In this document: one piece after another, positions 1 to 64,000 of the stretch
Numbering within the stretch: position 1 is the first letter of the stretch
How the letters are laid out: every line of letters begins with the position of its first letter
From: Nitrososphaeraceae archaeon
GTDB taxonomy: Archaea; Thermoproteota; Nitrososphaeria; Nitrososphaerales; Nitrososphaeraceae
DNA: 64,000 nucleotides
Assembly (NCBI GenBank): GCA_031316115.1
Contig: JALDRC010000009.1
Coordinates: 62,001-126,000, forward strand
Direction: 5' to 3'
Notes under the pieces: model-generated
Databases searched by the model: none
The model's input: the letters and a program-made list of their open reading frames with translations, nothing else
What the model was told of the DNA's origin: nothing
Made by a program: the position numbers and the translations under genes

Positions 1-2
1 AA

Positions 3-596
3 TCTACAGAAAAAAATCATGATAGATTAAAAAAAATAAAAATAAAATTTGTAAAGAAAATTATAATACTAAGTATTATACTTATAGCAGCGATCGCTCT
101 TCTTCAATTTTATCTACAACCCATTCTACCTAAAGATTATCTCATGTTAATACAAGCTATACAAGTGACTGTTATAGGTTATTTTATGATAGAGGTAATA
201 AGTAATGTATTTCATGATTTAACCTATGACTATTTAAAAGATACTTCCAGGTCTATAAAAAGTCTAATAAGAATATTGGGATCTATCGTAATTATTGTCA
301 TTATTATTTCGTATTTGAGTAGTGATCCTATAGTAGCAGCTTCTATAGGAACTATTTCTGGATTAGTGGTTGGTTTTGCTTCTCAAAATATAATAGGAAA
401 TATTATCGCTGGTCTGTATCTGGCCATTCTCAGGCCCTTTAAATTAGGAGACGAAATAACTGCTTTTAGTAATACCGGAATAATATTTGATATTGGGTTA
501 ATTTCTACAAAGTTAAATACTGTAGATAACAAAATAGTTCTTGTTCCCAATGCTTCAATGGTGACTACAACCATAGTATTGAATAAACGACAATAG
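3..596 (+). CDS. MscS-family mechanosensitive channel (5' end outside window)
   Basis: The frame is open from the first bases of the window to the stop at 596, so the true start lies upstream; the ATG at 144 is internal. About 197 residues are visible. They hold at least three hydrophobic segments and the MscS pore-helix and beta-domain signature (GFASQNIIGNIIAGLYL followed by RPFKLGDEI, then VPNASM). The protein would form a membrane channel releasing solutes under hypo-osmotic stress. It ends shortly after the beta-domain, so the C-terminal vestibule domain of bacterial MscS is missing or minimal. Family assignment is secure from the motif; gating properties are unknown. Confidence 0.85.
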   Translation, partial: STEKNHDRLKKIKIKFVKKIIILSIILIAAIALLQFYLQPILPKDYLMLIQAIQVTVIGYFMIEVISNVFHDLTYDYLKDTSRSIKSLIRILGSIVIIVIIISYLSSDPIVAASIGTISGLVVGFASQNIIGNIIAGLYLAILRPFKLGDEITAFSNTGIIFDIGLISTKLNTVDNKIVLVPNASMVTTTIVLNKRQ

Positions 597-854
597 ACTA
601 GATGATTATATCTAATTTGTGTTCTACAAATGTAAATCTATATTATCATTCTACAGAGAAGTTTCAGATTTCTAACAACTTTTATTTTGAATAGATCTTT
701 CTTTTTGGGAATTAATAGCTTCTAACACTTGTGATCGATACAGTCTTGTATAGATCCACAAATATTATAAATTCGAGATCATCGTAAAAGTTATAACAGA
801 AAGGAAAAAACCTTACCAATAATTCTTTTATATGGTATAAATTCAAGGGTTTGT

Positions 855-3770
855 ATGTCCACCAATGTAGATAAAAAATTTGCATATCCTGGGAGTAAAA
901 TGAATTTTTCTCCATTGTATAGATTCAAACTAACTCATATGTATCTCAGAATCAAACCAGATTTTAAAAAAAAACTACTTGCGGATTGTTTACAAAAATT
1001 AACTTTTGAAGCGCTGTATGATATACAAGAAATTATTTTAGATAGTGCTGAATTAAATATACATTCAGTTTCAGCTGAAACCAAAGATATCAAAATTGAA
1101 TCTTTTGATAGTCTACATATCAAAGATAAACTAGTTATTAAATTCACAAATGGGATTGTAAAAGGTACAAAATTTACAATCAAAATAAAGTATTCTGCTG
1201 GATATATTCATAATAAGTTTATTAGATCTCCTAGAAGTGGTTTCAATTTTGTTGTACATAAAAATACATCAAATACACCAGCTAGTCAATCATGGACTCA
1301 AGGTGAAGCAGTAGAATCAAGATACTGGTTTCCTTCTATTGATGACCCTCAAGTCAAATTTACAAGAGAGATAGAAGTGATTGCCCCTGATGAGGAATAT
1401 GATGTAATTTCAAATGGGGTTTTTGAAAGAAAAGGGAAAGTTTGGCATTGGAAAGAAAATAATCCAATTCCATCTTATCTTACCTCAGTAGTAATAGGAA
1501 AATTCAACAAAAAGTTAGATACAAAAAATATTCCTTCATTGCGATATTATTGGCCATATGACATTCCTAAAAAAGATGCAATGAGAACATTTCAAGAAAC
1601 TCCTGATATCATAAAATATTTGGAAGGATATTTGCAGATAGGGTATCCTTATAACAAATATTGGCAAGTAGCAGTAGATAAATTTGAATTTGGTGGAATG
1701 GAAAATACAAACTGTACTACCTTAACTAGAAATATATTTCATGATGCTAGAGGTTCATTAGATTATTCACGAGATATTATCATAGTTGCACATGAAATAG
1801 CACATCAATGGTTTGGAAATTTGATTACTTGTAAAGACTGGTCGAACTTATGGTTGAATGAGGGATTTGCAGATTATTTTGAAACACGTTATTGGGCATC
1901 GAAATTCACTGAAAAATATAAAGGTAAAAAAACAAATGAGGAATTTTTATGGCAAATAATTCAAAAGATTGATACATATATTGAGGAAACAGAGACACTA
2001 TACAAGAGACCTATTGTAACTAATTTGTATAAACATCCAGATGAGTTATTTGATGCCCATTCATACGAGAAAGGAGGTTTAGTTCTTCATATGCTAAACC
2101 AATTCATAGGTGAAGAAAATTTTAAAAAATCTATTAAAAATTATTTAGAAATATACAAAGGAAAAACAGTACAAACTCTAGATTTTCAAGAATCCTGTGA
2201 AAAAATCTGTGGAATAAATCTTAAACAGTTTTTTTACCAATGGTTATTTATCCCAGGTCATCCTGAACTGGATATCCAATTTCGATTGGAACATCAGAAA
2301 AATCATAAATTTAATGATATAAAGAAGTTAAAAATAAAAATTACACAAAAACAACAAGATCATTCTATTTTCATTTTCCCTATTGAGATAAGATGTCTAT
2401 ATCATAATGGTAAAAATAGAGACAACATAAAAGAAAAAATAGAAACCATATTAGTTAACGAAAGGACTACAGAACATACATTTGAGGAGGAAATGACTGG
2501 AAATACTACAATTGAGTTAATTTCTGTCGATCCTGAGTTAAAAATTCTCAAGGAGATAAAATCTTTCACTATAGAAAATCAAACTGAAAAGTTCAATCTT
2601 TATGATATTCTGAAAAATGTATTGCACAAAAAGGCAGATAATATAACGACTATTGCAGAAAGAATAGCTACTTTGAAGTTAATCAAAGAAAACTCTTATT
2701 TTTCAAATGAAATCCTTGATTTGTTGAAAGATATTTTATTGAACACCTCAATTTTTTATGCTGTTTCTGTGGAAGCTGCAAATGTAACTGGATCATATCA
2801 TGATATTAAAGATTATAATAAAGATTCAAAAGCATATACAATTCTGAAAAAATGTCTAACTGATGAAAGATTTCATCATTTAGCACCGCAAACCAAAAAA
2901 GCAATAATTCAAAATTTAGGAAAATTTGAAAGGGAAGATACATTGGATTTAAAAAACAAAAATAGTATCCCTTTGCTTATTTTGTTACTAAATGATAAAA
3001 GTTATTTTGTACAAAATGCAGCAGCAACAGCAATAGGAAAATGTATAAAGAATATGCCTGATGGAATTAAAATAAAAAAGGAAATGCTCAAAATCTTGAT
3101 TGACAAAGTTGAATCGATTACTTTTCAAGATCAGTTAGCTCAGGGAGGGATAAATGGTTTGAGCGAACTTGCTAACGATGAAAATATAGAACTTGTCGAA
3201 AACATAGTAGACGTACTAATAAATAAAAGTATCAAAACAGACGAGAACACGAATATTACGAACAGATATTTTGTGCGCGCAACATCTACCCTTGCTTTAG
3301 GTAAATTTCTGATTACAAAAAATCAAAAAATATTGAATGATAAGAATCTTAAACGCAGAGCAGAACTGGTAAATCAACGCGTGTTAAATCATCTTATTAG
3401 ATTATTAAAAGATGAATCTAGAAGAATAAAAAGAAACGCTTGTACTGCATTAGCAGATCCAGAGTCAAGGATTATAGAACCTAACCAAAGGATATTAAGG
3501 AGAATAGAGGAATTAAAAAAAGTAGCTGAAGAGGATCTTGATGGATTTGTAAGAAGGACAGCTGAATTTAGTTTAAACGTAGTAAGAGGTTGGATAAAAG
3601 AATGGACAGACAAAGAACCAGCTCTTGATATCAAACTGAGGGGAGAACCTTCTGATAAACTAATCTTTGAAAAAAAAAGAGTTGAGAAGAAGGAAAGTAA
3701 CAAAAAAGCAGAAGCAGACAGAGATAAAGAAATTTTAAAAGTTGCTAGAAGAGACACAATAGAATATTAG
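855..3770 (+). CDS. M1-family zinc aminopeptidase with C-terminal HEAT-like region
   Basis: A 971-residue protein with the M1 exopeptidase motif GGMEN (residues 280-284) and the zinc site HEIAH (313-317) followed by the third ligand Glu336 in NEGFAD, the exact HEXXH-X18-E spacing. There is no signal peptide, so it is probably cytosolic and trims peptides downstream of proteasome-type proteases, as the tricorn-interacting factors F2/F3 do. Residues from about 590 to 920 are helical and contain HEAT-like repeats (for example SYFVQNAAATAIGKC and ESRRIKRNACTALAD). The final 40 residues are strongly charged. It is longer than the usual 780-850 residues because of the HEAT tail. It stands alone, with no operon partner. 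Confidence 0.93.
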   Translation: MSTNVDKKFAYPGSKMNFSPLYRFKLTHMYLRIKPDFKKKLLADCLQKLTFEALYDIQEIILDSAELNIHSVSAETKDIKIESFDSLHIKDKLVIKFTNGIVKGTKFTIKIKYSAGYIHNKFIRSPRSGFNFVVHKNTSNTPASQSWTQGEAVESRYWFPSIDDPQVKFTREIEVIAPDEEYDVISNGVFERKGKVWHWKENNPIPSYLTSVVIGKFNKKLDTKNIPSLRYYWPYDIPKKDAMRTFQETPDIIKYLEGYLQIGYPYNKYWQVAVDKFEFGGMENTNCTTLTRNIFHDARGSLDYSRDIIIVAHEIAHQWFGNLITCKDWSNLWLNEGFADYFETRYWASKFTEKYKGKKTNEEFLWQIIQKIDTYIEETETLYKRPIVTNLYKHPDELFDAHSYEKGGLVLHMLNQFIGEENFKKSIKNYLEIYKGKTVQTLDFQESCEKICGINLKQFFYQWLFIPGHPELDIQFRLEHQKNHKFNDIKKLKIKITQKQQDHSIFIFPIEIRCLYHNGKNRDNIKEKIETILVNERTTEHTFEEEMTGNTTIELISVDPELKILKEIKSFTIENQTEKFNLYDILKNVLHKKADNITTIAERIATLKLIKENSYFSNEILDLLKDILLNTSIFYAVSVEAANVTGSYHDIKDYNKDSKAYTILKKCLTDERFHHLAPQTKKAIIQNLGKFEREDTLDLKNKNSIPLLILLLNDKSYFVQNAAATAIGKCIKNMPDGIKIKKEMLKILIDKVESITFQDQLAQGGINGLSELANDENIELVENIVDVLINKSIKTDENTNITNRYFVRATSTLALGKFLITKNQKILNDKNLKRRAELVNQRVLNHLIRLLKDESRRIKRNACTALADPESRIIEPNQRILRRIEELKKVAEEDLDGFVRRTAEFSLNVVRGWIKEWTDKEPALDIKLRGEPSDKLIFEKKRVEKKESNKKAEADRDKEILKVARRDTIEY

Positions 3771-3956
3771 TATTAACAATTCCTCTAGTTTCACTACTAA
3801 GATATGGATAAAGTTATAAATATATTCAATTAGTGTAAAAATAATTTATTCTATGCTATGTATTTTGTAAAAGTAATTAATAAATTTGGAAAATGTATAT
3901 ATGCCTATTTTTACCAAAATTAAAAGTTTTTTATACCTTATCAGTACTTAGCAATT

Positions 3957-4133
3957 ATGACATTTAGGATAAGAGAAAGGAGTCTGATATCATTAGCTGG
4001 AGTCGATGGATATTCTTCATCTCATAGAGAGATAACAGATGCAATTGAGGCTGCTGTAAATCATTTAACAGAACACCCTCCTGGATCAAAGGCAATTATA
4101 AGTCATTCAATAGAAATTGAGAGAATAGAATAA
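3957..4133 (+). CDS. Small conserved-looking protein, 58 aa
   Basis: ATG at 3957, stop TAA at 4131-4133. The product begins MTFRIRERSLISLAGVDGYS and ends in IISHSIEIERIE. Composition is ordinary for a soluble protein (many charged residues, no low complexity). A central helix (HREITDAIEAAVNHLTEH) is predicted by eye. A TATA-like stretch (ttttttatacctta) lies about 25-30 nt upstream, fitting leaderless transcription. I do not recognise the family; function unknown. Confidence 0.6.
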   Translation: MTFRIRERSLISLAGVDGYSSSHREITDAIEAAVNHLTEHPPGSKAIISHSIEIERIE

Positions 4134-4518
4134 AAATATTATTAAAGAGGAAATTTACTCCAAATTTTTTCAAATCTTTAACAATTGAAAAAGATTATCT
4201 TATTGATCTTTGCTTACATGCTATAGCAATACTTTCTTTTGTTATCTAAATATACTTTATCACCAAAAATTTGCCATATATGGATCAAATATAATACTAA
4301 TCGTGGAATTTTGGAATGTTTATTTTCCAAAATTAACAATATATAGAAAAACGTGATTATTTGTTACCAAAAAGAAAATTCAATGTAATTCTAAAAAATT
4401 TTTTTCTAATTATATAGTGATAGAAAATTCCTAAAAACATTACACCAATAAATTATATTCAAACAATATCTAATGATCATTCGTACCTTAGATATATTAT
4501 ATAAATTGTAATATAACA
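4134..4518. other. Intergenic, no gene seen
   Basis: AT-rich. The right end holds the promoter of the next gene: a TATA-like atattatataaa at about 4494-4505, some 20 nt before the ATG, implying a leaderless transcript. Confidence 0.5.
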
Positions 4519-5019
4519 ATGCATAATAATATCCAAACTAATCATATATTCTTATTATCAGCAATATTCTTTGCTGGCATGATATCTATTACCATAAAGG
4601 CATCCTTCGCTGAACCAGAATATTATCTGTACGAAGAAGAATATGTTAAAGATCCATATGCGATGAAGGAACAATATGTGGAAGAACCCCCGTATATGAA
4701 TTCATATGATGACAGGATATTATTTCCAAAGGATTCACATGCTAACGATAAACACGAAAATTCAAATGTAGATGTTCAGGAACTGAGTTGTATTAATAGC
4801 AATGTTAATGTCAATGGTATAGATATTAAACGCACCCCTGTAACAGGTGGAACATCAACTCAAATTCAACAACTTGGAGATGACATAAATGGAATCGATA
4901 GAATAAATGAATTGCTTGACAATGGAATTAACATAGACCGAAATTTGGTGAATATATGTACAAACATGAATCTTAATTGGCAAATAGATGGTGGATTCCT
5001 AGGAGGATTTTTCGGATAA
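4519..5019 (+). CDS. Secreted protein of unknown function
   Basis: 166 residues with an N-terminal signal peptide (hydrophobic segment IFLLSAIFFAGMISITI, likely cleavage after ASFA). The mature part starts with a Tyr/Glu-rich acidic stretch (EPEYYLYEEEYVKDPYAMKE), continues with a segment holding two Cys (CINSNVNVNGI and VNICTNMNL) that could form a disulfide, and ends in a Gly/Phe tail GGFLGGFFG. No known domain recognised. Probably exported and possibly cell-surface associated. The ATG lies just after a TATA box, so translation is probably leaderless. Confidence 0.65.
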   Translation: MHNNIQTNHIFLLSAIFFAGMISITIKASFAEPEYYLYEEEYVKDPYAMKEQYVEEPPYMNSYDDRILFPKDSHANDKHENSNVDVQELSCINSNVNVNGIDIKRTPVTGGTSTQIQQLGDDINGIDRINELLDNGINIDRNLVNICTNMNLNWQIDGGFLGGFFG

Positions 5020-6106
5020 TTATTGTTATTTTTTAGTCTATATTTTTATATTTAAATACTTTATAACGAGAGTTAGTATCAAATTTAATTCTATTATTTT
5101 GGGAAAGATACTCTAGAGTCTTATTTTTATTTCTAGATCTATTTTATTTTAGTATTTTAGCACATAGCAATTAAATTTTAGATGTATTCAATTGGATTGA
5201 TGATAGTAGATTCTTAGGTCTAGTATTATTTTAGCCAAGAATCAAAAGATTTTTTTATGTATTTTCGATATAATAAAAATAAAATAATAAATTAAATAAT
5301 ATATTTTGCTAGTGATATTGAAAAAATGATATTCATATTCAATTAGTCATTTTATTTAAATTTATAATCTTAAATTGTTAGATCTAGCCATAATATTTTT
5401 TTAGACTTTTAAATTACTATAGAATATTAAATCATATCAATAACCATGTAATTAAGGTTTTTATCTTATAAAACCCCGCATCGTGGTTGTAATTGTTATG
5501 AATTTTAAGAGTTTATTCAATCATCTTAGTCAACTATCAAACATAATGAAGATGAAATAAATCCCTCATCAAAAGCCTAAATAAAAAAATTTCCTGTCTA
5601 TTCTAGAAGATATTTATTTCCTCGTAAATACAAAATGTTATTGCTTTTTAAGAAATTATCTGTAATTCTACTATATCGTTCATATCTTTTTAGCTTTAGG
5701 AATATTTAGCAAATTAATAATCACTTCTTGAAAATTGATATCTATATTTCTAATACTTTTTAACATGTCTATAAAAATATACTAAACAAGTGGCGATTCA
5801 TCATTTAACTAAAACATACACAACGTTAGTAACTAGATCATTTTTAGGCTGACCAATGTTACAGTTTTCCTTTTATTAGACTAATTTGAATAGATTGAAA
5901 ACAAATATCATATGAGACACATTTCCAACTATTTTTAATTTGTTGGTAGTCTATTAGCTATGATCTATTTATTTATTTTATCAATACAACAGAAATTTTC
6001 AACAAGATTTAACTATTATCATAAATTAATAATTGGTTAAATTCCTTAGAGATGAGATAAAATTATCACTTCAAAGAATATATATGAAATATAAATATGA
6101 ATAGCC
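5020..6106. other. Long non-coding stretch
   Basis: Nearly 1.1 kb with stops in all frames and no convincing short gene. T-runs just after 5019 (around 5030-5052) are likely transcription termination sites. Nothing else could be assigned. Confidence 0.5.
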
Positions 6107-7102
6107 ATGCGATCGTCTATGTTAATCTATCCAATTTTTCTTTTATTAATTGTTATAACAAACCTCGATACTGAGAAACCATTTGATTTTCAAAGTGTTT
6201 ATGCAGAGGAACAATCTTCTGAGATAGATTCAGCCTGGAAATTGGGAAAATCTATGTCTACTCCTAGAACGGAAATAGCTGTTACGAGTATTGCTGATAA
6301 TATTTATGCAATAGGAGGATTTGATAAGTTTGGTAATGTATTGGATACTGTAGAGGTTTATAATATATCCAATGATACATGGAAAACTCTAGAATCCTTA
6401 CCACAACCACTTCATCATGCTGCTGCAACAACATTTAACGATACTGTTTATGTATTAGGTGGATATACAAATAATAATTGGAAAGCCTCAGATAAATTGT
6501 ATATTTATGATCATAAAAATAATAGTTGGACAGAAGGACCTCAAATGCCTACTTCCAGAGGAGCTCTATCAGCTGAGTTCATAAATGACATACTTTACGC
6601 TATTGGTGGTGAAGGAACAGGAGGTATTATGAATACTAATGAGGCATATGACGTAAAAACAAACAAGTGGGTATCAAAGTCACAAATGCCTACTGCTCGA
6701 CATCATGCTGCATCTGAAGTCGTTAATGGAAAATTGTATATTCTTGGAGGACGAATAGAAGGCGACTTACCAATTACAAACACTGATGTTACAGAAATGT
6801 ATGATCCTACAACAGATAAATGGATAACACTGGAATCTATGCCATCAAAACGTTCTGGAATAACAGCTTCAGCCTATAACGGTGAAATCTTCGTGTTTGG
6901 CGGAGAAGATCTTATAAGAACATTTAACAACAATGAAAAATATAATACAACAACAAATCAGTGGCATATAGAAGAATCACTACCAACATCACGTCATGGT
7001 CTTGGATCAGCTTACTATGATAATAACATTTTTGTAATAGGCGGAGGACCAAAACCTGGATTAAGCGTTAGTGCTATAAATGAGATATTTAGTTTAAAAT
7101 AA
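6107..7102 (+). CDS. Secreted Kelch-repeat beta-propeller protein
   Basis: 331 residues with a signal peptide (LIYPIFLLLIVITNL, cleavage near VYAEE). Residues from about 45 to 328 are Kelch repeats of about 48 residues: each has a GG doublet after hydrophobic residues (IYAIGGF, VYVLGGY, LYAIGGE, LYILGGR, IFVFGGE, IFVIGGG), a Tyr in the next strand and a Trp before MPTxR-type loops (SMSTPRTE, QMPTSRGA, QMPTARHH). Six blades are countable, a complete propeller. Kelch propellers bind proteins or sugars; here it would act outside the membrane. It is monocistronic and its ligand is unknown. Confidence 0.85.
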   Translation: MRSSMLIYPIFLLLIVITNLDTEKPFDFQSVYAEEQSSEIDSAWKLGKSMSTPRTEIAVTSIADNIYAIGGFDKFGNVLDTVEVYNISNDTWKTLESLPQPLHHAAATTFNDTVYVLGGYTNNNWKASDKLYIYDHKNNSWTEGPQMPTSRGALSAEFINDILYAIGGEGTGGIMNTNEAYDVKTNKWVSKSQMPTARHHAASEVVNGKLYILGGRIEGDLPITNTDVTEMYDPTTDKWITLESMPSKRSGITASAYNGEIFVFGGEDLIRTFNNNEKYNTTTNQWHIEESLPTSRHGLGSAYYDNNIFVIGGGPKPGLSVSAINEIFSLK

Positions 7103-7741
7103 GTACAATATGTAAAAAGTCAGAACTAGTAAAACAAAAATCGTCCTATAATTTTGTGAATTATTTGAAAACTGGAGGTGTCAACAGTTTAGTGAACAAG
7201 TAATAGGATGAAATAAAATTTTATAATCTTCATGAATATAGAACAAATAAAATAAATTTAACAAAAATAATATATTAATTTTTTGATTAGGTTATTTGAT
7301 TTTACTAATTCCATATGTTTTATAAAGTAAATATTTGTAATCACATCTGTGCACTGAATTATCAAGACTAAAGCTTTTATTTAGAACCAATAAAAAAAAT
7401 ACCCAAACACCAAAATTACATGGATTACATTCTTATCTATTAGAATAAATCTTGATATTTTCCCCCAGAAAAAAGAGAGCATGGTCTTTATTCCATAATC
7501 GTAAACGTAATATTGCACAGTTGCTTTCTAGCAGTAAATTCAAATATATAGGCAACATTTATGATATCTCAAAACCCCGTATTAGGTTTACCAATCAATA
7601 GCTTGTTTTAACCATCGCAGACATCTAGATTATTGAATTAATATGCTAAGATCCTGAAAAGAATCTTCTCTATCACAATAGATATTCATAAAAAAGAATA
7701 AATAAAAAAATTGTGGATTTTTGACAGGTTAACTGACTTAT
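7103..7741. other. Intergenic between convergent genes
   Basis: About 640 bp between two convergently transcribed genes. AT-rich and stop-rich. A few short coding-like stretches on the minus strand (7480-7640) are too broken to call. Confidence 0.4.
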
Positions 7742-8875
7742 TTACAACTTGCTTTGATATTTAATGACTGTGGATTGATCAAAAAAAGGACAATTTACTA
7801 GATGAGTACCATTAATAGCTGGTGTAATAGTGATGCTTTGATCTTTCGACATTTCATAGATATCACTCACAGTTTGCAATACCTTGGTGTTTGATATGTC
7901 ATTCCATTCGATAAAGGAAATTTTCCACATAGGACTATAGTTTGAATCTGTTGGGTTTGCAGTTGCTATTCCAGGTTGAAATCCTAAAGGTCCAGAACCA
8001 TTAATTCCATTTGAAAATTGAAATAAATCAACTGCAACTGGTGTTCCTATTAACTTTTCATCAGATGCGACATAAGGCACACCTAGCATATCTGAAGTCA
8101 TTTTTGGGGTCGAGTCTGTTGCAATATAATAGATGGTTTTGCCATCAGATCCATATCCTCTATGGGCTATCATGGTTACAATCATTTTGTCAGTATCTAT
8201 ATTAATAACTTGTCCGCCACCGTATGGAGTATCATCTGTTATGGTCTTGTTTTCCCTTACTTGTAATGATCCGCCTTCCCATTTTATAGCTGGACTATTT
8301 ACTATGATGTTTGTCTCTTGAATGGTTAATTCTCCGTTATTTTGTGCCTCCATAACTTCTTCTACAGACTTTAATTCTCTGGCTGTAGAATTATCATTCC
8401 AAGTTACAAAATTTGTCTGCCACAGTGGACTATAATCATCATCACCTGGTACCGCGTTTGCTACTGGAAGTTGAAATTCATTAGGTGCTTCTCCAGGAAC
8501 ACCATTTAAGAACAGATATCCCTGACCACGAATGGATTCTGATGTTTGGTTCAAAATTGGAGAATAATTTACTGGAAAACCAGTATTATTTGAAATAGAC
8601 GATACAGCGGTTTTGTCAGAAGCATCAGTAGCAATAAAATATGCTATATTCCCGTCTATATATCCTTTCGATAATGGGATATCTATAGGAACGTTTGGCT
8701 CTGCTAATTTAAGAATAGACGCTGACATGTCTTGTTTCTGCTCTGATTGTGGTTGTGGTTGTTGTTCTGAAGTCACTGGATAGAAAATCGACAATGTAAG
8801 CGTCAATGTAATTATAGCCATTGTGATTGCCATTGTAGGTACAAATATTTTGATATTTTTCATTTTTTTATACAT
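7742..8875 (-). CDS. Secreted protein with two copies of a DUF7482-like domain
   Basis: 377 residues. An N-terminal hydrophobic segment (IFVPTMAITMAIITLTLTL) is a signal peptide or anchor and is followed by a Gln-rich linker. The rest is an internal duplication: residues ~60-205 and ~225-370 share the order IAYFIATD / IYYIATD, then FQLPVANAVPGDDDYSPLW / FQPGIATANPTDSNYSPMW, then FVTWND / FIEWND, then a VEEVMEAQ / VSDIYEMS helix. The second copy ends in VNCPFFD while the first has VNSPAIKW, so the Cys is lost in copy one. The pattern fits the DUF7482 family of archaeal exported proteins; function unknown. Confidence 0.7.
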   Translation of the reverse strand: MYKKMKNIKIFVPTMAITMAIITLTLTLSIFYPVTSEQQPQPQSEQKQDMSASILKLAEPNVPIDIPLSKGYIDGNIAYFIATDASDKTAVSSISNNTGFPVNYSPILNQTSESIRGQGYLFLNGVPGEAPNEFQLPVANAVPGDDDYSPLWQTNFVTWNDNSTARELKSVEEVMEAQNNGELTIQETNIIVNSPAIKWEGGSLQVRENKTITDDTPYGGGQVINIDTDKMIVTMIAHRGYGSDGKTIYYIATDSTPKMTSDMLGVPYVASDEKLIGTPVAVDLFQFSNGINGSGPLGFQPGIATANPTDSNYSPMWKISFIEWNDISNTKVLQTVSDIYEMSKDQSITITPAINGTHLVNCPFFDQSTVIKYQSKL

Positions 8876-8956
8876 CTCAAAACATTATCACATTAACAAA
8901 GCTTGATAAAAAATATTTCCTTTTTTCAATTCTTAAAAAATTAATATATTTTGTAT

Positions 8957-9481
8957 TTATCCCAGCAGTCCATGTGTAACACAATTCCATTTGGATATTT
9001 CCATGCCAAAATTGCATTTAATTACAGCGTTTTTGGTTTTGAGTTTATGAGTTGAATCTATTGAACTATGAATTTCATTAGTAATTTTCAAATTTATTGC
9101 TGTTTTATCAACAAATGGATTTGCTAATGTAGGTGAATTTGACTTGGATTTGCTAGTTGGAGCTATAACATATCCGATGAAGGGGGATTTATCAAAGTCA
9201 TTAATTACTGTCGAAGTTATCAAGTCTTTAGATGCTTGGAGAGATGAAACACTTCCTAGTATGGTATAAGTCGTATCAAAGGTTCCTATTTGAGATGAAC
9301 CTTTAGACAGTGCATATGAATTTGAACTATGTTTTGTTATATGTATTGTAGATTCATGAGTAGCATCAACGGCGTCGATTTGCGAAAAGGAGTTATTTAT
9401 TCCAACAAAAGAAACATAGACTATTGCTAATAAACTTATTCCTAATAAGCTTGTCAATAATATTGAAAAATTAGTTTTCAT
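8957..9481 (-). CDS. Secreted protein of unknown function
   Basis: 174 residues with a signal peptide (ILLTSLLGISLLAIVYVSF, likely cleavage near NSFSQI). The mature part is Ser/Thr/Asn-rich, with strands such as STIHITKHSSNSYAL and ending in KWNCVTHGLLG. Two Cys near the C-terminus (KCNFG and WNCVTH) may form a disulfide. It lies 81 bp upstream of the DUF7482-like gene on the same strand and may share its surface role. No family recognised. Confidence 0.6.
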   Translation of the reverse strand: MKTNFSILLTSLLGISLLAIVYVSFVGINNSFSQIDAVDATHESTIHITKHSSNSYALSKGSSQIGTFDTTYTILGSVSSLQASKDLITSTVINDFDKSPFIGYVIAPTSKSKSNSPTLANPFVDKTAINLKITNEIHSSIDSTHKLKTKNAVIKCNFGMEISKWNCVTHGLLG

Positions 9482-9788
9482 TGAAAATAATAAATTGAAT
9501 TACTATTTAAATTTATATTATTTTTTTGCTATATTAATAAAATTTGTTTCTATGCTCTTTACTTTATATTGTTTAAATTGTTATCTCCCTATCGATAATA
9601 TTAATAAAAATTGACTAATTAAGGAAAATTATGTAATACAATTAAAGATAATATATGAATGGTTATCAAAATTGTAAAGTGGTATTTCCTCATACGTTGT
9701 GATTGTTGATGATATAACTAAATGATAATGCGTGATATCGATAAATGCTATTATGTTGTAACTTCAAAAATAAGAACAATATGATAAA
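9482..9788. other. Intergenic, nothing recognised
   Basis: About 300 bp, AT-rich. It holds the upstream region of the gene on its left and the 3' side of the one on its right. Confidence 0.4.
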
Positions 9789-10202
9789 TTAGTTAGGGGA
9801 TATATTCCAAATAGAGTATTTACCAATAGAAAGACATTCTATTGCAACACCTTCTCCCTCTTGTGTTGTTATAGATTTGTTGCATGCAAACCCATTAGTT
9901 CCATTCCTGATCAAATCACTTACATCTTGTTCTAATTGTTGAGATGGTGCCAAACTTAGTTCCTCTAAAAGCTCTTCTTCAATTTTAATTACATTATCAC
10001 CTACTATTGCCGATACAATTTTGGTAGAATTATCGATATTACCTATCTTGTTCTGTTGAAAAATCAATATATACTGTTTTTTTTCTGTATTTTCTTCGGT
10101 ATTCTGTGCTAAGGTATTTTGCAGTGTACCGGTAAAATTGCTTGCAAGGTTTACTACTAATAGAGAAAGCAATACAATCAAAAATACTTGAAGGTTTTTC
10201 AT
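9789..10202 (-). CDS. Small secreted protein of unknown function
   Basis: 137 residues with a signal peptide (VFLIVLLSLLVVNLASN, then LAQNTEENTEKKQ). The mature domain has alternating strands (YILIFQQNKIG, TKIVSAIVGDNVIKI) and a Cys pair (FACNKS, IECLSIG) that could form a disulfide. Domain not recognised. Confidence 0.6.
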   Translation of the reverse strand: MKNLQVFLIVLLSLLVVNLASNFTGTLQNTLAQNTEENTEKKQYILIFQQNKIGNIDNSTKIVSAIVGDNVIKIEEELLEELSLAPSQQLEQDVSDLIRNGTNGFACNKSITTQEGEGVAIECLSIGKYSIWNISPN

Positions 10203-10340
10203 TAGCTGAAGTTATCAAATATAGTATATATTATAATTCCTATACATTTGTAAAATATTGTGTAAATAGTAATTCACAAAGATTCTAGAGATATATTCTA
10301 ATTTGTTGAATATAAAGATAATTACAATTTCTGTACCAGT

Positions 10341-10910
10341 ATGAAGTATGGCTCAAATATTCCAGACAAATATAAACACATTTTTGCTGATGTCTTCTTT
10401 GAGATTAGACCTGATCCAAAAGACATATTTCTGGGTACCTATCAGCCTGAAACCGTTGCAAAAGGTAACCACGATAGATACAAGTAGGAGAATAGTGGAA
10501 GATGATTTCTACAACCTTTGATGTTAATTTGGAGATAATGTTTGTAAAGTTTGAGATTTCGCCTTTTGTTGTAATTACTGTAACGGTTAACAAATTGGTT
10601 TTATTGTTTGTAGTAAAAACTAATTTGTTTATCTAAAAAAGTCAAAAGGTTAAGAATTGGTGATCGAGAAGACCAATTGATAGACTCCATAGTAACAAAA
10701 GATTAGTACATAAAAAACATCATCTATGTCTTTAAAACAGAATCAGAAAGTTTCCAGGATGGAGAGAAGACGTTACACGCTGACTTATATTTGTATAATG
10801 GCATGAGTGGCGAGATACTCTCCCATTCATCAAAGAGAACCTTGAGAAGCATTACAGTCCCCTTGGGAGGGCATATTAAGGAAATAAAAAACTTGAAGCA
10901 AAATCAATGA
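10341..10910 (+). pseudogene. Decayed gene remnants, family unknown
   Basis: Two protein-like stretches lie in the same frame. The first runs from ATG 10341 to TAG 10485-10487 (48 aa, including IFADVFFEIRPDPKDIF and FLGTYQPETVAKG). The second runs from about 10640 to TGA 10908-10910 and is interrupted by an in-frame TAG at 10704 (before it GDREDQLIDSIVTKD, after it IYVFKTESESFQDGEKTLH and SITVPLGGHIKEIKNL). Residue composition looks coding, but the middle is non-coding. I read this as a gene broken by stop codons or indels. The 48-aa piece could instead be a small intact gene. Confidence 0.3.
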
Positions 10911-11176
10911 CTTTTCGATGATATTATAGGAAACAACTAGCAGCAACCTCTTTCATTCAATCATTATATTCTCTTTCACTAATAATTAGTGTCTATTATA
11001 AATCAAATCTACTTCTATTTTATAATTTTAGAATGTTATCAAATAGATTTCTTTTCATAGAACATCAGTTAAATAAATAATCTCTTTATAAGATAAAAGA
11101 TAGAAGAAATAAATATCATAATTACTATATACAAGATTCCCTACAAATACCATATATTGGAATTAGCAAGTGAATA

Positions 11177-11749
11177 ATGGCATTGAGTGGCGATAGATGG
11201 GTATTAGAAAAGCAACATAAAGTCTTGTTGTTTGCTGCTAGTATCGCAGTTAAATCATTCCTTATGGCTTTAACCACCAGTTACATATTTTGTAAAAGCA
11301 TCGACCCTAATATTCTATTTTTCAATTGTTCTACAAATATTGTTTACGTTGGTATTAGCATAGGTGCAATAATAATTATGGGGATAATATCAGGTTATTA
11401 TATAATACGAATTAAGGTTTTTGACGATATTTTTGTTAATATGATGAAATCTGATTATATTTTAACTACAATGTATTTCGCTATAGGATTTCTTGCTCCA
11501 GGATTGATATCAACTACAATAATAATTTGGTTATTTGGTATATGGATTCTTGGTATGTTTTTAGCACCATTTAATAAAGAAAAAACTATTCTAAAAAAGA
11601 TTACACAATATGGTTCGTTAGTAATAGTGGGTATATTGTTATTTGCTTCATTAATCCCACCATTACAAGAATATGGACAATCTTTTGCTTTGGGTGCAAT
11701 CATTAGTAGTCTTATGAGTATCTTTGGTTCAGGTAGGATCCAAACATAA
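11177..11749 (+). CDS. Multi-pass membrane protein, unknown function
   Basis: 190 residues with about five transmembrane segments (near residues 15-35, 52-75, 95-125, 140-160 and 168-182). The only soluble parts are the short N-terminus MALSGDRWVLEKQHK and small loops with KEKTILKK. ATG start at 11177. It stands alone between two long gene-free stretches. No recognisable transporter motif. Confidence 0.6.
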   Translation: MALSGDRWVLEKQHKVLLFAASIAVKSFLMALTTSYIFCKSIDPNILFFNCSTNIVYVGISIGAIIIMGIISGYYIIRIKVFDDIFVNMMKSDYILTTMYFAIGFLAPGLISTTIIIWLFGIWILGMFLAPFNKEKTILKKITQYGSLVIVGILLFASLIPPLQEYGQSFALGAIISSLMSIFGSGRIQT

Positions 11750-12527
11750 ATTTTGGTATTAGAGATACTTCTGTATGACATGATAATCCTGAGTTCTGTA
11801 GAAAAAATAACACGCCTTATATTTGGAAAGTCGTTAACTTAACTATTGTACACTTTCCAAGCAAGGTGTATGATACTTGATCCATGAGATATTTATTAAA
11901 TCCTTTGTCTTATTTTCAAAGTATCTAAGTTACTTTTGTTTCAATTATATACTATTTTCCTCTATTATGTCACTAAAAACATTATCTAACAGATCATATT
12001 CAAATGAGGCTCTTTACTTTTTTTATTGTTTTATTATACCAAATAGAAATACAACTCGAATCATTTATTTATAAAATAATTAAATCTAATATGCTAATAA
12101 TATTTATTTTTAGGTATGTTGGAGAGTACACAATGCAGAATTCATAAACCAAAATTGAAATGTTTAAATGTACTTTTGAAAGGAAAGTAAACTATTCTTA
12201 TGATATGTTTGGATTAACATAACTACATATGTTATTTACTTTATTCTAATTCTTCCATCCAATCATTCAATTTAGCAAACCATGATACAAATAACTTAAT
12301 TATAATCGCATTTCTGGTTAATATCAGATAGCATAACCGTTTTATTCCTTATGAAATAGTTAATATATTTACTCTTACGATTAATGTTTAGTCAATAATC
12401 CAAATCCTGGTGATGGTTCTATACTAAAAAACTCAAATTATATCAATAGCCTAATAATTGTAATCCTAGAGTAACTAGACAGAAATTGATTTATAAATAT
12501 AAAAGACCTTGAAACTAATAACAGATA
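11750..12527. other. Non-coding stretch with an imperfect hairpin and a promoter
   Basis: An imperfect inverted repeat lies at about 11811-11831 and 11851-11868 (arms cacgccttat...ttggaaagt and cactttccaa..aaggtg, 19-nt loop), possibly a structured RNA or mini-element. A short hydrophobic reading frame at 11877-12074 looks like chance. A strong TATA box, tttataaatataaaa, at 12490-12504 sits about 30 nt before the next ATG. Confidence 0.4.
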
Positions 12528-13217
12528 ATGAAATTCATTTTAATATTTATACCAAGTATGATAATACTCTCAAGTCATATTCTCTTTGCAGGAGGAGAAG
12601 AAGTAATCACCATAATCCCTGGCTCTAGTGATGAAAATAGATACCGCTTTTTTGATATAACCTTTTTTCCAATAGATATAAAGCAAGAATTTCGGTTTTA
12701 CAATGCAGATACTATTCCCCATCAATTGGTAATAACAAAACAAGATGACCAGTCGTTTCAGGACAAGTCAGATATAATTGGTCCAAAAAAAAGTTATTCT
12801 ATCGAGCTAGATAAAAATGGAATCTATGATTTTCATTCACCTCAATATTCATGGATGAAAGGACAAATTTTTGTAAATGACAATGTCATGGCTAAAACAA
12901 AAAAATTGGACACAATGAATGTTCAATTAACTTGGATTGAAGATAATCTTCAAAAGGATAAATATCATTTTAAGATTTTATTTACTGATAAAAATAGCAA
13001 TGAAAATTTGGAACACGTAGATTATATATTTACGATAAAGAATTCGGAAGGAAAAAATGTTCATCAAAGCAAATTTACTCATTCAGGATGGGGAGCTGAA
13101 TATTCAGAAAGTACATTGGATCCAGATAATGAATATGTGGCAGAAATAACTGTTAATGGTTTATTGTTTCAGCCCATTAAGGTAGAAAAGGCAATTTTTG
13201 AAATAAATAATTCATAA
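12528..13217 (+). CDS. Secreted cupredoxin-like protein with degenerate copper site
   Basis: 229 residues with a signal peptide (FILIFIPSMIILSSHILFA). Residues ~25-117 have a cupredoxin-like arrangement: NADTIPHQLVI supplies the His before a strand, and GIYDFHSPQYSWMKGQIFV is the place where plastocyanin has Y-C-x-x-H-x-x-M. Here the Cys is replaced by His and the second His by Gln, so a normal type-1 copper centre is unlikely. Residues ~125-229 form a second beta-rich domain (NVQLTWIEDNLQKDKYHF). Probably an exported binding or structural protein derived from a copper protein. The TATA box lies just upstream, so the leader is very short. Confidence 0.65.
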   Translation: MKFILIFIPSMIILSSHILFAGGEEVITIIPGSSDENRYRFFDITFFPIDIKQEFRFYNADTIPHQLVITKQDDQSFQDKSDIIGPKKSYSIELDKNGIYDFHSPQYSWMKGQIFVNDNVMAKTKKLDTMNVQLTWIEDNLQKDKYHFKILFTDKNSNENLEHVDYIFTIKNSEGKNVHQSKFTHSGWGAEYSESTLDPDNEYVAEITVNGLLFQPIKVEKAIFEINNS

Positions 13218-13755
13218 TTTAAAGATTATTTCTAATAAATTTATTTTCAAAATTAAATAAAAAATTGAGTATGAATAGACAAAGACAATTTTTAGAATTA
13301 TTTTTTTCTCTAAATCTTTACTTTCAAATTATTAAACACCTTAAAAATCCTAAATGTTTTCTTTTTTAATTAGATATGTATCATAGTAGGGCTGTCATTG
13401 TAAGCTCTTGCTTCCATAAACGTCAGGAGCAATAGACGTTGGAAGTCAAATACATTGTTTATGAACTCTAACAGCCCCAGTATTATATAAATATTAAAAA
13501 ATATAATGATTATTGAAAAAAACGCTGGCAATTTAAGTATGTAATTAAAATACATTCAGAATTCAGGTTTAATAATCATTAGATAAATACAGATCGTAAA
13601 ACAGTTTTAGCATTGTTGTTGTTATGATAGTGTGATCTTGGAAAACTATTTTTATTGTGAAATTATATTAAGAAATAAACATAAAAGATTAAAAATAGAT
13701 TAATAACTAATTTTTACAATTATTATAATTCAAAATATTCAAATTCATCCTCGAC
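13218..13755. other. Intergenic, containing a structured element
   Basis: No gene supported. It contains the nested inverted repeat listed at 13389-13477. A T-rich tract after 13290 may serve as terminator for the upstream gene. Confidence 0.4.
13389..13477. repeat. Nested inverted repeat, possible structured RNA or mini-element
   Basis: An outer perfect 7-bp stem (gggctgt at 13389-13395, acagccc at 13471-13477) encloses a second stem: cttcc (13411-13415) pairs with ggaag (13441-13445), and aacgtc (13419-13424) with gacgtt (13435-13440) around a 10-nt loop. It is visibly more GC-rich than its surroundings. An 89-nt length with a 7-bp closing stem resembles a tRNA outline, but no T-loop or anticodon arm can be drawn. 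Confidence 0.4.
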
Positions 13756-14190
13756 TTGTTTACTCAGGTGGCGGTGGGTAGGAAATTATTTGAAGAAGTT
13801 GACAAACCAATTGGATATAAAATAGTCTTTGAAAATACTTTTGGAGTAGAAGGTGAAGCTAGTTGGGACGGAACAATTAAAGGCTATAATGGATTTCCAG
13901 ATGGGAAGAACATTGGTTCAGGAAATTCTTTTAAAGGAAAGAATGGTATAATTATCTCAAATTGGGACGGGGTATTTACTACAAAAGATGGAGATCAAAT
14001 TACATTTAAAGGTAGAGATATGAACAAAGATGGTAAGTTTGTTGTTATTAGAACATATTTTACTGACTCGAAAAAATTTTCCTGGATTAACGGCTTGGTT
14101 TGTTTATTAGAAGGTATAGTCAATAACAAAAATAATGAATTTCTAAGTGTTGGTTATGAATGGGAATTTAAAAATACATCAAAACTATGA
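13756..14190 (+). CDS. Small beta-rich protein, unknown (lipocalin-like)
   Basis: Up to 144 residues from a TTG at 13756; GTG codons at 13768 and 13774 are alternative starts. The sequence alternates strands and Gly turns (EGEASWDGTIKGYNG, NSFKGKNGIIISNWDGVF, GDQITFKGRDMNKDGKFV), as in small lipocalin-like barrels of the DUF3224 type. There is no signal peptide, so it is probably cytosolic. The absence of an ATG leaves the N-terminus uncertain; the gene may be slightly truncated. Confidence 0.5.
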   Translation: MFTQVAVGRKLFEEVDKPIGYKIVFENTFGVEGEASWDGTIKGYNGFPDGKNIGSGNSFKGKNGIIISNWDGVFTTKDGDQITFKGRDMNKDGKFVVIRTYFTDSKKFSWINGLVCLLEGIVNNKNNEFLSVGYEWEFKNTSKL

Positions 14191-14297
14191 CAAATTAGAT
14201 TGTAGAATATAATATTTTACTAACACATAATATATTAAGATAAATCCATTTCAGTATATAATCACAAATTTGAAGATATATAATCACTGATTAGCAC

Positions 14298-15023
14298 TTA
14301 ATCTATCTGCTTTCCCACATCTTCTACATCTATCATATCTTTATATGATCCTATTCCAAATGTTTCCAATTGAGATGGAACTTTTCCACGTTGATTAAAT
14401 ATTTCCAATTTTTTGGTGTTATGAGTTAAAACTACCTCGCAGTTTCCTGATTGAGTATCTCCCCTATCAGGATCAAAATCTATTATCACATCATTACCTT
14501 CACCACAATCAAAAAAATCTGCGCCTTTACCCCCGATTAATGCGTCATCGCCTTCGCCAGAGTAGAGCTCATCGTCTCCATCTCCTCCTACTAGTAGATC
14601 CACACCAGCACCGGATGTAAGAATATCTCTGTCTGGACCTCCATACAGTTTATCACTACCAGCTGCCCCGGTTAATTGATCTTTCCCCTCATCACCATAA
14701 ATTGTATCATCACCTATAGAACCCTGAAGAACATCATCTCCTTCAAATCCTCTGAGATGATCACCACCGACACAACCTCCAGCAACAATCGATATCGATT
14801 GGGAAATTGGACAGCCTATTATCACATCATCACATTCAGTTCCAATCGTTGAAATCCTAGTTCCTACAATAACATTAGTTTCTTTGCCACAATCCTTGTG
14901 TTTCGCATTGGCTATCTGATTTTCCGAATAATAAGTTGAGTATAGAGTAAATAGAAAGATAATACCAATTAATAATAATAGAAAAATCCTCTTGAACAAA
15001 GTAGGATTTAAAACAATATCCAT
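14298..15023 (-). CDS. Exported RTX/hemolysin-type calcium-binding repeat protein
   Basis: 241 residues. An N-terminal hydrophobic segment (IFLLLLIGIIFLFTLYS) is a signal or anchor. From about residue 83 to 180 there are tandem RTX nonapeptides of the GGxGxDxLx type (LRGFEGDDVLQG, GDDTIYGDEGKDQLTG, GSDKLYGGPDRDIL, GDDELYSGEGDDALIGG), ending in a conserved cap FFDCGEGNDVIIDFDPDRGD. Such repeats bind Ca2+ as a parallel beta-roll outside the cell. A Cys-containing prefix (GKETNVIVGTRISTIGTECDDVI) precedes the repeats. It lies 1 kb from, and divergent to, a paralogue at 16056. Confidence 0.85.
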   Translation of the reverse strand: MDIVLNPTLFKRIFLLLLIGIIFLFTLYSTYYSENQIANAKHKDCGKETNVIVGTRISTIGTECDDVIIGCPISQSISIVAGGCVGGDHLRGFEGDDVLQGSIGDDTIYGDEGKDQLTGAAGSDKLYGGPDRDILTSGAGVDLLVGGDGDDELYSGEGDDALIGGKGADFFDCGEGNDVIIDFDPDRGDTQSGNCEVVLTHNTKKLEIFNQRGKVPSQLETFGIGSYKDMIDVEDVGKQID

Positions 15024-16055
15024 ATTTTATTATCTAGCTTCATCCTCTTATTAAGTCAATGGAAATATTATTAGCTTAATTTTTTTTTAATTAAATAATA
15101 GAATATAGTTCAGATTTTTTTTCTAGTTATTTTAACTATAATGATTTCAAATATCTTAATTAATACTAGAATTGTCAAATGGATTTTTGACTCTTTGATT
15201 ATAACTATTACATTTATAGTTATTTGAAATCTGGAAATAAGCGAAGTTCTAATTATAACTTTATGATAGTAATAAATAACTGCATACCCAGCTTCAAATC
15301 TTTCAATAAATCGGTAATTGTCAATTCTGATTCTTTAAAGTTGTAAAATTATTAATAAATATGCTTGCTATTTTTAAATGTCTTTTATATATTTGAATTT
15401 ACTTTTATTGATATAGCAAGGAGATAATTTTAAGATAAATTTTGATTTCACTTTTAATAGAAAGTTTTTAAATCTAATTCATACAATTTAATACTACATA
15501 TAGATTGTGAGGACAAAACTTTATTTTTTAATATCATGAATACAGTAAGAAAATTTCAAAGCTCGTTAAATCACATTTAAAAACATTGGAATAGCATTGT
15601 GTTTTTTGTTTCAATAAGGTAAAAATAGGTTAACAAGATAGTGTCTAGAGAGCAATATATTTTAAAGCACATCACGACAATCTCTATAATAATAATTAAT
15701 GATAAACACAATTCATTAAATTTTATGATAACATGAATAGTCTGTTTATGAATATACAATCGCTTGTGTAAAAATTATATGATATTTACTAGATTAACAA
15801 GTTTCTGACCAGTATTCTCTTTCTAGAAAATCAAATATCCTTTGAACTAATAGAACAGGCAATTACTTGTATTAAATTTATACAAATGAAAGCATCATGA
15901 TAATTTATGTTCTAAGCTTTATTACTTTCCATGAAGCAGAAAGTAAATCTATAATGATATTTCTATCAGGTAAGGTTCAAACTAAAATTCTTTATCGAAA
16001 TAGTGAACAGGGTTTATTAATATATATAGCAATACATGATATTATATCTTCTATA
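15024..16055. other. Shared upstream region of two divergent RTX genes
   Basis: About 1 kb without a supported gene. A perfect small inverted repeat (ataactat, 7-nt spacer, atagttat) lies near 15205-15227. No other structure seen. Confidence 0.4.
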
Positions 16056-16703
16056 ATGACCTCTTTTTCTTGTTCCTTCTTGCCAAGGAATATTGTTTTA
16101 CTGTTTATAATTATTATTTTATTAACTTCTTTGATTGATAACTTATTTCTATTGAAAGCTAATTATGTTCAAGCACAGGTCACCGATGATACATTTTTTA
16201 TTACCCCAAAACAACAACAGCAAAATACATTAGCTCAACAGGGAATGACCAATATTTCAAGAACATCAGTTGGAAATACAATGATAGGATCTTTTGGAAA
16301 TGATAGAATGAGTGGTTCCATTAATGATGACATCATGATATTGTTATCCGGTGCGGATACAGCACGAGGAAATTCAGGAAATGATAAAATTCAAGGAAAT
16401 GAAGACGTAGATCAGCTCTATGGTGAAAATGGAGACGACATCTTACAAGGTGGAACAGGAAGTGATCAGTTGTATGGGGGTAATGGAGATGATGTTATAG
16501 CCGGAGGGTCTGGGGACGACTTTCTAGTAGGAGGAGCTGGCAATGATAAACTATATGGAGATATTGGTGATGATATTCTTTCTGGACAAAGTGGAGCAGA
16601 TTACTTTGATTGTGGAGAAGGAGTGGATGTTATCATTGACTTTAATCTGTTGGAAAATGATGATACTGCTGGAAATTGCGAAGAAATTCAAAACAAAGAA
16701 TAA
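16056..16703 (+). CDS. Exported RTX/hemolysin-type calcium-binding repeat protein (paralogue)
   Basis: The frame is open from an earlier ATG at 15897, but the ATG at 16056 is preferred because it directly precedes a signal peptide (FLPRNIVLLFIIIILLTSLI, cleavage near YVQAQ); the upstream 53 residues have no useful features. From that start the protein has 215 residues. After a Gln-rich linker come RTX repeats (GNDRMSGSINDDIM, GNDKIQGNEDVDQLYG, GDDILQGGTGSDQLYGGNG, GDDFLVGGAGNDKLYG) and the cap YFDCGEGVDVIIDFN. The cap matches that of the 14298-15023 protein, so the two are paralogues, divergently placed. Confidence 0.83.
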   Translation: MTSFSCSFLPRNIVLLFIIIILLTSLIDNLFLLKANYVQAQVTDDTFFITPKQQQQNTLAQQGMTNISRTSVGNTMIGSFGNDRMSGSINDDIMILLSGADTARGNSGNDKIQGNEDVDQLYGENGDDILQGGTGSDQLYGGNGDDVIAGGSGDDFLVGGAGNDKLYGDIGDDILSGQSGADYFDCGEGVDVIIDFNLLENDDTAGNCEEIQNKE

Positions 16704-16967
16704 AAATAAAATTGAAGTCAAATACTACACAACTTTGAATATTTTACTTTAAAATTCAAGTATGGTTAAGTAAGGTGTCATCACCAATGACATAACACCA
16801 TCTCCTAAACCTCATGTATAGATATTCAAAAATTTATTGATTTTAGTTAAATGATCTGACATCTAATAAAACACTTGACTTTAACATCTTTAAACTATTT
16901 TTAAAAATGATTGATATAATATACCAATAATTAAATGAATGAATAAATAACATGAAAATAAAGTTGA

Positions 16968-17732
16968 TATATCAATAACTTAAAAGACCAACCAGAGACC
17001 AAACATATAGTTAGCGATAACAAATCATTTGTATTACAAGTCAAGAATGTATCCAAAATATTTAATACTCCTGCAGGCAAGCTGGCAGTTTTAAAAAATA
17101 TTAATATTTCAATAACAAAAGGAGAATTAGTTTCTATCGTAGGTCCATCTGGTAGCGGTAAGACAACACTACTAAACATTATAGGTGCATTAGATAGGCC
17201 TAGTTTCGGAGATGTTGTTATAAGTGGAATAAGCTTATCCTCTCTAAATGAATCAGAGCTTGCTGATATCAGAAATAATCTGATAGGATTTATTTTCCAA
17301 TCATTTAATCTTATAAACAGAACAACAGTACAAAAAAATATTGAAATTCCTGCAATGATAATGGGTATGCCAATTAATGATCGACATTATCGTTCTGAAA
17401 AATTGCTAGAATTGCTGGGAATAAAAGAAAAAGCGCAAGAAAAACCTGTGAATCTCAGTGGTGGACAACAACAAAGGGTAGCAATAGCAAGAGCTCTAAT
17501 AAACAATCCATCTATTATTTTAGCTGATGAACCAACAGGAAATTTGGATACAAAAACTGGAGAGGATGTTTTCAATCTACTCAAAATGCTTACTAGAAAA
17601 CATAAAAAAACAATCATTTTGGTAACACATAATCCTGAACTTGCTTCTCAGACTGATAGAACTATATTTATCAAAGATGGAAAAGTGGACAAACAAGTTT
17701 ATAGTAGTGCAAACTACCAAAGTAATGAATAA
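16968..17732 (+). CDS. ABC transporter ATP-binding protein, MacB/LolD type (start unclear)
   Basis: The frame is open from 16968. It shows Walker A GPSGSGKTT (near 17142), the Q-loop FIFQSFNL, signature LSGGQQQR, Walker B IILADEPTGNLD and an H-loop VTHNP, so it is a complete ABC ATPase of the lipoprotein/macrolide-export class. The first ATG in frame is 17355, after Walker A, and cannot be the start. No ATG, GTG or TTG lies in frame upstream of Walker A. An out-of-frame ATG at 16952 would join the frame if one base near 16970 were removed, giving MKIKLI then the observed NNLKDQPETK. So either a near-cognate start is used or there is a 1-base error or mutation. It powers the permease encoded at 19941. 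Confidence 0.85.
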   Translation, partial: YINNLKDQPETKHIVSDNKSFVLQVKNVSKIFNTPAGKLAVLKNINISITKGELVSIVGPSGSGKTTLLNIIGALDRPSFGDVVISGISLSSLNESELADIRNNLIGFIFQSFNLINRTTVQKNIEIPAMIMGMPINDRHYRSEKLLELLGIKEKAQEKPVNLSGGQQQRVAIARALINNPSIILADEPTGNLDTKTGEDVFNLLKMLTRKHKKTIILVTHNPELASQTDRTIFIKDGKVDKQVYSSANYQSNE

Positions 17733-17787
17733 TGATTAAAACAAAATTTAATATTACATCCCTTCTCAAATTTACTCAAATTAAACC

Positions 17788-19860
17788 ATGCGATTTATTT
17801 TCGGTGTTATTTTAATCTCAATTCTTTTTGCGTTATCATCACTTTCTATTATTTATCTTCTGCCATTAATGAATTCTGAAATAATAATGACTGTTTTTGC
17901 TCAAAGCGCGAGTCCTCCAAAGGACGATAAAAGCCCTTCTTTTCTCGAAGCATATTGGACAAATACAAATACAAATACAAAATCATCGCAACAACTCAAT
18001 ATTGGTAACTCGGTAAAAGTTGAAGTTGCACCTGGAAACGGACCTTCTACTCTTGCGGTGATATTGGTAAATACAGGAAGATCAGATATTACTGGTATTA
18101 CAGGTAATTTGATTCTTCCAGAAGAATTCCGTTCTATAAAAGGGGAAAATAATATAATATCTGAGCATGTATCTGTGGCCAGCTATAACTCTGTTGTTAA
18201 ACCCGGCGAAAGCTTTCCACTATATTTTACTATTGAAGTTTTGAACAATGCAAAAGTTGGTCCATATGAAGGAATATTGAAACTTTTCTATTCTAAAGTT
18301 CTTGAGGTTGGACAAATTTACACTAATATAACTGTACCCTTTAGAGTTACAGGTAAATCCATTCTTGAGATAGTATCACCTGAGCAGAAACTTTACACAA
18401 ATTCTCCCAATGAGTTACAAATTTTTATAAACAATATTGGTTCTGCAAAGGCTAATGAAGTTATTGCAACAATTGCAGATGTAACTGGAGGGACAGCGAT
18501 TCTCAGGAATGATACTGATAATGGGTATATCTCTAAAAAAGTCGTAGAAAATAATGCATTTTTTAATGCATCTAATTCTAATTTGACTAAAAATCTTATC
18601 GATAATAGATCTACTAACAACTCGAACTTTGTTAATTTTGAAAGAATAGTGCCTATACAGGGAAATAAATTTTATATCGGTCAAATTTTGCCAAATGATA
18701 GTGCAACCATACATCCTATAATATATCCAGATTATTCTTCAGGTGGGAGTATTCAAATGATGAACATACAGATAAGTTATAACGATGCGTATGGAAATGA
18801 AAAGATTTTGAATACTTCGATTGGATTAATAATCAATCCTAACCCACCAGAATCTGTTCTAACTTTAAATCCAGGTTCTTCGAATTTTAATTTTAAGGCT
18901 AATCCTAATTTATTGTTTAATGAATTAACATCTCAAAATTTTTCCAATCACAAAGAAAATTATATTACCCTTAAGGCGGACACGGTTCAGAAGTTTGATT
19001 TGATTATTTCTAATAATGGAAAAGAACCTTTAAAAGATGTAGTTTTTTCATTAGAATCACAATCAGAATCAGTGAAGATTCTGGGAGAAACCAGATGGAC
19101 ATTTAATTCAATAGATCCTTTTTCTCAAAAAAAATTATCCACTCTTGTGTATGCATCCGAAGATGTTATTAGTAAACCTGTTTCATTTATTATCAATGCA
19201 GAGTATATCTCTGCAGGCAAAACAAGAAATGATTCTTTAAATATTGGTGTATATGTAGATGGAACTATTAAAATAAGAGTCTATGATTTATCCATAGAAA
19301 ATATAGGTGGAACACCAAATTTAATTGGAAATTTACTAAATGAAGGAAACACTGTTGCACTTTTTACAACAATTGAACTAGTCCCTCCTTTAAATGGAAC
19401 CAACAATGCATTGTTAAATCCATCTGCAATTAATAAAATGGAGAATCTCCCTTTGAAGACCTTACCTCCAAGACAATATTTAGGTGATCTTACAGAAAAT
19501 TCTCCATTACCATTTAGTCTGCCCATTGAATTGGAACCAAATACAAAAGCTGGGGTTTATCTGGCAAATCTTAAAGTTGTATACAAGAACCACCTTAGAG
19601 AAGAACATACCGCTATATTAAACGAGAGCGTAAATTATGTTCCTATTAATAATATAAATACAAATAATACAAATTCGGATATCCTGAGTTTTAATTCCGA
19701 CAGATTAATGCTAATTGGGATAATACTCGCATTAGTATCGATAATAACTGTAGTTTCTATTATTGTTGTTAAAAGACAAAGAAGAAAAAAATCTAAATTC
19801 TATGAATTATTTAAAGAAAGGAATGATTCTAAAGACTTTATGAATGAAGACAAAGGGTAA
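17788..19860 (+). CDS. Membrane-anchored COG1361-like accessory protein of the ABC exporter
   Basis: 690 residues. N-terminal signal (FGVILISILFALSSLSIIYL, cleavage near VFAQS) and one C-terminal transmembrane helix (LMLIGIILALVSIITVVSII) followed by a basic cytoplasmic tail (VKRQRRKKSKF). The long extracytoplasmic part consists of repeated immunoglobulin-like CARDB/NEW3-type segments (NTGRSDITGITGNLILP, NIGSAKANEVIATI, NNGKEPLKDVVFSLESQSES, NEGNTVALFTTIELVP). This matches the COG1361 S-layer-like proteins often placed between an ABC ATPase and an FtsX-type permease in archaea. It starts 55 bp after the ATPase and ends 80 bp before the permease, so the three probably form one operon. Its substrate is unknown. 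Confidence 0.75.
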   Translation: MRFIFGVILISILFALSSLSIIYLLPLMNSEIIMTVFAQSASPPKDDKSPSFLEAYWTNTNTNTKSSQQLNIGNSVKVEVAPGNGPSTLAVILVNTGRSDITGITGNLILPEEFRSIKGENNIISEHVSVASYNSVVKPGESFPLYFTIEVLNNAKVGPYEGILKLFYSKVLEVGQIYTNITVPFRVTGKSILEIVSPEQKLYTNSPNELQIFINNIGSAKANEVIATIADVTGGTAILRNDTDNGYISKKVVENNAFFNASNSNLTKNLIDNRSTNNSNFVNFERIVPIQGNKFYIGQILPNDSATIHPIIYPDYSSGGSIQMMNIQISYNDAYGNEKILNTSIGLIINPNPPESVLTLNPGSSNFNFKANPNLLFNELTSQNFSNHKENYITLKADTVQKFDLIISNNGKEPLKDVVFSLESQSESVKILGETRWTFNSIDPFSQKKLSTLVYASEDVISKPVSFIINAEYISAGKTRNDSLNIGVYVDGTIKIRVYDLSIENIGGTPNLIGNLLNEGNTVALFTTIELVPPLNGTNNALLNPSAINKMENLPLKTLPPRQYLGDLTENSPLPFSLPIELEPNTKAGVYLANLKVVYKNHLREEHTAILNESVNYVPINNINTNNTNSDILSFNSDRLMLIGIILALVSIITVVSIIVVKRQRRKKSKFYELFKERNDSKDFMNEDKG

Positions 19861-19940
19861 AACCATTTATAAAATAAAATTGTTCAAAATTTTAAGATTA
19901 AAATTAGCAACAAACAATAAACTTACTATAGCAAGCCAGT

Positions 19941-21200
19941 ATGGACTATAATGAAATTCTTCTGCTTTCATTGGATGCAATTAAGGAAAGAAAGACCAAA
20001 TCCATATTGACCATAATAATGGTAATGGTTGGAAGCAGTCTAATGATAGCAGTTAGCGGTATGGGGTCAGGATTCAGTGAATTTTTTAATAAACAAACAA
20101 GTAACCTCGCAGGAAATGTCATGTTTATTAGTCCAGCGCCACAGACAGAAGATTCTAGTACTGGACCAGGCGCTAATAATGCTGCTACTCCACCGCCAGT
20201 AGCAAAAATAACTCTAAATTCTGCTGTAAAGAATCGATTATCCGCATTGCCTAGAGTAGAAGAAGTTATTCCATCATATCGATCACAGATCACGCTAGAA
20301 TCTCAAGGTAAATCAAAGGATTTTAATGTATTTTCTATAGATCCTCAAAAACTCACAGTAATTGCTCCACCAATAGAATATGTCGAAGGATCTATTATTA
20401 GGTCTAATGATCCAACAGCAATGATTATTTCAAGTGAAGTGGCTTTACCACCAGGAGAAACCACACCTTTTTTATCGTTAGGTCAAACTGTTAGGGCAAT
20501 CTATTCTTTTATAGATCCAATTACGGGGAATAGAGAAACAGACACAAAGAGTTTTGTTATTCGTGGTATAATAAAGCAGACGGGAAATCCCAACATAGAC
20601 AAATCTGTAGTTATTAATGAGAAAATAGGTAATACATTTCTTCATAAATCTGGAAAATATGATTCTCTAATAGTTGTAACAGAATCCCCAGAGGACGTTG
20701 ACATGGTAGAACAAGAAATAAGGAAGCTTTATGGAAATGATATTGGAATAACAACTGTTCAATCTATCATAAAGACAATAAAAGAATTTACAAGTGGTGT
20801 TAGTTCCTTTCTTCTAAGTATTGCAATTGTTTCCCTAGTAGTTGGAGCGGTGGGAATTATCACTACTTTGTATACTTCAGTAGTTGAACGAACTCGAGAG
20901 ATTGGAACCCTAAAAGCGATTGGCGCAAGAAATATGCATATTCTATTTCTATTTCTTACTGAGGCGTTGTTGATAGGCATATTAGGAGCAACTTCTGGAA
21001 TGGGTTCTGGGATTGTTGCGGGATATATTTTAAGTTTAGGATTTAGTTCTGATGATCAGGATACTATTTTGCCACTTTATTTACCGTCTGATATGATTCG
21101 AGTATGGTTCATAACCGTGGGACTAAGCTTTTTAGCTGGTTTATTTCCTGCATTTAAAGCCTCTAAATTGTTACCAATAGAAGCATTGAAACGAGAATAA
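19941..21200 (+). CDS. ABC transporter permease, MacB/FtsX type
   Basis: 419 residues in MacB topology: one N-terminal transmembrane helix (SILTIIMVMVGSSLMIAVSG), a periplasmic-type domain of about 230 residues (the MacB_PCD region, containing LPRVEEVIPSYR and VVINEKIG), then three C-terminal helices with the FtsX signature (VVERTREIGTLKAIGARN) and a final LPIEALKRE. Third gene of the operon with the ATPase and COG1361-like protein. By family analogy it is a mechanotransmission exporter, for lipoprotein, peptide or drug-like substrates, rather than an importer. Confidence 0.88.
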   Translation: MDYNEILLLSLDAIKERKTKSILTIIMVMVGSSLMIAVSGMGSGFSEFFNKQTSNLAGNVMFISPAPQTEDSSTGPGANNAATPPPVAKITLNSAVKNRLSALPRVEEVIPSYRSQITLESQGKSKDFNVFSIDPQKLTVIAPPIEYVEGSIIRSNDPTAMIISSEVALPPGETTPFLSLGQTVRAIYSFIDPITGNRETDTKSFVIRGIIKQTGNPNIDKSVVINEKIGNTFLHKSGKYDSLIVVTESPEDVDMVEQEIRKLYGNDIGITTVQSIIKTIKEFTSGVSSFLLSIAIVSLVVGAVGIITTLYTSVVERTREIGTLKAIGARNMHILFLFLTEALLIGILGATSGMGSGIVAGYILSLGFSSDDQDTILPLYLPSDMIRVWFITVGLSFLAGLFPAFKASKLLPIEALKRE

Positions 21201-22159
21201 AAATTCTTTTGCTCTATATTTTCATAGACGAATAAAGCTCTTTAATTATTTCACTTATTTTTTTAAACAAATAAAATGTGTAAATTGTTTATATGCGATA
21301 AAATAAGTAATTGATCCGTATGATATATTACAACAGCTGTCAATAATCTTAAAGTCTAAATGGTTTTATGATATAAATCTCATAGTAAATAATAAAGTTG
21401 TAGTATATTCTGAGATACATTTAGACAAAGTTATGCGATATGTAGGATTGGGTTATGCAAATATGGGAATATTTTTTGTTAAGATACAAATCTCATGTAA
21501 TATCTTGAACTAATTAATTATTGTTGTAGTTTTGGCAGAAGGTTTAAGCTCACACCAATGGCATTCAAAATGTACACAATAAAAGCATCAAGTTTATTTT
21601 TATGAATATAAAAAAATAATAATATTTTGATCAAGATTTTGATCTTGAAAGATATGATCATGAATTGAAAGATTTATGCAAAAATAGGTTTTATCTATGG
21701 ATATCTTAAAATCTAGAAATATGTTTACTAAAATGAATAGACTAGATAGAATTTAATGAATCTAAGAATATAGAGTTTATCAATACCTATCTAATCATTA
21801 ATTATTCTTTCTGTCTATTCATAGAACAATTGGTAACAAATACCAGATCTATATGAAGCAGGAGCATACTATTTCTTAGATAACAAATCAATCCTTGTGA
21901 ATCAATATACTTTTCTGTATCAAGAGATCATAAATAAATCTATTCATTATAGCTGTAAAATAATCAATAAAAATATCCCATTTTTCTATTCAATCAACAA
22001 ACTACTAAGAATATAAAACTTAATTCTATTTTTATTGTAAATTTATTAGATTGGCCGATTTGATTTAACCAATTAAAAATTTAATGAAAACAGCTATTGA
22101 TTAGTTGATTCTTAGTTAATTTAGGTTAATTGATATTATAGATATTGTAGATATCATTG
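21201..22159. other. Long non-coding stretch
   Basis: About 950 bp with no gene supported. A short palindromic motif, tcaaga-ttttga-tcttga, lies at 21631-21648 and could be a regulator site. Nothing else recognised. Confidence 0.4.
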
Positions 22160-22975
22160 ATGCCTGCAAATATCATAGACAGTCTTCAAGTAAAACCTAA
22201 CAAAGAGGTCAGCCTGTACAATTGGAAGTGTAACGGATTAAAAAAAATAAATAAAGAAGAGGCAGAAAGAACACTAGAACAAGATCTAATTAAAAATATG
22301 TCTGAGCTTCAATACAAGCTTTTTGCAGACAAAAGTCAAGCATTGCTAATAATATTGCAGGGGTTATCAGCAGCTGGAAAAGATAGTACTGTACGAAGTG
22401 TAATGAATGCATTCAATCCCCAAAACTGTCGGGCGATATCATTCAAGGTTCCCAGTGAGCAAGAACGTTCACATGATTATTTGTGGCGTATACATAACCT
22501 GGTTCCAGCAAAAGGAGATATTGCTATATTTAATCGATCCCATTATGAGGATGTCGTAGAAGTTAGAGTTCGCAAGTTGCTTCCAAGATCTATTTGGTCC
22601 AAAAGATATCAACAAATTAATGAATTTGAAAATTATTTAGATTCAAATAATATAAGAATCATAAAGTTATTCTTGCTAATTAGTAAAAAGGAACAAAAGA
22701 GAAGGCTAGAACAGAGGATAAGAGACCCTGTTAAACAATGGAAACTTACAGAAAGCGATCTCAGTGAACCATTTATTTATGATTCATATATAAACGCATA
22801 TCAAGAGACTTTAAGTAAATGTAGTACTGATTGGGCTCCGTGGTACATCATCCCTGCGGATGCCAAATGGTTGAGAAATTATTTAATAGCTCAAATCATA
22901 ATTAAAACTTTAAAGGAAATGAATCTAAAATTCCCAAAACCAAAGTTTGATATCTTAAAATTTATAAATTCATAA
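22160..22975 (+). CDS. PPK2-family polyphosphate kinase
   Basis: 271 residues from ATG 22160 (a TTG one codon earlier is less likely). It has the PPK2 P-loop region QGLSAAGKDST, the following FKVPSEQERSHDYLWR segment and the Walker B/lid part IFNRSHYEDVVEVRV, and ends with the typical WYIIPADAKW. PPK2 enzymes move phosphate between polyphosphate and nucleotides. In most members the P-loop reads GxDxxGK; here the Asp is Ser, which could alter activity. The length fits a single-domain PPK2. Monocistronic. Confidence 0.88.
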   Translation: MPANIIDSLQVKPNKEVSLYNWKCNGLKKINKEEAERTLEQDLIKNMSELQYKLFADKSQALLIILQGLSAAGKDSTVRSVMNAFNPQNCRAISFKVPSEQERSHDYLWRIHNLVPAKGDIAIFNRSHYEDVVEVRVRKLLPRSIWSKRYQQINEFENYLDSNNIRIIKLFLLISKKEQKRRLEQRIRDPVKQWKLTESDLSEPFIYDSYINAYQETLSKCSTDWAPWYIIPADAKWLRNYLIAQIIIKTLKEMNLKFPKPKFDILKFINS

Positions 22976-23315
22976 CAGCAAACATCTGGAAGCTTTTAAA
23001 GAATATTTTTTATGATACATAGAATATAATTGTTAATACAAAAAGTTAAAAGTAATATAAGATATAAATAGTACACAAACTGTTGTTCGACTTGTTTTAA
23101 ATATGTTGTGATATGGGCTAATACATATAATAAAAAAAGACTATTTTGTATTTCATAATAATTCTATATTTAATGCGAAAAAATAAAATGTTAATTTTCC
23201 TAACTTTCCCCGTAAAGTAACCTAAAATTATAAAACTTTATCGATTAAAAATAATATTAATCAATAAAAAAATTGAAAATGTTATAAAAAACAATATCTA
23301 ATAAATAAATTATTT
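22976..23315. other. Intergenic between convergent genes
   Basis: AT-rich; nothing recognised apart from T/A tracts that could terminate both neighbours. Confidence 0.4.
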
Positions 23316-23930
23316 TTAGACTCTATGTATTAAATCTTTTAAAGAACGCTTTGGCTTTGGCTGTAATATTTTCTTTGGATAACCAATGCACAGAATAGAC
23401 GAGGGAATTAAATCCGTATTCAATATCTTCATAACCATATTCTCATCAATCATTCCTATCCATATAGAACTTAGGCCTAATGCATGTGAAGCTAATTGAG
23501 CATAAGCCGCTGCTAAAGTGGCATCCTGTAAAGAAAATTTTCTTAGTATTTCTTCAGGGAAATTTAATTTTACTCTGCTGGGATTTTTACAAAATACCAG
23601 TACTAGAGGAGCGTTGACATAGGGTTGGTTGTTTGCAGCTTTAACTAGTTCTGATTTAATTTCGTTATTTTTTATATGGAATATTTCAAAACCTTGGAAA
23701 CCACCTGCAGTAGGTGCAGTATCTGCTGCTGCAAGAATAAGTTCTATCTTATGATCTTCTACTTCTTTTGGTTCAAATCTTCTTTGAGACCTTCTGTTTA
23801 ACATTACATTAAATATATTTGACTGAAGAATATCTTCGACATCTTTTCGTTCTGTTTCCTCTTTAGGTAGAACTAATTCAGAATTATCTGTTTTATACAT
23901 TCTTGTTAAAATATCCTTAGGATCAGACAA
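23316..23930 (-). CDS. Nitroreductase-family FMN oxidoreductase
   Basis: 204 residues. The FMN-binding N-terminal motif is present (NRRSQRRFEPKEV), then the active-site helix and strand AADTAPTAGGFQGFEIF, and the later QDATLAAAYAQLASHALGLSSIWIG typical of the nitroreductase fold, with a C-terminal IGYPKK. These homodimeric flavoenzymes reduce nitro compounds, quinones or flavins with NAD(P)H. The leading ~35 residues are charged and not part of the fold. Substrate cannot be told from sequence. Confidence 0.88.
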   Translation of the reverse strand: MSDPKDILTRMYKTDNSELVLPKEETERKDVEDILQSNIFNVMLNRRSQRRFEPKEVEDHKIELILAAADTAPTAGGFQGFEIFHIKNNEIKSELVKAANNQPYVNAPLVLVFCKNPSRVKLNFPEEILRKFSLQDATLAAAYAQLASHALGLSSIWIGMIDENMVMKILNTDLIPSSILCIGYPKKILQPKPKRSLKDLIHRV

Positions 23931-23976
23931 CTACATCTTCTATTAATTCACTACTTGTAATAAAGTTTAACGTGTA

Positions 23977-24186
23977 TTATCCCACCACATGGGTTGCACT
24001 CCTATTATAAACCAGTTTTGGTGTCATGTAAGTCAATGGGATGTGTACTTTTTTGAATAAATCTAAAGTCTTTTTTATTTTATATTCCGATATCCAACTG
24101 ATAACCTCTAATAACGCTGAACTACCCGAATGTAATACCTTATCGTTTGAATGTGGATGTGTATTAGCTACTGCATATATGATTCG
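23977..24186 (-). pseudogene. Coding-like fragment without a start codon
   Basis: A 69-codon open frame with clearly protein-like composition (AVANTHPHSNDKVLHSG, LLEVISWISEYKIKK, LFKKVHIPLTYMTPKL). A TGA sits immediately upstream and there is no ATG, GTG or TTG near its 5' end. An ATG lies two bases out of frame just upstream, suggesting a frameshift. It is probably the 3' remnant of a lost gene, family not recognised, and lies just upstream of the nitroreductase on the same strand. Confidence 0.35.
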
Positions 24187-24287
24187 TCATAAGAAAGAGC
24201 TCTGACAGATCTTTGTCTAAAAAATCACAATATTCTTTATAAAAAATCCTAAAGATTATATAATTTATTATATAATACGCATTCGAG

Positions 24288-24515
24288 TTGAGTGAAGCGT
24301 ATATATTATTAAATGTAAATTTTAAGGAGCAAAAAACAATCATAGAAAAAATTAAAAATATTCCTACAGTAACTTCTGTTAAAAGTGTATATGGTATTTA
24401 TGATATTTTAGTAATAATGGAATCTGAAAATATGCAAGAAATAAAAAATGCTATTGATGTTGATTTGCATAGTATTGGTGGAATTACAAATCTAACTCCA
24501 TTAATTGCAGTGTGA
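24288..24515 (+). CDS. Stand-alone Lrp/AsnC ligand-binding (RAM) domain protein
   Basis: 75 residues from a TTG start, covering just the RAM domain of Lrp regulators: AYILLNVNF, an amphipathic helix, VTSVKSVYGIYDILVIMES, then a helix and GITNLTPLIAV. There is no helix-turn-helix, so it cannot bind DNA alone; such proteins form oligomers that sense amino acids or adjust full Lrp proteins. A TATA-like ttatataa about 25 nt upstream fits leaderless start. Only 5 bp separate it from the thioredoxin reductase gene, so the two are co-transcribed. Confidence 0.82.
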   Translation: MSEAYILLNVNFKEQKTIIEKIKNIPTVTSVKSVYGIYDILVIMESENMQEIKNAIDVDLHSIGGITNLTPLIAV

Positions 24516-24520
24516 TATAA

Positions 24521-25495
24521 TTGGTTCAACAATATGAAATAATAGTTGTAGGTGCAGGTCCTGCGGGATTATCTGCAGGAATCTTTATTGCAAGACAAAA
24601 AGCATCATGTCTTTTGATATCAAAGGATTTAGGGGGACAAATGAATTTGATACCAAAATTAGAGAATTTTCCAGGAACGCTAATGTCAAGTGGTCCATTA
24701 TTTGCCAGATCTTTGGAAAATCAATTCCTTACTTTCAATGGTGAGATGACATATGATACAGTAGAAAGAATTGATGAAGTAGAAGAAGGAATGAAAGTAA
24801 AAACTATACGTTCTGAATATATTGCAAAGGCAGTTGTATTGGCACCTGGTAAAGTACCAAACAATTTAGGACTAGAAAATGAAAATACTTTTGCTAATAA
24901 AGGTGTTCATTATTGTACAAAATGTGATGCGCCATTTTATCAAGGTAGAACCACTGCAACGGTAGGAGTTGGAGGTTATCTTTTAGAATCGGGTATATTG
25001 TTGTCAAGAATGGCTTCTAAAGTATACCTTATTTTTAGAGGTGGTAAATTAGGAGGAGACAGAGATATGATAGCATCTATAGAAAAAAAGGAAAATGTAG
25101 AATTAATTCCAAATAATTCAATAAAAGAAATCACTGGAACTAATACATTACAACAAATAACCGTTGTTAGTAATTCTGGAGAAGAAAAAAAATTAGATGT
25201 TGATGGATTATTCATAGAAATGGGTTCAAAAATTAATCTTGATTTTGTAAAACATTTAGTTAAACTCAATTCAAAGGGAGAAATTGAGATAACAAGTGGG
25301 GGTAAAACAACTCATCCTGCAATATTTGCAGCAGGAGATGCAACAGATATTCCATATAAACAGATAGTGGCAGCATGTGGAGATGGTGCTGCAGCAGGAT
25401 TATCTGCATTTAATTATGTGGAGAAATTAAAAGGAAAACCAGGTATTCGTGCGGATTGGAAGAAAACAATTGGAGATACAGTTTTTCACTATTAA
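24521..25495 (+). CDS. trxB: Thioredoxin reductase-like flavoprotein
   Basis: 324 residues from a TTG start. FAD-binding GAGPAGLSAG near the N-terminus, GGQMN, the redox-active CTKC in HYCTKCDAPFYQG, the NAD(P)-domain Gly-rich VGVGGYLLESGILLSR and the C-terminal FAD motif AAGDATDIPYKQIV. The order and length fit thioredoxin reductase. The Gly-rich loop has VGGYLLESG rather than the common GGGxSAxE, and the basic HRRxxxRA NADPH patch is replaced by FRGGKLGGD, so NADPH preference is doubtful. Paired with a RAM-domain protein upstream. Symbol by family resemblance. Confidence 0.85.
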   Translation: MVQQYEIIVVGAGPAGLSAGIFIARQKASCLLISKDLGGQMNLIPKLENFPGTLMSSGPLFARSLENQFLTFNGEMTYDTVERIDEVEEGMKVKTIRSEYIAKAVVLAPGKVPNNLGLENENTFANKGVHYCTKCDAPFYQGRTTATVGVGGYLLESGILLSRMASKVYLIFRGGKLGGDRDMIASIEKKENVELIPNNSIKEITGTNTLQQITVVSNSGEEKKLDVDGLFIEMGSKINLDFVKHLVKLNSKGEIEITSGGKTTHPAIFAAGDATDIPYKQIVAACGDGAAAGLSAFNYVEKLKGKPGIRADWKKTIGDTVFHY

Positions 25496-25920
25496 TATTA
25501 AATTTTGTAATACCTAAAGGTCTGAAACATTTTTTACAATCATTTTTGATATGATTGAATACGAGTTAGTATTTCTGTTGTTGAATCTGAATTCAACTTT
25601 TTACAAACAAAGATGAAAATATTCTGTTGATATACCCTATAATTATGCAAGCTTGTAATAATAGAATTTTCTGAATAATTATTGTCGATACTACAGAAAA
25701 ATTAGAATAATGATTATAATTAGGATGTATATTTTTCAAGGACAAATCTGTTGGATGCAAACAAAGATAAAATATACGTAATATAGCAAATAGATCAAAA
25801 AATATTTCAGAACAGAATACTAATACCCAGATATATTAGACATTTAATAAATATACTTTCAGAAAATATTAATTAGATATTGAAACTTATATATATTGTT
25901 CAATAATTTTTAATAGAATA
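25496..25920. other. Intergenic with promoter
   Basis: No gene supported. A TATA box cttatatatatt at 25886-25897 lies 24-35 nt before the following ATG. Confidence 0.45.
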
Positions 25921-26139
25921 ATGACCAAATTTATCTCGTCAGTCTTTAAATATGGAATATTAGCTACATTTATCTTTCTATTTGTTGGACTATCAGGTGA
26001 TAATATTCAAGCGCAGAACTCTAATGAAACAAACGAATTTGAAGGAGAAATAAGAATGGAACAACAAGAATTAGAAGAGCAATTAAAGGAAACAATACAA
26101 TCTTTAAATGAAACAGAAGAACTAGAGGGAATGGAATAA
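25921..26139 (+). CDS. Small secreted acidic protein
   Basis: 72 residues: a signal peptide (YGILATFIFLFVGLSG, cleavage near IQAQN) followed by about 40 residues very rich in Glu and Gln that probably form one helix (EQQELEEQLKETIQSLNETEELE). Near-leaderless transcription from the TATA box at 25886. Function unknown. Confidence 0.6.
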   Translation: MTKFISSVFKYGILATFIFLFVGLSGDNIQAQNSNETNEFEGEIRMEQQELEEQLKETIQSLNETEELEGME

Positions 26140-26696
26140 TAAATATCCTAATAAGAAAAAAATTTATTCTTAAGTTTTTGATTCCATTGCTTTATAAAAA
26201 TACTCTAGATAGATTGAAAAGATTTTATTTTAATTCGTCTCAATCATCTTTCTAGAAAAATTATATAATTTTTAGTTACATTATATTTATTTAAGTTTTC
26301 TATTTTTATTAAAAATTATTTTATTTGCTAATTTACTTTTTTCATTCTAATTTCTCAACAATATAAAAGAATAAAAAAGTATCAAATAGTGCAATGTAAA
26401 AGTATTGACAATAATCAGTTATCAAGTAGTACCTGATTTTCATACGATAAAATAGGTCTATTGTCATAGATAGATATCTAAAGCTAATTGTCAAATCAAA
26501 ATCGCAGAAACTTGTTTAAATTATGAAATCAGAATTATTCATCTATAGTACACTCAATATTACTCATAGATAAAGAATTAATAAAAAACATTATCGGGTA
26601 TATATTTGAAATTTTGACGTAAAATTATACAAGGTTTCTTGAAATAATAGTTATAAATATAAAATAAATAAAATAATTAATTAATGAATCAAAGTA
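26140..26696. other. Intergenic, promoter at right end
   Basis: No gene supported. A TATA-like ttataaatataaaata lies near 26651-26666. Confidence 0.4.
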
Positions 26697-27239
26697 TTGA
26701 ATAAAAATGTTGAATTCGATAATATCATAAATAATAAAAACACATTAGATAATAAAGAGATAAAAAGTGCTGTCAAATGGAGTATTTTAGAATATTCTTT
26801 ATTTGTCAATAAACTAGTAAAAAAAGGAATAAGTTTGTTTAATGATAAATCCCTTGGAAAAGGTTGGTTTTCTGGAATCTATATTGATAATCAAGGAGAA
26901 GTTGAATTCACTGATCCTTTTACTATGGAAAATAGACCTAAAAGTAATTATCAGCTTCTAGGAGCAGTTGGATCATTCAACCTTAATGATGCTGAAGGAT
27001 ATTATCTTATTCCAGATACAAATAATAAATTTGTAGAAGTTTTAGATAATAAAGGAGAAATAGATAAAGAATTTAATTTAAAAAACTACAAGCTACGATT
27101 AACTCAACCTGGTAAAGCAAGTATTAGAAAGTATGATGACGCAGTTTCTATTTTCATTAAAAATGAGATTCAAAAAGGTTCATTTTTAGATCTATTTGAA
27201 CTATATTTGGGAGAGAAAATAAAGATATTAAATCATTAG
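26697..27239 (+). CDS. Hypothetical cytosolic protein, 180 aa
   Basis: The start is TTG at 26697; the ATG at 26684 is out of frame and stops after six codons. The sequence has a helical N-terminal half (EIKSAVKWSILEYSLFVNKLV), a beta-rich middle (GWFSGIYIDNQGEVEFTDPF) and a charged C-terminus. There is no signal peptide or membrane segment. No family recognised. It sits convergent to the HerA-like gene. Confidence 0.55.
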   Translation: MNKNVEFDNIINNKNTLDNKEIKSAVKWSILEYSLFVNKLVKKGISLFNDKSLGKGWFSGIYIDNQGEVEFTDPFTMENRPKSNYQLLGAVGSFNLNDAEGYYLIPDTNNKFVEVLDNKGEIDKEFNLKNYKLRLTQPGKASIRKYDDAVSIFIKNEIQKGSFLDLFELYLGEKIKILNH

Positions 27240-27506
27240 ATTCATATTTAATAAATATGTTAAACCAACTCGTTTAATACAAAAATACTAAAAATCAAGC
27301 AAAGTTTAAAACTTGTATGTTTCAAATATATTTATCCGCATTTATTATATCCCTCATAGACATCAAAGAGGTAAATTCTTCGGTATGGGACAATAAATCT
27401 AGTTGTTACCTAATTGACGTACTAATAATCATGGAGTTATGGAAATAATTGAATGCAAAAATACTTTCAATGGATGTCATAATGATTAATTACTAGATTT
27501 ATTGAT

Positions 27507-29360
27507 TTATTGTATAATCTTCTCTGATAGAAAATCTTCATTATCTTTGGCATGAAAGAAAACTGGTACATTTTGAGTATTTGTAGCCTTAAAACTGGTC
27601 ATAAGCCAATCCCCATTTTCAAATGTTAAAGTTCTGTCCATAAATGCATCATCTATAGCGAACGTATCAGAGATCAACTGTCTATCGTAAGGTCTGGGCA
27701 TTGTGCTTACAAAATAACTATGAAGTTGTTGCAAAGCGTTAGTATTTAGGTGTGCGATTCTCTGGGTAGATATCCAACCGTGTAGGTTATATTTTCGACC
27801 ATGTCTTAGTAACTTCTCTACAGCCCTGCTGGAACTATCTGTTCCATCTTCCTTCTTTTTTTCATAAGGGATGAATTCTTGTGCCTCATCAAAGACAAAT
27901 ACTATTTTTGGATTGAGATTAAAGCTATTCTTCCTATACCTAAACACTCTATTAATGATTTCCGCGCAAAATGTTCTCGCCGAATCTGCTTCGGGAAGGT
28001 TTATAACAAACAATCTTGGAGATGATTCTTTTTCATCCATTATCTCTTTAACCAGATCTGTTGAATAGTATCCTGAAGGATCTCGTGAAATAGGATTCTC
28101 TATAGCGATTTTAAGATTATTAAAAAGTGCTAATATTGTTGCATCTTGTCTAAGTTTTGCTCGTGCAAGCAGGGCATTGATCTCATCTAGCAAAGGGATA
28201 ATCTCTTTACTAATAGTATTATCTTCATCCCTGATCCCTTTATCATTCATAAATTTTCTTATCATTCCAGCTATTGTCAGAACTAGGATTTTCTGTCCTG
28301 CAGCTAAATATTTTTCCAATGTAATATCTCCAAGCATTTTTAGTAATCCTGAATAGGTTACGAGTTCCTTCATTCCTCGCTCGGCATCTGACTCTATAGT
28401 TATTTTAGTTACTTTATCATCACCTAATATTTTTTCGATCTTATCAAGAATTTTATCCTTATACTGATCCAATCTTTCCGGTATAACATGTCTTCGGAGA
28501 TAATCTGTTGCAATATCCTTTGGATTCGTTCCTCGGAGATCTTCAGAAAATAACACCCTTGATGGAAAATCTTGTAACAAATCTAGAATATTTATCCCAT
28601 ATTCTGAAGATACATCAAATATCACAAATTTAATAGAGTGGAGCGAATGTACAGTTTTTCGCATAATAAGAGATGTTAAATTACTTTTACCAGAACCAGT
28701 AAAAGCAAACACACCTACATGGTAATGTAATAATTTGTATAGATTTATGGTAAAAGGTATAATAGTATCAGTAAAACCCAAGAGATTTCCAACAGCATAT
28801 AGATCCAAACTTTCGTTATTTGTTGGAGTATAGCAGATAAATTTCTGAATGGTATGTTTATTCAATAAATGTACTTTTGACCCAATAAGAGGAACGGTGT
28901 TTTTTCTAATGAACTTTGGTCCCTCATTGATATCTAAAATAATAGAATATCCAGTGGGGGCGGCAACTATTTCTATCCAAGTACTCTTGGAATCTGTTTG
29001 CCATTCTTTTTCAATAAGATCCATGAATTCTTTTCTAATGGCTCCAGGTTGATTACGATCTAAGGTAAGCATACTGTAATGCATTGGATAGACATCTGCA
29101 ACTTCATAGACAGAGAAAGCATTCTTTGTTCCTATAGACATTGTGTTGGGTATTGCAACCAATCTTCCTGATTCTATTTTTTTTATTATATCTGGTGTAT
29201 ATATGGCCTCTATTCTAGCAGTACGAAATGTTATCGTGGCTTTGCCATCTGCTGTGTTTCTTGTTGTTGATGTGATTTCCCTTAAACGTGCAAAAAATTT
29301 GTCCTCAATTGAATCAAATATTTCATCGTTTATAGATTCTTCTCTTGTCATTGCTTTCAA
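27507..29360 (-). CDS. HerA-like FtsK/HerA-superfamily DNA translocase ATPase
   Basis: 617 residues. An N-terminal HAS-barrel-like region includes SGRLVAIPNTMSIGTKNAF; Walker A FTGSGKSN lies near residue 216, Walker B VFVFDEAQEF near 487, and an RKYNLHGWISTQRIAHLN region matches the late HerA motifs. HerA forms hexamers that pump DNA through the NurA nuclease during end resection. Its ATG overlaps the stop of the NurA-like gene upstream (4-bp overlap), so the two are translationally coupled. It is larger than typical archaeal HerA (about 500 residues), and no mre11/rad50 lies nearby, so this may be a separate, possibly defence-related version. Confidence 0.85.
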   Translation of the reverse strand: MKAMTREESINDEIFDSIEDKFFARLREITSTTRNTADGKATITFRTARIEAIYTPDIIKKIESGRLVAIPNTMSIGTKNAFSVYEVADVYPMHYSMLTLDRNQPGAIRKEFMDLIEKEWQTDSKSTWIEIVAAPTGYSIILDINEGPKFIRKNTVPLIGSKVHLLNKHTIQKFICYTPTNNESLDLYAVGNLLGFTDTIIPFTINLYKLLHYHVGVFAFTGSGKSNLTSLIMRKTVHSLHSIKFVIFDVSSEYGINILDLLQDFPSRVLFSEDLRGTNPKDIATDYLRRHVIPERLDQYKDKILDKIEKILGDDKVTKITIESDAERGMKELVTYSGLLKMLGDITLEKYLAAGQKILVLTIAGMIRKFMNDKGIRDEDNTISKEIIPLLDEINALLARAKLRQDATILALFNNLKIAIENPISRDPSGYYSTDLVKEIMDEKESSPRLFVINLPEADSARTFCAEIINRVFRYRKNSFNLNPKIVFVFDEAQEFIPYEKKKEDGTDSSSRAVEKLLRHGRKYNLHGWISTQRIAHLNTNALQQLHSYFVSTMPRPYDRQLISDTFAIDDAFMDRTLTFENGDWLMTSFKATNTQNVPVFFHAKDNEDFLSEKIIQ

Positions 29361-31219
29361 CTCCTTCTTCTTGTACTTTCAACTTGGGATCTATACTCTC
29401 TATAACTTGTTTCAAATAATACTTGCTGATCGAGTCGACTTTTTGCCAATTCTAACGACACTGCAGCCATATATGCTCGTCTTCCCTCTTGGAGTAGCGC
29501 CTTTGCCTTTTTATCAGCTAAAAAAAGTGGATAGTTATGACCTAAACATTCAGGTATGACTTCACTGGACATTGCACATAGTATATCCATTACAATATGA
29601 GAAATATTGCTCCGATTATCAAAATGAATTATCGGATGAATTTTTTCAAACACTTGCCCATCCTCATGGTATAATTCAAGTTTATCGTCCACAGTAATGT
29701 CAAACTCCGGATAGCATGGTCTATCATATGAGAATACATGACTTTTTACTGACGGGTCGTTATCGCTCTGCCACAATTGGAGATATGATTTTAAGAACAT
29801 TCGTTCAGAGGATATAACATTCTTGAATGCTCCTTTTACTTGCAAATGCAATGGTGAATTTGGATTATTTTTTACATTCAAGATGGGGGATATAGTCCGG
29901 AAACAAGAATCGAATTCAAAAGTATTCCATGGGGCCGTTATGTCAGAAAAGTTAATAATACTTGCAGTCTGAAGTAATGCCTTATCACTACCGTATTCTG
30001 GCAAACGATATTCTCTGATCTTTCTTGCCTCTTTTAATATTGGAATCATCGTTTTAGCCATCTCAGATGCAGCAATATCTTTTACAAGTCCAATAACAAG
30101 AACATTTTTTTCCCATCCTAATCTGAGTAGGGCATAAATCATCATAAGAACCAAATAATCTATATCCGATATCGTAATCCAACATCTCTTTCCGAAACTT
30201 GTCGGTTCTTCAAAAATCAGAGGATGTTTTCCTTCTGGAGTATTGAAAATATGTTCGCAAACTTTCAGAGATGCGGAAAATATACGTTCCCAATATAATG
30301 TGTCTAACATATTGTCATGGAGATTTTTATAACCACTATTAAAAATTGAATATTTTTTATCCAACTTTAAAAAATCAGATTTGAGTTTACCAATCCTTTT
30401 GTTAGATCCGCCGATCATAGATAGTAAATCTTCGTATGTTAAATGATTGCTAAAATCATTATCATCGTTTTTTAGTTTTAATAGTTGGGTGATTGCGGCA
30501 TATTTAATTAAATGACTTCTGGCTTTAGGGATTCCTAACTGTCCATTTGGATGCAGAATTCTTGCCAATTCTAGATCTAAAGATGTTACTTTGCCATATT
30601 CGGTAACAATTCCATTCAAGATACATCTACCAGATTCCAATAGATCCTCTATACTCCATACAAGATGAGCAACATCTCCGGCCAATGTTCTGTCTAGAAT
30701 CACAATCTGAATTGATGGATTTATTAAAATAGATTTTACAGCAAAATAATATTCTGCTAATTGCATAAGTGAACTCGGGATTCTTTCTGGATCAGTCTCC
30801 ATTCCCCCTTGCCTTATCTGACCTGCTATACTTGGTGAATCCTCTTCATGTATTGAAATAGCTGCAGCCACATTGTCAATCCCTTTCAATTCTTCCACCT
30901 CTTTATATTTGCAACCTGTATCTTTAGAAAATTCTATCTCTCCAGCATATCCAAAAGCACCAGCATAGAAAACTAGCATATCTAAATGTTGATCCTGTGA
31001 TTCTATTCCGTCTATAGCTATGAACTTTGTTTTATTCTTGCCAAAAAGTTTTAAACAGGTATCGTACGAACGTTGTTTATCATATCCTTCCCGAATAACA
31101 TATTTAATATCTTTGGAATATTGTTTTAATAAAATATTTTTTTCTTGGAACGAATTTATTAGTCTACTGGTAGAAGACTGTACTACTTTGATGATTTTTT
31201 CATAGTCAACATTACTCAA
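29357..31219 (-). CDS. NurA-domain nuclease-like protein, HerA partner
   Basis: 620 residues. The NurA core is suggested by FIAIDGIESQDQHLDMLVFY, with a metal-binding Asp where NurA has DGS, by QIVILDRTLAG further on, and by a C-terminal DITVDDKLELYHED region. It precedes and overlaps the HerA-like gene by 4 bp, the classic nurA-herA arrangement. Usual NurA proteins are about 350-450 residues, so this one is much larger, with an added helical middle section. Role inferred from the operon: 5'-3' nuclease coupled to HerA translocation. The leader side faces the truncated CRISPR array 300 bp away. Confidence 0.65.
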   Translation of the reverse strand: MSNVDYEKIIKVVQSSTSRLINSFQEKNILLKQYSKDIKYVIREGYDKQRSYDTCLKLFGKNKTKFIAIDGIESQDQHLDMLVFYAGAFGYAGEIEFSKDTGCKYKEVEELKGIDNVAAAISIHEEDSPSIAGQIRQGGMETDPERIPSSLMQLAEYYFAVKSILINPSIQIVILDRTLAGDVAHLVWSIEDLLESGRCILNGIVTEYGKVTSLDLELARILHPNGQLGIPKARSHLIKYAAITQLLKLKNDDNDFSNHLTYEDLLSMIGGSNKRIGKLKSDFLKLDKKYSIFNSGYKNLHDNMLDTLYWERIFSASLKVCEHIFNTPEGKHPLIFEEPTSFGKRCWITISDIDYLVLMMIYALLRLGWEKNVLVIGLVKDIAASEMAKTMIPILKEARKIREYRLPEYGSDKALLQTASIINFSDITAPWNTFEFDSCFRTISPILNVKNNPNSPLHLQVKGAFKNVISSERMFLKSYLQLWQSDNDPSVKSHVFSYDRPCYPEFDITVDDKLELYHEDGQVFEKIHPIIHFDNRSNISHIVMDILCAMSSEVIPECLGHNYPLFLADKKAKALLQEGRRAYMAAVSLELAKSRLDQQVLFETSYREYRSQVESTRRRS

Positions 31220-31526
31220 TATTCAGATAGTGAACTTGATGACTTGATATAATGATATGGAATTTTAAGATAAATTAAAGAAAATGATATTTGAGATATT
31301 ATATCAGATTGATGCTTATTGCAACTGTAATTTTGTAATTTAAAGTACTTTTTTACATATTTTTACCAGCTAAAAGTGAATAGTTTAAAAAGAACTGATT
31401 TAAATCAGTGTAATTTGTAGAATTGTGAATTTATAATAGTTTGAGAATGTATCATCAACCTTAGGTAAAGTTTTAGGTTATCAAATATTGTCAGAACAAA
31501 GCAGATAGCACTAATTTGAATAATAC
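31220..31526. other. Gap between nurA-like gene and CRISPR array
   Basis: No gene. It holds the promoter of the NurA-HerA operon on the minus strand and the distal flank of the CRISPR array. Confidence 0.4.
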
Positions 31527-32016
31527 TATTAGCCTCTATTTAGTCAATTTCTAACTTTAGAGTAATTCTGAAGTTAAATCACAACTACCGTTTCAAACCT
31601 ATATTAGTCAATTTCTAACTCGATTTGGAAGAAATTTAGAAATGAGATTAAAGAAAAAGTTTCAAAGCTATCTTAGTCAATTTCTAATCTATCTGTAAAC
31701 TTTTTCGGAGTAATTATAATGGGGAATCGGTTTCAAACCTATCTTGGTCAATTTCTAACAAGTGAGTTTGGTATGAAGTGGAATTTATGGACAGAGTTTC
31801 AAACCTTAGTCAATTTCTAACTGATTTTTTTCAGAGTAGTTAGGGTAACGGTAAATATAGTTCCAAACCTATCTTGGTCAATTTCTAACATTACCTACTA
31901 TTATTTTTCGATGGTTCTGCTCAAGGTGGTTTCAAACCTATCTTAGTCAAGTTCTAACCACAACTTATGAAAAGGGGCTATCCTGTGTAGTCTTGTTTCA
32001 AACCTATCTTAGTCAA
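31527..32016 (-). CRISPR. Orphan, degenerate CRISPR array, 8 repeat units, truncated on one side
   Basis: Repeats of 30 bp starting GTTTCAAACCTAT and ending CAATTTCTAAC (plus strand) lie at 31527-31555 (5' half degenerate), 31590-31619, 31659-31688, 31730-31759, 31796-31821 (4-bp deletion), 31860-31889, 31929-31958 and 31995-32016 (last 8 bp missing). Spacers are 34-41 bp and all different. On the minus strand the repeat ends in TTTGAAAC, like many archaeal repeats, so transcription is probably right to left. That fits the most degraded (leader-distal) repeat being at 31527. The leader should then lie right of 32016, where the array is instead fused to a broken nuclease gene. No cas gene is in the window. 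Confidence 0.88.
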
Positions 32017-32766
32017 GGCAACGGAAGCAAAACCAGTCGCATTAATTACCGAGGGAACTCGAATAACAGATATAGAAAAAGAAGAAAGTGAAGAAATAGT
32101 TCATAGAGAATCTGGAAATATTGTATCTACAACTGATAGACTAGTTTTTGTGGATTTTAACTTAGATGTTGATCGCTTTAGAACTTTTTTTAATATAGCA
32201 AAAGAGAACAACAGAAAATTTGTTGTAAAAATAAACGATGCCTATTTTCTAAAGTATCTTTCTAAGGATCCGAAACTTGATGTTCCCAATATTGATGATG
32301 AAGACATTATCATCTATTTACCAGAGATACTGGAACCTATTTGGATTCAGACTATAAGGGAAAGGATAGCCAATTTATAGATCTTCATAACGCTTGGACT
32401 GCAGAACAAATCTCAAAAAGAGAGAACAAGGTTATCTGTGCAATAGGATTTTTCAGTTTTGCTGCATTAATTGACATGAAGCCAAAACCTGGAGCTATAT
32501 ATATCCACTCGGCTAGCGAACCATACAATGAAGAACAAGAGTTTGATCAGGTCCGTATAAACAATTGGATTGAACATTTTGGTATGACACAGTTTCAAAG
32601 TCATTGCTCTGCGCATGCAAGAGGCCAAGATCTTTTGAATGTTGTTAAAAAAATCAATGCAAAAATGTTATTTCCTGTACATACAGAACATGCTAAAGTT
32701 TACAACAAAGTATCAGAAAACAATATAATAATTCAGGAAGGAATGAAATACAGCATAAAAGGCTGA
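32017..32766 (+). pseudogene. 5'-truncated, frameshifted beta-CASP metallo-beta-lactamase nuclease (RNase J/CPSF-like)
   Basis: The reading frame emerges directly from the CRISPR repeat with no start (KATEAKPVALITEGTRI). It continues through VDFNLDVDRFRTFF and DEDIIIYLP, then the frame breaks near 32322. In the next frame it resumes as RDTGTYLDSDYKGKDSQF, then GAIYIHSASEPYNEEQEFDQ, HSHC-like QFQSHCSAHARGQD and the beta-CASP closing motif FPVHTEHAK. One missing base near 32322 would restore one frame. The N-terminal metallo-beta-lactamase part with the HxHxDH site is gone. So this is the 3' half of an RNase J-type nuclease gene joined to the array by deletion. Confidence 0.85.
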
Positions 32767-32818
32767 AACCTAAATTAGGATTAAACAAATACCTTTGATA
32801 AATCAAAAATACAATTAG

Positions 32819-33613
32819 ATGGAAAGTATGATGACACAATACAAACAGCTAAAATTAAATTTTAATAAAGAATTAGCAGAACTTTTAGCAGCAAAAATTT
32901 CCAAAGTATATACAAATTTTGCAAAACAAGAATTTATTCATAAAGTAGAAAATAATATTACAGATTTAGAACTAAAACAACGAATAGAAGTAATAACTGA
33001 TGCATTACATGAATTTTTACCAAGCGAGTATAAACAAGCAATAAAGATATTATCTCAAATTCTAGGTCCAGCAAATAAAAATGAAACAGGAATGTTCAAA
33101 GATGGATATTGGCTTATGCCAGTGGCATTTTTTGTAGAAAAATATGGAATAAATGATTTTAAAGAATCTACTACTGCGATTTATGAGATAACTCAACGGA
33201 ATACTGGAGAATATGCAGTTAGACCTTTTATTGTAAAATACCCACAAGAAATGCTTTCTTTAATGCTGAAATGGTCAGTGGATAACAATGTTCATGTACG
33301 TAGATTATCCTCTGAAGGAGTACGTCCTAGATTACCTTGGGCCAAAAAACTAGAACAATTCATAATTGACCCTAAACCAATACTACCAATACTTGAAAAT
33401 CTAAAAGAAGATGAATCTATATTTGTCAAAAAATCAGTTGCAAATAATTTGAACGATATTCTCAAGGATAATTATGATATTGGAATAACAGTTTTAAAAG
33501 AATGGTCTAAAAGCAAAAACAAAGATACTCGATGGATAATAAAACATGCTTTACGTAATGAAATTGAAAGAGGAAATTCTGAAGCCGTAGAAATATTGAA
33601 AAATACAAAGTAG
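32819..33613 (+). CDS. AlkD-like DNA alkylation repair protein (HEAT-repeat)
   Basis: 264 residues, almost entirely helical with HEAT-like repeats. Family traits include FVEKYGINDFKES, ITQRNTGEYAVRPFI, a VDNNVHVRRLSSEGVRPRLPW segment and a C-terminal KDTRWIIKHALRNEIE. This matches the COG4335 branch of the AlkC/AlkD-type DNA glycosylases, which remove alkylated bases without base flipping. ATG start at 32819. It follows the beta-CASP remnant by 52 bp on the same strand but is probably independent. Substrate specificity cannot be deduced. Confidence 0.8.
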   Translation: MESMMTQYKQLKLNFNKELAELLAAKISKVYTNFAKQEFIHKVENNITDLELKQRIEVITDALHEFLPSEYKQAIKILSQILGPANKNETGMFKDGYWLMPVAFFVEKYGINDFKESTTAIYEITQRNTGEYAVRPFIVKYPQEMLSLMLKWSVDNNVHVRRLSSEGVRPRLPWAKKLEQFIIDPKPILPILENLKEDESIFVKKSVANNLNDILKDNYDIGITVLKEWSKSKNKDTRWIIKHALRNEIERGNSEAVEILKNTK

Positions 33614-34368
33614 AAAAGTGTCATTATTTGAAAATACTATAGAATCTCTAACAGAAAACGACATTTGTAGATGACAATTACAGTAATTTCATAAATCTTT
33701 TTAGTGAAAAAAGATAGTTTTGATGTTTGTTTGTCCTTTACTAATTTTGAATTTATTTTATAGATGTTATCTTAGTTCTAATTTTTATATTTTTCCGAGT
33801 GAACTTAAACTTCGATTTTCGCAATGACCTAATGTATCTTTACTTGCAATCCTTTCTCAATAATTAATTCTAGATCAATTAATTTAAGATGGTATTCAAA
33901 AATAAAAAGATAGTGATTGGTTATATGTCATATTTCTTTCAACACCCTAAACTCCTAAAATCGGCAGAAATTATTTAAGGATAAACAGGAATTAATGAAA
34001 TATTAAAAGCAATGTAAAATTCTAGAGAATTCATTAAATATTGGACAAGAATTAGCAGAATGAAGTACCCAATATTTTTAAACAATTATTTCTTTTTACT
34101 TCTAGTTGATCTGCAGTATGCTGCAGTAATTAAATTTGTTGTAATTGAGATCTAAAAATGTTTTTAATCCATAAAGTGGATAAGAAAAACCAAAATACTT
34201 CTAATAGATTGAAAAGTCATAGAAAGATTTATAAAAAAATTTTACTATCCTTTGTATGAGAGCAGATTCTTACGAGATAACCTGTCGTGTCAAAACGATC
34301 AGAATTCCAATTCTATGAATTAACCTGAATTTCAATAAAACACTTCATATCCTAATGAAAACAAAAAT
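33614..34368. other. Non-coding stretch
   Basis: About 750 bp without a supported gene. A small palindrome, ctgcag-tatg-ctgcag, lies near 34111-34126. Confidence 0.4.
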
Positions 34369-35163
34369 ATGATATATGTTTGTGGTCAGTGTAATCAATC
34401 TTCAAAAAGGAGATACAATATAACGAAACATATTGTTAGAAGACATAGTGGAATTGGAATATCAATAAAATCAGTACAACAACCTATCTATCAAAATGGT
34501 ATTGATAAAGCAAAAAACTTTAAATGTCCGTTTTGCTCGCTCAGATCGAAAAGGGCCTATAATATCACTGTGCATATTCGACGAAAACATCGTCAAGTTG
34601 TGAACAACCGGACTGACTTTAAATCAAATTCATCATTTATCAAGAGGCATAATTTCAATTTTCCACCAGATTTCGATAAATTTAGCTTTAAAGATATAAC
34701 AAAACAAAAAAGTAGCTTTGCAAAGTTTCTTAATTTTTATTGTACGAGTATGCTTTATATTTCTATGATGTCTCGATTTAAGAGAACCTTTAATCCAAAT
34801 TTTCTCTTTTTAAATACATCTTGTCCTAAAAAAAGAGAGGCTTTAGCTCAAATCGTAACTTCTATTGATAATAAACCAGCTATAAGGTTAGATAACCTCT
34901 TTGAGAACTTGGAACAGGAAATTGAAAAATTAATTTCGTTATTAAACCCTCCTAAAAAAAGTGATCTCGATTCGAATAATAACATTAAAAATCCGATATT
35001 TGAAATTAATACCATTAACAATTGCAACTATTCTGTTGAGAATAACTATGAGAATAACAAGATTCAGAATTTGAATGAAATATCTCATGTGAAGGATGTT
35101 GCAAGAAAAATCAAGAATGAGCTTATCGATATAGCTGAAAAAAGAGTATCATCAAGATCATAA
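34369..35163 (+). CDS. Two-finger C2H2 zinc-finger protein
   Basis: 264 residues. Two near-identical C2H2 fingers are at residues ~3-26 (YVCGQCNQSSKRRYNITKH then VRRH) and ~50-74 (FKCPFCSLRSKRAYNITVH then RRKH), both with CxxC and a closing HxxxxH pair, spaced by a linker as in eukaryotic tandem fingers. The fingers are Arg/Lys-rich, so DNA or RNA binding is likely. The remaining 190 residues are Asn/Ser/Lys-rich with a helical region (FENLEQEIEKLISLLNPPKK) and look partly disordered. Its target is unknown. Asn-rich composition and isolation suggest an accessory gene. Confidence 0.75.
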   Translation: MIYVCGQCNQSSKRRYNITKHIVRRHSGIGISIKSVQQPIYQNGIDKAKNFKCPFCSLRSKRAYNITVHIRRKHRQVVNNRTDFKSNSSFIKRHNFNFPPDFDKFSFKDITKQKSSFAKFLNFYCTSMLYISMMSRFKRTFNPNFLFLNTSCPKKREALAQIVTSIDNKPAIRLDNLFENLEQEIEKLISLLNPPKKSDLDSNNNIKNPIFEINTINNCNYSVENNYENNKIQNLNEISHVKDVARKIKNELIDIAEKRVSSRS

Positions 35164-35607
35164 AGACAATATACTGGGAGTGTAATACCCTATACATAAC
35201 TTATTTAATACCCGAGCAGAGTTTTAATTTGACCCTTTCCCAAATTACCCTCCTGCAAATATCAATACCATTGAATTGTGACAAAATAAATGTAAATATA
35301 TTGTTACTATAGAACTATACTTGTTTTGAAAAATTTAGGTTATAAAAGAATAAATAAATAACCATAATTTTAGTAATTAGTCAAATTCTCAATAATAAAA
35401 ATCATCTGTTGATAGTTATGAAAATCGATATTACTTATTGCTATTTGTATTTTCAGATTTGGATTTTTTTATTTGAAATCTGTATTTTTATCGAACTATT
35501 TGTTTTTTTGCAGAGATAGCATAATATTTTATTTAAGATATCTTTTTTAAGATTATTGCAAGAATTTATTACTTATAAATTATAATTTTTTATATATTAT
35601 CTGATGT
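35164..35607. other. Intergenic between convergent genes
   Basis: About 440 bp, AT-rich, with several T-runs (35450-35590) able to act as terminators. Nothing else seen. Confidence 0.4.
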
Positions 35608-36306
35608 TCAACAATTAAATCTAATCCCATTATTACAAATTCCCGATGTTACATTGTAATGAATTCCTCTACTGTCTTTAATCATGATTTCATCAAATGA
35701 TATTGGATATGAATCACATAGTCTATCTTTATCAGGAATTAATGCTTTATGAGGAACAAATATTAACCCTTGACTGTTAGTATCAAAAACTCCAAACATA
35801 ATTTCTGAAAATTGAACTTTATATCGAATGTTATAAGGATAATAACCCATTTTATTCCACCATTCTATTCCTGTAAATTGCTCTCTTATGTCATAATAGT
35901 AATTACTTGAGCCATCTAATTTAAAATTAAATTCTTCGCTTTCATTAGATGACCTATCTATTAACAAATATCTTATTGATAGATTTTCTTTATCATTAAT
36001 TAGAATTCTTGTATAAGATTTTCCAACAGTTGGAAGGATATTTTTAAATCTATATCTATTAATACCTTTAAAAATTGCCTCGAAATAATTTTTATCATCA
36101 AATTGACAAATAAGATTCAATTCTGCAGCAATTTTTTGAGAGTTAAAAAATTCTAAGAGATATAACATCCAAGATTTATCCGGTATATTATTTCCTATAT
36201 CTTCTAAGAGTGTTATTGTATCTGAGATTGCAACTGCATTGGTTGGGAAATAAATACCTCTTCCATAGTTGAGATTTCTACAAAAAGCTCCTAACCAGTA
36301 ATGCAT
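35608..36306 (-). CDS. Hypothetical protein, 232 aa
   Basis: Starts MHYWLGAFCRNLNYGRGIYF. It is a mixed alpha/beta soluble protein with many aromatic residues (YYDIREQFTGIEWWNKMGYYP) and no signal peptide or membrane span. Four or five Cys are scattered without zinc-site spacing. No family recognised; no close neighbours. Confidence 0.55.
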   Translation of the reverse strand: MHYWLGAFCRNLNYGRGIYFPTNAVAISDTITLLEDIGNNIPDKSWMLYLLEFFNSQKIAAELNLICQFDDKNYFEAIFKGINRYRFKNILPTVGKSYTRILINDKENLSIRYLLIDRSSNESEEFNFKLDGSSNYYYDIREQFTGIEWWNKMGYYPYNIRYKVQFSEIMFGVFDTNSQGLIFVPHKALIPDKDRLCDSYPISFDEIMIKDSRGIHYNVTSGICNNGIRFNC

Positions 36307-36881
36307 GGTTTAATCTAAATCTAAGAGGTAAAATTTTCTGCTTAAGTATGTTTCTCTAAAATCTAAAATAATTTCGAATTTTTAACATTTCTTTATGTTT
36401 TTTTTGTTATGAGAATAAAACTACATCATTCTAGCTAAAGCGATTACAATACTGTTTTCAAAAACCTGTATAACTATCTAACAATAGAACAGAATGGATA
36501 TCTACAAAATAAAGTATCATATTACTAGCTAATCTATTAAGAAATGATTAGTATAAATATACTTGAATCCACAAGAAAAGGAAGTATTTGTGGACGATAT
36601 AGTTGTTATCTTTCATAATACTGATTTTATGGGTACTTCTGTAAAGTCATTGACTATTGTGTTTGATCTCCTTCCTTAAATCAACATGATCTTGTCAAGT
36701 TGTCTTAAAAGTTATTAAACAAATTATTAATTCTATTCTGTTAATTCCGGAAATTCTAATAATCTTTACCTGATGCAATTATAACAATAATGATTTTATT
36801 TATATCTTTGATATTCTAAATTAATTGTTTGGTTATGAGAATCTTTGAAGATCCAAACAAAATAGATTACAAATAATTTTT
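36307..36881. other. Intergenic, nothing recognised
   Basis: About 575 bp between divergent genes, AT-rich. It should contain both promoters; no clear repeat seen. Confidence 0.4.
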
Positions 36882-36905
36882 ATGATAGCTAATCTATTAG
36901 TTGAT

Positions 36906-37139
36906 ATGCCAAAGGCATATGTCCTAATTAACTGCGATTCAGGTGCTGAATCTGTTGTTATCGATAGTATAAAGTTAATAGAGAATGTTACAAGTTGTAA
37001 TGTAGTATATGGAGTTTATGATATTATAATTGAAGTATCATATGAAACTATGAATCAGTTACAAGATTTGATTCAAAACAAGTTAAGAAAAATCAACAAG
37101 ATAGGATCAACACTGACCTTAATTCCATTTGACTTTTAA
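36906..37139 (+). CDS. Stand-alone Lrp/AsnC ligand-binding (RAM) domain protein
   Basis: The frame has ATG codons at 36882 and 36906. The second gives MPKAYVLINCDSGAESVVID, which begins exactly where RAM domains begin, so it is preferred (77 residues). It shows the beta-alpha-beta-beta-alpha-beta order with NVVYGVYDIIIEVS as the central hairpin and TLTLIPFD at the end. There is no DNA-binding part. Similar in plan to the protein at 24288. It is probably a small-molecule sensor or partner for full-length Lrp regulators. Confidence 0.8.
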   Translation: MPKAYVLINCDSGAESVVIDSIKLIENVTSCNVVYGVYDIIIEVSYETMNQLQDLIQNKLRKINKIGSTLTLIPFDF

Positions 37140-37607
37140 GCAATTTATTTCAGTTACCCCTATTTTGCAAAAAAGACTATATTTTATAGAATCAATTCAT
37201 AGTCTTTTAAATACTATGGATTTATGATATATTCCGAGACAATTTATATTCTAGCTATTCTTGAGTTTTTAAACAAACTCAGAATTATTGTTTTTATAAA
37301 GGCAAATACCAAAAAACAATTGAAAAAATGAGATCTCATATCTTACCTTTATTTTTCTGGTTTTCATCAATTATTTCCACTAAAAGCATTTTGAAAAAGA
37401 TAACCAGTATTTAAAAATTCGATACTAGGTTCTGTAGTCTATCAATTATTATAAAATAAAATTGAAATAAATAAGACATGTTTCTATAGATAGTAACAGA
37501 GTACAAGATCTTTATTTTTTCTCTAATAATGTTTGTTCATGATTAATTGATTAGATAACTATAGAAATAGATTTATTTTCTCTGTTTAAAAATCTCTTAA
37601 TACTATA
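37140..37607. other. Intergenic, nothing recognised
   Basis: About 470 bp, AT-rich, no gene or repeat supported. Confidence 0.4.
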
Positions 37608-38546
37608 ATGGAAAAAGGAAAAGAACAAAAGGTTGCAGTAGTTACTGGTAGTTCAACAGGAATAGGATTTGAAACCTCATTATTACTAGCACGAAATGGA
37701 TTCTACACTTATGCTACAATGCGTAATACCAAGAAGAGCGAAACAATCGAAAAAATTGCAAGCAAAGAAAATCTACCATTAAAAGTTCTACCACTAGATG
37801 TAGATAGCCTTGATTCAGTCAGAAATACAATTGATAAAATACTAGACGAGAAGAATAAAATTGATATTTTGGTAAACAATGCAGGATATGGGTTATTTGG
37901 GGCATTAGAAGATATATCCATCCAAGAAGTAAAGCAACAGTTTGAGACAAATTTCTTTGGTGCAATAAGAACTATCAAACAAGTATTACCCTCAATGAGG
38001 GAGCAAAAGAATGGAATGATAATAAATATAAGTTCTATTTCTGGAAAAGTAGGGTTTCCTGCAGAATGCATATATGTAAGCACAAAATTTGCATTAGAAG
38101 GATTAAGCGAATCTATCTCATATGAACTTGGTGCATATGGAATTAAAGTAATACTTATAGAACCAGGTGTTATCAACAGTAATTTTGTACCAAATATTAA
38201 ATTTCCAGTTAGACCTGGCGAAAAACTAAAAAAAGACGTACCTGCAGAAGAGTTTTCAGAAATAAAAACTCAATCTTGTACAAAAAATACGGATAAGAAG
38301 AATCTTTCCCATTATTCTAATACAATAGATGTATTTTTATCTCATTATTATCCTGCAATGAAGAATGCTCCTTTACCAAAGGAAGTTGCTCTCCTAATTC
38401 TAGAATCAATAAAAAATGCAACAAATTCCTCAGAATCATTATACAGATATTTGATAGGTGAAGATGCTAAAGTTTTTGGACGAGCAAAGGATAATTTGTC
38501 TGATTCGGAATTTTATCAATTTGTATCAAAAAGGGTATTAACTTAA
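37608..38546 (+). CDS. Short-chain dehydrogenase/reductase (SDR)
   Basis: 312 residues, classical SDR. NAD(P) motif TGSSTGIG (residues ~12-19), the LDVDS adenine-ring element, NNAG (near 94), catalytic Ser in NISSISGKVG and the YVSTK active-site Tyr/Lys (near 164-168), then EPGVINSNF. MRNTKKSE after strand 2 places basic residues where NADP(H) would bind, so NADP preference is likely. A C-terminal extension of about 60 residues resembles the 17-beta-HSD-like group acting on lipids or retinol-like substrates. Monocistronic; substrate unknown. Confidence 0.9.
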   Translation: MEKGKEQKVAVVTGSSTGIGFETSLLLARNGFYTYATMRNTKKSETIEKIASKENLPLKVLPLDVDSLDSVRNTIDKILDEKNKIDILVNNAGYGLFGALEDISIQEVKQQFETNFFGAIRTIKQVLPSMREQKNGMIINISSISGKVGFPAECIYVSTKFALEGLSESISYELGAYGIKVILIEPGVINSNFVPNIKFPVRPGEKLKKDVPAEEFSEIKTQSCTKNTDKKNLSHYSNTIDVFLSHYYPAMKNAPLPKEVALLILESIKNATNSSESLYRYLIGEDAKVFGRAKDNLSDSEFYQFVSKRVLT

Positions 38547-38701
38547 TATGAGTTTACTTATCAGTTACTCTAATATTTTCTATTTGTAAATAATTGATTA
38601 AAGAATTTAAAAACTATCGATTAGAAACAAAATATAGCAAGAGCAAAAAGAATTTTATCTCTAGGTAAATAGAGATCAAATGATTTAATGAGATATATAT
38701 G

Positions 38702-39816
38702 TCATGTTAATTGCATGTTAGGATTTATTTCTCTTATTTCAACATCATATATGTCAAATTTGAAATCATTTGCTTTGATTATTACTATTGGAGACCCCCA
38801 TGTAATTGCTTGACCATTCTTTTCTGCACCACATTCTTTCATGTTATCACCCCAATCACCGTTGTCTATCAATTCGTGGACTTTTTTATAAGGTCCTTTG
38901 CCTTGGTTTTTTACATCTACCCAAGTCTCAAGTTTTACTGCAGTGTCGTTTATGTTATAAACTATCCCTTTAAAACCGATTATTTTATCATAAATATCTC
39001 CTACTGTTAAACCTTGATTATATCGCTCCCATTCATAGTCAATATGAAATTGCTCCTTTTTCATTCTTATATGTCCTTCATTAGAGATATTATTATGGTA
39101 ACTAGCTCCCCCACAGAAAAATTTGTGTTCATCATATGATTTTTTATATTCATTATCAAGTTCACTATGTGTTATCGATTTAGTTACAAGTGAAAGAGAA
39201 TGCTCTTCTCCCTTCGAACGCGATGAATCAAGTAATTTAAAAATTAAGGTAACTTCTATATTCTTCCAATCACTTGGTTTATAACAATATCCAATATTTT
39301 TAAGTTCAGAGAAATCCCAACTTTGAATATTACCTCTAGACATATTATTCAGCTTCAATGGATCATCAGGTAACATTCCTGCATCCTTGGTGTGAATATC
39401 TATCCTAGGTCTTCCAAAATCGATTCTCCAACTTTCATCTTTGTTTTGTTTTGTAAAGACATTTGTTCTATCTTCTTTATTTACCTGTACTTTATTATTT
39501 GGAGTAGTTTTGTTAAATTTATAGGTTGATCCATTTATAGCTGTTTCGTATATTTTGGGAATTATTAAATTTCTATAATTATATTTTAGAATAAGGTCCT
39601 GATCGGTTTTTGTCCAAAATTCATCATTTTCTTTACTTTTTTATTATCCTTTGTTTCTGATGTATATCCATCTCCATTATGCTTATTGTTGTCTTTTGTC
39701 TTTTTCCCACTATTTTTTTTGTCTTTGTAGTCATCCTTGTTCTTATCTCCGTCATTACCATTATTGGATTCTCCTGAGATGCTTTGTAGCGTAATTATGA
39801 TTTTCGTTGATTTTGA
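38702..39816 (-). pseudogene. Secreted-type hypothetical gene with a homopolymer frameshift and no start
   Basis: The intact C-terminal part (38702-39376, 224 codons from its first ATG) is open well upstream of that ATG (DESWRIDFGRPRIDIHTKDAG). It continues to a six-T run at 39637-39642, where the coding frame switches. Beyond it, the frame continues as KDNNKHNGDGYTSETKDNKK back to 39816, preceded by a stop and without ATG/GTG/TTG. The remnant of a hydrophobic start (KIIITLQSIS) is visible. The body is beta-rich with motifs such as FCGGASYHNNISNEGHI and AITWGSPIVIIKAN, resembling concanavalin-like exported proteins. Either a 1-base sequencing error plus an odd start, or a genuine pseudogene. 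Confidence 0.5.
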
Positions 39817-40457
39817 TTAAAAATATGAATTCGTATTTATTTAGAATATTAATTTTGTTGATTAGTTCCTATCAAAATTTTATATGATATTATCGATTTT
39901 CATATTTGCGCAACAAAGCATCCTGAGACATTAACAATAGAAAATTGATTATAAACAGTATTATCAATAATAGTCATCACTATAACTATTGTTAAAATAC
40001 AAAATAACAAATTTATTGTATTTTCTATACTTTTTTAAAACAATTTCTAACTCTTAGTTCCTTATTATATATAATAACTGCCCAAGGTTATTAGGGAAAC
40101 TTATTTTGTTATTCTTTTACCTTATTTATTTCTATAAATATATTCTGATTATTTGTCTTTTTAATTAGAACAATATAGATATTTTTTAGATAAATATATA
40201 TTAATATAAAATTACATTTATTATTAGTTATCGCACAAACTGCTTCGCCTTTTCAAATTAAGATAATATAACGAAATTAACTGTTCAGTAATAACTTGAT
40301 TTATTCTTAGACAAAAATGTGAGATGACATAGTTAAAATTAATTTATTGACAGAACCCATCAGACTGTCAATAACAAACAATATATCAACTTATTGTTAC
40401 CTTAAAATTAACAAAAGATCGGAAAATTTTTTGAACGTAAATAAACTATAAAAAAAG
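39817..40457. other. Non-coding stretch
   Basis: About 640 bp, very AT-rich, no gene seen. Confidence 0.4.
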
Positions 40458-40949
40458 TTATGTCTTGTATCCAATTTCTCTTAAAAAGTTTTTCCTTTCT
40501 ATTATATTATTCTCATCTTCTATTCCATTTGACCTATAACCATCTACAATACCTATTATTCCTCGTCCCTGATCTGTTTCTATATAAAGTATTTCTATGG
40601 GATTAGCAGTTGCGCAGTAAATATTGACTATTTCTGGGACTAATTTCAGCATTGGTAGAATATTAATAGGGAAGGCATTTTTTATTAATATTATTAAGCT
40701 ATGTCCTGCTGACAAGGAATAAGCAAATTTGCTAGATTGTTTTTTAAGTTCCTCATCGTTTCCTTCATATCTAACTAAACATGGTCCGCTAGCTTCACAG
40801 AAAGCTAATCCAAATTTAATATTTGGGACAGAATTCATTAGACATTCATAAACATCCTCTACAGTTTTAATAAAATGACTTTGTGCAATTATTATTTGAG
40901 TATCTTCTGGAGGTTCTATTTTTATTTTATTTATTTCCAATGATATCAT
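40458..40949 (-). CDS. Adenosine-specific kinase family (DUF355/COG1839)
   Basis: 163 residues over the full family length. Typical segments are present: TQIIIAQSHFIKTVEDVYE, KFGLAFCEASGPCLVRYEGND, SLSAGHSLIILIKNAFPINIL, VNIYCATANPIEILY and RGIIGIVDGYRSNGIE. Members from hyperthermophilic archaea bind and phosphorylate adenosine; the physiological role here is inferred. Cytosolic. No operon partner. Confidence 0.88.
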   Translation of the reverse strand: MISLEINKIKIEPPEDTQIIIAQSHFIKTVEDVYECLMNSVPNIKFGLAFCEASGPCLVRYEGNDEELKKQSSKFAYSLSAGHSLIILIKNAFPINILPMLKLVPEIVNIYCATANPIEILYIETDQGRGIIGIVDGYRSNGIEDENNIIERKNFLREIGYKT

Positions 40950-41015
40950 AGATTTGAATATTTAATTAAATCTTTCTAGATTATTTTCAATGATTTGTAT
41001 ATTTATTATAAATAA

Positions 41016-41174
41016 TTAATAATCTTCCTTTTCTCTACCTTCTTGATGACAGGAATGACATATACCGCATAATTCACAAGTTCTAGGTTTTTCTATATTA
41101 CATTTCCTACAAATAACCGGAGGAGTACTAATATCAGATTCGTGATATTGATGAGGAATACGAATTTTTGTCAT
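41016..41174 (-). CDS. Small Cys-rich zinc-ribbon-like protein, 52 aa
   Basis: Starts MTKIRIPHQYHESDIS. It contains three Cys pairs, CRKC, CELC and CHSC, plus a Cys-adjacent His, arranged like two overlapping zinc knuckles. The tail is EGREKEDY. Short, soluble and basic/acidic mixed. It lies upstream of, and on the same strand as, the adenosine-kinase gene (66 bp away), so co-transcription is possible. Likely a small metal-binding protein. Confidence 0.6.
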   Translation of the reverse strand: MTKIRIPHQYHESDISTPPVICRKCNIEKPRTCELCGICHSCHQEGREKEDY

Positions 41175-41199
41175 GTAATTTAATACAATGTTCTTGTTC

Positions 41200-41379
41200 T
41201 TATAATTTTGGGATTTTAAGAGAATAATAAGTCAAGATATTCCTTATGCGTTTTAAGGTTGTAGAACCAAATTTACCAATTCTTATCTGGAATAACGGTA
41301 ACAATTGATAATACAATATTTTTGAAGAGTTCTCTATCAACTGGTGTAGATAAACATAGGCAAGATCTGAAATTTGCAT
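41200..41379 (-). CDS. Possible 59-aa protein
   Basis: ATG-initiated frame MQISDLAYVYLHQLIENSSK ... RIGKFGSTTLKRIRNIL. Composition is plausible for a real basic protein, but there is no recognisable domain and it may be chance or the end of a lost gene. It ends 25 bp before the start of the Cys-rich small gene on the same strand. Confidence 0.25.
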   Translation of the reverse strand: MQISDLAYVYLHQLIENSSKILYYQLLPLFQIRIGKFGSTTLKRIRNILTYYSLKIPKL

Positions 41380-41602
41380 ATTAGGATACCACTATCTATC
41401 AGATCATTGTATTGTCGCATATCCTATTATTTTTCAAGCTTTGATATAGAAATAAGGCATCTCTAGTTTGCTGAAAACATATTGATGAATGGAAAATATT
41501 CTTTAAACGTTATATTGGTTAATTTTCCTTGATTAGGAGATTGAAAAGAACAAACAATTACTAACAAGATCAATATTTCTCCTGATAATAACTAATAAAG
41601 GA

Positions 41603-42511
41603 TCATTTCATGTCCTCATACGATTTCATCCATAATATCGCCCATGTATTTTGTACTGACTTTATAGGGTAGTAGGATATAATCATCTTTGTGTGATTTA
41701 CATTTTCTATCGTACTTCCTGAACCGCCTAATATTGCATTTTGGAAGCTTTGTAGTTTAGAAAATACTGCCGATTGATTTCCTTCATTAGTGCCACTTGA
41801 ATCAGCTATTATATTTCCTAAATGATCTAGTAAAAGTATTTTCTCAGATTCAGGAATATCTAATGACTGTAAAAATTTGTTTAGATAGGTAAAATCAAAT
41901 ATTCCTAATAGCATTCCAGTCAAATTATTTTGGTTTTTATCATCGTCTGAATAAATTGGAACTGCTAATACTGTTATGGGAAGACCAGTAGCAGCACTTT
42001 TGATTAAATCACCCATAAACATATTTTTGGAATTGTTTGCACCCTTAAAGTAGTCTCTGAATGCAAAGTTTGAATTAGTTAGATTCTCTTGAAGAGCAAA
42101 AGGTTCTTCTGCATATACATCACCATTAGGGATTAGTAATGTTATTGCAGAAATATCACGATATTTGGAGAGAATATTTTTAAATATTTGTCTTTTTTCT
42201 AGATCTTGATCCTCTGGAATTCCATTATAGATTTTTAACGATTCATTTAAGAAATTTGAATATGGGGTATTTTTTACATCAGGTATTTTACTAGCAATGT
42301 CTAAGATAGAGGAAACTTTTTCTATATCTTTTTCAATTACCGTAGAAAGGAGATAAATGGTAATATTTCCATCAATACTACTAATATTATTTAAAGAACT
42401 ATGAGAAGAAATATTATTTTCACTAAATGAAGATGTAGGTATAAAATATAAGATAAAGAATGCTAGTACTAATAATGCAATCAAACTCAAGTTAAAAAAT
42501 TGTTTTGACAT
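41603..42511 (-). CDS. Membrane-anchored extracellular Cache-domain protein
   Basis: 302 residues. One N-terminal transmembrane helix (LSLIALLVLAFFILYFIP) and then an extracellular dCache-type sensor. A helical segment with KIPDVKNTPYSNFLNES precedes the PAS-like core DISAITLLIPNGDVYAEEP, NFAFRDYFKGANN, ITVLAVPIYSDD, GMLLGIFDFTYLNKFL and ILLLDHLGNIIADSS. In bacteria such domains belong to chemoreceptors or kinases; here no cytoplasmic module follows. It may therefore bind ligand and signal through a partner, or act as a solute-binding surface protein. Confidence 0.78.
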   Translation of the reverse strand: MSKQFFNLSLIALLVLAFFILYFIPTSSFSENNISSHSSLNNISSIDGNITIYLLSTVIEKDIEKVSSILDIASKIPDVKNTPYSNFLNESLKIYNGIPEDQDLEKRQIFKNILSKYRDISAITLLIPNGDVYAEEPFALQENLTNSNFAFRDYFKGANNSKNMFMGDLIKSAATGLPITVLAVPIYSDDDKNQNNLTGMLLGIFDFTYLNKFLQSLDIPESEKILLLDHLGNIIADSSGTNEGNQSAVFSKLQSFQNAILGGSGSTIENVNHTKMIISYYPIKSVQNTWAILWMKSYEDMK

Positions 42512-42636
42512 TTTTAACCTTTTAATCTTGTTATAATATTAACTTTATCATATTATTGTTGTTGGAGAATATATATAATAGATGTTTTGCGCAATTAGAT
42601 AAAATCTACACTATCTTTTACAATCAATTACAGTTA

Positions 42637-43548
42637 TTATCTTTTCCTGTGTATTATCCTGTAATTAACCAAACCAGAAACAATATCCGACATTCCGTCA
42701 TATCTCTCTAGTCTGTTTCTGTATCTGCTTCCCATTATACCAAATTTCTTTATCCTGCAAATAGTATGTTCTACTATTACTCTCTGTCTACTATGTTTTT
42801 TGTTGTATCTCTTTTCTATTTTGGTGAGTTCAATATTACGTTTCTTTTTTATGGGTAATACTGCTTTAAGATCAGGAAAATCTTTTTCTATTCCGTAATA
42901 TCCAAGATCATAATAATTTTCTACTTGTGATGGTGTTATTGGACGTTCGTCTTTGTAGATAGAATAGTCATGCTGTTTTTATTTCTTGTGCTTATTCGAT
43001 TTATGCAGGATTTCTCCTTTTTTATTGACTATATACTGTGTCTTTACTGTATGTTTTTTCTTCTTGCCAGAGTAATAGTTTTTTCTTTTTCTTTTATTTT
43101 TGGGTCTTTGTATCTCCTGTTCTGTACAATCTATAAATGCTTTAAATCCTGGAAAATATAGTTCTACTTCCTCTACAGTTCTTAATCTTCTTGTTATGTT
43201 GTATAACTTTTGAGGTAGTGGAATACAACTTGTAACTACAGGTTCCATATGTTGTATGTCTCTATGTACGTTGCTTTGATCCAGATCAAATAGAAAGCCA
43301 GAAAGCGTATGTGTTATGTACAGTTTGTAGTATACTAAAAGCATTAGAAATCTATCTCTTATCTGTAGTTTGAAATGATTTCCTGCACCTATGTTTCTTT
43401 TTCTCTTTCTCTTAGAAAGACGTTTTATCTCATACTGTGGATATTTTAATTCTATTTCCTTGTAAATTGAATCAAATTCAGATAGTTCTAATCCAGTAAA
43501 TGATCTGAATAGTAATGGTTTCCTGGATAATCTGGAATAATTTAGCAA
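42637..43548 (-). mobile_element. IS5-like element, DDE transposase interrupted by an in-frame stop
   Basis: The N-terminal 189 codons (43548-42979: GLELSEFDSIYKEIE, helix-turn-helix-like region, IDCTEQEIQRP with a catalytic Asp, VNKKGEILHKSNKHKK) end at TAA 42979-42981. Without a change of frame, translation continues as KQHDYSIYKDERP, YYDLGYYGIEKDFP, VIVEHTICRIKKFGIM (catalytic Glu) and GLVNYRIIHRKR to 42637. The full protein would be about 303 residues, an IS5/DDE_Tnp_4 transposase. A single nonsense codon between the first and second DDE motifs inactivates it unless it is read through. I could not identify terminal inverted repeats, so element ends are approximate. Confidence 0.82.
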
Positions 43549-44476
43549 GTTTATAGAGAATAGATATTAAAATGAGGAATATAGCTTTAAGCTTTCTAAT
43601 CATGCAAGAGATCTAATATCTTGTTTGCTGTTTTACTTTCATTCTAATCCGTATAATAATTAACTGACTTTTTGTATATGATAAGTCATTGTTTGATATT
43701 GAAATGCATTATGAATTACCAGTAAGTATAGGAATTATAATATTTTCTTTCCATCAATTTTTATCATGGTATATAGCAGATTTTCCAAGAAATAACATTT
43801 AACCCACAAATATTTATTTACTATCTGAAAATTTTATCTAATCTATTTGTATATGCTTTTTTAATATTTTTTGGAGAATAAACTAAACTTTATGTTTCAA
43901 TCAAAATTAGAATATTTTTGAAATTGATACAAAAATTGGTATTAACTTAAAGATCAAATATCAATCTAATAGGATTATATTATGAAATCAATAATATCAA
44001 AATTGAACGAATATAGATTACATCTATTTCAAGTGAATTATTTGTAACTTGTCTTATTATCACAAGAGTTAAACAATCAATCACAATCCAGAACCATTTT
44101 TATGAAAAGAGGTTTAAAGAGATATCATTAAGTTGGATGATGTCTTTAGTCTTACAGTTCAGCTGTCTAAACATAAACAGACCTACTAGATAAAATATAG
44201 GATACAACAAGAGAATTGTTTGTTGGAATAGGGAATAGATAACTTGTTTTGAATTTTATTTTAAAGGAAATTGATGCTCATTTATTTTATAGAAAAAGAG
44301 AAAGTGGGTATATTCTAGTCTCATCTTGTATTTCTGATTCGGAAACAAAGTAATAAAGACTTTCAAAATAACATATGGATATTATAAAAATATCTTGGAT
44401 ATTTGTTCCAAATTGGAAATTAAAAAACTATGAATATTTCCGTAGGTAATATTATTATAAATAACATAGTATAACT
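43549..44476. other. Long non-coding stretch
   Basis: About 930 bp. It may include the right end of the IS5-like element. No gene, repeat or RNA recognised. Confidence 0.4.
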
Positions 44477-44803
44477 ATGAATCAAATAAAAAATATAGAT
44501 CTTTTTGAATTGGATCGTATATTAGAAGACATAGGAAAGATATATGCTGCACCCTCGGCGACTGTATGGTTTAAAGTAAGTCATAAGAGCAATCCTACAA
44601 AAGAAGAATATCATGAAAAGGTTATTGAGTTTATAAAAAAGTTTGAAAATTTGCTAATAACATGTTTTCCTCATAACGACCATTCAGATTATTTGAAAGA
44701 TTATATTTCAAAAAACATAAGATCTGCAATTTCTTCAGTTATTACTGGAAATAACAAAGAAGTAGAAAGAAGGTATAGATATTACGTGGATTACAATTAC
44801 TAG
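44477..44803 (+). CDS. Hypothetical soluble helical protein, 108 aa
   Basis: Largely helical (LFELDRILEDIGKIY, KEEYHEKVIEFIKKFENLL) with a His-containing loop CFPHNDHSDYLKDY. No signal peptide or membrane span. It ends 19 bp before the membrane-anchored protein at 44823, so both are probably one operon. Family not recognised. Confidence 0.55.
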   Translation: MNQIKNIDLFELDRILEDIGKIYAAPSATVWFKVSHKSNPTKEEYHEKVIEFIKKFENLLITCFPHNDHSDYLKDYISKNIRSAISSVITGNNKEVERRYRYYVDYNY

Positions 44804-44822
44804 AAAAGGATGAGTAAAGGAT

Positions 44823-45422
44823 ATGGCTTTAAATTTACATAAAGTTGCATTTCCAGGTATAATAGCATTATTAGTAATTGGAACCGTTGGTTTTCTACTT
44901 GCATTTAGTTACTATCCAGAAAAACATGTAAATGTAAACATTGATGGTACATGTTATGAATTATTAGATGCATCAAATGAAAAACATAAAATTCTTAGAG
45001 CTGAAAATGATATCAATGTTAAACAAATGCAATTAAAGATGATTGAATATAAAGATGCAAGTTTACCTATAGTATTTAGTGGATTTAAAGAGGATATAAA
45101 TGATTTCATAAAGAATTACAACATTAAAAACATAATATCAATACAAAAAGTATCTGATAATCCAGGATTTGATAAATTTATAGTAAAAGCAACATCATCA
45201 AAGCATGATCTTGAGAAAATAATAAATGACTTAACAGTAAGCGATTTTTATCCTACATTGACAGTAAAAGGAAGCATAGGATTAGGCCCTAACAAATACA
45301 TTAGTAATGAAGAAGGAAAGGTAATTTCAGCCAAGTCAAATGAGTTTATGGAAAACGGTATTAAAACAATTGTCGACTCAACTAAAGAAGGAATAAAAGC
45401 AGCTGATTGTAGGAATATTTAA
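44823..45422 (+). CDS. Membrane-anchored hypothetical protein, 199 aa
   Basis: One N-terminal transmembrane helix (FPGIIALLVIGTVGFLLAF), then an extracytoplasmic domain with strands and helices (HVNVNIDGTCYELLDA, ASLPIVFSGFKEDINDFI, DKFIVKATSSKHDLEKII). Two Cys (TCYEL and ADCRNI) at opposite ends of the domain could form a disulfide. It is the second gene of a pair with 44477-44803. No known family recognised. Confidence 0.55.
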   Translation: MALNLHKVAFPGIIALLVIGTVGFLLAFSYYPEKHVNVNIDGTCYELLDASNEKHKILRAENDINVKQMQLKMIEYKDASLPIVFSGFKEDINDFIKNYNIKNIISIQKVSDNPGFDKFIVKATSSKHDLEKIINDLTVSDFYPTLTVKGSIGLGPNKYISNEEGKVISAKSNEFMENGIKTIVDSTKEGIKAADCRNI

Positions 45423-45591
45423 TGAAAATGATAAAATAAATACTTATAATTAGAAATTGTAAAAGACATATCTTAAATTTTATTTTCTATTGAATAGAAC
45501 TTATTAGTTTACAATAATTTTTATAAACTATCTATATCATCAGAATCTATATCTTTTATCCTTTACGTTATCATCTTTTTTCTATTGTAGT

Positions 45592-46587
45592 TTATTTTAT
45601 TTGTAAATATTCTTGAGCTTCAAAATGAGTAGATAATTCTAGGGATACCTTTTCAGAGAAAACTCCCAATAATTCAAAATCACCGATATTAAGTTTTTTT
45701 TTGCTAAACATAGCAATAACCCCTATTATCTTTCCTTTGTGTTTTAAAGGATATCCAGCAAAAGATTGAAGTTTTTCTTTTTTCGCCCAATCAGGATATT
45801 TTATTCTAGGATCATGTACTACATCATTAGTAATAATTGGCTTGCCTGTTTTAGCTACATAACCGATTTTCAAAGAATCAATAGAGATTATAGAGAATTC
45901 TCCTGTGATATTCTTGTATCTGCCTGCACTAAACTTTAAAATTAAATGTTCTTCATTTTTATCTAATAACCAAATCCTTGCAAATTCTGCATCAAAAAAT
46001 TTTACTAATCCATCTACGATTAATTGGAGTTTTTCTTGCAAAAATTGGGATTTTTCAACTGATTCAAGAATTTTATAAACAAGTACCTTTCTTTGGGTAA
46101 GTTGAGTATCGTTAAAAAAAGAATATGGTGAGAGTTTGAATGTCTTAGTTTCATAAGAACGATAATCCATAATAATTTCTGCAAATCTCTGTAAAAAATT
46201 GCTGCTTTCAAGTTCATATTGTTCTAACGTATCAAACACAAAATGAAAAATCCAGTCATAGTCTCCGCTTCCCCTTGCAGAGAACACACAAAACGGTGAT
46301 TCTTTTGAATAGTTTATTAATCCATTAATTAAATTAGTTGAAAGTGCTGTGTATTTGAATTTTAATAAAACAGTGCGATTTACTTTTTGAGATACAAACT
46401 GAGGATTAAGAATAGCACAATATCCTAATATTACATTTCTATTCTCTAATCTTCTCAATCTCTGCCTTATTGCTCTATCCGTTATCTTGTAATCCATCTC
46501 ATGAAGAATTTGCGCTATCTGATAGGCAGAAATTCGTGCATTTTTTCCTAGTTCATGAAGAATAACTTTATCGATTTCATCTAGCAA
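45592..46587 (-). CDS. Lrp/AsnC regulator fused to a GAF domain
   Basis: 331 residues in three parts. Residues ~1-60 are an Lrp-type winged HTH (DEIDKVILHELGKNARIS, ITDRAIRQRLRRLENRNVI). About 65-150 is an Lrp-like effector region (RTVLLKFKYTA, GSGDYDWIFHFVFDTLEQYE). About 190-325 is a GAF domain (LVKFFDAEFARIWLLDKNEEHL, IGYVAKTGKPIITNDVVHDPR, FAGYPLKHKGKIIGVIAMFS). GAF domains bind small molecules such as cyclic nucleotides, haem or chromophores. The fusion suggests a transcription factor responding to a cytoplasmic signal other than the usual amino acids. Monocistronic; targets unknown. Confidence 0.82.
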   Translation of the reverse strand: MLDEIDKVILHELGKNARISAYQIAQILHEMDYKITDRAIRQRLRRLENRNVILGYCAILNPQFVSQKVNRTVLLKFKYTALSTNLINGLINYSKESPFCVFSARGSGDYDWIFHFVFDTLEQYELESSNFLQRFAEIIMDYRSYETKTFKLSPYSFFNDTQLTQRKVLVYKILESVEKSQFLQEKLQLIVDGLVKFFDAEFARIWLLDKNEEHLILKFSAGRYKNITGEFSIISIDSLKIGYVAKTGKPIITNDVVHDPRIKYPDWAKKEKLQSFAGYPLKHKGKIIGVIAMFSKKKLNIGDFELLGVFSEKVSLELSTHFEAQEYLQIK

Positions 46588-47003
46588 GATAATCCATAGT
46601 CATATTATCGTTTTACCTATACATGTATTCCTATTCGGAAATTTTTATATCAATTTATTATATATTTAATTCTTTTAGTTGATATTTTTTTTTCTTACTT
46701 TAATTTGCTACTTAGTTAAAAGTCATATAGACAATAAGTGATGTAATTACATTTGATAATGTTTATTATCTTTATTTATATGTAGTTTTATATGCCTTTA
46801 AATAACTAATAAAATTATTTTTACTATAACTTAAAGTATCAGAATAACTATGTTTCTATCGTTATAAAACTAATTATTATAGAAAATATTATCAATTTTT
46901 TATATTATATTTGCCGACCGGTAACTGATAAAAATCACTATAAATTTCGGATATTTACCTCTAGGCCCTAGATAGTCTCTTGAGATTCTTTGTAGTTATA
47001 AAA
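46588..47003. other. Intergenic, nothing recognised
   Basis: About 415 bp, AT-rich. Promoter of the Lrp-GAF gene on one side and 3' end of the polymerase operon on the other. Confidence 0.4.
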
Positions 47004-49274
47004 TCAATAAAAATTATCTAATTTATATATTGATTGTAGATTTTTATCAAATGCTATTCCAAATGGTTCTAATACGGTATTACAAGTGTCAATTAATAAT
47101 TCAGAATATCTCTTAATATCATAATCAGTTTTATTATCTAATAATTGCAAGGGAAGTACTCTATTTGATTTAGTTTTACTATAATCTGTTATAATATATT
47201 GTAAAATTTGACCTGCTTTTAGATATTCTCCATTCAATTCAAGCTGTCTTAAAGCGTTATTTTCTAGTGTATTTCTTTTTTTATCATATTGATTGTAATC
47301 TTTTGAAAGCAGTTTTGTAAATACCAGTTTTTCAGGATATACTTTACGAGTTTTCAATAGAACAAGATAGTTTTGAATTTTTTTGATTATTAGAGATATT
47401 TTATTTTGTTTTATATCTGAAATTGAATTTCCTTTGGACAATATATCTAAAATTTCGTTTTGGCATTGTGAGAAAAACTGAGGTGTATCATGTCTTCTTG
47501 ATTCGATACCTCTTGTTTTTAGAGTTCCATCTTCAAATACTCCAAAATATCTATCTAGTACTGGAAGATGTGGATTTATTTCAGAAGGAAGAAAAGCAAT
47601 CCATTTGTATATTCCTTCAAAGGATATGTCAAATTTAGTTTCCCTTTCTATAGTTTCTTTTAATTTGATATAATCATTTTTTGTTGTACTCTTTTCGTTT
47701 TTTTTGACATAAATTGAGTCTACTATTCCATGTAAGACATCAAAACCCATATCTTCAGCAGTATGCATCGTTTTAGAAAGAATGTTTCTTGCAAAAGCAC
47801 AAACAGCTATATGTGCATCTATTCGTCCAAATTTTGCATTACTAAATCCTAAATAACCAAAGGAAGTTACCAGGATCCATTTTAAAGATGATTGTCTTTT
47901 ATCATAAATATTTTTTAATACTAAATCGGATGTTTTATTTTTAAGATTTTTATATTTTGATCTTTTTTCTAATACTACTTCTAATGATTCAGGAACTAAT
48001 CCTTTTTTATTACAAATGTGGTAGTTTATATCAGGTACCGTAAATTGAGGATTATCAAAACAACAATCACATAATACTGTCTCTGCTGAAATATTTCTCT
48101 TTAACATTATATTTGGATAAAGAGAAACAAAATCAAATTCTGCTACTTTTTCATGTAATCCTATTTGTGGTTCTAATATTAAACCGCCTCTATCAGCTAA
48201 AAAAAGTTCCATCATATTTTTAGGATTTTCATTCAACAATGGTTTCCAAGGTATTAGTAAACCTCTTTTTGTAGCATTATAAAGATGCAAACTTGTTAAA
48301 CATCTACCAATAGAAGCTCTTGATGCCTCATGCAATGGAATCCTACATAATCTGGAAATTTCGAATAAACCTTCTAAATCTGAACCAGTTCTAATTGTAA
48401 ATGAATTACTTTTATCAATATGGATCCTGCCGAATAATTTAATAACCGATGGTTTAAAATAGGTTTTACCATAAGAAAAAAACGTATTTCCTTTTCTTTT
48501 CGGATTTGTTAAAGGTATAGTATTATCTCTACTTAGACATAAATCAACTTTATTTAATTTTGCTCTATAAATTAAATATGGAAATGTAAATGAATCTCCA
48601 TCATCTGTAAAAATAAAATCTGGATCTATAGTTTTAACGATTTTTATTAATTCATTTAATAATTCTTTTTCTGATTTGCCTGAAATATCTATAATTTGGT
48701 TTTTGTTATTGTTATTATCATAATGTGTAATGCTAATAGAGTTTAATTCATCTGTTATTTTTATAATTTTACCCTTTTGAAAATTAAGCTTAAGATGAAT
48801 CGTTTCAAAATGTGGAAGCAAGTAATCAGTAGATTCTACATTATCATTTTTTTTAGATTTCCAAATCAAATTTGATTTGTTATCATTATCAATTATCTCG
48901 AAAAATCCTAAAGGAAATATGTTATGATCAAAAAAATATTGTTGTTCAGGCAGTAAATCTACATCGTATAATCTAAAATCATTATACCCATTCATTTTTT
49001 CAATAGAATTTGTTAATTTTGAATTTTTATGTAAGGTGACAAGTTTTATGACAGTTGATTTTTTTGTATCTGTTATTGTTTCTAATCTCTTAACGAATTT
49101 GTATGAGCTAATTGAAGAACAAATATAATCATCTTGAACTAATTTCTTCAGTTTGTCTGTATTATCCGAGGCAACATAAAAATAATTCTGCCATTCGTCT
49201 TCAATACGAATATACCTAGAAGTATTATTATTATCGATATTTTCTAAATCATTTAATCTTATCCAAAAAACCAT
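47004..49274 (-). CDS. Divergent family-B DNA polymerase, exonuclease apparently inactive
   Basis: 756 residues. The polymerase core is intact in outline: motif A EFDFVSLYPNIM with Asp381, motif B LKWILVTSFGYLG (Lys kept; canonical NSxYG changed to TSFG), and motif C GIVDSIYVKK with Asp519 (first Asp of the usual DTD lost, metal-binding second Asp kept). The 3'-5' exonuclease region is recognisable (HLKLNFQKGKIIKIT for Exo I, TDDGDSFTFPYLIYRA for Exo II), but the DxE of Exo I and the FD Asp of Exo II are absent. That predicts a non-proofreading enzyme. It is the last gene of a minus-strand operon behind a degenerate RadA-like protein and two small proteins. A translesion or mutagenic repair polymerase is the best guess; it is not the replicative PolB. 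Confidence 0.85.
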   Translation of the reverse strand: MVFWIRLNDLENIDNNNTSRYIRIEDEWQNYFYVASDNTDKLKKLVQDDYICSSISSYKFVKRLETITDTKKSTVIKLVTLHKNSKLTNSIEKMNGYNDFRLYDVDLLPEQQYFFDHNIFPLGFFEIIDNDNKSNLIWKSKKNDNVESTDYLLPHFETIHLKLNFQKGKIIKITDELNSISITHYDNNNNKNQIIDISGKSEKELLNELIKIVKTIDPDFIFTDDGDSFTFPYLIYRAKLNKVDLCLSRDNTIPLTNPKRKGNTFFSYGKTYFKPSVIKLFGRIHIDKSNSFTIRTGSDLEGLFEISRLCRIPLHEASRASIGRCLTSLHLYNATKRGLLIPWKPLLNENPKNMMELFLADRGGLILEPQIGLHEKVAEFDFVSLYPNIMLKRNISAETVLCDCCFDNPQFTVPDINYHICNKKGLVPESLEVVLEKRSKYKNLKNKTSDLVLKNIYDKRQSSLKWILVTSFGYLGFSNAKFGRIDAHIAVCAFARNILSKTMHTAEDMGFDVLHGIVDSIYVKKNEKSTTKNDYIKLKETIERETKFDISFEGIYKWIAFLPSEINPHLPVLDRYFGVFEDGTLKTRGIESRRHDTPQFFSQCQNEILDILSKGNSISDIKQNKISLIIKKIQNYLVLLKTRKVYPEKLVFTKLLSKDYNQYDKKRNTLENNALRQLELNGEYLKAGQILQYIITDYSKTKSNRVLPLQLLDNKTDYDIKRYSELLIDTCNTVLEPFGIAFDKNLQSIYKLDNFY

Positions 49275-49364
49275 CTTGTTGTTATTTTTAGAAAGATAAA
49301 TATCAAATAACCAACCAGTAATAATATTAGTAATTAAGATTTCTCCTCCTGATTGATTATTATA

Positions 49365-49676
49365 TTATTGTTTATTTTGTTTCACTTTATATAGTAAATT
49401 CTTATGATGTTCTATTAAAATACTCATAATAACTGAAGTAGTAGTAGAAAAAGAATCTTGATTTACTTTTGCATTAATTGCTGAAGAGTATTTGTAACAG
49501 TTTTTAAGCATATCATAAAATAATTCTCTTTCGTGTTTTCTTAAGCAATCTGCATAACTTTTCCATGATTCTATTTCTTTGGTAATAATATCGTCATAGG
49601 GAAAAAGATTGGACGAAGATAATATTTCTTTTTTCACCTCTCTAGTAGATAACAATAACAATTGAAAAAATTTCAT
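49365..49676 (-). CDS. Small helical operon protein B (polymerase module)
   Basis: 103 residues. The core SWKSYADCLRKHERELFYDM, then KYSSAINAKV and SVIMSILIEHHKNLLYKV, is helical. This core can be aligned by eye with residues ~17-70 of the preceding small protein (YIQNLDKSKQKIFKYMF, NLIMFLLSLYNNKKILLL), so the two appear to be paralogues. It overlaps that gene by 35 bp in another frame and lies 90 bp before the polymerase gene. Likely an adaptor between the RadA-like protein and the polymerase; this is inference from operon order only. Confidence 0.65.
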   Translation of the reverse strand: MKFFQLLLLSTREVKKEILSSSNLFPYDDIITKEIESWKSYADCLRKHERELFYDMLKNCYKYSSAINAKVNQDSFSTTTSVIMSILIEHHKNLLYKVKQNKQ

Positions 49677-49896
49677 TTAAATTCTTTTTTAACAATAATA
49701 TTTTTTTGTTATTATACAAAGATAGTAAAAACATTATTAGATTAGTATCACAGTAAGACTCAGAGTTAGAGAGATATGCAATTGAAAACATATATTTAAA
49801 TATTTTTTGCTTACTTTTGTCTAAATTCTGGATATATATTACACCACTTTTTTCCGTTAATGCAATAATTCTAAATGCTGGAATCGTTCTACCCAT
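49642..49896 (-). CDS. Small operon protein A (polymerase module)
   Basis: 84 residues. The N-terminus MGRTIPAFRIIALTE, then KSKQKIFKYMFSIAYLSN and MFLLSLYNNKKILLLKKNL, shows the same helix order as protein B. It begins 3 bp after the stop of the RadA-like gene and overlaps protein B by 35 bp, so translation is coupled. It could be the first half of one longer protein split by a frameshift: the overlap is larger than usual and both halves have the same core. DNA-binding function unproven. Confidence 0.55.
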   Translation of the reverse strand: MGRTIPAFRIIALTEKSGVIYIQNLDKSKQKIFKYMFSIAYLSNSESYCDTNLIMFLLSLYNNKKILLLKKNLNEIFSIVIVIY

Positions 49897-49899
49897 TTT

Positions 49900-50517
49900 T
49901 TACACTATTTTATTAGATGTTATCATTATTTTTGACTTTTGTGTATTAATATTAACAACTTTTTGAATTCCATCTATCATTACAGGAGAAAATATTGCAA
50001 TTATTGATTTTGAAATACTATTTATAGAGTTGATCATGTGATTCAAAAGCCATTTTCTTTCAGAAAAATGTAATTGCTCATCTACAGCAAATAAATCTGT
50101 AATTATTACAAGATTTGACTTGTACTTTTGAATCATATTTGGTAATTTACAAATTATTGTATCAGCAAGTTGATGTGCAGTAAAGGATCTTGTTACGATA
50201 ATTCTCTCTAAAACTGAATCAACATTTATCCCATATTTAATGGCATAATCTACAAAACTGTAAAAATCCAAATGAGTTAATTGACCTCTTTTGTTCCCAT
50301 CAATAATGGTAACAGAAGGAGAGTTCAAACCTCCATAATTTCTTGGCAATAATGCTTTAATAGCTAATTTAGGGATCAAATCATAAAGATTTAGAAAAAG
50401 GGTTGGTGAACCAATCGTTAAATTAATTAATTGATTCTTTTGTATATCTATTTTGAATGACTTTAACAGGTAATCATGAGCTGATACAAAAAGTGGAGAT
50501 TCAAGATTGGTAAACAT
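49900..50517 (-). CDS. RadA/RecA-like protein lacking Walker A
   Basis: 205 residues. Archaeal RadA features are visible: YAIKYGINVDSVLERIIVTRSFTAHQ corresponds to the RadA helix, conserved strand and HQ before the L1 loop, and NLVIITDLFAVDEQLHFSER to the Walker B strand with the following SER/RQ region. Where the P-loop should be, the sequence reads LTIGSPTLFLNLYDLIP, with no GKT. ATP binding is therefore unlikely. First gene of the operon with two small proteins and the polymerase. In bacteria, degenerate RecA-like ImuA/SulA-type proteins sit in the same place relative to translesion polymerases, so a bridging role to real RadA filaments is proposed. Confidence 0.75.
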   Translation of the reverse strand: MFTNLESPLFVSAHDYLLKSFKIDIQKNQLINLTIGSPTLFLNLYDLIPKLAIKALLPRNYGGLNSPSVTIIDGNKRGQLTHLDFYSFVDYAIKYGINVDSVLERIIVTRSFTAHQLADTIICKLPNMIQKYKSNLVIITDLFAVDEQLHFSERKWLLNHMINSINSISKSIIAIFSPVMIDGIQKVVNINTQKSKIMITSNKIV

Positions 50518-50700
50518 TTTGAAATACCTTATTTGTCAATAAAAAAATAACAAAAATATTTTATCAGATCGCAAGACGAGAATACTTAATTTTTTAAAAA
50601 CTACTTCACTAACACTAAAGATCCATTTGTTTTTGTTTTTGTTTTTTTTTAGATTCTTGTATACAATTTTTATCATGATATCCTTGATCATTAACATAAA

Positions 50701-50799
50701 TTAACCTAATCATACTACTTAAATGTTATGTTAATTTAACCTAAAATTATTAAAAGTTGCTTTAAGTTAGGATAAAGGTTATATCATACTTTAACCTAA
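50701..50799. promoter_or_regulatory. Repeated TTAACCTAA boxes upstream of the putative regulator
   Basis: Three exact copies of TTAACCTAA lie at 50701-50709, 50736-50744 and 50791-50799, with a related inverted form (ttaagttagg, 50762-50771). The last copy overlaps the TATA-like ctaaatatat at 50796-50805, just 18 nt before the ATG at 50817. This is the layout of an operator for the divergent gene and perhaps for the polymerase operon on the other side. Confidence 0.5.
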
Positions 50800-50816
50800 A
50801 TATATCTATTACTAAT

Positions 50817-51212
50817 ATGGCACAAAAAAAAGGTTGGTTAACCGTGCAGGTAAGAGAGGAAGTCAAAAATAATTTATTTGATATATATAATAAAGATAAA
50901 AAAAGGCCGTCTAATCAAAAATTCACCGCATATTTAGATCTCATTTTAAAAAATACAATTGAATTCAATAAACAAGTTACAAAATATGGTCCGTTTCTGG
51001 AATTTACTTCTGCAATAGACAATCACATAGTTGTTAAAGACAATACAATGAATAGACTTGTAACGATATTTATAAACTCTAAAAATAAAGAGTTACAGTG
51101 TGATTTTTGTCAAAAAACTGATTGTTTGCATATAGGATTTTGTTATGCAGTACCAGAAATTTATAAGGTATTAATTGAGAACGGTTTTAGACCAAATAAA
51201 GATCGAAAATAA
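50817..51212 (+). CDS. Putative DNA-binding regulator with Cys cluster, divergent to polymerase operon
   Basis: 131 residues. The N-terminal WLTVQVREEVKNNLF, a helix, then RPSNQKFTAYLDLILKN looks like a ribbon-helix-helix-type or similar dimeric DNA-binding region (one strand, two helices). The C-terminal part has CDFCQKTDCLHIGFC, four Cys and a His fitting one zinc or Fe-S site. It is transcribed away from the polymerase operon, with three TTAACCTAA boxes before it, suggesting autoregulation and control of the operon. The DNA-binding assignment is inference from pattern. Confidence 0.6.
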   Translation: MAQKKGWLTVQVREEVKNNLFDIYNKDKKRPSNQKFTAYLDLILKNTIEFNKQVTKYGPFLEFTSAIDNHIVVKDNTMNRLVTIFINSKNKELQCDFCQKTDCLHIGFCYAVPEIYKVLIENGFRPNKDRK

Positions 51213-51513
51213 TAGTTTTGAATATTCTCTGAATGAATAGAATATATAATAACATGATTTTGCTAGTTTAATAATTTTTGTGTTGGTATTATTTTAATAT
51301 TTTATTCCAGATAAAAAAATAAAATAAGCATAACATTTGGTAAAGAAATAGCTATACTTTAAAATAACCTTTGAGATTTTCTATTAGAACAATTCAACAT
51401 ACCCAAAAAGGTTACGATAAGCAATATAATATTTATTGGATTTTATTATATATCTGTTAAAATATATGTAAAACAGTATCAACCTAATGGTTATTTTATT
51501 TGATAGATTATAG
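51213..51513. other. Intergenic up to IS6-like element
   Basis: AT-rich, no gene. It ends with the left copy of the target duplication, gattatag. Confidence 0.4.
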
Positions 51514-52237
51514 GGTGCTGTTAAGTTAGCGAAAGAGCTAAAGCTATGAATGTTCTATTTCTAATCTATGGTCATTAGATTATTTGAAAGAAACAGAATA
51601 TCCACATGTATAGTAATGTATTCTTTGTATTTGTACTTTCTTGGTCTCAGTCTACGAAATACGTCTAAAGCACTGGAACTGTTCAAGGATCAAAAAAGAA
51701 GTTATGTTGCAATTTGGGAGTGGATTCAACGTTTTGGTTCATTGCAGATTTTTAAGAGAAAAAGAGTTTCAGCATTCATCGTAGATGAAACAATTATTCA
51801 GATTGGTGATCAGCATTTTTGGTTATGGATTTGTATTGAACCAGTTCAGAGATCTGTGCTTGGAATCCATATATCCAAAGAGAGAAACATGTTTGTAGCA
51901 GAGAATTTTATCAGTTCTCTTGTATCCAAATATGGTAGACATACAGTTTACACAGATGTAGGTACATGGTATCCACAAGTATGTAACTTTTTACATCTAA
52001 AACATAGATTGAATTCACCTTTTGAGAAAAGTCTGATGGAAAGAGTGATGCAGTACTTTAAGGATAGAACAGAATGTTTTGATGATTACTATCCGTGTAC
52101 CAAGAATAATGGTATAAAATGTGATCTACTACATGTATACAATTGGATGAAATTGTTTGTTTATCTATATAATTCAAAAGTTAGAAATATTATTTTATTC
52201 AAAATTGGAGGTGAAATACTCTTAACTTAACAGCACC
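51514..52237 (+). mobile_element. Complete IS6-like insertion sequence with perfect 8-bp target duplication
   Basis: Terminal inverted repeats ggtgctgttaagtta (51514-51528) and taacttaacagcacc (52223-52237) are perfect over 15 bp. The flanking gattatag at 51506-51513 and 52238-52245 is an exact 8-bp duplication, as IS6-family elements make. Element length is 724 bp with a single transposase gene. Identical flanks point to a recent insertion, placed between the putative regulator of the polymerase module and a cupredoxin gene. Confidence 0.93.
51568..52230 (+). CDS. IS6-family (IS240-like) DDE transposase
   Basis: 220 residues filling the element; the stop lies inside the right inverted repeat. 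DDE residues are recognisable: Asp in AFIVDETIIQIGDQHFWLW, Asp in VYTDVGTWYP and Glu in SLMERVMQYFKDRTECFDDY. The N-terminal helix region NTSKALELFKDQKRSYVAIW is the DNA-binding part. No frameshift or stop, so it is probably active. ATG at 51568 or 51571. Confidence 0.92.
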   Translation: MVIRLFERNRISTCIVMYSLYLYFLGLSLRNTSKALELFKDQKRSYVAIWEWIQRFGSLQIFKRKRVSAFIVDETIIQIGDQHFWLWICIEPVQRSVLGIHISKERNMFVAENFISSLVSKYGRHTVYTDVGTWYPQVCNFLHLKHRLNSPFEKSLMERVMQYFKDRTECFDDYYPCTKNNGIKCDLLHVYNWMKLFVYLYNSKVRNIILFKIGGEILLT

Positions 52238-52303
52238 GATTATAGTATAGATTAGTTATTAAAGCGTTGTTTTACTGTAGACAATAAAAAAATAATGGGA
52301 AAA

Positions 52304-53185
52304 TTAACTCGTTTTTAGCTCAAATGAGGCTTTTATTGGAATATCTACTGGTTGACCATTCATTGATACTATTTCTACACTTATTGGATAAGATGTACCC
52401 TTTTTGAAATCTGATTCGATATGATAAGCTCCTGTAGAGCTAAAATCTGGACCGTAGACGCTGGTCTCATTGGTATTTGAAGAAACTAGCTCGAGTGGAA
52501 GAGATCTGCCATATGTATTGAACAAATGTGAAACTACTTGTGAATTAGTTTGTCCATCTTCACTGATTGTTACATTAAATGTAAGAGGAGTTGATCCGTC
52601 AAGTGGTACTGTCTTTGGACTGAAATCAATTAAGACTCGTGGAATGTTTGAAATATCCCATATTGAACCCGAACCTAATTTTATATCAAAGCTTCCTCCA
52701 CTGAATAGAGTACTGGCTGCAGATACTAAAGCAACTCTCCACGGATGGATATTACAATGATATACAAATTCCCCATCTTGATTAAAAGTATATTGGAAGA
52801 ACGAGTTAGCTGTCGCCGGCATTAATCCTGAATTAAAGATCGAACCTGAATCGTTTGCCCCTGGCTTCCCGCTAGTTACTGTATGAGGCTGTCCATAGTC
52901 ATTATTAAACCAGCCTACAGTAGTACCTGTAGGAACTGCAATCTGTGGGGGATAATAATGATATAAACTATCTCTTTGAGCAGCACCAGGTATTATGCTT
53001 ACTGCATAAGTAGCATCGACATTTTGTAATGTAGCCATGCTGCCTGCATATTGCGCAAAGATTTGTGGTGTTGCTAACTGTATTGTTAGAGCAAATAATA
53101 ACGGTAGGATCCATAGAATTTGATTCTTCGTCATTTTCTTGGATAACGAAGAACTATATGTATAATTATTAGGTGTACACTGCAA
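52304..53185 (-). CDS. Exported plastocyanin/azurin-like copper protein with C-terminal beta domain
   Basis: 293 residues from the first ATG; the ATG giving MTKNQILWILPLL (residue 18) is the likelier start because it directly precedes the signal peptide (WILPLLFALTIQLATPQIFA). Residues ~70-165 form a cupredoxin: PPQIAVPTGTTVGWFNND, GQPHTVTSG (first His ligand) and GEFVYHCNIHPWRVAL (Cys and second His). The usual axial Met is missing after HPWR. The remaining ~130 residues are an Ig-like domain. Such blue-copper proteins are numerous in ammonia-oxidising archaea, where they carry electrons outside the membrane. Confidence 0.85.
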   Translation of the reverse strand: MQCTPNNYTYSSSLSKKMTKNQILWILPLLFALTIQLATPQIFAQYAGSMATLQNVDATYAVSIIPGAAQRDSLYHYYPPQIAVPTGTTVGWFNNDYGQPHTVTSGKPGANDSGSIFNSGLMPATANSFFQYTFNQDGEFVYHCNIHPWRVALVSAASTLFSGGSFDIKLGSGSIWDISNIPRVLIDFSPKTVPLDGSTPLTFNVTISEDGQTNSQVVSHLFNTYGRSLPLELVSSNTNETSVYGPDFSSTGAYHIESDFKKGTSYPISVEIVSMNGQPVDIPIKASFELKTS

Positions 53186-53705
53186 GAAAATGCAAATTCA
53201 TTTAAAATAATTGTATATCGTTATTAAAATATTCTGATATGAATAATTTAAATTATAACCAAAAAAAGAGAATTTGAAGAGCAAATACTTCTTTTTAATA
53301 TGAATACTTAAGAAACAAAAAAGGTGAAAAAAATAGCAAAATACTTGATTTAACTATATTCATTCTAATTTTAATACAATATAAAAAAATAATAAATCTA
53401 AAAGTCTTGTTATCTCATATCATATAATTAATATTTATTTATTAAAATATTCAGCTCATGATAGGTCAATAGTTTTTTCATCTGCTAAGCTTATTAAAAC
53501 ATAATCTATAATCATCAACACTAATTCTATTCAAAACAATATTTTTGGTTGAATATTAATTTAAAATAAAAATTTTAAAAAGGTTTTCTAATAAATACAT
53601 AGAATTATTTCGTAAACTTTTTATCCCCATCTCCATGCTTGTCGGTAGGAACAATAAGTAAAGTAATTAGTACAAACTCAGTAGTTTATTGATGGTATCA
53701 TTTAA
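53186..53705. other. Non-coding stretch
   Basis: About 520 bp, AT-rich. Upstream region of the cupredoxin gene; nothing else assigned. Confidence 0.4.
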
Positions 53706-54020
53706 TTAATTAAAATTATATACTAATGTATTGGCATCATAATCATACAATTGTATAAACGATTTAGCAACTAATACATCATGTCCTTCTTGATCAACTA
53801 TAACTAAAATATCATTTGTGGATCTATAAATAAACTCTTTTTTGTATTTGTATTAACCATCTATCTAAAAACTAATAAACAATTTCTATCTTTGCAATTA
53901 TTTCTTGTTTATCTGAGAATAAGATTTATCTATTACATTATTTCTAAGAAATTATTGTTGGATTAAGTTTAGAAATTGAACCTGATTGTGGATGTTGAAT
54001 AGCATAAAATTCAGATTAAC
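53706..54020 (-). pseudogene. Frameshifted gene relic, family unknown
   Basis: Protein-like stretches follow one another on the minus strand in changing frames: YAIQHPQSGSISKLNPTIIS, then LFSDKQEIIAKIEIVY, then KKEFIYRSTNDILVIVDQEG continuing as HDVLVAKSFIQLYDYDANTL and ending NFN at 53706. Together they suggest a protein of about 105 residues broken by at least two frameshifts and a stop. No start codon found; no family recognised. Confidence 0.35.
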
Positions 54021-54439
54021 CCTAATTAGTTTAATTTTATTGCGCATTTATTGTTATTATGAGTAAAGATGTGAAGGTAGCGGAGCGTAGAGCTCAATAC
54101 TGTTAATGTTAAATTAATCCTCATTATTTCAATGCAAATATAATAAAATTTAAATTTTCATATTAGTAATTATTATATTCAACAAATTTAAATTAATATC
54201 TATAAAATCCTATAAAACGGACATTTTCACACTGTTTTCTATGTTATTGTTAGCTATTAATAATGAATTCAGAATAAATGCCTTGTTCTACTAATAAAAG
54301 ATAATTTATTTTATTATTCTGTAATTCTAGCACAATAAAGATATCACATCATACTATGAAGTATACACTATTTTGATATAAGTTAGTATAAATTTATATT
54401 TATTAACCATGATAAAATTGAAATTCAAGAAATAATGAT

Positions 54440-54610
54440 TTATTCTTTATTACACTTATCATTAACATTCTTTTTACAATTATGGCTGTGTCTCCAACTT
54501 CCATTCATAAAATATTCAAGATGTTTATTTTTATTAGTATCAACAATTACTCGTTCATCAAGATTTTTAGCAGATGTAGATTTAGAAAAGAATTCTATTT
54601 TTTTTCTCAT
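54440..54610 (-). CDS. Small basic protein with Cys/His tail, 56 aa
   Basis: ATG at 54610, stop at 54440. Begins MRKKIEFFSKSTSAKNLDER and ends in WRHSHNCKKNVNDKCNKE. Charged, soluble, with HSHNC and C five residues apart near the end, possibly metal-binding. The overlapping plus-strand frame (54435-54707) is hydrophobic, as expected of the complement of a charged gene. Function unknown. Confidence 0.45.
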   Translation of the reverse strand: MRKKIEFFSKSTSAKNLDERVIVDTNKNKHLEYFMNGSWRHSHNCKKNVNDKCNKE

Positions 54611-54925
54611 ATTTTACTTACAAAGCATCTTAATAAGAATGTTATCGTGTTGTTATAAATATATCTGGAATCGATATATTTTCGATTATTTAGGCAGTTT
54701 TCTATAAATTGTCTTTTATTCAAGATGTATTTGTTCTCATCTTGTTCTGGGAGTTTTGGTAATCTATTGTTTAACCCGTCTTAATTCTTATGACAAGTGA
54801 TCATCTTATAGAATATTTGTTAATCCTTATTCCTTTATTTTCGAATTTGTCCAATAAATATTAATTCTATTACTAGCTACATTCTGTATCAAATGGGTAT
54901 CAAAATTAAGCTACTATTATTTGCA

Positions 54926-55057
54926 TTAGTGTTGTAGCATGGATATAGGTATTATTTTGGATTCTGTTTCCTTGTTATATCTTTGTATATTACATTTTGT
55001 TCCGTTGGGATTTTGGCAAGTTAGACAGTATCGTTATTTTTTCTTAATAAACCTCAT
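54926..55057 (-). pseudogene. Possible remnant of a small Cys-containing gene
   Basis: An ATG at 55057 gives MRFIKKK and then an in-frame TAA. The same frame continues as RYCLTCQNPNGTKCNIQRYN and on to PISMLQH. The Cys pair CLTC plus a later Cys look like a small zinc-binding protein silenced by one stop codon. Weak evidence. Confidence 0.25.
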
Positions 55058-55189
55058 CTAGGGGACCGATATTTTTGTATAATACCAAGATTTATAGGAT
55101 ATGATCAAAATCAAATATACTCAAAGAATAATAGAAAAAGTATCTACTATGCATAAATATTTTGAAAATAATGGAAATGTAAAAAAATA

Positions 55190-55900
55190 ATGACTTACAA
55201 TTTAAACAATCACAAAGTTGTTTCTGAAAGTGAATGGATCCAAGCTCGTAAAGAACTACTTAAAGAAAAAGAACTTACTATATTACGTGACCAACTTAGT
55301 CAACAACGACGAGGTCTACCTTGGGTGCAAGTCAATAAAGAATATGTTTTTGAGGAACAAAATGGAAAACAGACCCTGTCAGAACTTTTTGACGAAGCTA
55401 GTTAATAGTATATCATTTGATGTATGATCCTACATGGGATGCAGCATGTCAAGCTTGTTCTTTTTGGGCAGATAATTTTAATGATACAATTGTACATTTA
55501 AATCAAAGAGATGTAACCATGATAGCGATTTCTAGAGCTCCTTATAGTAAGATAGATAAATACAAGCAGTGTATGGGTTGGGATTTTACGTGGATCTCTT
55601 CTTTTGATACCAATTTTAAAGTGATTCTTATGTATCGTTTACATCAGAAGAATTAGAAAAGAAGGTTTCTACAATTTTACGATACAGGGTCCATCTGTTT
55701 CAGAATTCCCTGGTGTTAGTGTCTTTTATAAATATCCAACATGCAAAATATTTCATACATATTCTGCCTATTCACGAGGAATAGATATATTGAATAACAC
55801 ATACAAATATCTTTATCTAGTTCCAAAGGGACGTGATGAAGATGATTATGAGTTTCCAATAGTATGGATTCGTCGTCATGATGAATATAACAACAAATAA
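55190..55900 (+). pseudogene. DUF899-family thioredoxin-like gene, broken by frameshifts
   Basis: All family landmarks occur in order but in three frame segments. The first, 55190-55405, holds VVSESEWIQARKELLKEKEL, RRGLPWVQVNKEYVFEE and LSELFDEAS. The second starts near 55405 (LIVYHLMYDPTWDAACQACS, DTIVHLNQRDVTMIAISRAP, MGWDFTWISSFDTNF). The third, about 55625-55900, holds SFTSEELEKK, EFPGVSVFYKYPTCKIFHTY, RGIDILNNTYKYL, PKGRDEDDYEFP and IVWIRRHDEYN. An intact copy would be about 240 residues. At least two indels make it a recent pseudogene unless the assembly is wrong at both places. Confidence 0.85.
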
Positions 55901-56375
55901 TGCCGACTAGAACTATAGGGAAATAAAATTCAAATTCACTTAGAGGTCAAGAAATTAAATTCTAGATATCATATTTTAACATACTTTTTTGGATAATAAA
56001 AGCGATGTGCAACTACTCGTACGTCTCTAATGGATTATTACTTTAGTACTGCTAAATGTATTATTCCTTACCGGTCTAAAGTTTTCTAGGGTAACATATA
56101 TTTGCTTTTGTATATTGAAAATTACCTAAAGTTATTATCAACCCTATCTACTTTGATCAATTTAGATATAATTGATTTAAACAGTAAAGTGCAAGGTATT
56201 AGACTTGATAATATAGAAAGAATATGTCAGATCTTTTTCTTATGTAAAAAATCCCGAAAAATGTGGTATTTTGTTCGTGATGATTCTACTTTGTATTTAA
56301 AAAAATAGCAAGTTTTCATTAACATGATTTTCAATTACATTAAGTTTTAATATTTTTTATATATAATAAGTACAA
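55901..56375. other. Non-coding stretch
   Basis: About 475 bp. A 68-codon frame from a TTG at 56102 is present but has no recognisable feature, so it is not called. The right end has a TATA-like tatataataa near 56359, about 17 nt before the next ATG. Confidence 0.4.
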
Positions 56376-56585
56376 ATGACTCTTTCAATCAACTGCAAAG
56401 ATGTTGGCAATCCACTTTGTAATCATACTATTTATGGAGAAACAGAAGATGAGATTATGAAAAAAATAAAAGAACATGCAATAAAAGAACATGATTATAC
56501 AGAACAATCATGGAATGCAGAGATGTCGGAGAATATCGAGAACTTTAAAAGTGCAATCAGAGATAGTTATGGTAAAAATGTCTAA
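56376..56585 (+). CDS. DUF1059-family small protein
   Basis: 69 residues, the whole family length: SINCKDVGNPLCNHTIYGE, then the amphipathic helix TEDEIMKKIKEHAIKEHDYT. The two Cys and His positions match the family, which is suspected to bind metal. TATA-like sequence close upstream suggests a leaderless start. Monocistronic. Confidence 0.82.
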   Translation: MTLSINCKDVGNPLCNHTIYGETEDEIMKKIKEHAIKEHDYTEQSWNAEMSENIENFKSAIRDSYGKNV

Positions 56586-57012
56586 CATATTTATTATAAT
56601 TTTTACAAAATTATAATTAACATATTTATTAGAACTCATTACAGAGTGTAGGTATATTATTTAATCAACAAGAAATAATAGAAACAAAGTACTAGATAAC
56701 AAATATTACTATTTATTTAGTACTTAATATTTTGTAATATTCAAACTAAGAAATTACAAATACAAAGAATACATTACAACAATAATGTATGTTCTATTCC
56801 TTTCAAATTTAATTTTAGTCAGAGAAATAGAAGTTTCTTAATTATAAATCTACGATAAATAACATAACCTGTTGAAATGTTAACTAATCAAATAAAATAT
56901 AATATTAATTTTATTTTGTACTATTATTTTTACTTACATTTCTATTATATACATTTTATTAAGGATGGCTAAACAATTAGTTAACAATTCCATTTATTGA
57001 TTAATTAATTTT
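56586..57012. other. Intergenic, nothing recognised
   Basis: About 430 bp between convergent genes, AT-rich. Confidence 0.4.
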
Positions 57013-57570
57013 TTATTCATCGTTAAATCTCTTGTCTATTTCTTTCTGCATTTCTTTAAATTTATTATATCGTTTTCCCCATCTAGAAAGAACAACATAT
57101 TGTCTGACTCCTAAAAATATCCATATTATGGATAATACAAATGTTACAATACGTATTTCGCTTTTATATTCTTTGAAAAATGGTTTTTCAACATTTTGTA
57201 TTGTATAGATATTATTAGAAATTTCAGTTAGCTTATCTATTGATTCTTGATATTCTGGAGATTTTAAAATTATTTGTAGATTTGCTTCTCTTTCTTCTGG
57301 TGGTAATCTTTCAAGTTGTAAAAAATAATTTTTCATTTGTTGAGATATATTATTTAATTCTCTAATATTTTGTCTATATTCATCTCTACTTGGAAAAGTA
57401 TCGTCTAGTGTATAGACAAAAATCATGATCATAGTTATTGGTAAAATCATGATCGTAAAAAACATAAATATAAAAATCTTTCTTGTTTTATTTAGCTCCA
57501 TCATTATTTGATCTAATGTGGCAAATATACTTCTTCCACTATTTGGTGAATTATTTTTTTTGTCAGTCAT
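57013..57570 (-). CDS. Membrane protein with central coiled-coil-like domain
   Basis: 185 residues. Transmembrane helices at ~32-54 (IFIFMFFTIMILPITMIMIF) and ~143-160 (IRIVTFVLSIIWIFLGV) flank a charged helical extracytoplasmic loop (NISQQMKNYFLQLERLPPEE). Both termini would be cytoplasmic and the C-terminus is basic (RWGKRYNKFKEMQKEIDKR). It lies 24 bp after the winged-helix gene on the same strand, so probably one operon. Unknown function. Confidence 0.6.
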   Translation of the reverse strand: MTDKKNNSPNSGRSIFATLDQIMMELNKTRKIFIFMFFTIMILPITMIMIFVYTLDDTFPSRDEYRQNIRELNNISQQMKNYFLQLERLPPEEREANLQIILKSPEYQESIDKLTEISNNIYTIQNVEKPFFKEYKSEIRIVTFVLSIIWIFLGVRQYVVLSRWGKRYNKFKEMQKEIDKRFNDE

Positions 57571-57594
57571 TATGTTACTCTAAGTTGTTTGTTA

Positions 57595-57852
57595 TTAATT
57601 ATTTAATTTCTCTTTGTCTAAATCTTTTCGAGGAAACATTTCTTCATATGGTTCCAAAATTGCCTTGCAAAATTGTTTTCCTTTTTCAGTTATTTTATAA
57701 TTTACTATTGTCTTATTTCCCCAAGCCTTTTCAGTCCTTTGAATTAATCCTTTTTTTGTCATATCATCAAAAATTTTTTTATGTTTTACTAAATTAAGAC
57801 CACAGTAACTCAAAAGTTTAGTTTGATTCATTTCATTATACTCAGTTAACAT
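57595..57852 (-). CDS. Winged-helix transcription regulator (5' end uncertain)
   Basis: 85 residues from the ATG at 57852, covering an archaeal-type wHTH: MNQTKLLSYCGLNLVKHKKI (recognition helix), DDMTKKGLIQRTEK, and a wing TIVNYKITEKGKQF. The frame is open upstream to 57921 with family-like residues (EYRDKTYIRKDILAM), so the real protein is probably about 15-20 residues longer. That extension has only a CTG as possible start. It precedes the membrane protein at 57013 and may respond to or control it. Confidence 0.75.
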   Translation of the reverse strand: MLTEYNEMNQTKLLSYCGLNLVKHKKIFDDMTKKGLIQRTEKAWGNKTIVNYKITEKGKQFCKAILEPYEEMFPRKDLDKEKLNN

Positions 57853-58038
57853 TGCTAAAATATCCTTCCTAATGTATGTCTTATCTCTATATTCAGTAAC
57901 CAGTGTTTGTCTCCTCTCATTTTATTTTTCATCTCATTTATTTTACATTATTTCAAATATTTATCTTTAACAAATCTGGAGAGGGAAATTAGTAAAGAAA
58001 AAAATAAAGGTACTGTATTTATTTCATATTTTTATTCT

Positions 58039-58533
58039 TTATCTTCCATAACCATATGATTTCGATTTCTTTTCATCTGAATATTTGTTACCATACATCT
58101 TCTCACCATATCCATAATCTATCTTTTTTGTCATGATAACTTCTCCAGTTCCTGGATCTATGATAACTTTATGTTTTTCATTTTCTGAATCAGAAACTTT
58201 TACCATGTAAACTAAGTAACCATGTTTGGCTTCTAAAGATGCTTCTTTTGCAAGCGAGCCTTCGCCTATAGTAGTTTCAGCAATAGAAATAGCATCACTC
58301 AAAGTAAGATTGACCTTTGATGCTAATGATTGTGCTAAAACATCATGTACATTTATACTACTACTGAAATTCATACCAGTTTGTGTTATACTTGTTGACA
58401 TGTTATTTTGGCCCATCGGCCCTAGTTGTGCTGTAGCTATATTTTGAGATATATTGTAGGTTCCCACTCCTGCAATCAATACTGCCAGCAATCCATAGAC
58501 TAGCAGTCCATAATTCTTTTTTATTTTCGACAT
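58039..58533 (-). CDS. Exported PepSY-domain protein
   Basis: 164 residues. Signal peptide or anchor (YGLLVYGLLAVLIAGVGTY). Residues ~78-135 form a PepSY domain: LTLSDAISIAETTIGEGSLA, KHGYLVYMVKVSD, HKVIIDPGTGEVIMT. The C-terminus is Tyr/Lys/Gly-rich (YGYGEKMYGNKYSDEKK). PepSY domains inhibit or regulate proteases or act in envelope homeostasis; target unknown. Monocistronic. Confidence 0.82.
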   Translation of the reverse strand: MSKIKKNYGLLVYGLLAVLIAGVGTYNISQNIATAQLGPMGQNNMSTSITQTGMNFSSSINVHDVLAQSLASKVNLTLSDAISIAETTIGEGSLAKEASLEAKHGYLVYMVKVSDSENEKHKVIIDPGTGEVIMTKKIDYGYGEKMYGNKYSDEKKSKSYGYGR

Positions 58534-59418
58534 TATTTGTTATGTAATAAAGTTATTTTAAAGATTAACTTAACAATGTAAATTAACATTGTTACCTTGT
58601 GAATTTTAAACATTATAGAATTTTTTGGATATTATGTAGGTATTAAATTTTCATGATTAGATAAATTTGAGATCTTATTATTTTAAATAAATCCTTTACT
58701 CAGATATTAAAAACTATATTGATATTATTTTTTAGTGGACAAAATATTACTTTATTTTACAAGTAGATTTTCATATTTGTATAAATAATCTAGGTTGTTG
58801 ATCAGTTCCGAGCAAAATTTTATATTAAAGATTGTCATATCTGTCAAACTAAACATAAGAAAGGAACGGATATTTGGGAGTAAAAGAAAATATTTAAATT
58901 GATTTGTATAAATAGAACAAAAATATTTTAAGTCATAATATTAATAATTCTGCTTAGTTAAGAGTATTTAATTTCCAATATTGATAGATATTGCTTTATA
59001 ATTCTTAAACTATATAGATAAATAGATATCTCAGTCAAATTGATACATCTAATAGATTACTATCTCTCTTTTGATCGAAACAAGAATAATAATCAAAGTA
59101 TTTAGTTTTATCTTCAATATTGTATCATACTTTCTATGAAATTTGTATCCCAAGAATATTTTATAAATGTGTTATATGTTAAAAGCTTCATTTATGTTAA
59201 TGATATTACGTGTGACATCAATATCTATAGTATCTCTTCCTTATCTAGATACAAGAGATTGAAAAGTTTCGTAATGCAGATATGTTTCTTGGCTTTCAAA
59301 CATAGATTTCAAATATAGTTTTTTAATTAGTTTAAATACAAAACTATAGTGGAAAGTATTTGTCCATTTGAATAGAAAGTTACTGTATTCTTAAATTTCA
59401 TAATTCTTCCTGGTCGGT
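58534..59418. other. Long non-coding stretch
   Basis: About 880 bp with no gene supported; the short ATG frame at 59136-59318 looks like chance. It leads into the left copy of the 274-bp repeat. Confidence 0.4.
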
Positions 59419-59692
59419 CTGAAAACAATATTGTCTTGTCTTATATATATCACATATTTTCAAGGAATAGGACCTTGAATTGATTTTCGATATCAAACCA
59501 AAATTAACATGTTAAATGACCAATTTAGATCTGTCTGAATTAGTTGGTTTTATTGTGAAAAACTTAATTTGATGTTTATACAGAAACAATAATAATTGAA
59601 AGTGTTGAAAACTATGTTGTGAAAATTACATTTGTTTGTATTAATTGAAAATAATTATTATAATATTTTATTTTAATTCTTAATAACTTGTA
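59419..59692. repeat. 274-bp perfect direct repeat, left copy
   Basis: Identical base for base to 61602-61875, as far as I can compare by eye, and in the same orientation. Flanks share only a short aattcttcctg just before. Non-coding in all frames. It contains a small hairpin, tcaagg-aatagga-ccttga, near 59459-59477. No terminal inverted repeats or target duplication seen. Confidence 0.93.
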
Positions 59693-59834
59693 AAACTTAC
59701 AATGAAAACTTGATCATTATTTGTGACGTAATAATTAACCTTTTTTAATGGTATTTCTATTTATTCAATTTTTTATCAATAATATCTTATTTATTAAAAA
59801 ATAAAAAATATTCTTTACAAATTCAATAATCTAA

Positions 59835-60473
59835 CTATTCGATATTTATTTGTCTGCCTTTTGATCGTTGTAGTTCTTTCCTTTTGAATACGATCTCCAA
59901 AATCCCGTTGTTATATCTTGACTTGGCACTATCTATATCGACATCTTCTGAAATTTCGACTTTTTTATGATATCTTCTTTTCGGATCATCACTTGTTATT
60001 TCGACAGAGTTATCATAGACATTGATTCTTATCTTTTCTTTACTTATTCCAGGCATTTCAGCTATGATTTTCACTTCTTTATCGTCAGAAGAAATATCAA
60101 CTAATGGTTCTCTTTCTGAGGAAATTGATGGTTGTCCAAAGAATGTCCCTCTTACTTCAGAGGGTTTCACATTACCAAATTCTCTTATTTTTGGTTTTCC
60201 ATCAGGTCCTATAGTCATTGAATATCCATATACTATTGGACCTACTTCCCTAACCTTTTCACCTTCAGATGTTTCGTATTCTTTAATCAGATCTTTTGGT
60301 ACTTTGTCTTGAATATTTGAGAATTCGTCAGAAAATGTACCTTCCATGTTTCTTCTCATTTCATCTAATTGCCTAAATATATCTTCGAAATTCCATCTAC
60401 CAAAACCCTTTCTACTGCCGCCAAACAATTGTCTAAAAAAATTGTACGGATCTATATCATTTGGAAAACTCAT
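59835..60473 (-). CDS. hsp20: Small heat-shock protein (Hsp20/alpha-crystallin)
   Basis: 212 residues. The N-terminal arm is Phe/Gly/Arg-rich (YNFFRQLFGGSRKGFGRWNF), then a linker region typical of archaeal homologues (VGPIVYGYSMTIGPDGKPKI). The alpha-crystallin domain lies at residues ~118-205: EPLVDISSDDKEVKIIAEMP, GISKEKIRINVYDN, and the conserved hydrophobic strand SRYNNGILEIVFKRKE. Forms oligomers that hold unfolding proteins. The gene sits between the two 274-bp repeats. Confidence 0.92.
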   Translation of the reverse strand: MSFPNDIDPYNFFRQLFGGSRKGFGRWNFEDIFRQLDEMRRNMEGTFSDEFSNIQDKVPKDLIKEYETSEGEKVREVGPIVYGYSMTIGPDGKPKIREFGNVKPSEVRGTFFGQPSISSEREPLVDISSDDKEVKIIAEMPGISKEKIRINVYDNSVEITSDDPKRRYHKKVEISEDVDIDSAKSRYNNGILEIVFKRKELQRSKGRQINIE

Positions 60474-60598
60474 AAAATTTTAATCCATAAACTTTTATTT
60501 AAGAGTTGTCTCAACAAAGTTATAATGCAATTTTTGATCTTAATCCAACCAGTAATAGAATATATATAATTATCTAATAAATGCATACATATTTTTAT

Positions 60599-60820
60599 TT
60601 ATATATTATAAAAATCTATGAATTCTCCATTAGTATACGTTTTATGATTAAATTTCTCATAATAAATCTTTTTTACAACGTCCTCATAATTTAATTGCAT
60701 AATAGATCTCACTAATCTCCCGTTAACAATATCTTTCATTCTTGTATCTAATCTATCAATACATATTACTATAAACTTTATACTTTTATCAACAACTTCT
60801 TTACCTAACATTTCAGTCAA
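60599..60820 (-). CDS. Hypothetical protein, 73 aa
   Basis: TTG start giving MTEMLGKEVVDKSIKFIVIC, then DRLDTRMKDIVNGRLVRSIM and YYEKFNHKTYTNGEFIDFYN. Charged, probably soluble. It may be a fragment: the frame extends upstream ten codons without a better start. No family recognised. Confidence 0.4.
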   Translation of the reverse strand: MTEMLGKEVVDKSIKFIVICIDRLDTRMKDIVNGRLVRSIMQLNYEDVVKKIYYEKFNHKTYTNGEFIDFYNI

Positions 60821-61079
60821 TTTGGTTATATCAAATTTGTTTGAACAATATCAAGCAAGTTTGCAAAGTCACCTTTTCTGTCCTCTGAATTAACTTAGAC
60901 ATTAACACTACATAAATTACCAGCTGATTTATTTTTAATAATATGTAGAAACACTGTACATATAAAACATCTTTTAAATTAATATTACTATTTTTATTTT
61001 ATTCTTATTCCGTTGTATCTATTCCATTTTTGGAATAAGATAGTAATACATTATTAAAAATAATATCAGTCCTTCTAAA

Positions 61080-61325
61080 TCAGTTCATGGGTTTATTGGC
61101 AAGAGATCTTAAACCAAAATATGTGCTAACATCGTACTTTAATCCTAAAATATTTTCTTTTTTAGAAGGGAATTTAATATGTATTTCTTTTATGAAGTTG
61201 CCTACATTGTCTTGATATCGTAAGGATATTATTACAATGATTACATTTTTTAATTAAAGTAATGCAGTTTCTTTTCCTATTCCTCTTGTACTTTCAATAA
61301 CAATAGCTGTAAATGGAGATTGATG
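61080..61325 (-). pseudogene. Remnant of a short-chain dehydrogenase (N-terminal part only)
   Basis: One minus-strand frame reads FTAIVIESTRGIGKETALL, then TAA, then LKNVIIVIISLRYQDNVGNF, IKEIHIKFPSKKENILGLKY, DVSTYFGLRSL and ends at 61080. STRGIGKETALL matches the SDR cofactor loop (TGxxxGIG with TG changed to IE), IISLRYQ matches the end of strand 2, and LKYDVS the strand-3 acidic motif. So about the first 80 residues of an SDR survive, with a stop inside and the catalytic half missing. Confidence 0.6.
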
Positions 61326-61601
61326 TTATTTTTACTTATCTTAAGGATACATATTTAATTTCTAATATGTAATAATTTAAATGATTGTTTTTTACAAAAA
61401 ATGCGAGCTAAAAATGTACGATAGAAGTCTACAATAAGTATGAATCTCCTTTGAATTAGCTTTCTAAATTTGTAGATAAATACTATTACTATAACTTTCA
61501 AAAAGTCAGTAGAAATGGATGTATTTAAGATATTTAATGTAACTACAATAGATTAAACAGATTAACAACCAGGTTCAAAATTAAAAATTCTTCCTGTCGG
61601 G

Positions 61602-61875
61602 CTGAAAACAATATTGTCTTGTCTTATATATATCACATATTTTCAAGGAATAGGACCTTGAATTGATTTTCGATATCAAACCAAAATTAACATGTTAAAT
61701 GACCAATTTAGATCTGTCTGAATTAGTTGGTTTTATTGTGAAAAACTTAATTTGATGTTTATACAGAAACAATAATAATTGAAAGTGTTGAAAACTATGT
61801 TGTGAAAATTACATTTGTTTGTATTAATTGAAAATAATTATTATAATATTTTATTTTAATTCTTAATAACTTGTA
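61602..61875. repeat. 274-bp perfect direct repeat, right copy
   Basis: Same sequence as 59419-59692 with no visible mismatch or gap; start-to-start distance 2183 bp. The interval between the copies contains hsp20, the 73-aa frame and the SDR remnant. Confidence 0.93.
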
Positions 61876-62120
61876 CAACCTCAAATAAAATCTTATATTA
61901 GTTCTATGTTACAATATTAGAATAATTATTGCTTTGCTATACGTATATTATCAACTAATAACACTTCGTTATCGTATAATTACCAAACTTTTATCGCTAC
62001 AAATTCCTTATTTCTGAACAGAAACCTACTTCTAAACATGAAAATAAATCTATTTACAAATGAGAAATGTAAGATACGTACATAGACATAGAGAAAAGTT
62101 CATTAAATAATCTATGTAAT

Positions 62121-62127
62121 AGGAGTT
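62121..62127 (+). promoter_or_regulatory. Shine-Dalgarno-like aggag before the 62128 gene
   Basis: The sequence aggagtt stands immediately before the tandem ATG codons at 62128 and 62131. Most other genes here seem leaderless, so an SD-like site is notable and supports either ATG as start. Confidence 0.45.
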
Positions 62128-62901
62128 ATGATGAGAAATTTTTTACTGTCCACAAGTTTTTTTAGCTTGATTTTGATTTTACTTCTGATAAACTCTGTTG
62201 ATATAGTATCAATTAGCACAGCAGAAGTTTCTAATAATACTGCATTTTTAAATAACACAAGTCTTGATGTATCTAATTTAGTTTATGATATCAATTCTAA
62301 TCCTTTCAATGTTTCTTACGCAGACTGGACCGAGAAATGGTGGCAATGGAGTTACGCAATTCCTTGGGCTACAAATCCATCATATGACGATACTGGTAAA
62401 TATTGTGGAGAAAATCAAAATGCCCCAGTTTGGTTTCTTACCTTATCATATAATCATCCAGTCACACGTACATGTGAAATACCACAAAATACAGCCTTAC
62501 TTATAACACTATTAAATTCTGAATGCTCATATGCAGAATTTCCATCGCTAAAAACAGAACAAGAACTAAGAGAATGTGCTAAGAGTATGCAAGACCTCGT
62601 AGTTGGGGTAAGTGCTACACTTGATGGAGTTTCTTTACCAAATCTAGAAAATTATAGGATCCAGACAGATCTTTTCAATTTTACTTTACCAGAAAATAAT
62701 ATTTTGAATTTAACTTCTCAGACTACACAGGCTGTCGCAGACGGCAACTGGCTTTTCATTAAACCTCTTCCACCAGGAACACATGAACTAATAGCAAAGG
62801 GTGATGTTAATTCGACATCTAAAATAGAGATCGAGGGTAATCAATATGATGGACCAATAGGTTGGAATTATACAACTACATATATACTCCATGTAAAATA
62901 A
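62128..62901 (+). CDS. Secreted protein of unknown function, 257 aa
   Basis: Signal peptide (LLSTSFFSLILILLLINS, cleavage near SISTAE). The mature protein has a Trp-rich start (YADWTEKWWQWSYAIPWATN) and four Cys (YCGEN, RTCEIP, SECSYA, RECAKS) that could form two disulfides. It ends in a beta-rich part with GNWLFIKPLPPGTHELIAKG and GWNYTTTYILHV, like an Ig-type strand pair. I do not recognise a named family. No partner gene. Confidence 0.7.
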   Translation: MMRNFLLSTSFFSLILILLLINSVDIVSISTAEVSNNTAFLNNTSLDVSNLVYDINSNPFNVSYADWTEKWWQWSYAIPWATNPSYDDTGKYCGENQNAPVWFLTLSYNHPVTRTCEIPQNTALLITLLNSECSYAEFPSLKTEQELRECAKSMQDLVVGVSATLDGVSLPNLENYRIQTDLFNFTLPENNILNLTSQTTQAVADGNWLFIKPLPPGTHELIAKGDVNSTSKIEIEGNQYDGPIGWNYTTTYILHVK

Positions 62902-63030
62902 GCTAAATACATCATAAACATCCATGTTTATAAAAAAGATGCAAAGTAATCTGGCTAACTCGGTGAAGATTTAGATATTAAATTTATCTTGGGAGATGAA
63001 AATCATAATATCTTTTTATCTATTTTATAT

Positions 63031-63307
63031 ATGATTAGACAATTTAACAGATGTTGTATCTTGTTCTACCTTATACTTGTCTATAACTAATCCTGTATTT
63101 GGTGAATCTTCAGTAAAACTATCTACTTTAGATTAATCACCTATAAAAGTAGATGTACTAAAAGATATCATAATTCCGTCAGTTCTAGATAATATTGTCT
63201 TGTAAGATAAATCGCTTAATTCTGATGAATATGTAGTTGTATTGGTTTCAGATGGTGAACTTAATTGTAAATGTTGTATTGCAATAAAGTTTATTGTTCT
63301 AAATTAA
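63031..63307 (+). pseudogene. Probable decayed secreted-protein gene
   Basis: ATG 63031 starts a hydrophobic leader (RCCILFYLILVYN). In the next frame the sequence continues as ITNPVFGESSVKLSTLD, TAA, SPIKVDVLKDIIIPSVLDNI, TAA, DKSLNSDEYVVVLVSDGELN. The pieces after the shift are in one frame with two stops. Family not recognised. Confidence 0.35.
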
Positions 63308-63530
63308 TATGTTGAATTCCCCTCATTATTGTTGCTTTACATCCACTAGATTATTACGTCATAACATAAATGAAGAAATAATTCCTAAAATTCTGAATAA
63401 AACATCTTATATATAATAAGAAATCTTTACATACATATCCCTCTTTGCTTGAAAATTTCTAATGATTGTATAATTAGTTGCTGTAAAGTTGATGATATAG
63501 ATTTATCGTTGAATATTTATTTTGTTATTT

Positions 63531-64000
63531 ATGGTTATTTATTATATGAACTAACAGAACATCCACATGTTTTGTAATATGTTTTTCTATTTTTACACTC
63601 AAGATTTAAATGGAAAAAGAAACTAATGTAAAACACTGGAACCTTTTAAGGATCAAGAAGGAAGGAACATTGCTGTAGAGGATTGGATTCATTCAGAAAG
63701 TTTGCTGCAGTCAGATCTATAAGAGAAGAAGAATATCAGCATTCATCATATAGGAAAATATAATTCAGATTTGTAGTCATCACTTTTTGTTAAGGAATTG
63801 TATAGAATATGTTTATAGATATATACTTAAATTCTATATTTCACAAGAAACATGGTAGTACCAGAGAATTTCAGAGCTCTTGTGGAGAAATAATTCAAAC
63901 ACTAAGTATACACTTATGTAGGTAGGTGATATCTAAGAGATGCAGCATTTTACATTTAAAACATAGCTTAGATGTATCTTTTGAAAAATCATTATTGAAA
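63531..64000 (+). mobile_element. Decayed copy of the IS6-like transposase (runs off the window)
   Basis: The DNA aligns by eye with the intact transposase gene at 51568 onward, in the same direction: acagaacatccacatg matches acagaatatccacatg, cactggaac and aaggatcaa are shared, and later agcattcatc, gagaattt and tttacat..aaaacatag match the intact copy. Many substitutions and indels destroy the frame. The right part continues beyond 64000. Confidence 0.75.

Follow-up and report, generated by a model that had tools for sequence, protein, structure and literature searches.

A probable PolB2 translesion-synthesis operon in a Nitrososphaeraceae archaeon, with a candidate regulator gene and putative operator boxes in its divergent promoter region

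Background

The archaeal PolB2 mutasome, which comprises the proteins iRadA, PPB2 and PolB2, was published as an operon in 2014 (PMC4104785); a model of the complex, a heteropentamer in which PolB2 and iRadA are joined by three PPB2 subunits, followed in 2025 (PMC11791011). The PPB2 protein (arCOG07300) is a helical protein of ~90 aa that carries the signature MGRT, and in operons with a duplicated PPB2 gene this signature is found on one copy only (PMC11791011). The D(K/R) motif of PolB2 represents the contact with the PPB2 arm (PMC11791011). In Sulfolobus, PolB2 was characterized as the damage-inducible polymerase responsible for targeted mutagenesis (PMC7390963); it extends mispaired ends past lesions (PMC8764526), and the operon is controlled via the Orc1-2 damage response (PMC7390963, PMC8764526). 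Motif C of the Sulfolobus islandicus enzyme reads IID, yet this protein is a robust polymerase without proofreading (PMC8764526); substitution of the first aspartate of the DxD motif is typical of most members of the PolB2 group, but it is not strictly required.

Functionally similar systems are represented by the bacterial ImuA-ImuB-DnaE2 proteins and by Pol V of E. coli (UmuC-UmuD'2-RecA), which likewise combine a RecA-family protein with a small partner and a low-fidelity polymerase. They differ in that their polymerases belong to the unrelated families C and Y and in that PPB2 is without a sequence counterpart among them. Here we describe a PolB2 locus and its divergent promoter region in the window, i.e. 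the whole stretch of 64,000 nucleotides of a Nitrososphaeraceae archaeon that was analysed.

Results

Genetic composition and conservation of the operon

The genes encoding iRadA, two PPB2 paralogues and PolB2 are located on the minus strand at positions 47004-50517 of the window, where they share one orientation and are separated by short gaps or overlap slightly (Table 1). An ORF check of the window bore out the coordinates of all five ORFs described earlier. With an estimated probability of roughly 0.85, the deduced proteins identify these four genes as the PolB2 translesion-synthesis operon of the archaeon, with regard to both its identity and its predicted role. The locus shares with the published PolB2 mutasome (PMC4104785, PMC11791011) the three protein families, the gene order and the operon organization, and additionally the restriction of the MGRT arm to one of the PPB2 copies, the decay of the exonuclease and the loss of the first aspartate of the DxD motif. 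It differs in two respects: the version of the Nitrososphaerales normally includes two PPB2 genes, and in the window a divergent gene encoding a protein with a cysteine cluster replaces the orc1/cdc6 or lexA neighbours that were reported elsewhere. The core system has thus already been published, and the central idea of the original prediction, an archaeal mutasome counterpart that uses a family-B polymerase for translesion synthesis, is right but not new. The new elements are the candidate regulator encoded by the divergent gene and the putative operator; no study that combines PolB2 of Nitrososphaera-type archaea with a regulator was found in the literature searched.

Table 1. Positions of the operon genes, the proposed operator boxes and the divergent gene in the window
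Feature	Position	Strand	Description
PolB2 (Dpo2-like family-B DNA polymerase)	47004..49274	-	756 aa from first ATG; assigned by Pfam DNA_pol_B, profile, gene order and motif C HGIVDS
Second PPB2 paralogue without MGRT	49365..49637	-	90 aa from GTG 49637; 103 aa from ATG 49676 (ORF 49365-49676)
PPB2 with MGRT N-terminal arm	49642..49896	-	84 aa, MGRTIPAFRI...; assigned by alignment and MGRT signature (PMC11791011)
iRadA, inactivated RadA/Rad51 paralogue	49900..50517	-	205 aa; without N-terminal helical domain and without Walker A
Small ORF between promoter and iRadA	50536..50697	-	53 codons, putative coding; starts near box 3
Box 3, TTAGGTTAATTTATGTTA	50692..50709	-	proposed operator near iRadA transcription start
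Box 2, TTAGGTTAAATTAACATA	50727..50744	-	35 bp from box 3 in every case
Box 1, TTAGGTTAAAGTATGATA	50782..50799	-	adjoins proposed TATA box of divergent gene
Divergent Cys-cluster protein, proposed operon regulator	50817..51212	+	131 aa; N-terminal RHH-like segment, C-terminal CxxC-x4-CxH cluster

The conservation of the operon was deduced from 201 genomes of the order, 129 of which are of good quality. A family-B match to the PolB2 query was detected in all 129 good-quality genomes, and about 80 loci encode full PolB2 relatives. The expectation of a conserved four-gene order was borne out, as the arrangement iRadA-PPB2-(PPB2)-PolB2 was found at dozens of loci in the Nitrososphaerales and beyond, including those of Bathyarchaeota, Methanomethylicota and Thermoprotei. 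Operons of Bathyarchaeota and Methanomethylicota encode a single PPB2, those of Nitrososphaerales usually two. In several genera of the Nitrososphaeraceae, PolB2 and the iRadA-PPB2 operon occupy different places in the genome; examples of a stand-alone PolB2 gene, which may lie beside a pirin gene, with iRadA-PPB2-PPB2 at another place are provided by L153, L114, G107:C26, G089:C20 and G143:C247.

The assignment of iRadA to the Rad51 family is weak for the single sequence (Pfam Rad51, E=2.5e-4), and a profile of 40 members matched solved RadA with E=3.4e-17. The AlphaFold2 model (pLDDT 88, pTM 0.85) was matched to RAD51/RadA structures by Foldseek with a probability of 1.00. The position of Walker A reads LTIGSPTLFLNLYD, without a GxxxxGKT motif, and the protein is consequently, as proposed from the sequence, RadA-like in fold and devoid of Walker A. 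Upstream of iRadA, ORFs similar to the small ORF of Table 1 (M.KDLIIRIAY...) are present at the same place in genus-mates and absent in G116. The likeness to ImuA-ImuB-DnaE2 drawn in the original prediction holds at the functional level; the hallmarks of that system, a family-C DnaE2 and a Y-family ImuB, were not found, since the polymerase belongs to family B and the operon is devoid of a Y-family gene.

The divergent gene and the shared promoter region

The gene with the cysteine cluster is divergent from the operon, as first noted; its product is outside the published complex and regulator-like, and no description of it was found in the literature. Members of the family occur in 136 of the 201 genomes, with up to eight copies each, and an alignment revealed C95, C103 and H105 (window numbering) in 29 of 29 sequences and C98 in many of them. 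The N-terminal half displays a strand-helix-helix layout similar to that of RHH transcription factors (CopG, the N-domain of TraM, AvtR), with weak, exclusively sub-threshold matches to RHH families (RHH_5, 0.016; VapB antitoxin, 0.036; DUF6290, 0.0099) and to solved RHH structures (TraM, 0.31; AvtR, 1.6). The protein differs from these factors by its C-terminal metal-type cluster domain. A Foldseek comparison of the whole AlphaFold2 monomer model (pLDDT 85) with solved structures yielded no match, and a Pfam scan of the whole family yielded nothing above the cut-off. Assignments to SecB (NCBIfam, 1.8e-4) or SrfG were rejected, as both were far below the cut-off. The fold is proposed to be, probably, that of a ribbon-helix-helix (RHH) protein plus a metal cluster.

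Cys genes beside iRadA were detected in the window, L146, G116, G179, G158, G199, G104, G113, G146, G098, G056, G002, G133, G028 and a bathyarchaeon. On the tree of the Cys family, which is short and has long branches that leave the exact number uncertain, adjacency to iRadA requires 11 label changes, at least 8 of which are forced by well supported branches. The independent cases include L229, a genome with iRadA-PPB2 separate from PolB2. By a rough estimate that considers one to two copies per genome and about 2,500 genes, less than one case of adjacency is expected by chance. These data indicate that the Cys family came to adjoin iRadA several times independently. In most genomes the Cys gene is not beside iRadA, and since most family members are located elsewhere, the gene is not an obligate part of the operon.

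Several further observations were made on the genomic neighbourhood of the family. A shortened, stop-containing Cys paralogue immediately precedes a Y-family polymerase gene (L238:1850-3467; G000:C2). In L229:3390-4807, L256, L263 and L265, the gene downstream of the Cys gene encodes a DUF72 protein, irrespective of whether iRadA is close by; DUF72 is reportedly a known neighbour of PolB2. In L278 and L285, a gene assigned by eye as dCTP-deaminase-like lies downstream of the Cys-family gene in the same orientation. Just downstream of the Cys gene of the window, an IS240-type DDE transposase is encoded at positions 51568-52230 (Pfam, 2.3e-7).

In the window, the minus strand of the 300-bp divergent region carries a set of three TTAGGTTAA boxes (Table 1). 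The same triplet is present at the shared promoter in seven further loci (L061, L002 and L246, all of G179, as well as L146, G116, G214 and G215), which belong to the genus of the window and one other genus. Boxes 2 and 3 are spaced by exactly 35 bp in all eight loci, and the distance between boxes 1 and 2 is 51-66 bp. A box triple occurred in none of 300 simulated windows. A search for a genome-wide regulon yielded none, as the 19-bp box consensus, with one mismatch allowed, was detected at this promoter only in the 3.16-Mb genome. The exact 17-bp box occurs 10 times in 70 genomes of the family, with eight of the ten occurrences at this promoter, and single strays aside the box is limited to the two genera. 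It is absent from the promoter of the Y-family polymerase gene of the same genome that adjoins the Cys-gene remnant. Boxes 2 and 3 flank a TATA-like element, TTTAAGTA or TTTAATAA, and box 1 directly adjoins an AT-rich, TATA-like stretch that belongs to the divergent gene. Where other genera carry the Cys gene next to iRadA, different repeats were seen by eye in the promoter region. The contig of L061 is A+T-rich and carries G+C-rich DUF72-like sequence at both ends (L061:121-868 and 5856-6113), possibly reflecting a chimeric assembly.

The geometry of the boxes would suit a repressor that shuts both promoters. The Cys protein may accordingly be imagined as a dedicated, autoregulating and probably repressing regulator of the operon that would bind the three TTAGGTTAA boxes, of which one lies at its own promoter and the other two flank the TATA-like element of iRadA, and that would release the operon on DNA damage. 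In its full form, this proposal describes a lineage-specific DNA-damage regulator, i.e. a metal-binding RHH-type repressor with dedicated operator triplets on the PolB2 mutasome, whose family was repeatedly recruited to damage-tolerance genes in Nitrososphaerota and which replaces LexA or Orc1-2; it is put forward tentatively, at about one chance in three. Alternatively, the Cys gene might be an unrelated neighbour, and the boxes might serve a different regulator or reflect the general structure of promoters, an explanation that comes somewhat short of an even chance. It gains from the location of most family members elsewhere, from a fold that is not proven and from box sequences that are not shared by the remaining genera in which the Cys gene adjoins iRadA. 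The repeated independent adjacency to iRadA and the precise coincidence of the boxes with this divergent promoter in eight loci argue against it, and lineage-own boxes are expected from a diverging local regulator.

Sequence motifs of PolB2

The deduced PolB2 protein matched Pfam DNA_pol_B with E=3.3e-34 and additionally archaeal B-type polymerases; its closest named relatives, with 77% identity, are from Nitrososphaeraceae metagenome assemblies. A PADLOC match suggesting a homing endonuclease was rejected, as it covered the polymerase part of that model alone. According to the original prediction, the metal ligands of motifs A and C were kept, which applies to motif A (EFDFVSLYPNI, with Asp381 invariant in the alignment of relatives) but only in part to motif C. 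The latter reads HGIVDS, with I517-V518-D519-S520 invariant in 18 of 18 aligned relatives, so that the first aspartate of DxD is replaced by isoleucine and the second alone is kept. The proposed lack of the Exo I and Exo II acids was confirmed: threonine replaces aspartate in Exo II of the window (GDSFTFPYL), and the Exo I region, FETIHLKL in the window and FKKIHIKL in sister species, is devoid of a conserved acid pair. The D(K/R) motif precedes motif A as D361-R362, with the aspartate invariant and R or K in all aligned sequences.

The isoleucine in motif C of all aligned relatives, together with the missing ATPase motif of iRadA and the proposal of inactivated enzymes with a possible regulatory role in the 2014 study (PMC4104785), might point to a catalytically dead PolB2 in a structural or regulatory complex, acting for instance in replication restart or origin control. 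This explanation is considered unlikely, as the Sulfolobus enzyme with the same type of change is active (PMC8764526, PMC11791011) and the aspartate of motif A and the second aspartate of motif C are invariant.

The reading frame of PolB2 extends upstream into a conserved in-frame GWLFDIY segment (window 49275-49334) with a GGAGG site and without an AUG, GUG or UUG start. A GUG is present there in L146, and no start codon is in frame in L061 and L062. PolB2 probably starts upstream of 49274 at a non-AUG codon, with the frame reaching about 49334.

The PPB2 paralogues

The two small proteins are paralogues, as had been proposed, since iterated profiles started with either of them arrive at the same family, which comprises about 106 ORFs. 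The copies of the window are divergent and share 20% identity. The presence of MGRT on one copy only matches the published situation in operons with duplicated PPB2 genes. Comparison with relatives suggests that the second PPB2 probably starts at GTG 49637, not at ATG 49676. An interpretation of the second small ORF as a broken or frameshifted PPB2 tail, which the overlap of the ORFs when read from ATG and their fusion into one 194-aa frame in G179 (L061) might suggest, is very unlikely in view of the tandem PPB2 genes that are the rule in the order, the separate starts, the conservation of both parts and the duplicated PPB2 genes of the published survey (PMC11791011). Further PPB2 pairs, fused or in tandem, are encoded in the same genome at G000:C15:12763-13281 (L226:3755-4282) and G000:C1:67384-67909 (L227:3882-4331), without adjacent iRadA or PolB2, and in the relative G195 the number of PPB2-like matches reaches 16, including some short fragments.

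Discussion

The confirmed RadA fold, the absence of conserved exonuclease acids and the conserved gene order support the operon as an archaeal mutasome counterpart. Because of homology and conserved anatomy, the operon of the window is expected to work like the Sulfolobus system. The S. islandicus Dpo2 protein (PMC7390963, PMC8764526) belongs to the same polymerase family and shows the same change in motif C; the locus differs in that no Orc1-2-type regulator gene was seen at the operon of the window. By analogy with the Sulfolobus work, PolB2 would be an active extender polymerase without proofreading. According to the published models, iRadA may dock on PolB2 as Rad51 subunits dock on each other, and a PPB2 trimer would put one MGRT arm between PolB2, iRadA and the DNA. 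By analogy with published work, the complex would carry primers past lesions and thereby raise both survival and mutation.

The published archaeal translesion system is now extended to relatives of the abundant soil ammonia-oxidisers, and duplication of PPB2 is the rule in the Nitrososphaerales. DNA-damage sensing in these archaea is undescribed as far as the searched literature shows. The Cys-cluster gene and the operator triplet provide a concrete candidate for the damage switch, and the repeated recruitment of the Cys gene beside iRadA makes this question directly testable.
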